Assembly: GCA_013001575.1 (NCBI GenBank)
Contig: JABDMI010000034.1
Location: 1-32,715, forward strand
Length of the DNA: 32,715 nucleotides
Direction of reading: 5' to 3'
Source: Gammaproteobacteria bacterium
Lineage (GTDB): Bacteria > Pseudomonadota > Gammaproteobacteria > Steroidobacterales > JABDMI01
The notes under the pieces were generated by a model. That model did no database searches. It was not told where the DNA came from and saw nothing but the letters and a program-made list of their open reading frames with translations. Both the position numbers and the translations under genes were made by a program. The number at the start of each line of letters is the position of its first letter. The first letter of the stretch is position 1. This document shows, one piece after another, positions 1 to 32,715 of this stretch.

Positions 1-720
1 ATCGAGCGTGCGCAAGCGGCTGGTGTAGAACAATTCATTCTGACCGGTGCCAGTTATCAAGGAAATCTTGCAGCGTATCAGCTTACCCAAAAATTTCCGG
101 AACTGTTTTATTCAACCGCTGGTGTGCATCCACACTATTCGAGTGAGTATGACAACTCAGTGCATGCGAGCATTCAGGAGTTAAGTCAAAAGCCTGAAGT
201 GGTTGCCGTTGGGGAATGTGGCCTGGACTTTAATCGTAACTTTTCCACACCCGAAGAGCAGGAAAACGCGTTTCGACGTCAATTGAGCATTGCCCGGGAA
301 GTGCAATTACCGGTATTTTTGCATCAACGCGATGCGCACGAAGCCTTTCTGGAAATAATCACTGAACAGATTGACTCATTAAACGGTGGGGTTGCCCATT
401 GCTTTACTGGCACTAAAGAGCAGATGAAAGATTATCTGGATCTTGGACTCTACATCGGAATAACCGGCTGGATCTGTGACGAGCGGCGAGGTCATGATCT
501 ACAAGAAGCGATCACATACTTACCGGCTGAGCGTTTATTGATCGAGACCGATGCTCCCTACTTACTGCCGCGTGACTTAAAACCCAAACCGAAAAGTCGC
601 CGCAACGAACCCATGTACTTGCAACATATTCTGAACACTATCGCCCGTTTGCGTAATGACAACGCCGACGAGTTGGCCGAGATCACCAGTGAAAACACCA
701 AACGTTTATTTGCGTTGTAA
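1..720 (+). CDS. tatD: TatD family metal-dependent DNase, 5' end cut by window edge
   Basis: 3'-5' exonuclease of the TatD hydrolase family (TIM-barrel, two-metal site), known in E. coli for DNA/RNA trimming and oxidative damage repair, cytoplasmic. The frame is open from base 1, so the first visible ATG/GTG codons are internal; about 20-25 N-terminal residues, including the first metal-binding Asp, are outside the window. Visible family motifs in order: GVHPH, GECGLDFNRNFSTPEEQ, HQRDAHE, AHCFTGT, IGITGWICDERRG and the C-terminal IETDAPYLLPRDL with PKPKSRRNEP. These match E. coli TatD itself rather than its paralogues YcfH or YjjV. The M20 peptidase gene follows 50 bp downstream on the same strand, so the two could be co-transcribed. 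Function assignment is secure; physiological role is inferred from the family. Confidence 0.95.
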   Translation: MERAQAAGVEQFILTGASYQGNLAAYQLTQKFPELFYSTAGVHPHYSSEYDNSVHASIQELSQKPEVVAVGECGLDFNRNFSTPEEQENAFRRQLSIAREVQLPVFLHQRDAHEAFLEIITEQIDSLNGGVAHCFTGTKEQMKDYLDLGLYIGITGWICDERRGHDLQEAITYLPAERLLIETDAPYLLPRDLKPKPKSRRNEPMYLQHILNTIARLRNDNADELAEITSENTKRLFAL

Positions 721-770
721 GCAAACGCCTATACACTTAATCCTGAAAAAAATATTTATAAAGGAAAATT

Positions 771-2177
771 ATGAGCATTGCAGATTTTATTTACCAGACA
801 TGGGATGACTCCATTATTCCCGAACTGGAAAAATACATTCGGATTCCAAACAAGTCACCGAATTTTGATCCCGACTGGGAGAAACACGGCTATATGGACG
901 ACGCGGTTGAATTAATGGTTGACTGGTGCAAACAACAAACGATTGCCGGTATGCAGGTAAAAGTTGAAAAACTCCAAGGCCGCACACCGCTGATTTACAT
1001 CGATATCCCGGCCTTTAATACAGACAGCACTAAAACTGTTCTGTTGTATGGGCATTTGGACAAACAACCGGAATTTGACGGTTGGGATGAGGATCTGGCC
1101 CCGTGGAAACCGGTCATCAAAGACGGAAAACTCTATGGTCGTGGTGGCGCCGATGACGGGTATGCAATTTACGGTTCTTTAACCGCAATCCGGGCCTTGC
1201 AGGAAAACGGTGGTTCGCATGCACGCTGTGTTGTGGTCATTGAAGCCTGTGAAGAAAGCGGCAGTTATGACTTGCCCTATTACCTCGATCACATCGAGAA
1301 AGACCTTGGCACACCGAGTCTGGTGGTCTGTCTGGATGCCGAGTGCGGCAACTACGATCAACTGTGGTGCACAACGTCCTTACGCGGCAATATGATCGGC
1401 ACCTTACGCGTTGATGTATTAACTGAAGGCGTTCACTCCGGTGCAGCCAGTGGCATCTCAGCTTCCTCTTTTCGTGTGATCCGTGAATTACTCGATCGCG
1501 TTGAAAACAGTAGCACCGGCGATATCCTGGTATCGGACCTAAAATGTGAAATACCTCAACAAAGACTGGAACAAGCGCAAAAGTCATCTGCACTACTAGG
1601 CCCCAGTGTATTTGAAAAACTTCCCTGGCACGCGAACATGCAACCGGTTAGCGATGATGTTCTTGAATTAGTCCTTAACAATACCTGGCGACCCACTTTG
1701 AGTGTCACAGGTGCGGAAGGTTTACCCGATCGAGTCAATGCCGGTAATGTATTACGCCCGTTCACCGAAGTGAAATTATCTTTCCGTCTTCCTCCACTGG
1801 TTGATGGACCAACGGCGGCTAAAGCGGTCAAGAAAATCTTTGAAAGCGATGTGCCCTACAATGCCTCAGCCACTTTCACGGTCATGAGTCAGGAAACTGG
1901 CTGGAGCGCCCCACAAACGGCTCCCTGGTTAGAAGATGCCATGCAAGAAGCCTCACTCAAGTATTTTGAACGGGATTCTATGTACATGGGTACGGGGGGC
2001 ACCATACCGTTCATGAATATGCTTGGCACCAAGTATCCCGGTGTGCAATTTCTGGTCACAGGTTTATTGGGACCAAGATCCAATGCGCACGGTCCGAATG
2101 AGTTTTTGCATATTGAGACCGGTAAACGCCTTACAGCCTGTGTAGCGCACGTGCTGGAAGCACACGCAAAAATTTGA
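771..2177 (+). CDS. M20 family metallopeptidase (dipeptidase-like)
   Basis: Zinc-dependent exopeptidase of the M20 (carboxypeptidase/dipeptidase) family, 468 aa, expected to be cytoplasmic since no signal peptide is seen. Visible signatures: GHLDKQPE (metal His95, Asp97), GRGGADDG (bridging metal Asp128), EACEESGS (catalytic Glu161, metal Glu162), CLDAE (metal Asp189), GVHSG in the lid/dimer domain, GTGGTIPFM, and NAHGPNEF near the C-terminus supplying the last metal His. All key residues look intact, so an active enzyme is expected. The ATG is preceded by AAAGGA at good spacing. Substrate cannot be told from sequence; the CNDP/carnosine-dipeptidase-like branch is my guess from overall length and the GHLDKQPE form. 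It follows tatD by 50 bp. Confidence 0.9.
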   Translation: MSIADFIYQTWDDSIIPELEKYIRIPNKSPNFDPDWEKHGYMDDAVELMVDWCKQQTIAGMQVKVEKLQGRTPLIYIDIPAFNTDSTKTVLLYGHLDKQPEFDGWDEDLAPWKPVIKDGKLYGRGGADDGYAIYGSLTAIRALQENGGSHARCVVVIEACEESGSYDLPYYLDHIEKDLGTPSLVVCLDAECGNYDQLWCTTSLRGNMIGTLRVDVLTEGVHSGAASGISASSFRVIRELLDRVENSSTGDILVSDLKCEIPQQRLEQAQKSSALLGPSVFEKLPWHANMQPVSDDVLELVLNNTWRPTLSVTGAEGLPDRVNAGNVLRPFTEVKLSFRLPPLVDGPTAAKAVKKIFESDVPYNASATFTVMSQETGWSAPQTAPWLEDAMQEASLKYFERDSMYMGTGGTIPFMNMLGTKYPGVQFLVTGLLGPRSNAHGPNEFLHIETGKRLTACVAHVLEAHAKI

Positions 2178-2188
2178 TAAAAATTTGA

Positions 2189-2208
2189 ACATATCTGATT
2201 AAATATGT
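2189..2208. repeat. Small inverted repeat upstream of candidate sRNA promoter
   Basis: ACATAT and ATATGT arms separated by 8 bases, just after the peptidase stop codon and about 50 bp upstream of the -35 element at 2258. The geometry (20 bp dyad) would suit a dimeric regulator, but the sequence is AT-rich and could be chance. Confidence 0.25.
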
Positions 2209-2257
2209 ATTAAAAACAGAGTCTTATACGTACATTCTAAAAAGATAAAACATACTC

Positions 2258-2285
2258 TTGACACAGGAACAAAAGACGTTATGAT
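2258..2285 (+). promoter_or_regulatory. Sigma-70-type promoter for candidate sRNA
   Basis: A perfect -35 box TTGACA (2258-2263), a 16-bp spacer and a near-consensus -10 box TATGAT (2280-2285). No good open reading frame follows before the terminator at 2357-2387, so the expected product is a short untranslated RNA starting near 2292. Confidence 0.6.
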
Positions 2286-2291
2286 GCACTG

Positions 2292-2387
2292 CATCAATAT
2301 TTGGAAGCCAAGGTTTCCTTATTGACTCCTCCCTTATGAGTAATAACTCAACTTTTAGCCTCGACGAATTTGTCGAGGCTTTTTTTT
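2292..2387 (+). ncRNA. Candidate small regulatory RNA, about 96 nt
   Basis: No RNA family is recognised. The stretch lies between a consensus-like promoter and a strong intrinsic terminator. Three hairpins can be drawn. The first pairs TCAATA (2294-2299) with TATTGA (2320-2325) and, inside it, GGAA with TTCC. The second is TGAGT-AATA-ACTCA (2337-2350). The third is the terminator. Between hairpins one and two lies an unpaired pyrimidine run CTCCTCCCTT (2326-2335), complementary to a Shine-Dalgarno sequence, as in several sRNAs that block ribosome binding. The alternative is that this is only the 3' UTR of the peptidase gene, but the internal promoter argues against that being the whole story. 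Confidence 0.5.
2357..2387 (+). terminator. Rho-independent terminator
   Basis: Nine-base-pair perfect stem AGCCTCGAC / GTCGAGGCT with a GAATTT loop, followed by eight T residues on the + strand. The - strand side has no U-tract, so it acts rightward. It ends the candidate sRNA and any read-through from tatD and the peptidase gene, and separates them from the convergent GGDEF-EAL gene. Confidence 0.85.
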
Positions 2388-2417
2388 GCCCGGAGTGTAG
2401 ACAATATCCTTATTGGA

Positions 2418-5327
2418 TTAAGCGATTTTTGCAGATTTGTGTTCAAAGGCCTGTTTTAAAAAACGCTTGCTACTGAGACTGTTTAGACCATCCCATTCGC
2501 TTTTTGCTGCGGGTCGTGCCAATAGATAACCTTGCACGCAGTCAATGCCAAAGTCTCTTAAGGCCGCTAATTGTTCAACGTCTTCGATTCCTTCTGCCAC
2601 AACGTCAAATTCGAGCGAGTGAACCATGGTGATTATGGCCTCAATAATGGCAGCATCCTGTTTATTGTTGGCAATATCTCGCACAAACGAACGGTCGATC
2701 TTGACGTAGTCCCACGGGAAACGTGTCAGATAACTTAAGGATGAATAGCCCACGCCAAAGTCATCGATGGATAATTTAACGCCGAGTTGTTTCACTTTGC
2801 TTAATAGATTACGCGCAAGGTTCTCATTCTGCATCACATTGGTTTCGGTGATTTCCAGGGTAAGAAACTCGGGTTTTAATTTACTCTCTTCCAGGGCATT
2901 GAATACAGCGGCGACCAAGCCGGCTTCTTGCAATTGAACCGCGGAAACATTGACCGACACCCAGGGTTTGTAATTGGCACGGTGCCAGGATTTCGCGGTT
3001 GTACACGCCGTTTGCAATAACCATTCACCAACAGGAACGATCAGACCGCTTTCTTCAAGTAATGGAATAAATTCATCAGGCCTGATCAAACCACGGGTTG
3101 GATGATTCCAGCGTAACAACGCTTCAAACCCGACCAACTTACGACTGTCCTGCAGATCAATGATCGGTTGGTAATATATTTCAAATTGTTCGCGCTCCAG
3201 CGCCACCCGCAGGTCATTTTCCAGTTGTGCCCGTGCCACAACATGACCGTGCATGGAATTATCGAAAAATACATGACGTTTCTTACCCATGGCCTTGGCA
3301 CGATACATGGCAATATCTGCATCACGTAACATGTCTTCTGCCCGGGTGTAATTGTGGCTACTCAGAGCGATACCGATACTTGCACTGACAAAAGATTCGC
3401 CGTGTCCTGTTTCAACCGGTTTTTCCAGGGCTTCCTGAATATCAACGGCCATGGTTTCAATCTCTTCTTCACTGCTAAGATCTTCGGCCAGGATCACAAA
3501 TTCGTCGCCCCCGAAGCGTGCCAGTGTATCGTTGGCGCTCAGATAATTGCGTAAGCGGCTGGCCAATGTCACCAGTAATCCATCACCAGCCGGATGCCCC
3601 ATGCTGTCGTTGATCATTTTGAATCCGTCGAGATCCATAAACAACAGTCCACACAGCTCGCTTTGGCGTCGTTTTTCGCTATCCAGAAAATGCTGCAAGC
3701 GGTCGAGCAACAAATGTCTGTTGGGCAAACCGGTCAGGCGATCATGCATGGCGTCATGCACCAGCTGTTGTTCGGCCAGTTTTTGGGTATTGATATCGGT
3801 TTGGGAACCCGACAAACGTGTGGTGCGATTACTCCCGGTTTCGTCACTGGCCAGTGCCCGGAACAATACCCAACGGTAAGTGCCATCGCTGTTCAATACC
3901 CTGTGCTCATTCACCAGATACTCGCCGGGACGATCAAAATACAAAGATATATTTTGACGCAACAGGTCAATATCGTCCGGGTGCACATAACGGAAATACG
4001 ATTCAGGATCATCAGTGATCAATTCCTCGCTGTAACCCATCATGGCACGGAAACGCGGTGAAAAATAAACGGTATTTTCGATCATGTCCCAGTCAAACAA
4101 ACCATCATTGGTACCGGAAACCGCACGTGCATAGCGTTCTTCACTGACGCGTAATGCAGCCTCACTCTCTTCCAAACTGTCTCGCGACACCGTGGTCGTT
4201 TCGAGGCGTTTGGCCATTTCATTGAATTGCCGGCCCAACTCACCCAACTCGTCTTCGCCAAGGTCCGGAATGCGATATTGCAATTGCCCGGAACCGATCG
4301 CTGCTGCCCCGGTAACCAGTTGCGTAGCCGGACGGGTCACACTTCGGGTCAAGATATAAACTGCCGCAAAGGCGATAAGCAGAATAATTGGAGCAAATAA
4401 AGCCGCCCACATCTTGGCACGCCGGGCCGTTCGCTCGGCCGTAACTTTGGCAGTTTCCAGGTCCAAACGAGCCGTTGGTAGCATACGCTCACTCAAGAGT
4501 TCATCCAGGGTTGTACGAATGGTGAAAAAGTCACTCAGTTTTTTCTCGGTCTGGTCATGCAGTGACATGGCACGCGTAATCGCTTCGTAAGTTGCATCAA
4601 AGGATTCGGAAATTTGCTGTGTGCGAACTTTCTCAACTCGGGTTTGAGTAAAACCGCGGTAATAATTCAACTGAACCAGAAACTGTTCGGCTTCATTGGA
4701 TATGTCTTGACTGGATGCGACTTCTCCCAAGCGAAGGTAGGCGCCAAGATCCTTACCCATTTTGGCCAGACTGGTTTTCATTTGCTGAAGCAATTGGCGA
4801 CGCGCGGCTGCTTGCGAACGGCGACTGCTGATGCCACTCAAACTTTCATCCAGAGTGGAATCGGTAAGATTTATTTGTTCCTGGGATATGGCGACACTTA
4901 ATTCCAGAGACGCGCGTTCATCCATTAACTGCTCGGCAAGCACCCAATAATCCTGATGGAGTTTTTCCACTTGTTTAGCGAACCCGATTTCCTGGTCATT
5001 GTTCGCCATGTTTTGATAACGAACAAGATGCTGTTCAAAATTGATCTTGTCTTCCAAAGCATCTTTGCGGAAAGCTGAATCACCGGAGCGCATGAAATTC
5101 ATGACATCCAGGTCGGTCTTTACTACATTGAGCTCCATCTCGTAGGTAGAAGCACTGGTTGGCTCTTCTTCATTGGCCACTTTTTGCAGGGCTTTGCCGG
5201 AAACACTCAAGGCAGAATAGAAAGTCAGGATCAATAACATGCACATGATGACCAGGCTGCCAACGCCCAATAATATCTTTGAGCGTACCTGCAACTGACG
5301 ATACCATTGGCTTAATTTGAGTGTCAT
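2418..5327 (-). CDS. Membrane GGDEF-EAL cyclic-di-GMP signalling protein with HAMP and PAS domains
   Basis: 969-aa inner-membrane c-di-GMP turnover protein. Order: TM1 (about 18-40), a large helical periplasmic sensor region (41-305), TM2 (about 306-326), HAMP (about 327-377), PAS (about 395-515, with VHPDD and DGTYRW), GGDEF (525-690, intact GGDEF at 606-610) and EAL (700-945). The EAL part keeps the EALLRW, LEITE, DDFGVGYSSL, KIDRSFV, AEGIE and QGYLLARP motifs, so phosphodiesterase activity is expected. The GGDEF signature is also intact, but the upstream product-inhibition site is SxxD (Ser597, Asp600) rather than RxxD. Which activity dominates cannot be told. No clear Shine-Dalgarno precedes the chosen ATG. 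The gene is convergent with the sRNA/peptidase side and transcribed alone; the periplasmic ligand is unknown. Confidence 0.92.
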   Translation of the reverse strand: MTLKLSQWYRQLQVRSKILLGVGSLVIMCMLLILTFYSALSVSGKALQKVANEEEPTSASTYEMELNVVKTDLDVMNFMRSGDSAFRKDALEDKINFEQHLVRYQNMANNDQEIGFAKQVEKLHQDYWVLAEQLMDERASLELSVAISQEQINLTDSTLDESLSGISSRRSQAAARRQLLQQMKTSLAKMGKDLGAYLRLGEVASSQDISNEAEQFLVQLNYYRGFTQTRVEKVRTQQISESFDATYEAITRAMSLHDQTEKKLSDFFTIRTTLDELLSERMLPTARLDLETAKVTAERTARRAKMWAALFAPIILLIAFAAVYILTRSVTRPATQLVTGAAAIGSGQLQYRIPDLGEDELGELGRQFNEMAKRLETTTVSRDSLEESEAALRVSEERYARAVSGTNDGLFDWDMIENTVYFSPRFRAMMGYSEELITDDPESYFRYVHPDDIDLLRQNISLYFDRPGEYLVNEHRVLNSDGTYRWVLFRALASDETGSNRTTRLSGSQTDINTQKLAEQQLVHDAMHDRLTGLPNRHLLLDRLQHFLDSEKRRQSELCGLLFMDLDGFKMINDSMGHPAGDGLLVTLASRLRNYLSANDTLARFGGDEFVILAEDLSSEEEIETMAVDIQEALEKPVETGHGESFVSASIGIALSSHNYTRAEDMLRDADIAMYRAKAMGKKRHVFFDNSMHGHVVARAQLENDLRVALEREQFEIYYQPIIDLQDSRKLVGFEALLRWNHPTRGLIRPDEFIPLLEESGLIVPVGEWLLQTACTTAKSWHRANYKPWVSVNVSAVQLQEAGLVAAVFNALEESKLKPEFLTLEITETNVMQNENLARNLLSKVKQLGVKLSIDDFGVGYSSLSYLTRFPWDYVKIDRSFVRDIANNKQDAAIIEAIITMVHSLEFDVVAEGIEDVEQLAALRDFGIDCVQGYLLARPAAKSEWDGLNSLSSKRFLKQAFEHKSAKIA

Positions 5328-5426
5328 ATGACTAATGCGTTATCTGCTTTTGTATTATTGTTTTTCAATAGTATAAAAGGTTAACATTGGATAAAATGCA
5401 AACAATAATTATACACAGAATCAACA

Positions 5427-5447
5427 TGAGTTAATTCCGATAACTCA
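5427..5447. repeat. Inverted repeat upstream of the GGDEF-EAL gene
   Basis: TGAGTTA and TAACTCA, 7-base perfect arms around a 7-base spacer, about 100 bp upstream of the GGDEF-EAL start codon and within its likely promoter or leader region. It could be an operator or a leader hairpin. No convincing -35/-10 pair was found beside it. Confidence 0.35.
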
Positions 5448-5537
5448 CTGTTTTCAATATTAAAACGATAGTATGAATTAACGAATATTCGATTTTTCGC
5501 CTAGCCTGGAGTGAATAGGTCAGAAATGTGCCTCAAT

Positions 5538-6008
5538 TTAGCGTTTTTCCGCTTGCTCCAGTTTTTGTCGAGTTTTGATAATGCGCTTTTCCAGCTGATA
5601 CAGCATTTTCTGATAATTATTAATATTTTTGTAGCGTCGCCAGAGCATGAGCAGATACACGAGGTACACCGCCCAGGCCAATATTAACAGCGAGATACTG
5701 GTTTTTGCCGAGAAAATACCGACCTCTTCGGCGCCAGAAAATTTTCCAATCAGCAAGACTAGTGTAAAGATCAGTACCACTGCCGAGCACAGTAATGCCG
5801 CAAACATCGAGCGTCGAAATAGTCGTTCACGGTGAATTCTGGAGTCCCGTAACAATTCCCGGTGGTCACGTTCAAATTGCAAAAAGTCGATCTCAGACTG
5901 CCGATCACGGCTTTTGATGACTTTTGCTATTTTGCCGAATACCAAGGTCAGGAAAATTCCTGACAAGAATGCCACACTCACTAAAATTACAGGGTTACTA
6001 TTTAGCAT
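5538..6008 (-). CDS. Uncharacterised small membrane protein with three TM segments
   Basis: 156-aa protein that I do not recognise. TM1 is about 7-25, followed by a highly charged helical stretch (28-66, many Arg/Glu/Asp), TM2 about 67-88, a short loop, TM3 about 104-122, and a basic coiled-coil-like tail (126-156). No catalytic motif is seen. The ATG is preceded by a modest AAGG. It lies just downstream of the pnp terminator on the same strand and 210 bp upstream of the GGDEF-EAL gene, so read-through from pnp is possible. Regular hydrophobic patterning and an uninterrupted frame support a real gene; function is unknown. Confidence 0.7.
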   Translation of the reverse strand: MLNSNPVILVSVAFLSGIFLTLVFGKIAKVIKSRDRQSEIDFLQFERDHRELLRDSRIHRERLFRRSMFAALLCSAVVLIFTLVLLIGKFSGAEEVGIFSAKTSISLLILAWAVYLVYLLMLWRRYKNINNYQKMLYQLEKRIIKTRQKLEQAEKR

Positions 6009-6026
6009 GCCTTAAATATTAACACG

Positions 6027-6059
6027 AAAAAAAACCGCAGACTGAATCAGGCTGCGGTT
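6027..6059 (-). terminator. Rho-independent terminator after pnp
   Basis: On the - strand, stem AACCGCAG / CTGCGGTT with an 11-base loop followed by a run of eight or more T residues. It lies 37 bp past the pnp stop codon and ends the rpsO-pnp transcript; its U-tract is about 20 bp upstream of the small membrane protein start. Confidence 0.8.
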
Positions 6060-6096
6060 CTTTGTTCCGACACAAGTGCGGAATATTTTCTACCTG

Positions 6097-8193
6097 TTAA
6101 GCAGCAGGCTGCTCAACTTCTTTCATACTCAAACGTACACGACCCTGACGATCAACTTCGATCACTTTGACCTTAACCTGTTGGCCTTCCTTGACGTGGT
6201 CTGAGACTTTTTCAATACGCTCTTGTTTGATCTGTGAAATATGCACCAGGCCATCTTTACCCGGCAGGAAGCTGACAATGGCACCGAAGTCCATCAGACG
6301 CTCCACTTTGCCTTCGTAAACCTGACCGACTTCCGGCTCCATGACGATCTGCTCGATCAATTCACGCGCCTTATCGCCTTGGGTTTTGGACACAGCGGCA
6401 ATCTTGATCGTGCCGTCGTCTTCAATTTCAATGATTGCACCCGATTGCTCGGTCAGCGCACGGATGGTTGCACCACCTTTGCCGATCACGTCACGGATCT
6501 TGTCAACTTTAATTTTCATGGTTGAGATCGTCGGGGCGTAATCTGACATTTCTGCACGATGGGCTGGAAGTACCGCATTCATTTTTCCAAGAATGTGCAA
6601 GCGTGCATCAAGCGCCTGCTTGAGGGCCTGCTGCATGATCTCTTTGGTGATACCTTCAATCTTGATGTCCATTTGCAAAGCGGTAATACCTTCAGCGGTA
6701 CCGGCCACTTTAAAGTCCATGTCGCCAAGATGATCTTCGTCACCCAGAATATCGGTCAAGACAACATAATTGTTGCCGTCTTTAACCAGACCCATGGCCA
6801 CCCCGGCAACTGGCGCTTTAATTGGCACACCGGCATCCATCAAGGCCAATGACGTGCCACATACGCTGGCCATGGAACTTGAACCGTTGGATTCTGTGAT
6901 CTCGGAAACCACACGCAATACGTACGGGAATTCATCAAAGGATGGAATCACCGCCATCATGCCGCGTTTGGCTAATTTACCGTGACCAATTTCACGACGC
7001 TTGGGTCCACTCATGAATCCGGTTTCGTTCACACAGTAAGGAGGGAAGTTGTAATGCAACAAGAACTGGTCTTTGCTCTCGCCTTCAGGAGCGTCGATCA
7101 ACTGGGCATCGCGACTGGTACCCAAAGTGGCCAGTACGATTGCCTGGGTTTCACCACGGGTAAACAGGGCTGAACCGTGGGTGCGTGGTAAAACACCGAC
7201 TTGCACATCAATGGCACGTACGGTTTCCGAGTCACGCCCATCAATACGCGGCGCGCCACTGGCAACATTTTTACGCACAAAGGTTTTCTCGACCTTATCG
7301 GCTGCTTTACGCACCTCACTTTCGCTGGGTCCTTCTTCATCTTCTGAAACCAAAGCTTCGATTGCTTTGGCTTTTGCAGCACCCACCAAATCGTGCCTGG
7401 CCAGTTTGTCCATAGTCTGGTAAGCCTCGGCAATGTCAGCACCACAAGCCGCTTCAACTTTTGCGTACAGCTCGGTGTTTTCAGCTGGCGCTTCCCATTC
7501 CCAGCGTGGCTTACCCGCTTCGGCGGTTAATTCATTGATGGCATTGATCGCGGCTTGCATGGCTTCATGACCGTGCATAACCGCACCCAGCATTACATCT
7601 TCAGGAAGAATGTTGGCTTCCGACTCAACCATCAAAACCGCATCTTTGGTTCCGGCTACCACTAGATCCAGTTCAGAACTTTCTAACTGGGACTTGGTTG
7701 GGTTGACCAGGTATTGACCATTGTTATAGCCCACGCGTGCTGCACCAACCGGTCCGTTAAATGGCGAGCCGGTTAGAGACAGAGCTGCGGCTGATCCGAT
7801 CAATGCGAGTATGTCAGCATCAACTTCCGGATTCATGGACATTACTGTTGCCACAACTTGTACTTCATTTAAAAAGCCTTTCGGGAACAAAGGACGCAAA
7901 GGACGATCGATCAAACGCGAGGTCAGGGTCTCTTTTTCAGTTGGACGCCCTTCACGTTTAAAAAAGCCACCCGGGATACGACCGGCGGCATAAAATTTCT
8001 CTTGATAGTTAACCGTTAACGGGAAAAACCCTTGTCCAGGTTTGGCTTCCCTTTTAGCTACTGCTGTACACAATACAACCGTACCATCACAGCTAACGAT
8101 TACTGCACCATCAGCCTGACGGGCAACAATGCCGGTCTCGATGCTGATCTCATGTTGTCCCATCTGGAACGTTTTTCGACTTAAATTAAACAC
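6097..8193 (-). CDS. pnp: Polyribonucleotide nucleotidyltransferase (PNPase)
   Basis: Phosphorolytic 3'-5' exoribonuclease of the RNA degradosome, 698 aa, a usual length. Two RNase PH-like core domains (roughly 1-210 and 310-530, with DGRDSETVR at the start of the second and the catalytic [11 protein letters not shown] acidic motif), a KH domain ([21 protein letters not shown], about 560-615) and a C-terminal S1 domain ([25 protein letters not shown]). Translation starts at GTG, preceded by GAGGA at 9-nt spacing; the next ATG is too far inside the conserved N-terminus. The gene follows rpsO with a terminator and a leader hairpin between them, the layout in which E. coli PNPase represses its own mRNA after RNase III cleavage. 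Likely co-transcribed with rpsO by partial read-through. Confidence 0.98.
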
Positions 8194-8263
8194 TTTATAT
8201 TTTCCTCAACAATAATTTTCTTTCAACAATTTCTTCTCACTACTCACAACATATCAGTCCCAG

Positions 8264-8282
8264 GTTAATCAACAGGATTAAC
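8264..8282 (-). promoter_or_regulatory. Hairpin in the pnp leader
   Basis: Perfect 7-bp stem GTTAATC / GATTAAC with a 5-base loop, about 70 nt upstream of the pnp GTG. In E. coli the pnp leader forms a stem cut by RNase III as the first step of PNPase autoregulation. This stem is shorter than the enteric one, so equivalence is inferred only from position. Confidence 0.4.
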
Positions 8283-8350
8283 AAGACACTTGATTCGGGG
8301 TTTTCCGGGAAGGCTATAAGAGTTGCTTGCTGATCACGTTTTCAAAACCA

Positions 8351-8376
8351 AAAAAGCCAATCCTGGAGGATTGGCT
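8351..8376 (-). terminator. Terminator/attenuator between rpsO and pnp
   Basis: On the - strand, perfect 9-bp stem AGCCAATCC / GGATTGGCT with a TCCA loop, followed by five T residues, 9 bp past the rpsO stop. Its position matches the E. coli rpsO terminator that lets part of the transcripts continue into pnp. Confidence 0.8.
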
Positions 8377-8385
8377 GATCTAGAT

Positions 8386-8655
8386 TTAACGACGTAATCC
8401 CAGCTTGGAGATCAGTTCTTGATAACGGACAAGGTCTTTACGCTTGACGTAATCGAGTAACTTGCGACGCTGGTTAACCATGCGCAACAGGCCACGACGT
8501 GAATGATGATCTTTTTTATGCTCGGCAAAATGACTGCTTAGGTCATTGATGCGTTTCGTGAGCAAAGCAACTTGTACTTCAGGGGAACCGGTATCGGTAT
8601 CACTGCGTTTGTGATCACTGATTACCGCTTTTTTTTCTACGTTTGTTAATGACAT
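8386..8655 (-). CDS. rpsO: 30S ribosomal protein S15
   Basis: 89-aa primary 16S rRNA-binding protein, the exact usual length. Recognisable throughout: [36 protein letters not shown], the RRKLLDYVK helix and a basic LGLRR end. The DHHSRRGL segment contacts the 16S three-way junction. The ATG has a strong GGGAGA Shine-Dalgarno. A stem-loop directly upstream of that site (8668-8691) and a promoter at 8788-8815 suggest its own transcription unit with translational autocontrol, as known for S15 in several bacteria. Confidence 0.98.
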
Positions 8656-8667
8656 TTATATTCTCCC

Positions 8668-8691
8668 GCAAGCTCCATGTGGATGACTTGC
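8668..8691 (-). promoter_or_regulatory. rpsO leader stem-loop next to the ribosome binding site
   Basis: On the - strand GCAAG pairs with CTTGC, and inside it TCCA pairs with TGGA. The stem ends directly at the GGGAGA ribosome binding site, so folding or protein binding here could control S15 translation. S15 represses its own mRNA through structured leaders of different shapes in different bacteria; this one is a candidate by position and stability. Confidence 0.45.
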
Positions 8692-8723
8692 TATGATTAA
8701 AACGCCCGTACCAGAGAGAGAAT

Positions 8724-8873
8724 TCAGGCAGGGTTGGATTCAAAGTAATTCGACTGATTTATCGCCAATTCCGCTTTGAGGGCGTGCATTGTACCAGTTA
8801 AATTCAAGGCGACAAGTGTTTGTTTTGGTAGTAGTTTTGATACATCTGCTTGCGATATCAAAATGATGGTCAT
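8724..8873 (-). CDS. Doubtful 49-aa open frame upstream of rpsO
   Basis: Starts at ATG with GGGAG nine bases upstream, which is why it is listed. Its first about 20 residues (MTIILISQADVSKLLPKQ) loosely resemble the N-terminus of ornithine cyclodeaminase/mu-crystallin proteins, but it stops after 49 residues and nothing of the Rossmann domain follows. It also overlaps the likely rpsO promoter. It may be a decayed fragment, a leader ORF, or chance. Confidence 0.15.
   Translation of the reverse strand: MTIILISQADVSKLLPKQTLVALNLTGTMHALKAELAINQSNYFESNPA
8788..8815 (-). promoter_or_regulatory. Probable rpsO promoter
   Basis: On the - strand TTGTCG (-35, 8810-8815), 16-bp spacer, TACAAT (-10, 8788-8793), then a GC-rich discriminator GCACGCCC as in stringently controlled ribosomal promoters. 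Predicted start near 8780, giving about a 125-nt rpsO leader. Confidence 0.5.
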
Positions 8874-9008
8874 AGCAACCCGCTCCCATTTCAAAACCGC
8901 AATCAAAACACACTTGAACAGAAAAAACATTAATATAAAAATTAACTATATTATAATTATCAGTAGCTTATGTCGTTTTTCTTGAATAATTATTATCTAA
9001 CTATAGTG

Positions 9009-9908
9009 TTAAAACACGAATAATCGTTTGCTTTTTAAGACTCCCGAAGCCCCCACCTCACCGATTGCCAGGGCCTTGGCCTGTGAATCCACGACCAATA
9101 CTGGGTCTAAAGTCCGGGTTTCCGCTGTTTGGACCGGCTTGCCATGCTGCAAATCCTGGGACTGTGCATCGTCCAATTGTATTTGAGGCCAATGGCCTAA
9201 AGCCGATTCAATGGATATGAGACAAGCTTGTTTGTGTTCATCAGCAAGATCCAGAAACGCATCCAGCTCATGCATCTCGGGATTCATGAATGGAGAAACC
9301 CCGATACGACGTAAAACCGTGACATGCCCAACTGTACCTAGTTCAGCGGCAAGGTCTTCAACAAGACTGCGAATGTATGTCCCTTTGCTGACAGTAACTT
9401 GAAATGAAATAGAATCTTTAGTGAGATCGATTAACTTAATCTTGCTGATATGAATGGCACGGGGCTTTCGTTCGATCACCTTTCCCTTGCGTGCAAGTTT
9501 ATACAAACGTTGCCCATCCACCTTTAAGGCCGAATACATGGGTGGTATCTGTTCACTGTCGCCCAGAAAACTATTCAGGACCTGACGCAAGGTAGCTTCA
9601 TCAAAATCCGGCACAGTTTGAGATTCGACAATCTCACCATCACTGTCGGCTGAATCGGTTTTGATTCCTAATTTTGCAGTGACCTGGTAGGTTTTATTCG
9701 ACTCAAGCAGATATTGACTGATCTTGGTCGCTTCACCAAAACACAATGGCAATAGTCCTGATGCCAATGGGTCCAGACTGCCGGTATGCCCGGCCTTCTT
9801 GGCCTGGAGTGAATGTTTAACTTGCTGAAGAGCTTTGTTGGAACCTATGCCACTCGGCTTGTCGAGTAACAATATTCCATGAATATTGCGTTTATTCTTC
9901 TTCGCCAT
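9009..9908 (-). CDS. truB: tRNA pseudouridine(55) synthase
   Basis: Makes pseudouridine at U55 in the T-loop of most tRNAs; also a tRNA folding chaperone. 299 aa. N-terminal GILLLDKPSGIGSN, catalytic motif AGHTGSLDPLASGLLP with nucleophile Asp46, NKTYQVTAKLG, the SKGTYIRSLVEDLA motif and a C-terminal PUA-like region. The start overlaps the end of rbfA by 17 bp, indicating translational coupling. It is the last gene of the rimP-nusA-infB-rbfA-truB run, and no clear terminator follows it. Confidence 0.97.
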   Translation of the reverse strand: MAKKNKRNIHGILLLDKPSGIGSNKALQQVKHSLQAKKAGHTGSLDPLASGLLPLCFGEATKISQYLLESNKTYQVTAKLGIKTDSADSDGEIVESQTVPDFDEATLRQVLNSFLGDSEQIPPMYSALKVDGQRLYKLARKGKVIERKPRAIHISKIKLIDLTKDSISFQVTVSKGTYIRSLVEDLAAELGTVGHVTVLRRIGVSPFMNPEMHELDAFLDLADEHKQACLISIESALGHWPQIQLDDAQSQDLQHGKPVQTAETRTLDPVLVVDSQAKALAIGEVGASGVLKSKRLFVF

Positions 9909-10278
9909 TAACTTGAACTTGCTTGCTCAATTCCCGGGTTTTGGCGAGCAATGAATCGATATGGGCAGCGTGGTCGATGGATGAATCATAAATAAACTTG
10001 AGTTCTGGGACTTTACGGATCTGCATTTCCTGACTTAGCAAGTAGCGCAACTTTTTAGCCACATCGGTAAGTTTGTTTTGCAGTGCCGATTGGTCAAAGT
10101 CATTACTGATCGAACGCCAATATACTTTGGCGTAACTCAAATCGTTGGTCACTTTAACCTCATTCAAAGAAACCAGACGCAGGGCTTCGTCATCCATTTC
10201 ACGTTGCAAATACCCGTTAAGCAAGCGCTGCACTTCCTGGGCAACCCGACTGTTACGGGCGAAATCTCTTTTAGCCAT
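9892..10278 (-). CDS. rbfA: Ribosome-binding factor A
   Basis: 30S maturation factor that binds near the 5' helix of 16S rRNA and is needed for growth in the cold. 128 aa with a KH-like fold: N-terminal ARNSRVAQEVQRLLNGYL, central VTNDLSYAKVYW strand, and PELKFIYDSSID before an acidic tail. No strong Shine-Dalgarno is visible, fitting translation coupled to infB, which ends 19 bp upstream. Overlaps truB by 17 bp. Confidence 0.95.
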   Translation of the reverse strand: MAKRDFARNSRVAQEVQRLLNGYLQREMDDEALRLVSLNEVKVTNDLSYAKVYWRSISNDFDQSALQNKLTDVAKKLRYLLSQEMQIRKVPELKFIYDSSIDHAAHIDSLLAKTRELSKQVQVNGEEE

Positions 10279-10297
10279 ACACTATTAACGGAATCTG

Positions 10298-12778
10298 TTA
10301 CAGACTGCGTTTTACCTCTTTGCGCTCGAAGCACTCGATCTGGTCACCGGCTTTAACGTCATTATAGTTTTTCACGCCAATACCGCACTCTGTTCCTGAA
10401 CGCACTTCGGCAACATCGTCTTTAAAGCGGCGCAAAGATTCCAGTTCGCCTTCATAAATAACCACATTGTCACGCAAGACCCTAATCGGCAAATTACGTT
10501 TCACGTAGCCTTCAGTAACCATACAACCAGCGATATCACCAAACTTTGGTGAACGGAAGACATCACGTACTTCGGCCAAGCCAACAATATTTTCTTGAAT
10601 TTCGGGTGATAACATACCGGAAAGTGCATCTTTGATCTGGTCAATGGCTTCATAAATGATGCTGTAGTAGTTCAGATCCACCCCGGTTTCTTTTAATGCT
10701 TTTCGCGCACTGGCATCGGCGCGCACATTAAAGCCGATCATGATCGCATTGGATGCGGCAGCAAGATTCACATCGGATTCGGTTATACCACCCACATTAC
10801 TGGCCAACACATTCACCGCCACTTCTTCAGTCGAGAGTTTGTTGACCGCATCTTTTAATGCTTCGGCACTACCTTGGGTATCAGCCTTGATCATCAAATT
10901 CAACACATCGGCGGTATCGTCCATGTGGGTAAACAGACTGTCCAGTTTGGCTTTTTGCTGTTTGGCGAGAACCAGGTCGCGCTGTTTGTCATAACGTTGC
11001 GCGGCGATCTCACGAGCCTTACGTTCATTTTCAACCACCACAAAATCATCGCCAACATCCGGCACTTCCGATAAACCAAGTACCGCAACCGGAATTGAAG
11101 GACCGGCAGTCTCAATAGAGTTGCCATTTTCATCAAACATCGCACGAATACGGCCAAAGACTTTACCAACCAGCACCGACTCACCAACTTTTAATTCACC
11201 GCGCTGCACTAATATTGTCACCACGGTTCCGCGACCTTTTTCCTGACGCGTTTCCAGAACCGAACCGGTTGCGCGACCTTCAGCAACCGCGCTTAATTCC
11301 AGCAGTTCCGCTTGCAATGAAATGGATTCGAGCAGATCGTCTACACCTTCACCGGTGATCGCCGATACGTGTACAAAGATATTTTCACCACCCCAGTCTT
11401 CCGGAATAACTTCATACTGGCTTAATTCGTTTTTGACCCGGTCCGGATCTGCTTCTTCTTTATCGATCTTGTTGACCGCAATTATTAAGGGCACCCCTGC
11501 GGCCTTGGCGTGTTGAATGGCTTCAACGGTTTGCGGCATAACACCATCATCAGCGGCTACAACCAGGATCACGATGTCGGTAACATCGGCTCCACGCGCA
11601 CGCATGGCGGTAAAAGCCGCGTGGCCCGGAGTATCTAAAAAGGTGATGACTCCTTTAGGCGTTTCAACATGATAGGCGCCAATGTGTTGTGTAATTCCAC
11701 CGGCTTCAGCATCAGTCACTTTGGTGCGACGAATGTAATCGAGTAAGGACGTTTTACCGTGATCAACGTGACCCATAATGGTCACAACTGGAGGACGTAC
11801 TTGCGCGTCGGCATCAGAGTCATCGACCACCATGATGGCTTCTTCTTCCTCATTTTCATTGATCGGGTTCGGGGTATGCCCCATTTCCTCGACCAACAAG
11901 GTTGCCGTGTCTTGATCCAGTACCTGATTAATGGTTGCCATAACACCCATACCCATCAATGACTTGATCAGTTCGGTAGCTTTGATCGCCAGACGCTGGG
12001 CCAATTCGGCAACCGTAATCGTCTCCGGTATATCAACAACGCGAACGATTGGCGCAGTGGGTGCTTCAAATTTATGTTCACTCTCGATATTGACACTGGA
12101 AGAACGACGTGATGATTTTCTACGGCGCCGACCAGACTTGTCGCTAGCCACGTGTAACTCAGCACGACCATATTTGGTAGCACTGCGTTTTTCTTTGGAT
12201 TTTTTATCTTTATGCGCGCGTGCCTGCTCTTCTTTTTTCTTTTGCTCACGCTCGCGTTGTTTGGTTTCGGCTTCCTTACGGGCAACTTCGGCTTGCTTGA
12301 TGTCTTCCTGGCGCTTTTCTTCGGCTTCTTTAGCCAAGCGGGTGCTTTCTTCACGTTTTAAACGCGATTCTTCAAGTTTGCGACGTGCTGCTTCACGGTC
12401 ACGCTCCAGCTCTTGTCGTTTGTTCTCAAGCTCGTCCTGTTTTTGCTTTGCTTCCTCTTCGAGAACATCACGTTTGATATAAGTTCGCTTGCGACGAACC
12501 TCTACATTCACCGTGCGTGCACGACCCTGGCTACCGGCAAGTTTTAATTCACTCTGACTTTTACGCTTAAGAGTAATTTTCTTCGGACTGGAAATACTTT
12601 TACTATCGGCACGACCGTGACTCTTACGCAAATGTTGCAATAAGGTCATTTTAGTCTCGTCCGATACGATGTCTTTCTCCGTTTCCAGCGCAACCCCGGC
12701 TTCAGCCAGTTGCTCCAGAAGTTTAGTTGGAGTGACTTTCAGTACTTCAGCAAATTGTTTAACGGTTACATCCGACAT
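10298..12778 (-). CDS. infB: Translation initiation factor IF-2
   Basis: GTPase that places fMet-tRNA on the 30S and promotes subunit joining. 826 aa. IF2 N-terminal domain at about 1-50, a long charged Lys/Arg/Glu helical linker (about 100-225), a second IF2-N domain (about 245-300), the G domain with GHVDHGKT at 336-343, then DTPGHAAF and NKID, and the C-terminal fMet-tRNA-binding domains. A good GGAG lies upstream of the ATG. It follows nusA by 57 bp. Shorter IF2 forms from internal starts are known in enterics; I could not confirm an internal start here. Confidence 0.98.
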
Positions 12779-12835
12779 GTCGGACTCCTGCGGTTATGTT
12801 TCACTCTAGGCGTAAAAATCTCTATTCTCTACTCG

Positions 12836-14356
12836 TTATTCTTCTTCACTGTTTGCGGCACTCTCGGCCTCTTCAAACCAGTGTGCTCGGGCAGCCATAA
12901 TTAATTTAGCCGCTTGCTCCTCGTCCATTTCTTCGATCTCTATCAGTTCATCAACGGCGAGCTCAGCCAGATCATCACGGGTGTTAATTCCGTTACTGGC
13001 CAGAATTGATGCCAGATTGTCAGTCATACCGTCCAAACTAAGCATGTCTTTGCCTGGATCAGCGGTTTCAATGGCTTCTTCCGTTGCAATTGCCTGTGTC
13101 AGCAACACGTCACGGGCACGGTTACGTAATTCTGTAACAATACCTTCATCGAATTCTTCAATCGTGAGTAATTCTGATTCTGGAACAAAGGCGATCTCTT
13201 CCATGCTGGTGAATCCTTCCTGCACCAGGATCAGAGCGACTTCCTGGTCCACATCGAGTTGTTGCGAGAACCGTTCAATGATCTCTTGTGACTCGGCATC
13301 GCTTTTGGCGTCGGCATCAGCCGTGGTCATTACATTCAGGGTCCATCCGGTTAGCTCACTGGCCAGACGGATATTTTGACCGCCGCGTCCAATGGCTTTG
13401 GACAGCATTTCTTCTTCAACCGCGATATCCATGGACAGGGTCTCTTCGTCGACCACGATGGATAAAACTTCCGCCGGTGACATGGCATTAATTACATACT
13501 GTGCCGGGTTCTCGTTCCAAAGAATAATATCGACACGCTCGCCCGCCAATTCATTGGAAACCGCTTGCACGCGTGAACCGCGCATACCAACACAAGCCCC
13601 AACCGGATCAATACGTGGCTCAATGGCTTTAACCGCGATCTTTGCACGCAGACCTGGATCACGTGCTGCACTTAAAATAACAATAAGGCCTTGTCCTACT
13701 TCCGGCACTTCAAGTTTAAACAACTCGATCAAAAACTCGGGAGACGTACGGGTCATTATTAATTGTGGCCCGCGAGCTTCCGGATTGATCTCGAATAAAA
13801 TAGCCTTTATACGATCCTGGGGTCTGATCTGTTCACCACGGATCATCTCGTTGCGTGGAATAAATGCCTCGGCATTTCCACCCAGATCAACATAAACGCC
13901 ATTCCGGTCACTGCGCTTGACAATACCGCTGACCATTGTACCGACACGGTCTTTGTACTCTTCCATAACCATGGCACGTTCGGCTTCACGTACTTTTTGT
14001 AAAATTACCTGTTTGGCGGTTTGCGCAGCAATTCGACCAAAGGCAATCGATTCAATTGGCTCTTCAACAAATTCACCGGGCTCAACATCGGGATTGTAAT
14101 CAACCGCATCCATCAAGCGTAATTCCTTGTCCGGGAATTCAAGTGTCGGATCGTCATCAGCAAATACTTTCCACTGTCTGAAAGTCGAGTATTCACCAGT
14201 CTCACGATCTACCGCTACACGTGCATCAATATCTTCTGCATGCTTTTTACGCGTTGCAGACGCAAGTGCCGCTTCCAGTGCCTGGAAAATTATTTCTTTT
14301 TCAACGCCTTTCTCATTTGAAACAACGTCGGCCATCATTAAAATTTCTTTATTCAT
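12836..14356 (-). CDS. nusA: Transcription termination/antitermination factor NusA
   Basis: RNA polymerase-bound elongation factor controlling pausing, termination and antitermination. 506 aa. N-terminal RNAP-binding domain starting MNKEIL with the conserved VSNEKGVEKEIIFQALEAAL, an S1 domain (about 130-200, GTMVSGIVKRSDRNGVYVDL), tandem KH domains (GACVGMRGSRVQAV and AIGRGGQNIRLAS) and two C-terminal acidic repeats (about 365-415 and 440-490), the gammaproteobacterial form. The ribosome binding site is weak, so coupling to rimP 34 bp upstream is likely. In E. coli NusA represses its own operon. Confidence 0.98.
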   Translation of the reverse strand: MNKEILMMADVVSNEKGVEKEIIFQALEAALASATRKKHAEDIDARVAVDRETGEYSTFRQWKVFADDDPTLEFPDKELRLMDAVDYNPDVEPGEFVEEPIESIAFGRIAAQTAKQVILQKVREAERAMVMEEYKDRVGTMVSGIVKRSDRNGVYVDLGGNAEAFIPRNEMIRGEQIRPQDRIKAILFEINPEARGPQLIMTRTSPEFLIELFKLEVPEVGQGLIVILSAARDPGLRAKIAVKAIEPRIDPVGACVGMRGSRVQAVSNELAGERVDIILWNENPAQYVINAMSPAEVLSIVVDEETLSMDIAVEEEMLSKAIGRGGQNIRLASELTGWTLNVMTTADADAKSDAESQEIIERFSQQLDVDQEVALILVQEGFTSMEEIAFVPESELLTIEEFDEGIVTELRNRARDVLLTQAIATEEAIETADPGKDMLSLDGMTDNLASILASNGINTRDDLAELAVDELIEIEEMDEEQAAKLIMAARAHWFEEAESAANSEEE

Positions 14357-14390
14357 AGTTATTCACAATAAACATAATTTAAAATCGGTT

Positions 14391-14855
14391 TTATTTAAAA
14401 GAGTATTCAGGAGCCAAATGCGCTTTATCGATCAAGGCAAAAGGAACGGCATACTCTTTGTCATCAACTTTTATTAATACTTTATCTTCGCTTACGCCTT
14501 GCAATATACCTTTTAGGCGTTTGCGACCTTCATGCAGGGAACTGAGCTTCAACTTGGCTTGCTCGCCAGTGTAAGAAGCAAAGTGTTCCAGTAAACGCAA
14601 TGGACGCTCGGTACCTGGTGAAGAAACCTCCAGGGTGTATTCACCTGGTATCGGATCTTCGACCTCGAGGATCACACCAATATGGCGACTTACCGCTGCA
14701 CAATCCTCAACCAGAATACCCTTTTCCTGATCAATGTAGATACGTAGCGTGGCCGGTTTACCGCTTAGCAATTCCAGTTCCAGCATGTCGTATCCCAAAG
14801 TATTAATCTCGGGTTCGAGCAAACTAATTAATCGTTGTACCAAATCGTTTTGCAT
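14391..14855 (-). CDS. rimP: Ribosome maturation factor RimP
   Basis: Assists early 30S assembly, especially the S12 region. 154 aa, the usual length. N-terminal domain with GYDMLELEL and LRIYIDQEKGILVEDCAAVSRHI, the EYTLEVSSPGTERPL motif, and a C-terminal SH3-like domain (GILQGVSEDKVLIKV). GGGACGGA precedes the ATG. First protein gene after tRNA-fMet, from which it is separated by two hairpins, and head of rimP-nusA-infB-rbfA-truB. Confidence 0.97.
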   Translation of the reverse strand: MQNDLVQRLISLLEPEINTLGYDMLELELLSGKPATLRIYIDQEKGILVEDCAAVSRHIGVILEVEDPIPGEYTLEVSSPGTERPLRLLEHFASYTGEQAKLKLSSLHEGRKRLKGILQGVSEDKVLIKVDDKEYAVPFALIDKAHLAPEYSFK

Positions 14856-14891
14856 TTACGTTTCCGTCCCGTGCCAATTTCCATTGGCAAC

Positions 14892-14915
14892 AAAAAAGCC
14901 CCGCATGCGGAGCTT
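14892..14915 (-). terminator. Rho-independent terminator/attenuator between tRNA-fMet and rimP
   Basis: On the - strand stem AAGCTCCGC / GCGGGGCTT (one G-T wobble) with a very short loop, followed by six T residues. It ends 37 bp upstream of the rimP ATG. Because no separate rimP promoter is evident, it probably acts as a partial terminator that sets the tRNA to mRNA ratio. Confidence 0.7.
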
Positions 14916-14924
14916 TTGCATCGT

Positions 14925-14950
14925 TGAACACGTTTCTTGAAACCTGTTCA
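14925..14950 (-). repeat. Long hairpin in the tRNA-fMet trailer
   Basis: Arms TGAACA-G-GTTTC and GAAAC-G-TGTTCA, 11 pairs with one G-G mismatch and a 2-base centre, starting 9 nt after the tRNA CCA end. It could guide trailer processing or be an RNase III target, as in the E. coli metY-rimP leader. Confidence 0.55.
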
Positions 14951-14959
14951 GAATGTACT

Positions 14960-15036
<77 letters not shown>

Positions 15037-15049
15037 TCCGCAGGCGCGC

Positions 15050-15078
15050 ATGATACAAAGCCTAGCCAGACATTACAA
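15050..15078 (-). promoter_or_regulatory. Promoter of tRNA-fMet and the rimP-nusA-infB operon
   Basis: On the - strand TTGTAA (-35, 15073-15078), 17-bp spacer, TATCAT (-10, 15050-15055), then a GCGCGCC discriminator typical of stringently controlled stable-RNA promoters. The start is expected a few bases before the tRNA 5' end. Confidence 0.65.
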
Positions 15079-15183
15079 GTAAAAAGCGAAAAGATTAGCA
15101 AAAATTGCCAAAAATTCAGGGGCTTGGGTATAAAACAGGGATTTAAAGCGCTGCGACTTGACTGAAGAAATGACTAACTGCGC

Positions 15184-16617
15184 TTAGGCCAAACTGACCA
15201 GAGCCCAGATTGCGCCAGGCAGAATGCCCAAAGCCAGAACCGAGATGGAATTCAGGCTTAAGGTCGCCTTGTGATCCCAGGCAATATTTAGCGGTAAGCT
15301 GGTTTCCGGCTCGTCAAAGTACATAAACCACACCACACGCAAATAATAATACGCCCCGATGACCGAGAACAATACCGCCAATATGCCCAACCATAAGTGT
15401 CCAGCATCGAGCACGGCTGAAATTACGGCCAATTTAGCGTGGAACCCGACAAAAGGTGGCACACCGGCCATGCCGAACATCAGACACAGCATCAAGAACG
15501 CTAACCAGGGACTGCGTTGATTCAAACCTTTAAATGCCGCGAGCTGGTCGGTGTCCTGGTCACGACTGAGCAAGACCACAATACCAAATGCACCTGCCGC
15601 CATCACAACATAAGTGACTGTATAGAACAAAGCCGCCTCATAGCCGAGTTGTGTGCCAGCAATGAAACCCAACAAGATGAAGCCGACATGCGAAATGGTT
15701 GAGTAGGCCAATAGTCGGCGCACATTATTTTGCACAATGGCCACAAGATTACCGATCAACATGGACAGTACCGCCAGGATTGAAAGGATCAGTGTCCACT
15801 GTCCGTGTAGATCACCCATGGCATCAACCAAAAGCCTATAGGTTAAAGCGTAGGCCGCCAGTTTTGGCGCTGTACCAATAAACAAGGTAACTGGTGACGG
15901 CGCCCCTTCGTAAACATCCGGTATCCACATGTGAAACGGTACGGCGCCCAGTTTGAAGGCAACGCCGACGATCAAGAAGGCCAGGCTAAACAAGATTGGC
16001 AAACTGCTTATACCCTGCTGCTGCACACTTGTTGCGATCGTGGCAATATCAAGGCTTCCGGTCATGCCATACAACATCGACATTCCGTACAGCAATGTGC
16101 CTGAGGCAATTGCCCCAAGCACAAAATATTTCATGGCAGCTTCGGCTGCGATTGGCGAATCGCGATTAAACGCAACCAGACCGTATACCGACAAAGACAT
16201 CAATTCCAGCCCCAGATACAGACTCAGGAGATTATGTCCGGAGATCATGATCATAATGCCAAGTGTGGCGTACAGGATCAGTAAGTAATATTCGCTTTTA
16301 AATAATTGACGCGACTTGAGATAATCACGCGAATAGAACATGGCCAACAAGCTCATCACACACATGGTTTGTTTAAGGATCACCGACAAATGATCGGACA
16401 CAAACATATCCTGAAAGGCAAATCCGCTATTGCTGTCACCAAACAAACACAACCAGGCAAACACCACCACCAGTGCGAACATGCTGGCACGATAGGCAAA
16501 ATTCTTGAACCTGTCGCCAAAAAACATATCGACAACACTAATGAACAATATTGATAGCGCCAAAGTGATCTCGGCGCCTGCGATATTGAGATAGCTTAAA
16601 AAAGTTGCTGCTGTCAT
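15184..16617 (-). CDS. nuoN: NADH:quinone oxidoreductase subunit N
   Basis: Antiporter-like proton-pumping membrane subunit of complex I (ND2 homologue), 477 aa with about 14 TM helices. The key charged residues of the family are visible: Glu in LGLELMSLSVYGL, Lys in VAFKLGAVPFHMWIPDVYEGAPSP and Lys in TAPKLAAY. Last gene of the operon, 48 bp after nuoM; the tRNA-fMet promoter lies in the gap after it. I see no convincing terminator in that 147-bp gap. Confidence 0.97.
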   Translation of the reverse strand: MTAATFLSYLNIAGAEITLALSILFISVVDMFFGDRFKNFAYRASMFALVVVFAWLCLFGDSNSGFAFQDMFVSDHLSVILKQTMCVMSLLAMFYSRDYLKSRQLFKSEYYLLILYATLGIMIMISGHNLLSLYLGLELMSLSVYGLVAFNRDSPIAAEAAMKYFVLGAIASGTLLYGMSMLYGMTGSLDIATIATSVQQQGISSLPILFSLAFLIVGVAFKLGAVPFHMWIPDVYEGAPSPVTLFIGTAPKLAAYALTYRLLVDAMGDLHGQWTLILSILAVLSMLIGNLVAIVQNNVRRLLAYSTISHVGFILLGFIAGTQLGYEAALFYTVTYVVMAAGAFGIVVLLSRDQDTDQLAAFKGLNQRSPWLAFLMLCLMFGMAGVPPFVGFHAKLAVISAVLDAGHLWLGILAVLFSVIGAYYYLRVVWFMYFDEPETSLPLNIAWDHKATLSLNSISVLALGILPGAIWALVSLA

Positions 16618-16665
16618 TGAAGTATGTCCGGCTAGTTTTCTGTGGCTGTGATCAGGATCGGTTAA

Positions 16666-18186
16666 TTAGGGAAGTTTACTGGTCAGCATTTGCTGGACCA
16701 GATTTTCGGTACTGCTGTGCATGACTTCTACCAAGGGGTTTGGATACACACCGAGAAGCAACACACCAATTGCCAAAATGGCTAAAATCAGAAACTCGCG
16801 TTTGTTCAGGTCTTGCAAGTCTGCAACCTTGTCATTGGCAACCTCACCAAAATACACACGCTTGACCATCCATAAGGTGTAGGCAGCGCCGAATAACAAG
16901 GTAGTTGCAGCCAGGAATGCGATCCAGAAATTGGCTTTAAAGCTGGCCAGGATCACCATCAGCTCGCCTACAAAACCCGAGGTTCCAGGCAAGCCGGCGT
17001 TTGCCATGGCAAACAAGACCGCAAAGGCACCAAACCATGGCATGGTGTTAACGACGCCACCGTAGGCCGAGATGTCGCGCGAATGCATGCGATCGTACAA
17101 TACACCGATACACAGGAACATCGCGCCCGATATCAAGCCGTGCGAGATCATTTGAACCATGGCGCCTTCAATCGCCATGCCGCTGCCCAGCGCTACACCG
17201 GTATTGGTAATAATATAAAAAGGGACAAACAAACCCAGGGTGACAAAGCCCATGTGGGCAATGGATGAATACGCAACCAGTTTTTTCATATCGGTTTGCA
17301 CCAGAGCAACCAGTCCGATATACACCACTGCAATCAATGACAGCACGACCACAAATCCGGCCAAACTCGCGGACGCATCCGGTGTGATCGGCAAACTAAA
17401 GCGAATGAAACCGTAACCACCCAGTTTGAGCATGATGGCAGCCAGGACTACCGAACCACCGGTTGGCGCTTCAACGTGAGCGTCGGGTAACCAGGTGTGT
17501 ACTGGCCACATCGGTATTTTTACGGCAAACGCGGCGAAGAATGCGAGGAAAATCCAAAATTGTTCTTTACTGCTTAATGAAAGTGCGTGTAGGTCGGCAA
17601 TGGCGAAACTACCGCCCTCCTGGTTGTACATATAGATAAACGCAACCAGCATCAAGACCGAGCCCAGAAAGGTATACAAAAAGAACTTCACGGTGGCGTA
17701 GATACGGCGTTTACCACCCCAGATACCAATGATGATGAACATTGGTATCAGCATGGCTTCCCAAAACACATAGAACAGAAAACTGTCTAGAGCCGAGAAC
17801 ACTCCGATCATCAGACCTTCCATGATCAGGAATGCCGCGAGGTATTGCGACGGATTCTTTTTGATCACTTCCCAACCCGCAAGCACCACGATCACGGTGA
17901 TGAAAGTCGTTAGTAATATCAACGGCAAGGCAAAGCCGTCAATACCCAAATGGTAATTCACATCAAAAGTGGATATCCAGCTGAATTTTTCCTGGTACTG
18001 CATGTTTGCAGTGCTTGTATCAAAGCCGGTCCATAAAGGAATGCTTAATACAAATACCACAATAGAAATGATCAATGCCAGGCGACGGGTATTTTCAGCA
18101 TTCTTGTCGCCCAATGCAAGCACCAGCACGCCACCGAAGACCGGTAGCCAAATCAATAAACTGAGTATTGGTAATCCACTTAACAT
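16666..18186 (-). CDS. nuoM: NADH:quinone oxidoreductase subunit M
   Basis: Antiporter-like subunit of complex I (ND4 homologue), 506 aa, about 14 TM helices. Visible: Glu in FWEAMLIPMFIIIGIWG (TM5), Lys in FAVKIPMWPVHTWLPDAH (TM7), and the VAYSSIAHMGF helix with the nearby Lys pair TDMKKL. Sits between NuoL and NuoN in the membrane arm. It follows nuoL with a 49-bp AT-rich gap. Confidence 0.98.
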   Translation of the reverse strand: MLSGLPILSLLIWLPVFGGVLVLALGDKNAENTRRLALIISIVVFVLSIPLWTGFDTSTANMQYQEKFSWISTFDVNYHLGIDGFALPLILLTTFITVIVVLAGWEVIKKNPSQYLAAFLIMEGLMIGVFSALDSFLFYVFWEAMLIPMFIIIGIWGGKRRIYATVKFFLYTFLGSVLMLVAFIYMYNQEGGSFAIADLHALSLSSKEQFWIFLAFFAAFAVKIPMWPVHTWLPDAHVEAPTGGSVVLAAIMLKLGGYGFIRFSLPITPDASASLAGFVVVLSLIAVVYIGLVALVQTDMKKLVAYSSIAHMGFVTLGLFVPFYIITNTGVALGSGMAIEGAMVQMISHGLISGAMFLCIGVLYDRMHSRDISAYGGVVNTMPWFGAFAVLFAMANAGLPGTSGFVGELMVILASFKANFWIAFLAATTLLFGAAYTLWMVKRVYFGEVANDKVADLQDLNKREFLILAILAIGVLLLGVYPNPLVEVMHSSTENLVQQMLTSKLP

Positions 18187-18235
18187 GCTGTTTTATTCTT
18201 TCTTGATTAAATGTTCTTGTTTAAATTAAATTATT

Positions 18236-20194
18236 TTATAGACTTGGAAAAATATACCAGGCCAATAACAGAGCCAGACCGATCACCATGGCAAAAGCAT
18301 AGTGATACAAATAACCGGTTTGGGCTTTGCGCACAATGCCCGCGATAAAGCCGACACTTTTGGCCGAACCATTCACCATTGCACCATCGATCAAAGTCTC
18401 ATCGCCCACTTTCCACAAGAGCTGACCAATACCGCGAGTCCCCTTGGCAAGGACTTTTTCATTCAGGTCATCCAGGTAATATTTATTGTCAAACAATTTT
18501 TTAGGTAATGCGAAGATCTGTGCCGCTTTATTTGCGATCTCAGGTGCTTTCAAATAGATATATGCCGCACTTCCAACACCGGCAAGCGCAAACCAGAAAG
18601 GCATCGTTTGTAATGCATGCGTGGCAAAACTCACAGAACCATGGAATTTCTCACCCAGAATTGCGAGCACATCGCGTGACTGGTCAACAACAATGGCCCC
18701 GTCAAAAAACTCGCCGAATAACATGGGCTGAATGGTAAAGAAACCGATCAATAATGACGGTATGGCCAACAAAACCAAGGGCACCGTAACCACTTTCGGG
18801 CTCTCGTGTAAGTGGGAGCGCGTGTGTTCGTCGAACTTCTCTTCACCATGGAAAACCATGAAAAACATTCTAAAGGTATAAAACGCCGTGATGAACACCC
18901 CGGCAAGTACCGCAAAATTGGCAAAGCCATGGCCGGGAATCGTACTGGCGTGTACCGCTTCAATAATGGCGTCTTTGGAATAAAAACCGGAGAAAAATGG
19001 CGTACCGATCAAGGCCAGTGACCCCACCAAGGTGGTCCAGTAGGTAATTGGCATGTATTTCTTCAAGCCACCCATTTTGCGCATGTCCTGTTCGTGATGC
19101 ATACCGATTATCACGGATCCGGCTGCCAGGAACAACAGGGCTTTAAAAAACGCATGCGTCATGAGATGGAAGATTGCGGCACTGTAGGCAGACACACCCA
19201 AAGCGACCGTCATATAACCCAGTTGCGAAATGGTTGAGTAGGCAATAACACGCTTGATGTCGTTTTGCACTATACCCAACAAGCCCATGAACAAGGCGGT
19301 GATCCCCCCAATGATCAAGACCACGCTCAAGGCGGTGGTAGACAGCTCAAACAATGGCGACATGCGTGCAACCATGAAGATGCCCGCGGTAACCATGGTC
19401 GCGGCATGGATCAAGGCAGAGATCGGTGTCGGGCCTTCCATGGAATCGGGTAACCACACATGCAAAGGCACTTGCGCAGATTTACCCATGGCGCCGATGA
19501 AAAGCAAAATACAAATAAATGTGGGGGCTGCCCATTGCGCTGTGCCCCAAACATTGATACTTGCGGCACTCAGGCTTTCAGTTTGTGAAAATACTTCGGC
19601 GTAATCCAGACTGCCGGTGAAATACAAAACAGCCGCGATACCTAACAAGAAACCAAAGTCACCTACACGGTTGACCAAAAAGGCTTTGAGGTTGGCATGA
19701 ATTGCTGTTGGGCGCTTGTACCAAAAACCGATCAACAAATACGAGACCACACCAACCGCTTCCCAGCCGAAAAACAACTGGATGAAGTTGTTGGCCATGA
19801 CTAGCATCAACATTGAAAAGGTAAACAGTGAAATGTAACTAAAAAAGCGTTGGTAGCCCGGGTCTTCGTGCATGTATCCAATGGTGTAAATGTGCACCAT
19901 TAGAGAGACAAAGGTGACCACCGTCATCATCACGGCCGTCAGGTTGTCCACCAAAAAGCCCACATTGATCTGCACAGAATCGGAGAACAGCCAGGTGTAG
20001 ATATTGATATTCACCGGATCCATCGATCCTGTGACCAGTTGCAGCAAGACATAAGCCGACAAACAAAAGGATAAAGCCACCGACAAGATCGTGACCCAAT
20101 GTGCACCCGCCCGCCCAATACGCTTGCCAAACAATCCGGCCACCGCTGATGCCAACAGGGGTGCGAGCACAATCGTTAAAAGAAGTGTTTTCAT
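18236..20194 (-). CDS. nuoL: NADH:quinone oxidoreductase subunit L
   Basis: Distal proton-pumping subunit of complex I (ND5 homologue), 652 aa. Antiporter core with Glu in FFGWEAVGVVSYLLIGFW, Lys in AMGKSAQVPLHVWLPDSMEGPTPISAL and His residues in LIHAATMVTAG. The C-terminal about 150 residues include the extra TM helices and the long amphipathic lateral helix that braces the membrane arm. It starts 9 bp after nuoK. Confidence 0.98.
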   Translation of the reverse strand: MKTLLLTIVLAPLLASAVAGLFGKRIGRAGAHWVTILSVALSFCLSAYVLLQLVTGSMDPVNINIYTWLFSDSVQINVGFLVDNLTAVMMTVVTFVSLMVHIYTIGYMHEDPGYQRFFSYISLFTFSMLMLVMANNFIQLFFGWEAVGVVSYLLIGFWYKRPTAIHANLKAFLVNRVGDFGFLLGIAAVLYFTGSLDYAEVFSQTESLSAASINVWGTAQWAAPTFICILLFIGAMGKSAQVPLHVWLPDSMEGPTPISALIHAATMVTAGIFMVARMSPLFELSTTALSVVLIIGGITALFMGLLGIVQNDIKRVIAYSTISQLGYMTVALGVSAYSAAIFHLMTHAFFKALLFLAAGSVIIGMHHEQDMRKMGGLKKYMPITYWTTLVGSLALIGTPFFSGFYSKDAIIEAVHASTIPGHGFANFAVLAGVFITAFYTFRMFFMVFHGEEKFDEHTRSHLHESPKVVTVPLVLLAIPSLLIGFFTIQPMLFGEFFDGAIVVDQSRDVLAILGEKFHGSVSFATHALQTMPFWFALAGVGSAAYIYLKAPEIANKAAQIFALPKKLFDNKYYLDDLNEKVLAKGTRGIGQLLWKVGDETLIDGAMVNGSAKSVGFIAGIVRKAQTGYLYHYAFAMVIGLALLLAWYIFPSL

Positions 20195-20203
20195 AGTGCC
20201 GGT

Positions 20204-20509
20204 CTACCCTTTCAGACTATCCAGAGATTCAACATTGACCGTGCGTCGATTTCTGAATAAAACGACCAGGATAGCCAATCCAATTGCGGCTTCCGCGGCG
20301 GCAACGGTTAGAATAAAGAACACAAAAATTTGTCCGGCGATATCGTCCAAGTGATGCGAGAAGGCCACAAAATTAAAATTCACCGACAACAGCATTAATT
20401 CAATGCACATCAAAAGCAAGATCAGATTTTTACGGTTGATAAAAATTCCGGCCACACTCAAGCAAAATAGAATGCCGGATAAAACCAGATAATGGGAAAC
20501 GGTGATCAT
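20204..20509 (-). CDS. nuoK: NADH:quinone oxidoreductase subunit K
   Basis: Small proton-path subunit of complex I (ND4L homologue), 101 aa with three TM helices. The two essential Glu residues are present: one in [14 protein letters not shown] (TM2) and one in [14 protein letters not shown] (TM3). Start overlaps the nuoJ stop by 4 bp, so translation is coupled. Confidence 0.97.
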
Positions 20510-21105
20510 TGTTCCGCCTCCATGCTCACGATCTTGACTCGGTCTTTGGCATCCACGGCAACTTGTTGATTGATGTCTTGCACTTTGAGTCCGGGACGCT
20601 TACGCATGGTTAAGGTAACCGCAACAACAATCGCCACCAACAGAATGATCGCTGCCAACTCGAAGGGATAAATATATTCGGTATAGATCACTTGCCCGAG
20701 ATGTTCGGTATTGGAATAATCTGCTGCCTTGGCCACCACCGGCTCAGCAAACTTGGCTTTGATCTCGTCTGACATCATGACCAAACCGATCTCAATGACC
20801 ACGATCAGACCAAGAATTGCACCCGCCGGTGCGTACTTGGTAAAGCCCTGTTGAACTTCCGCGATGTTAATGTCCATCATCATGACCACGAACAGGAACA
20901 GCACAGCGACCGCACCCACATACACCACAATCAATAACAGCGCCAGAAACTCGGCTTCCAGCAACATCCAGAGAAACGCAGAATTGATAAAGGCGAAGAC
21001 CAGGAACAATACCGAGTACACCGGGTTACGGGCCAGAATAACACCCAGTGCGGAACCTACCAGGGTTGTGGCAAATACATAAAACAATAGCAATTCAAAA
21101 GTCAT
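20506..21105 (-). CDS. nuoJ: NADH:quinone oxidoreductase subunit J
   Basis: Membrane subunit of complex I (ND6 homologue), 199 aa from the ATG chosen here; a TTG two codons upstream would add Met-Ile. Five TM helices, with the conserved TM3 [19 protein letters not shown] carrying the pi-bulge Tyr important in coupling. A polar loop at about 130-145 and a charged C-terminal tail after the last TM helix. It follows nuoI by 14 bp and overlaps nuoK by 4 bp. Confidence 0.95.
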
Positions 21106-21119
21106 TATCAAAGCGTCTC

Positions 21120-21608
21120 TTATTTGTAATCGGCGTCTGCCGCTTTATCCGCAGCGATCATGGCTTCGTACTTGTCGCCCACCGCGAGCAAACGTTCTTT
21201 ACTCATAATATTCTCGCCACGTTCTTCCATGTGATACTCATGAATACGAGTTTCCACAATGGCATCAACCGGACAGGCTTCTTCACAAAATCCGCAATAA
21301 ATACATTTAAACAGATCGATGTCATACACCGTGGTGCGACGCGTGCCATCCTCACGCGGTTCCGCTTCAATCGTGATAGCCAGAGCCGGACAAACGGCTT
21401 CACATAATTTGCAGGCAATGCAACGCTCTTCCCCATTGGGATAGCGACGCAAAGCGTGCAAACCGCGGAAGCGTGGTGATTGCGGGGTTTTTTCTTCCGG
21501 GTATTGCACGGTTACGTCTTTGCGGAAGTAATTGCGAAAAGTCACACCCAATCCTGCACGCAACTCTTGCATGGAAAACATTTTGTATAATTTTTTCAAT
21601 GACGGCAT
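21120..21608 (-). CDS. nuoI: NADH:quinone oxidoreductase subunit I
   Basis: Peripheral-arm subunit carrying two [4Fe-4S] clusters (N6a, N6b) that hand electrons toward NuoB. 162 aa. Two ferredoxin motifs: Cys63/66/69/73 ([11 protein letters not shown]) and Cys102/105/108/112 ([11 protein letters not shown]). The N-terminal amphipathic helix anchors it to the membrane. No residue is missing. It lies 18 bp after nuoH. Confidence 0.97.
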
Positions 21609-21626
21609 ATTAATAAACTCGCTTAA

Positions 21627-22670
21627 TCAAACTGCCCAAGGACCGACTTTGTAATAAAAGAAGACGCCTTCGACTGCGATCCAGACCAAGGTGACCGGAA
21701 TAAACACTTTCCAGCCCAGGCGCATGATCTGGTCATAGCGGTAACGTGGAAAAGTTGCCCGGAACCATAAGAACAAGAACAGAAATACTGCCATTTTAAT
21801 AAACAGCCAATGCATGCCTGCGGCACCAATGTATGGCACACCCTCGAATGGTGATAACCAGCCACCCAGGAACAATAATGAAGTGAGTGCAGCGATCAGG
21901 ATCATGTTGGCGTATTCGGCCAAAAAGAATAAGGCGAAAGCAATTCCCGAGTACTCCACATGGAAACCGGCAACAATTTCCGACTCACCTTCGGCGACAT
22001 CAAAGGGTGCGCGGTTGGTTTCAGCCACCCCCGATATAAAGTACACCACAAATAAGGGGAATAACCACAACCAGTACCAATTCAAAACCCCACCCGCTTG
22101 CGCTTCGACAATTTTCCCGAGATTCAGGGTATCAGCGGCCATTAACACGCCGATCAGGGCAAAACCCATGGCAATCTCATACGCGACCATTTGTGCGGCG
22201 GATCGCATGGCGCCTAAAAACGCATACTTGGAATTGGTGGCCCAACCCGCCAGGATTACGCCGTACACACCCAATGAAGTGAGCGCGAGAACGTACAATA
22301 AACTGGCATCAACATTGGCGATCGAGAATTTTGAATCCAGCGGGACAACGGCCCAGGCACCAAAGGCCGTCACTAATGTAATGAATGGTGCGATCAAGAA
22401 TAAAAAGCGGTTGGCGTTGGTTGGCAGAATGACCTCTTTAAGCAAAAGCTTGATCACATCGGCAAATGGCTGGAACAATCCGCGTGGCCCAACGCGATTT
22501 GGCCCTACCCGGTTTTGCATAAAGCCGATGACTTTACGTTCGAAATAGGTCAGCATGGCCACAGACAAGATCAATGGAACCAGCAAGATAATTGCTTTAA
22601 GGGTCGTCATGACCACCGGTTGTAAAAACTCGGGGAAAACAGCAGCAATTTTTTCAAATAAACTTAACAT
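21627..22670 (-). CDS. nuoH: NADH:quinone oxidoreductase subunit H
   Basis: Membrane subunit (ND1 homologue) that forms the quinone chamber together with NuoB and NuoD. 347 aa, about 8-9 TM helices. Family signatures: [27 protein letters not shown] near the N-terminus, the EIAMGFAL helix, and the cytoplasmic loop [30 protein letters not shown] rich in conserved Glu/Asp. The C-terminal [17 protein letters not shown] is also typical. It follows nuoG by 21 bp. Confidence 0.98.
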
Positions 22671-22691
22671 TCAATAGTCTTTATTGTTAAA

Positions 22692-24869
22692 TCAAACAAT
22701 GGCCTGTTTAAAAAATAAATTACCGGCTTCTTTTGCCGCGCGGGAATTTTGCAAGGGTGTTGCGCGTCGTACTAATGGATCAGTTGCATAAATTGGCATA
22801 TCCAGATAACTGTGTGATGCTTCCGGGGCGAGATTAATTTTGCTGTTAGCCGTAAATTTAGTACTCAGTTCGATCTCTCCCAGTTCAATTTTCAGGGCCT
22901 CGTATACTTCAGGAGCCGAAGCGAACTCAAATCCACCCAAATCAAATAAGTTACCCAGCACACGAAGTATTTTCCAACCCGGACGCGAATCGCCTACCGG
23001 TGAAGCGAAACCATTCACACTTTGCCATTTGCCTTCACAATTAACATATGTGCCGGCCGTTTCGGCATAACTGCTCAAAGGCAGCAAAACATCGGCATCC
23101 TTCTTCATCGCTTCGGTCACATAGGCGGTTACTGCAACAACCACATCCGCATCTTCCAGGGCCTTACGCAACTTATAGGGCCGCTGTACATCAGATTCCG
23201 GCTCGATTCCAAATAAGAGATAGGCTTTACGAGATTCTTCTGAAGTTTCCAGCACATTCAAGCCCGCATTGCTGATTGGACGACCACCAACATCCCGGTG
23301 CGGTAGAGCACCGGCCAGTTCGGCACCGACACTGTTGGCCGCTGGTGCTAAATACCCAAAGCTTGAAGAACTCAGTTGTGCAGCTAGGGCTGTAAGTCTG
23401 CGTAAACTGGCAAAATTGGCGTGACTAAGACCGAGCGAGCCGATAAACACATGAGCATTTTCGGCATCGATCAGGGCCTTGGCAATCTTTTCTTGTTCAG
23501 CATTAGGCGAGACACCTTCGAGTTCAACCAATTCTTTGCCGGTTAGTTTTTGTAAGGCAGAAACTACGCCGGCGACTTGATTAACCAGGTCAATCTCGTT
23601 GATTTGTGCATAAACATCAAAATAATAAAAATACGCTTCCGGATTGGCGAACATCACTTTTGCCCCGTTCAGACTCGCCTTACGCAAACGATGTGCAAGC
23701 AAAGGTGCTTCGGCGCGAACATTGGAACCCACCACAAAAATTACATTTTGCTGTTCCAGGTCTGCGATCGACGTACCCAGGGTCATGGCCAATGGATCAG
23801 CATGTTGATCACTGAAATCCTGACGCAATAAGCGATGATCAATATTGTTTGAACCCAAACCGCGGGTCAGACGGTTAAGCAAATATAATTCTTCCACTGT
23901 TGAACGTGGTGACGCCAAAGTAACTAACTGATCGCTCTCCTCAGCAACAATATCTTTTATTCTTTCTGCGGCAAATTCCAGGGCGCTTGACCAATCTACT
24001 TCTTGCCATTCACCGTTGCGTTTCAGCATAGGCGTTTGCAAGCGTTGCTCTGAATATATTCCGCTATAACTAAAACGATCCCGGTCTGACGCCCAGGTTT
24101 CATTAATGGCTTCATTGCTGCGTGGAACTACACGCAAAGCCTTGCCTCGACGTACATGTGCAAACAGATTGGTGCCCAGACTATCGTGTGGCGCGACCGT
24201 TTCGTGCTGGGTCATTTCCCAACCGCGCGCTTGAAAACGAAATGGTTTTGAGTTCAGCGCGCCAACCGGACACAGATCAATAATATTTCCTGACAATTCA
24301 TGGTCCACACTGTTCTCGATATAGGTACCAATTTCAGTGAACTCACCCCGACCAATAGTGCCCAACTCCTGGATCCCGGCTACCTCTTCACCAAAGCGAA
24401 CACAACGGGTGCAATGAATGCAACGCGTCATATCGGTTGATACCAAAGGACCCAGATTCTTGTCTTTTACCACACGCTTGCGCTCGGTGTATCTGGATTC
24501 GTCACCACCGTAACCAATTGCGACATCTTGCAATTCACACTCGCCGCCCTGATCGCAGATCGGGCAATCCAATGGGTGATTGATCAACAAAAATTCCATG
24601 GTGGCTTTTTGCGCCTTGATTGCATAAGGTGACCTGGTATTGAATTTCATACCATCCATTACCGGTGTTGCACACGCTGGCATTGGCTTACGTCCACCAA
24701 CTTGTTCTACCAGACACATACGGCAGTTAGCAGCAACCGAAAGCTTTTCGTGATAACAAAAACGCGGAATATGCACACCATTGCGATCAGCCACCTGGAT
24801 GAGCATTTCACCCTTGCTGGCCTCGACGGTTTTGCCATCCAGTTCAATTTTTATTGCGTTATCACTCAT
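22692..24869 (-). CDS. nuoG: NADH:quinone oxidoreductase subunit G
   Basis: Large iron-sulfur subunit of the peripheral arm, 725 aa. [2Fe-2S] N1b ligands Cys38/49/52/66; [4Fe-4S] N5 ligands His98, Cys102/105/111; [4Fe-4S] N4 ligands Cys150/153/156/200. These are followed by a molybdopterin-oxidoreductase-like domain (about 215-700) without catalytic function. The Cys motif for the extra N7 cluster of E. coli NuoG is absent (the stretch reads APHDSLGTNLFAHVRRG), so this is the mitochondrial-like form. The Shine-Dalgarno is weak; the gene starts 73 bp after nuoF, a gap that contains a duplicated nuoF tail. Confidence 0.97.
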   Translation of the reverse strand: MSDNAIKIELDGKTVEASKGEMLIQVADRNGVHIPRFCYHEKLSVAANCRMCLVEQVGGRKPMPACATPVMDGMKFNTRSPYAIKAQKATMEFLLINHPLDCPICDQGGECELQDVAIGYGGDESRYTERKRVVKDKNLGPLVSTDMTRCIHCTRCVRFGEEVAGIQELGTIGRGEFTEIGTYIENSVDHELSGNIIDLCPVGALNSKPFRFQARGWEMTQHETVAPHDSLGTNLFAHVRRGKALRVVPRSNEAINETWASDRDRFSYSGIYSEQRLQTPMLKRNGEWQEVDWSSALEFAAERIKDIVAEESDQLVTLASPRSTVEELYLLNRLTRGLGSNNIDHRLLRQDFSDQHADPLAMTLGTSIADLEQQNVIFVVGSNVRAEAPLLAHRLRKASLNGAKVMFANPEAYFYYFDVYAQINEIDLVNQVAGVVSALQKLTGKELVELEGVSPNAEQEKIAKALIDAENAHVFIGSLGLSHANFASLRRLTALAAQLSSSSFGYLAPAANSVGAELAGALPHRDVGGRPISNAGLNVLETSEESRKAYLLFGIEPESDVQRPYKLRKALEDADVVVAVTAYVTEAMKKDADVLLPLSSYAETAGTYVNCEGKWQSVNGFASPVGDSRPGWKILRVLGNLFDLGGFEFASAPEVYEALKIELGEIELSTKFTANSKINLAPEASHSYLDMPIYATDPLVRRATPLQNSRAAKEAGNLFFKQAIV

Positions 24870-24896
24870 GCTTGTCTCTGTTCAGTTGTTTCGTAT

Positions 24897-24987
24897 TTAT
24901 GCGGCCACATCATTGGCTTTGTCTACCATGCAACACTTATGGTTAGGCGGCTACATCACTGGCTGTATCTACCATGCAACACTTGTG
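24897..24987 (-). repeat. Diverged tandem duplication of the nuoF 3' end
   Basis: Copy 1 (24943-24987) is the last 14 codons and stop of nuoF. Copy 2 (24897-24941) follows after one base, so the unit is 46 bp. The copies match at 39 of 45 positions. Copy 2 reads HKCCMVDKANDVAA-stop against [14 protein letters not shown]-stop in copy 1. Four of six differences are silent third-position changes; the other two give T-to-K and S-to-N. Confidence 0.95.
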
Positions 24988-26247
24988 TATAACATGGTAT
25001 TCAAACTCTTCCCGGAAATGCTTAATGAAACTTTGCACCGGCCAGGCGGCAGCATCACCTAGTGCACAAATCGTATGACCTTCAATTTTGTTGGCCACAT
25101 CGACTAACATGTCGATGTCTTGCATTTTGCCCTGCCCGTTCTCAAGTCTTGTAAGCACCCGATGCAACCAGCCAGTACCTTCGCGACACGGGGTACACTG
25201 GCCACAAGATTCGGCATCGTAAAATTGTGAAATACGTTTAAGTAAATTCACCATACAGGTAGAGTCATCAATAATGACAACCGCACCTGAGCCGAGCATT
25301 GAACCCGCCTCTTGCAGGGATTCGTAATCCATATCGGCTTTAAGAATATCCTCAGCTGGGACTACCGGCACCGAAGATCCACCCGGTATGACCGCTTTAA
25401 GCTTGCGACCAGTGGTCACTCCCCCAGCCAGCTCAAGTAATTTGGTGAAGGGCGTGCCCAAAGGGATCTCGAAATTGCCGGGATTGTTTACGTGCCCGCT
25501 GACCGAGAATAATTTAGTACCACCTGATTTTTCTGTGCCAAAGGCTTTGAACCATTCTCCGCCATTACGGATAATGGCCGGAACCGAGGCAAAAGTTTCG
25601 GTGTTATTTACTGTGGTTGGCTTGCCATACAAACCGTAATTAGCCGGAAATGGCGGCTTGAAACGCGGTTTGCCCTGTTTGCCTTCCAGTGACTCAAGTA
25701 AGGCCGTTTCCTCACCACAAATGTACGCACCGGCACCAATGTGGCAATACAGATCAAAATCCACGCCGGAATTCAAGATATCTTTTCCCAGCATTCCGTG
25801 AGCATACGCTTCTTGTAAGGCTTGTTCGAAACGCGGGATCGGCTCCCCTAAAAACTCGCCACGAATATAGTTATAGCCTGCTGTGCAGCCCATCACGTAA
25901 GCGCCAATGGCCATGCCTTCAATAATTGAATGCGGGTTATAGCGAATAATATCGCGGTCTTTGCAAGTGCCCGGCTCTGATTCGTCAGAGTTACACACTA
26001 CGTATTTTTGCCCCGTTGCATTACGCGGCATAAAACTCCATTTCAGACCGGTTGGGAAGCCCGCACCGCCACGACCTCGCAGACCCGATTTCTTGACTTC
26101 TTCAAGCACGTCTTCCGGCGAGATCTTTTCGGTCAGGATCTTTTTCCAGGCTTCATAACCACCAGTTTTGAGATAATTCTCATAAGTCCACGGCTCATCG
26201 AACTGTAGCGTTTCATAACAAACCGAATTTTGTTGCACGTCTGTCAT
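24943..26247 (-). CDS. nuoF: NADH:quinone oxidoreductase subunit F (NADH-binding)
   Basis: NADH-oxidising subunit with FMN and [4Fe-4S] cluster N3, 434 aa, normal length. FMN/NADH motifs [16 protein letters not shown] (56-70) and [19 protein letters not shown] (171-189), VNNTET (213-218), and cluster ligands Cys348/351/354 (ESCGQCTPC) and Cys394 (HTICALGD). It follows nuoE by one base. The last 14 codons with the stop are duplicated in tandem downstream, but the annotated frame ends at the first stop. Confidence 0.98.
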
Positions 26248-26248
26248 A

Positions 26249-26755
26249 TCAGTCTATTCCGTCCAGAATGGCATCAATCTTTTCAGGTGTTAAGGATTCA
26301 TAATAATGATGGTCGATCATCATCATGGGACCACCCGCACAGGCCGCCAGACATTCTTCTTCTTTTTTCAAATAGAACTTGCCGTCCGGTGTGGACTCGC
26401 CCATCTTGATCCCGAGCTTTTTCTCGACATGCGCCAGAATATTATCCGATCCCATTAACATGCAAGAAATATTGGTACACACCGAAACGTGTAATCGTCC
26501 GCAAGGTTTAGTTTCAAACATGGAATAAAATGTGGCAACTTCATAAACCTGAACCGGCGGTAAATCCAATTGTTTGGCAATATCGTCCATCAATGCTTTG
26601 GTCAGGTAGCCGTGATTTTGATGCTGCGCCACTTGCAAGGCCGATAGAACCGCCGAACGTTTCTGGTCGGCCGGATACTTGGCAACGTATTTTTCAATTT
26701 CAGCGATACTGTGCGCTGATAATTTATTGCTATTTTTTTCGGTATGTTCAGACAT
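26249..26755 (-). CDS. nuoE: NADH:quinone oxidoreductase subunit E
   Basis: [2Fe-2S] cluster N1a subunit of the NADH dehydrogenase module, thioredoxin-like fold, 168 aa from the ATG chosen here. Ligands Cys93, Cys98 ([12 protein letters not shown]), Cys135 and Cys139 ([11 protein letters not shown]). The frame is open further upstream to an ATG at 26827, but that would overlap nuoD by 41 bp and add 24 residues unlike the family; the start at 26755 gives a normal protein. The ribosome binding site is poor, and the gene begins 31 bp after nuoD. Confidence 0.95.
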
Positions 26756-26786
26756 AATAAATTTACTAATGTTTAAGCGTGACCGC

Positions 26787-28040
26787 CTAGCGATCAACCT
26801 CGCCAAATACAATATCCTGGGTTCCAATAACAGCCACTACGTCGGCAAGCATGTGCCCACGTACCATCTCATCAATTGCACTGAGATGTGCAAAGCCGGG
26901 AGCACGCACCTTTAAACGGAACGGTTTATTTGCGCCATCGGAGATCACATAACAACCAAACTCGCCTTTAGGATGTTCAACCGCCGCATAGGCTTCACCC
27001 TCCGGAACACAATAGCCTTCGGTGAAAAGTTTAAAGTGATGGATCATGGACTCCATGTCGTCTTTCATTTCCATACGACTCGGTGGTGCCACCTTGTGGT
27101 TATCACTCATCACCGGGCCCGGATTGGCACGCAACCAGTCTATGCATTGCTTAATAATGCGGTTAGATTGACGCAACTCTTCAACCCGCACTAAATAACG
27201 ATCGTAGCAATCGCCATTGAGACCGATCGGGATGTCAAAATCGAGATCTGCATAAACTTCATAGGGTTGTTTTTTGCGTAAGTCCCAGGCAATTCCCGAG
27301 CCGCGCAACATTGCACCGGTAAAGCCTAGTTGCTTGGCGCGCTCGGGAGTAACTACACCGATATTTACCGTACGCTGTTTCCAGATACGGTTATCGGTTA
27401 ACAGGGTTTCGTATTCATCCACACAAGCCGGGAAGCGCTTTGTGAAATCTTCAATAAAGTCGAGCATCGAACCACTGCGCTGTGCGTTAAGTACATCCAC
27501 TTCTTTTTGGGTTTTCCATTTTGAGGCCTGGTACTGCGGCATGCTGTCTGGCAAATCCCGATAGACTCCACCCGGACGGTAATAGGTTGCGTGCATGCGC
27601 GTACCCGAGACCGCTTCATAACAATCCATCAAGTCTTCGCGTTCACGGAAACAATACAGAAACATGGTCATGGCGCCGATATCCAGACCGTGCGCACCCA
27701 GCCACATCAAGTGGTTAAGAATACGAGTGATCTCGTCAAACATCACACGAATATACTGAGCGCGAATTGGCACATCGATTTCGAGTAATTTTTCCAAAGC
27801 CATCACGTAACCATGTTCATTGCACATCATGGAAACGTAATCGAGTCGGTCCATGTACCCAATACTTTGATTAAATGGCTTACTCTCGGCCAGTTTTTCA
27901 GTGCCCCGATGCAACAGGCCCACGTGCGGGTCGGCCTTTTGCACCACTTCGCCATCCATCTCCAGGACCAGTCGTAACACACCATGTGCTGCAGGGTGTT
28001 GTGGACCGAAGTTCAGGGTGAAGTTTTGTATTTCACTCAT
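26787..28040 (-). CDS. nuoD: NADH:quinone oxidoreductase subunit D
   Basis: 49-kDa subunit that lines the quinone-binding site next to NuoB; related to the large subunit of NiFe hydrogenases but without the metal Cys. 417 aa. Signatures: [21 protein letters not shown] (quinone-site His in the GPQHPAAHG loop), [48 protein letters not shown] and the C-terminal DIVFGEVDR. Start overlaps the nuoC stop by 4 bp. Separate from nuoC, unlike the fused nuoCD of E. coli. Confidence 0.98.
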
Positions 28041-28753
28041 TGCTCTGCACCATCTTGCACACTTGGTTGTTCTTCAGTGGAATCAACTGTGTAGCGATTG
28101 TCGTGTCGGATCACCTTGGGCACCAGCACGCGTGGTTCAATACTGACCGGTTCGTAGGCAACACGTCCTTTTTCAGGATCGTAACGCACTTCAACGTGTC
28201 CGGTAAGCGGGAAATCTTTTCGAAACGGATGACCCATAAAACCATAGTCGGTCAAGATGCGACGAAGATCAGGGTGACCTTCAAATAATATGCCGTAAAG
28301 GTCAAACGCCTCGCGTTCATACCAATTGGCCGAAGCCCAGACTTCCAGACAACTTGGCACAATTGGTGGATCTCCGTCGGCAATGCGTACGCGCACTCTC
28401 AGGCGATGGTTTTTCTCGACTGACAACAAGTGATAGACCACGGCAAAGCGTAGATCATTGTTTTCAGCTTCAATATTGTTACGTACAGCCCCACGTGTGA
28501 AACCACTGCTGGTTGCAGATTCGGTTTTCCATTCGCTTTCGCCATAACTTAAATAGTCAACACCACAAAGGTCGATCAGTGTATCGAAGGCGAAAGCAGG
28601 ATTGTCACGTAACTCGGTCAGAACACTGATCAGGTTTGGCAAACTGACTTCTATTGTCAGCTCATCCGCGACAGAATTCACGAATTCAAGCTTTGCACCC
28701 AGACCCGCCTGCAGGTTTGTGCGTAATTGTTGTAAGCGTGTGGCTCTGTTCAT
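28037..28753 (-). CDS. nuoC: NADH:quinone oxidoreductase subunit C
   Basis: 30-kDa structural subunit at the junction of the Q module, 238 aa. Conserved C-terminal half: [31 protein letters not shown] and [12 protein letters not shown]. Between [13 protein letters not shown] and [12 protein letters not shown] there is a polar insert of about 20 residues ([17 protein letters not shown] region). A 4-bp overlap couples it to nuoD. It follows nuoB by 9 bp. Confidence 0.97.
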
Positions 28754-28762
28754 AAGTCGGTC

Positions 28763-29281
28763 TTAACTTCGCTTGATTGTATTTGTGCGTTTAATTTTTT
28801 TCTGCAACTGGATAATTCCATACAACAATGCTTCTGCCGTCGGTGGACATCCCGGCACATAAACATCCACCGGGACTATGCGGTCACAGCCACGCACAAC
28901 AGCGTATGAATAATGATAATAACCACCACCATTCGCACAAGAACCCATGGAGATAACCCAGCGCGGTTCTGGCATCTGGTCATACACTTTTCGCAAAGCC
29001 GGCGCCATTTTATTCACCAGGGTTCCCGCCACGATCATGACATCGGATTGGCGTGGGCTGGGTCGAAAAACCACACCAAATCTATCAAGATCGTAACGTG
29101 AGGCTCCGGCATGCATCATTTCAACCGCGCAACAAGCCAGACCAAAGGTCATTGGCCACATCGACCCGGTACGCGCCCAGTTGATCAGGGTGTCTATTTT
29201 TGTAGTCACTACTCCGGTTTTTTCCGCTGTGCCCGGAACCGGAAAATCTTTGACTATTTGTGAGTTTTCTAGTGTTTGCAT
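28763..29281 (-). CDS. nuoB: NADH:quinone oxidoreductase subunit B
   Basis: Subunit carrying the terminal [4Fe-4S] cluster N2 that reduces quinone, 172 aa. Ligands: the adjacent Cys50-Cys51 ([11 protein letters not shown]), Cys115 ([10 protein letters not shown]) and Cys145 ([11 protein letters not shown]). SRYDLDRFG and PSPRQSD are also typical. Basic C-terminal tail. It follows nuoA by 48 bp. Confidence 0.98.
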
Positions 29282-29329
29282 AAGTAATTATTCTGGCAAT
29301 TATTCGGGCATTTTATTCAGGAGCGGGGA

Positions 29330-29686
29330 TCAATCCCATTCCAGCGCGCCTTTTTTCCAAAGATAGGCGAATCCGACGATTAACTCGACCATAAAAATAA
29401 TCATGACCCAAAGACCGATCGGCCCGATGTCATCCAGGGCAACCGCCCAGGGCACCAGGAAGGCGATCTCCAGATCAAAAAGAATAAACAGGATTGCGAC
29501 CAGGTAATATCGCACATCAAATTGCATGCGAGAATCTTCAAAAGCTTCAAACCCACACTCATAGGAGGAAAGTTTCTCGGCGTCGGGTTTTTTGGGGCTA
29601 AGCAAAAAGCCCACGATCATCAGGGCACAGCCGATACCGGCAGCGATGCCTAGAAATATAAGAACCGGCAAATAATTTTGCAGCAT
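29330..29686 (-). CDS. nuoA: NADH:quinone oxidoreductase subunit A
   Basis: First gene of the operon; membrane subunit (ND3 homologue), 118 aa with three TM helices. Conserved loop [33 protein letters not shown] is the switch loop near the quinone cavity, with the Cys after SYE and acidic Asp71 and Glu73 in TM2. It starts 51 bp after tRNA-Leu; a possible promoter lies in that gap. Confidence 0.97.
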
Positions 29687-29702
29687 ATTTCAGTTAAACC
29701 CC

Positions 29703-29731
29703 AATACAAGACCGGTGCAATGACCCGTCAA
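29703..29731 (-). promoter_or_regulatory. Possible nuo operon promoter
   Basis: On the - strand TTGACG (-35, 29726-29731), 17-bp spacer, TGTATT (-10, 29703-29708, weak), between tRNA-Leu and nuoA. No terminator is seen between the tRNA and nuoA, so the operon may equally be read through from the tpiA-secG side. Confidence 0.35.
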
Positions 29732-29737
29732 TTAAAA

Positions 29738-29822
29738 TGGTGCCGATGGCCAGACTCGAACTGGCACGGCTCGCGCCACTGCCCCCTCAAGACAGCGTGT
29801 CTACCAATTCCACCACATCGGC
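29738..29822 (-). tRNA. tRNA-Leu (GAG)
   Basis: 85-nt class II tRNA. Acceptor GCCGATG / CATCGGC, anticodon stem CTGTC / GGCAG with loop TTGAGGG giving anticodon GAG (reads CUU/CUC), a long variable arm with stem GGC-GCGA-GCC, T-arm GCCAG-TTCGAGT-CTGGC, and encoded CCA. It sits between secG and nuoA and probably shares the secG transcript. Confidence 0.96.
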
Positions 29823-29828
29823 TTTTTT

Positions 29829-29844
29829 GATACCTTTGGGTATC
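29829..29844. repeat. Hairpin between secG and tRNA-Leu
   Basis: Perfect 6-bp stem GATACC / GGTATC with a 4-base loop. On the - strand (gene strand) it is flanked by A-runs, so it is not a terminator for secG; it may mark the tRNA 5' leader for processing. On the + strand it is followed by only a short T-run. Confidence 0.5.
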
Positions 29845-29851
29845 TTTTCAC

Positions 29852-30340
29852 TTATTCTGAATCCGGCACATCCGCAACCGGTTCAACCTCACTCTCACTG
29901 GATTCGGCAGCAGTTTCAGGTGTCTCCACCGGCTGCGCCGTGACAATTGCACCATCAGCCGTTGTACCGGAAACTTCCGGTAGTGTGTTCATGACATTGT
30001 CCGGGTCCACATCACCCGGTAACGGTGAAGCCACAGGTAAACTGTCGCCTTCTTCCTGAACTTCTTCAACGGTATCCAAAATACTGGTTACCGGCTTTTG
30101 ATTATTGTAAACATAAGCCAAGGCAAGACTGGTGCATATAAACCCGATAAATAACCACTTGGTGGTTTTGGTCAGGAAAGTGCCCGAACCGGCCGCGCCA
30201 AATACGGTACCTGAGGCTCCGGCACCAAATGCCATACCGGCATCCGAACCCTTACCACGTTGGATAAGAATAATTGCAACCAGCAGAATTCCCAACATGA
30301 TGTGGGCCGCCATTACAAATGTTTGTAAAGTTTCAGACAT
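29852..30340 (-). CDS. secG: Protein translocase subunit SecG with extended acidic tail
   Basis: Third subunit of the SecYEG channel, stimulating SecA-driven export. 162 aa, against about 110 in E. coli. TM1 about 7-25, the conserved cytoplasmic loop QRGKGSDAGMAFGAGASGTVFGAAGSG with FLTKTT, and TM2 about 62-80. Residues from about 88 to the end form a Glu/Asp/Val/Thr/Pro-rich acidic, low-complexity tail with no motif I recognise. It follows tpiA by 152 bp and precedes tRNA-Leu, the usual gammaproteobacterial order. Confidence 0.95.
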   Translation of the reverse strand: MSETLQTFVMAAHIMLGILLVAIILIQRGKGSDAGMAFGAGASGTVFGAAGSGTFLTKTTKWLFIGFICTSLALAYVYNNQKPVTSILDTVEEVQEEGDSLPVASPLPGDVDPDNVMNTLPEVSGTTADGAIVTAQPVETPETAAESSESEVEPVADVPDSE

Positions 30341-30492
30341 AATATTTTTTTAACCTGTGTGTTGCACTGTTTTCAATCTATCGTCAATTCCTGCTCAAGC
30401 ACATAAGAAACGCCCAGTAAAACTGATGTTCTGATCAGCCCTGAGCGTATCGTGTTTTTATCTATTAAACAGAATAAGTAAACTGTATTCTA

Positions 30493-31284
30493 TTAAGCGG
30501 CGGACTCGATAATTTTGACAAAATCAGCGGCGTTCAATGCTGCTCCACCTATAAGCCCACCGTCGATATCAGGCATGGCAAAAATCTCTTCCGCATTGCC
30601 GGGTTTTACGCTTCCTCCATAGAGGATTCGAATATCATCCGCTATTTTACCACTTCGTTCAGCCAGCATTTGACGAATCTCCTGATGAATATCCTGGGCC
30701 TGCCGGGGAGATGCGGTTTTCCCTGTGCCTATTGCCCAAACCGGTTCGTACGCAATAACCGCTTTGGCGAAAGCATTTATGCCTGCAATGTCGATTACGG
30801 CATCGAGTTGGCGCTTGATGACACTGATCGCATTTCCAGCAGCGCGCTCATCCAGAGACTCACCAATGCACAGTATTGGATTTAATCCAGCTTCAGCAGC
30901 AGCTTTGAATTTACGACCCACAATTGTGTCTGTTTCGGCATAAAGATTACGGCGTTCAGAATGACCTACGATCACGTAAGAACAGGTGAGGTCTTTGAGC
31001 ATGAATGCACAAATTTCCCCGGTGAATGCACCCGGTGATTCCGAACTGACGTTTTGAGCACCTAGTTTCAAGGGAGTATTCTCAAGCGCACGCGCAGCCG
31101 TTTCCAGATAGACATAGGGAGGACAAACGAGGATATCAACATTGGGTTCTGCAATTGCATCGTCATTACCCGATTCGTCGTTGTCCTCTGAATTGATCTG
31201 ATCAATGATAGACCCGATCAATGCATTGGTTAACTCGAACGAGCCATTCATTTTCCAATTGCCGGCAACCAGTGGTTTTCTCAT
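30493..31284 (-). CDS. tpiA: Triosephosphate isomerase
   Basis: Interconverts dihydroxyacetone phosphate and glyceraldehyde 3-phosphate in glycolysis. 263 aa from the ATG chosen here (MRKPLVAGNWKMNG, with GGGG upstream); an ATG 27 bp earlier would add nine unlikely residues. Catalytic Asn9, Lys11, His108 (VIVGHSERR) and Glu180 (AYEPVWAIGTGKT); phosphate loops YGGSVKP and DGGLIGGAAL. Between helix 1 and the second strand (about 32-46) there is an acidic insert of about 13 residues compared with the E. coli enzyme. Likely promoter upstream at 31353-31380. Confidence 0.97.
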   Translation of the reverse strand: MRKPLVAGNWKMNGSFELTNALIGSIIDQINSEDNDESGNDDAIAEPNVDILVCPPYVYLETAARALENTPLKLGAQNVSSESPGAFTGEICAFMLKDLTCSYVIVGHSERRNLYAETDTIVGRKFKAAAEAGLNPILCIGESLDERAAGNAISVIKRQLDAVIDIAGINAFAKAVIAYEPVWAIGTGKTASPRQAQDIHQEIRQMLAERSGKIADDIRILYGGSVKPGNAEEIFAMPDIDGGLIGGAALNAADFVKIIESAA

Positions 31285-31352
31285 AATGCTATTAGCCCCA
31301 AGAAGCGTCATTGCCGACTCGGCTTTGATCGCTTACTGTGAAATTTGCGCGC

Positions 31353-31380
31353 ATGTTAGCAGCTCTTGTTAATAAATCAA
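31353..31380 (-). promoter_or_regulatory. Probable tpiA-secG promoter
   Basis: On the - strand TTGATT (-35, 31375-31380), 16-bp spacer, TAACAT (-10, 31353-31358), then a GCGCGC discriminator. Predicted start near 31346, about 60 nt before the tpiA ATG. The same GC-rich discriminator type is seen at the tRNA-fMet promoter. Confidence 0.45.
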
Positions 31381-31461
31381 CTGTTCGCGATCAGAGCCTG
31401 AAATTTAGTCGCATAACAAGTACTTAGAGATTTTCGAGCTAGTAAACAAACAGGCTTGATT

Positions 31462-32715
31462 CTAAAGACTTAAGCCTTTTAGCGTGTCACCGATCTCATG
31501 GGCCAGTTTAGTGACCAGGCCCGGATTCTCGCCTTCCACCATGACCCGCACGACGGGCTCCGTGCCTGACGGTCTGAGGACTATACGTCCATTGCTGCCC
31601 AGTTGTTTTTGTGATTCGCGCATTACGGACTGGGTTTTGAAGTGATCAACGGCTTGTTTTTTATCATTTATATTAATATTTACAATAACTTGCGGATATT
31701 TCTTAAAGCCTTGTTTAAGTTCATTGATGCTTTTACCGGTGGACTGCATAACTGCAACAAGTTGTAATGCAGCGATCAGTCCATCCCCGGTTGTTGCATG
31801 GTCAAGGCATATTAGGTGCCCGGATGTTTCGCCCCCAAAGCGTCCTTGATGTTCGTGCATCAGCCTCAGAACATGTTTATCGCCGACCCTGGCTCGCATA
31901 AATTCGATTCCCAACTCTCTAAATGCAACCTCAAGACCCATATTGGTCATGGATGTACCCACCACTGGCGAGGTTAACGGGTCTTGTTGATGCGCATGAT
32001 TTGCCAAAATAAACAGGATCTCATCTCCATCCACAGTTTCGTATTTCTCGTCGACCACAACCAGCCGATCCCCGTCACCATCAAAAGCAAATCCCACTTG
32101 TGCTTCATTGGACTTAACTGCATTTTCCAAGGGTTTGGTATGGGTAGAGCCGCACTTGTTATTAATATTACAGCCATTAGGTGTGTCACCAATCATTGTA
32201 ATATGAGCACGTAATTCTTCGAAAACCATTGGGGCTATTCGATAAGTGGCACCATGTCCGGCATCCAGAACAATTTTCATGTCATCAAGATTCAAACGCG
32301 GCACACTGTCTTTTACAAAATCCATATAATCGCGCTGTGCTGAAAAAATTGCATGTGATTGACCAATCTTATCGTCTTGATTAGTAACAATTGCATTTTC
32401 TATTGCCTGCTCGATCAGTTGTTCTTGCTCGGCAGAAAGCTTGCCTCCGTCTGCGTTAAAAAACTTAATGCCATTGTCGTAATATGGATTATGCGATGCA
32501 CTGATTACTATGCCGAGATTGGCTTTGTATTTTCGTGTTAAAAATGCCACTCCGGGCGTCGGCATGATACCAGCGAGTTGCACATTCACCCCTGCAGCCT
32601 GTAAACCTGCCGATATGGCGGCTTCAATGACCCCGCCAGATATCCGTGTATCACGACCGATCACCACTGAACCCGTCGAGTTTAATAATGAAAGCCCGAC
32701 GGCATTACCGACTTT
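31462..32715 (-). CDS. glmM: Phosphoglucosamine mutase, 5' end cut by window edge
   Basis: Converts glucosamine 6-phosphate to glucosamine 1-phosphate for UDP-GlcNAc, feeding peptidoglycan and LPS synthesis. The frame is open to the last base of the window; about 417 residues are visible and some 25-30 N-terminal residues are missing, judged from the about 445-aa E. coli protein. Visible: VVIGRDTRISG, the active-site phosphoserine loop ISASHNPYYDNGIKFF, the metal loop FAFDGDGDRLVVVD, the sugar-binding loop FGGETSGHLI and the phosphate-binding RPSGTEPVVRVMVEG. All key residues are present. It lies 177 bp upstream of tpiA, without an obvious terminator between them. Confidence 0.97.
   Translation of the reverse strand, partial: KVGNAVGLSLLNSTGSVVIGRDTRISGGVIEAAISAGLQAAGVNVQLAGIMPTPGVAFLTRKYKANLGIVISASHNPYYDNGIKFFNADGGKLSAEQEQLIEQAIENAIVTNQDDKIGQSHAIFSAQRDYMDFVKDSVPRLNLDDMKIVLDAGHGATYRIAPMVFEELRAHITMIGDTPNGCNINNKCGSTHTKPLENAVKSNEAQVGFAFDGDGDRLVVVDEKYETVDGDEILFILANHAHQQDPLTSPVVGTSMTNMGLEVAFRELGIEFMRARVGDKHVLRLMHEHQGRFGGETSGHLICLDHATTGDGLIAALQLVAVMQSTGKSINELKQGFKKYPQVIVNININDKKQAVDHFKTQSVMRESQKQLGSNGRIVLRPSGTEPVVRVMVEGENPGLVTKLAHEIGDTLKGLSL

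Follow-up and report, generated by a model that had tools for sequence, protein, structure and literature searches.

Positions 2258-2387 of the window, by which we mean the whole 32,715-nt stretch of DNA analysed here, hold a real, conserved and unannotated small-RNA (sRNA) gene. Judged from sequence comparison, it is likely to stand alone and to belong to the regulon of PHA, a storage polyester, as a gene repressed by PhaR and induced by PHA that encodes an anti-Shine-Dalgarno (anti-SD) sRNA.

Elements of the sRNA gene

The gene and its surroundings comprise the following elements, with positions in the window:

2258-2263, plus strand: -35 element TTGACA (sequence; promoter scan)
2280-2285, plus strand: -10 element TATGAT (sequence; conservation in the genus)
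2279-2299, no strand: predicted PhaR operator TTATGATGCACTGCATCAATA (motif match, conservation, likeness to phasin promoters)
2285-2293: predicted operator core TGCACTGCA
2282-2296: predicted inverted arms of the operator, TGATGC/GCATCA
2292-2387, plus strand: sRNA transcript of about 96 nt (predicted 5' end at 2291-2293)
2294-2325, plus strand: hairpin 1, outer stem UCAAUA/UAUUGA, inner stem GGAAGC/GUUUCC
2326-2335, plus strand: unpaired anti-SD stretch, CTCCTCCCTT in DNA and CUCCUCCCUU in RNA (folding, conservation)
2337-2350, plus strand: hairpin 2, UGAGU/ACUCA (folding)
2357-2387, plus strand: intrinsic terminator, stem 2357-2380 (10 pairs by scan), eight T at 2380-2387
6097-8193, minus strand: pnp, the neighbour common to both families studied, convergent with the sRNA

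A first-pass annotation, made from this DNA alone, had proposed an unannotated sRNA here, and its promoter, two hairpins, open stretch and terminator are all present where it placed them. Of its terminator of 9 bp and eight Ts, the Ts are as given, and the scan finds 10 pairs in the stem, one more. The promoter, TTGACA-16-TATGAT, agrees with the consensus at 11 of 12 positions. Taken alone, neither the promoter-like matches in the region (2 vs 3.1 expected) nor the terminator-like ones (1 vs 1.9 expected) exceed chance. The fold of the 98-nt stretch, by comparison, has an energy of -31.9 kcal/mol vs -14.8 +/- 2.8 kcal/mol for shuffles (z = -6.1; 0 of 200), and the arrangement is retained in the two congeneric genomes. 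Ensemble folding gives every base of 2326-2335 an unpaired probability of 0.86-1.0, and the CTCCTCC within the conserved stretch is invariant across two families while the hairpins vary, which bears out the exposed anti-SD motif that had been claimed. The gene shows the general marks of a trans-acting anti-SD sRNA, namely its own promoter, a U-run terminator, an exposed conserved stretch and a place untied to a target.

As a whole, the interpretation of the first-pass annotation is partly supported. It contained no control element and no pathway, and the operator-like block at 2279-2299, which lies over the -10 and the start, is new. It had also held the position of the gene to be uninformative as to targets; a predicted PhaR operator in the promoter, and the adjacency to phaR seen in the second family, both point to a link with PHA storage.

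Conservation within the genus

The sRNA is present in one copy per genome in the window's own genome (G000) and in two further genomes of the genus, with identities of 75% (G002) and 73% (G001). In G002 its place shows up twice because contig ends overlap there by 141 bases. The first-pass annotation would have been refuted by a lack of conservation of the promoter and hairpins in relatives, but both are conserved: TTGA[CA]A and the 16-nt spacer are retained in G001 and G002, and all 25 of the 25 base pairs are intact in both, four of them changed on both sides. Only 3 of 500 shuffles kept the pairs as well, and slid controls were 39-44% paired. More specifically, hairpin 1 has one double-sided compensatory change and two one-sided changes, the terminator has three double-sided compensatory changes, and hairpin 2 is invariant. 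Coming from three sequences, these compensatory changes support rather than prove an RNA structure.

The longest invariant runs in the alignment are TATGATGCACTGCATCAATA and TTGACTCCTCCCTT. The most conserved block is TGATGCACTGCATCA, over the -10 and the start site, and the conserved 5' block comprises 20 invariant bases. This invariance extends well past the -10, and the promoter alone does not explain it.

Homologues in a second family

A covariance model (R1) built on the three genus sequences was run against 396 genomes from the order and matched G058 (E = 2.6e-6 per genome) and G026 (E = 0.0026). By DNA search, the sRNA was found in six of the seven genomes of a second family (f12). A second model (R2), built from six f12 sequences and none from the window's own family (f1), finds it in all seven f12 genomes and scores 41.8 bits on the window and 39.3 and 36.5 bits on its two relatives. 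The genome-wide run with R2 missed the window because the initial pass of that search scores only nine candidates per genome. We take the f1 and f12 sRNAs to be orthologous.

The f12 gene has the layout TTGAC, TAT..T, hairpin 1, CTCCTCCA, hairpin 2 and terminator; the TTGAC of the -35 is retained in six f12 genomes, and TAT..T stands for the -10. Hairpin 2 occupies the same place as in the genus with another sequence, GGUCGCUU/AAGCGUCC (GGUCG/CGACC in G058). The promoter is retained, and CUCCUCC is invariant, in all nine sequences aligned from the two families. In f12 the sRNA gene comes immediately after phaR, with an operator-like block at the corresponding spot and a second copy within hairpin 1. 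Because this palindrome is itself operator-like DNA, covarying changes within the f12 inner hairpin 1 were left out of the evidence for RNA structure. Furthermore, the sRNA and pnp converge in G000, in G002 and in each of the six f12 genomes inspected; the sRNA directly faces the pnp 3' end in f12, and other genes intervene in G000 and G002.

These comparisons are based on draft genomes, rough E-values from a short calibration and alignments of 3 to 9 sequences. Apart from G058 and G026, weak R1 and R2 matches in other families of the order consist mostly of terminator and composition, and were discarded. A match at G001:C117 235-338 is an artefact, being the terminator region read on the opposite strand. 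An exact 15-mer scan of named genomes gave 119 loci, mostly chance, and was too unspecific; the gammaproteobacterial loci checked from it had no R1 match.

Predicted PhaR operator and the PHA genes

The PhaR consensus in Bradyrhizobium, deduced from footprints, is TGCRNYGCASMA (PMC6201568), and the 21-mer motif in S. meliloti is WNWDDNYGCRNYGCRNHHWNW (PMC12542648). The conserved block at 2279-2299 is a near-perfect palindrome that has no mismatch to the S. meliloti motif and agrees with 11 of 12 positions of the Bradyrhizobium consensus. Each of the three genus genomes contains a single exact copy of the 15-mer TGATGCACTGCATCA, always at the sRNA. A loose match to the 21-mer, taken alone, is weak evidence: the own genome has 28 matches vs 14 for the reversed control. 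The case for the predicted PhaR control is instead built on where the site lies, on its conservation and on its likeness to the phasin promoter.

A second loose match in the window, at 24413-24433 inside an NADH dehydrogenase subunit gene (22692-24869), is probably due to chance. Between the nuo genes and a 154-aa ORF upstream of nusA, the window also contains a tRNA gene (14963-15036, minus strand).

PhaR is encoded in all three genus genomes (PF07879; in G000 also PF05233), and in G000, as in f12, phaR adjoins a gluQ-like gene. The own genome further holds a PHA cluster (L308; G000:C106 8192-12113) of phaC, a depolymerase-like hydrolase and phasin. The first two were named by reading their sequences, the PHA-synthase-like protein having 702 aa, and the phasin by Pfam (PF09361, 3.8e-10), its tail being rich in lysine and alanine. 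The phaC leader contains CGCACTGCA. The phasin promoter, TTGACG-17-TATTGTGCATCGCATCAA, has two PhaR-like sites, one overlapping the -35 and the other the -10. R2 also matched, unasked, a promoter from another order, that of a phasin gene adjoining phaR (L200; TATTGTGCATTGCATCAA), and the block has the same position in both phasin promoters. PhaR-controlled phasin promoters resemble the sRNA promoter in their -35, -10 and operator arrangement, TAT..TGCA..GCATCAA, and differ from it in driving a protein gene. The sRNA gene has what would be expected of the PhaR regulon: a PhaR encoded in the genome and a conserved predicted operator at the promoter, common to phasin.

Proposed mechanism and target searches

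In the mechanism that we propose, PhaR would occupy the predicted operator in the absence of PHA and block transcription; the overlap of this site with the -10 and start is consistent with repression. Once PHA granules form, they would bind PhaR away, and the RNA of about 96 nt would be made along with phasin. We infer this appearance on PHA accumulation from the biology of PhaR, which accumulated PHB sequesters, relieving phasin repression (PMC12542648). The exposed CUCCUCCCUU would pair with the Shine-Dalgarno regions of selected mRNAs and lower their translation, an action suggested by the exposed CUCCUCC and by sRNAs of like build. Hfq would probably be involved, on the U8 tail.

In the own genome, GGGAGGAG within 10 bases of an ATG is as rare as the control, so that an sRNA pairing along its whole open stretch would be selective. 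Among 50 start regions of this genome, with a median duplex energy of -5.05 kcal/mol, phasin reaches -7.2 and phaC -7.5 kcal/mol, a weak predicted pairing of the sRNA with the starts of its own PHA genes. The best duplexes were those of rpsA (-17.8 kcal/mol) and of infB in the window (-14.3 kcal/mol). The rpsA leader GAGGCGGAGTCAATCGG (L243, around 11905 of G000:C101), the best partner, also pairs with part of hairpin 1. As a conserved target, infB was rejected, with ranks of 45, 44, 22 and 10 in four f12 genomes. The seed scan, the 50 start regions and the infB comparison in those four genomes yielded no conserved target.

Alternative explanations

It is unlikely, in our judgement, that the gene encodes a trans-acting anti-SD sRNA free of PhaR control, with a conserved block that is no more than core promoter and start region, or that another factor binds. 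In favour of this reading, matches to the loose PhaR motif exceed the control by just 2-3 times, and most anti-SD sRNAs of the class that resemble RF02278 (Betaproteobacteria toxic sRNA) have other promoters. However, the invariant bases continue well beyond the -10 in palindromic form, the arrangement recurs in two phasin promoters, and the f12 gene follows phaR. We give a somewhat smaller chance to the RNA being a gammaproteobacterial homologue of alphaproteobacterial MmgR/suhB (RF00519) instead of an independent RNA with like wiring. Although such kinship would agree with the predicted PhaR control, with the similar layout (hairpin, exposed C/U-rich anti-SD stretch, terminator) and with an RF00519 hit that scores 21.3 bits in the window, the gathering score of that family is 41. 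No f1 or f12 member is listed for RF00519 at E <= 0.5; among 12 loci it appears once at E < 0.5, with 25.4 bits, in a separate RNA (L260), and the anti-hemB and RF02278 models fit equally well or better.

Two readings remain. In one, there is no separate sRNA: the M20 peptidase gene ends here in its 3' UTR and terminator, and the promoter-like sequence is due to chance. The gene does lie about 115 nt past the peptidase stop, on the same strand, and promoter-like matches are frequent by chance; but two genes, one on the opposite strand, lie between peptidase and sRNA in G001, which argues that the sRNA is not a peptidase 3' UTR and weakens the read-through that the first-pass annotation had weighed against its separate gene. 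As, moreover, the upstream gene in f12 is phaR and the promoter persists in all nine sequences, this reading is largely refuted and highly improbable. The slightest chance belongs to a short coding gene from ATGATG at 2281-2286 (MMHCINIWKPRFPY). Its frame is also open for some codons in G001 and G002, but it diverges between species after six codons, the -10 element contains its start codons, and the ATG is absent from f12. We retain the PhaR-repressed anti-SD sRNA as the preferred reading.

Related RNAs across the class

RF02278-like RNAs below the Rfam cut-off are present in 92 of the 339 genomes of the class at E <= 0.001, and the RF02278 family seems under-annotated. Many anti-SD double-hairpin RNAs (GACTCCTCCATCCTCCTTTGGTGG; L249-L278) lie slightly under the cut-off, and most of these loci share the promoter region TTGACA..ATATTAGA..ACATACTGATT. 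Upstream of the best 30 RF02278-like loci, YGCRNYGCR occurs at 5 vs 0.67 in first-order resampled sequence, a number reached in 1 of 300 runs; two of the five loci come from one genus, and the excess in sequence matches is suggestive only. PhaR-like sites accompany the promoters of RF02278-like RNAs at L260 and L265 (G481 and G604, of one genus) and L278 (G714), either on both sides of the promoter (TTGACGCAGCGCAACA...TTGTTGCGCYGCAACA/TTGTTGCGCTGCAGCA) or immediately past its -35 (TTGACATGTGCAGTGCAGCA). A further anti-SD RNA, L198 (G481:C38 1286-1376), has a hairpin GATGCTGCAACGCAGCATC that doubles as a PhaR-like palindrome, and possibly represents a third lineage of the arrangement of PhaR site and anti-SD RNA.

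A class-wide search for the operator followed by ACTCCTCC gave, beyond the gene's own site, mostly apparent chance matches inside genes. One candidate from it (L336, G575) was dropped, having no obvious terminator hairpin.

We put forward tentatively, and with some doubt, that PhaR with an anti-SD sRNA forms a recurrent storage-control circuit, newly arisen or retained with unrelated RNAs in Alpha- and Gammaproteobacteria, and that it includes some RF02278-type toxic sRNAs.

Comparison with known RNAs

In the Rfam covariance search no family reaches its cut-off, in keeping with the earlier failure to recognise an RNA family. RF02278 is among the best sub-threshold matches of members of the window sRNA family (25.0-30.7 bits), with 28.1 bits in the window vs a cut-off of 50. 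In RNAs of this type an exposed CU-rich stretch with complementarity to ribosome binding sites precedes a hairpin and a strong terminator (PMC5688073), an order that the window sRNA shares. In contrast, they are shorter (57-92 nt), with two hairpins and several copies per genome, whereas the window sRNA has a further hairpin at its 5' side, is single-copy and carries a predicted PhaR operator.

The anti-hemB/ncS04 family of Burkholderia (RF02837) scores 26.9 bits in the window (E = 1.5e-4 in a 261-base search; cut-off 49.5), mostly from the terminator and motif, and 31.6 bits on an f12 member. It has the CUCCUCCCU motif and a terminator in common with the window sRNA, but carries the motif in a hairpin loop, where the window sRNA has it single-stranded. 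PrrF (RF00444) reaches 28.2 bits vs 90, and the UCUCCUCAUCAGGCUAAUCAC core of that model is not matched as such.

The closest functional parallel is MmgR of S. meliloti, which has an exposed C/U-rich stretch between hairpins. This stand-alone, Hfq-dependent sRNA belongs to the PHB pathway, and PhaR (AniA) binds a palindrome of the mmgR promoter and represses it (PMC12542648, PMC8401924). There MmgR lowers phasin protein levels and PHA accumulation. By analogy, the window sRNA very probably works like this PhaR-repressed RNA: both have a PhaR palindrome in the promoter, that of the window being predicted, although the host of MmgR belongs to a different class and the window sRNA has no significant match to the RF00519 model.

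MmgR is the only sRNA wired to the PHA-granule sensor PhaR in the literature searched; a search for PhaR, sRNA, phasin and Gammaproteobacteria together, mostly outside subscription journals, returned none. The covariance models now supplied allow sRNAs of the window type to be annotated. If our reading is true, part of a large class of anti-SD sRNAs would gain a first function that can be tested. The window sRNA would also stand beside MmgR as a second PhaR-wired RNA, in Gammaproteobacteria and without recognisable sequence kinship to it, and carbon storage would be coupled to translation control in this way more than once.
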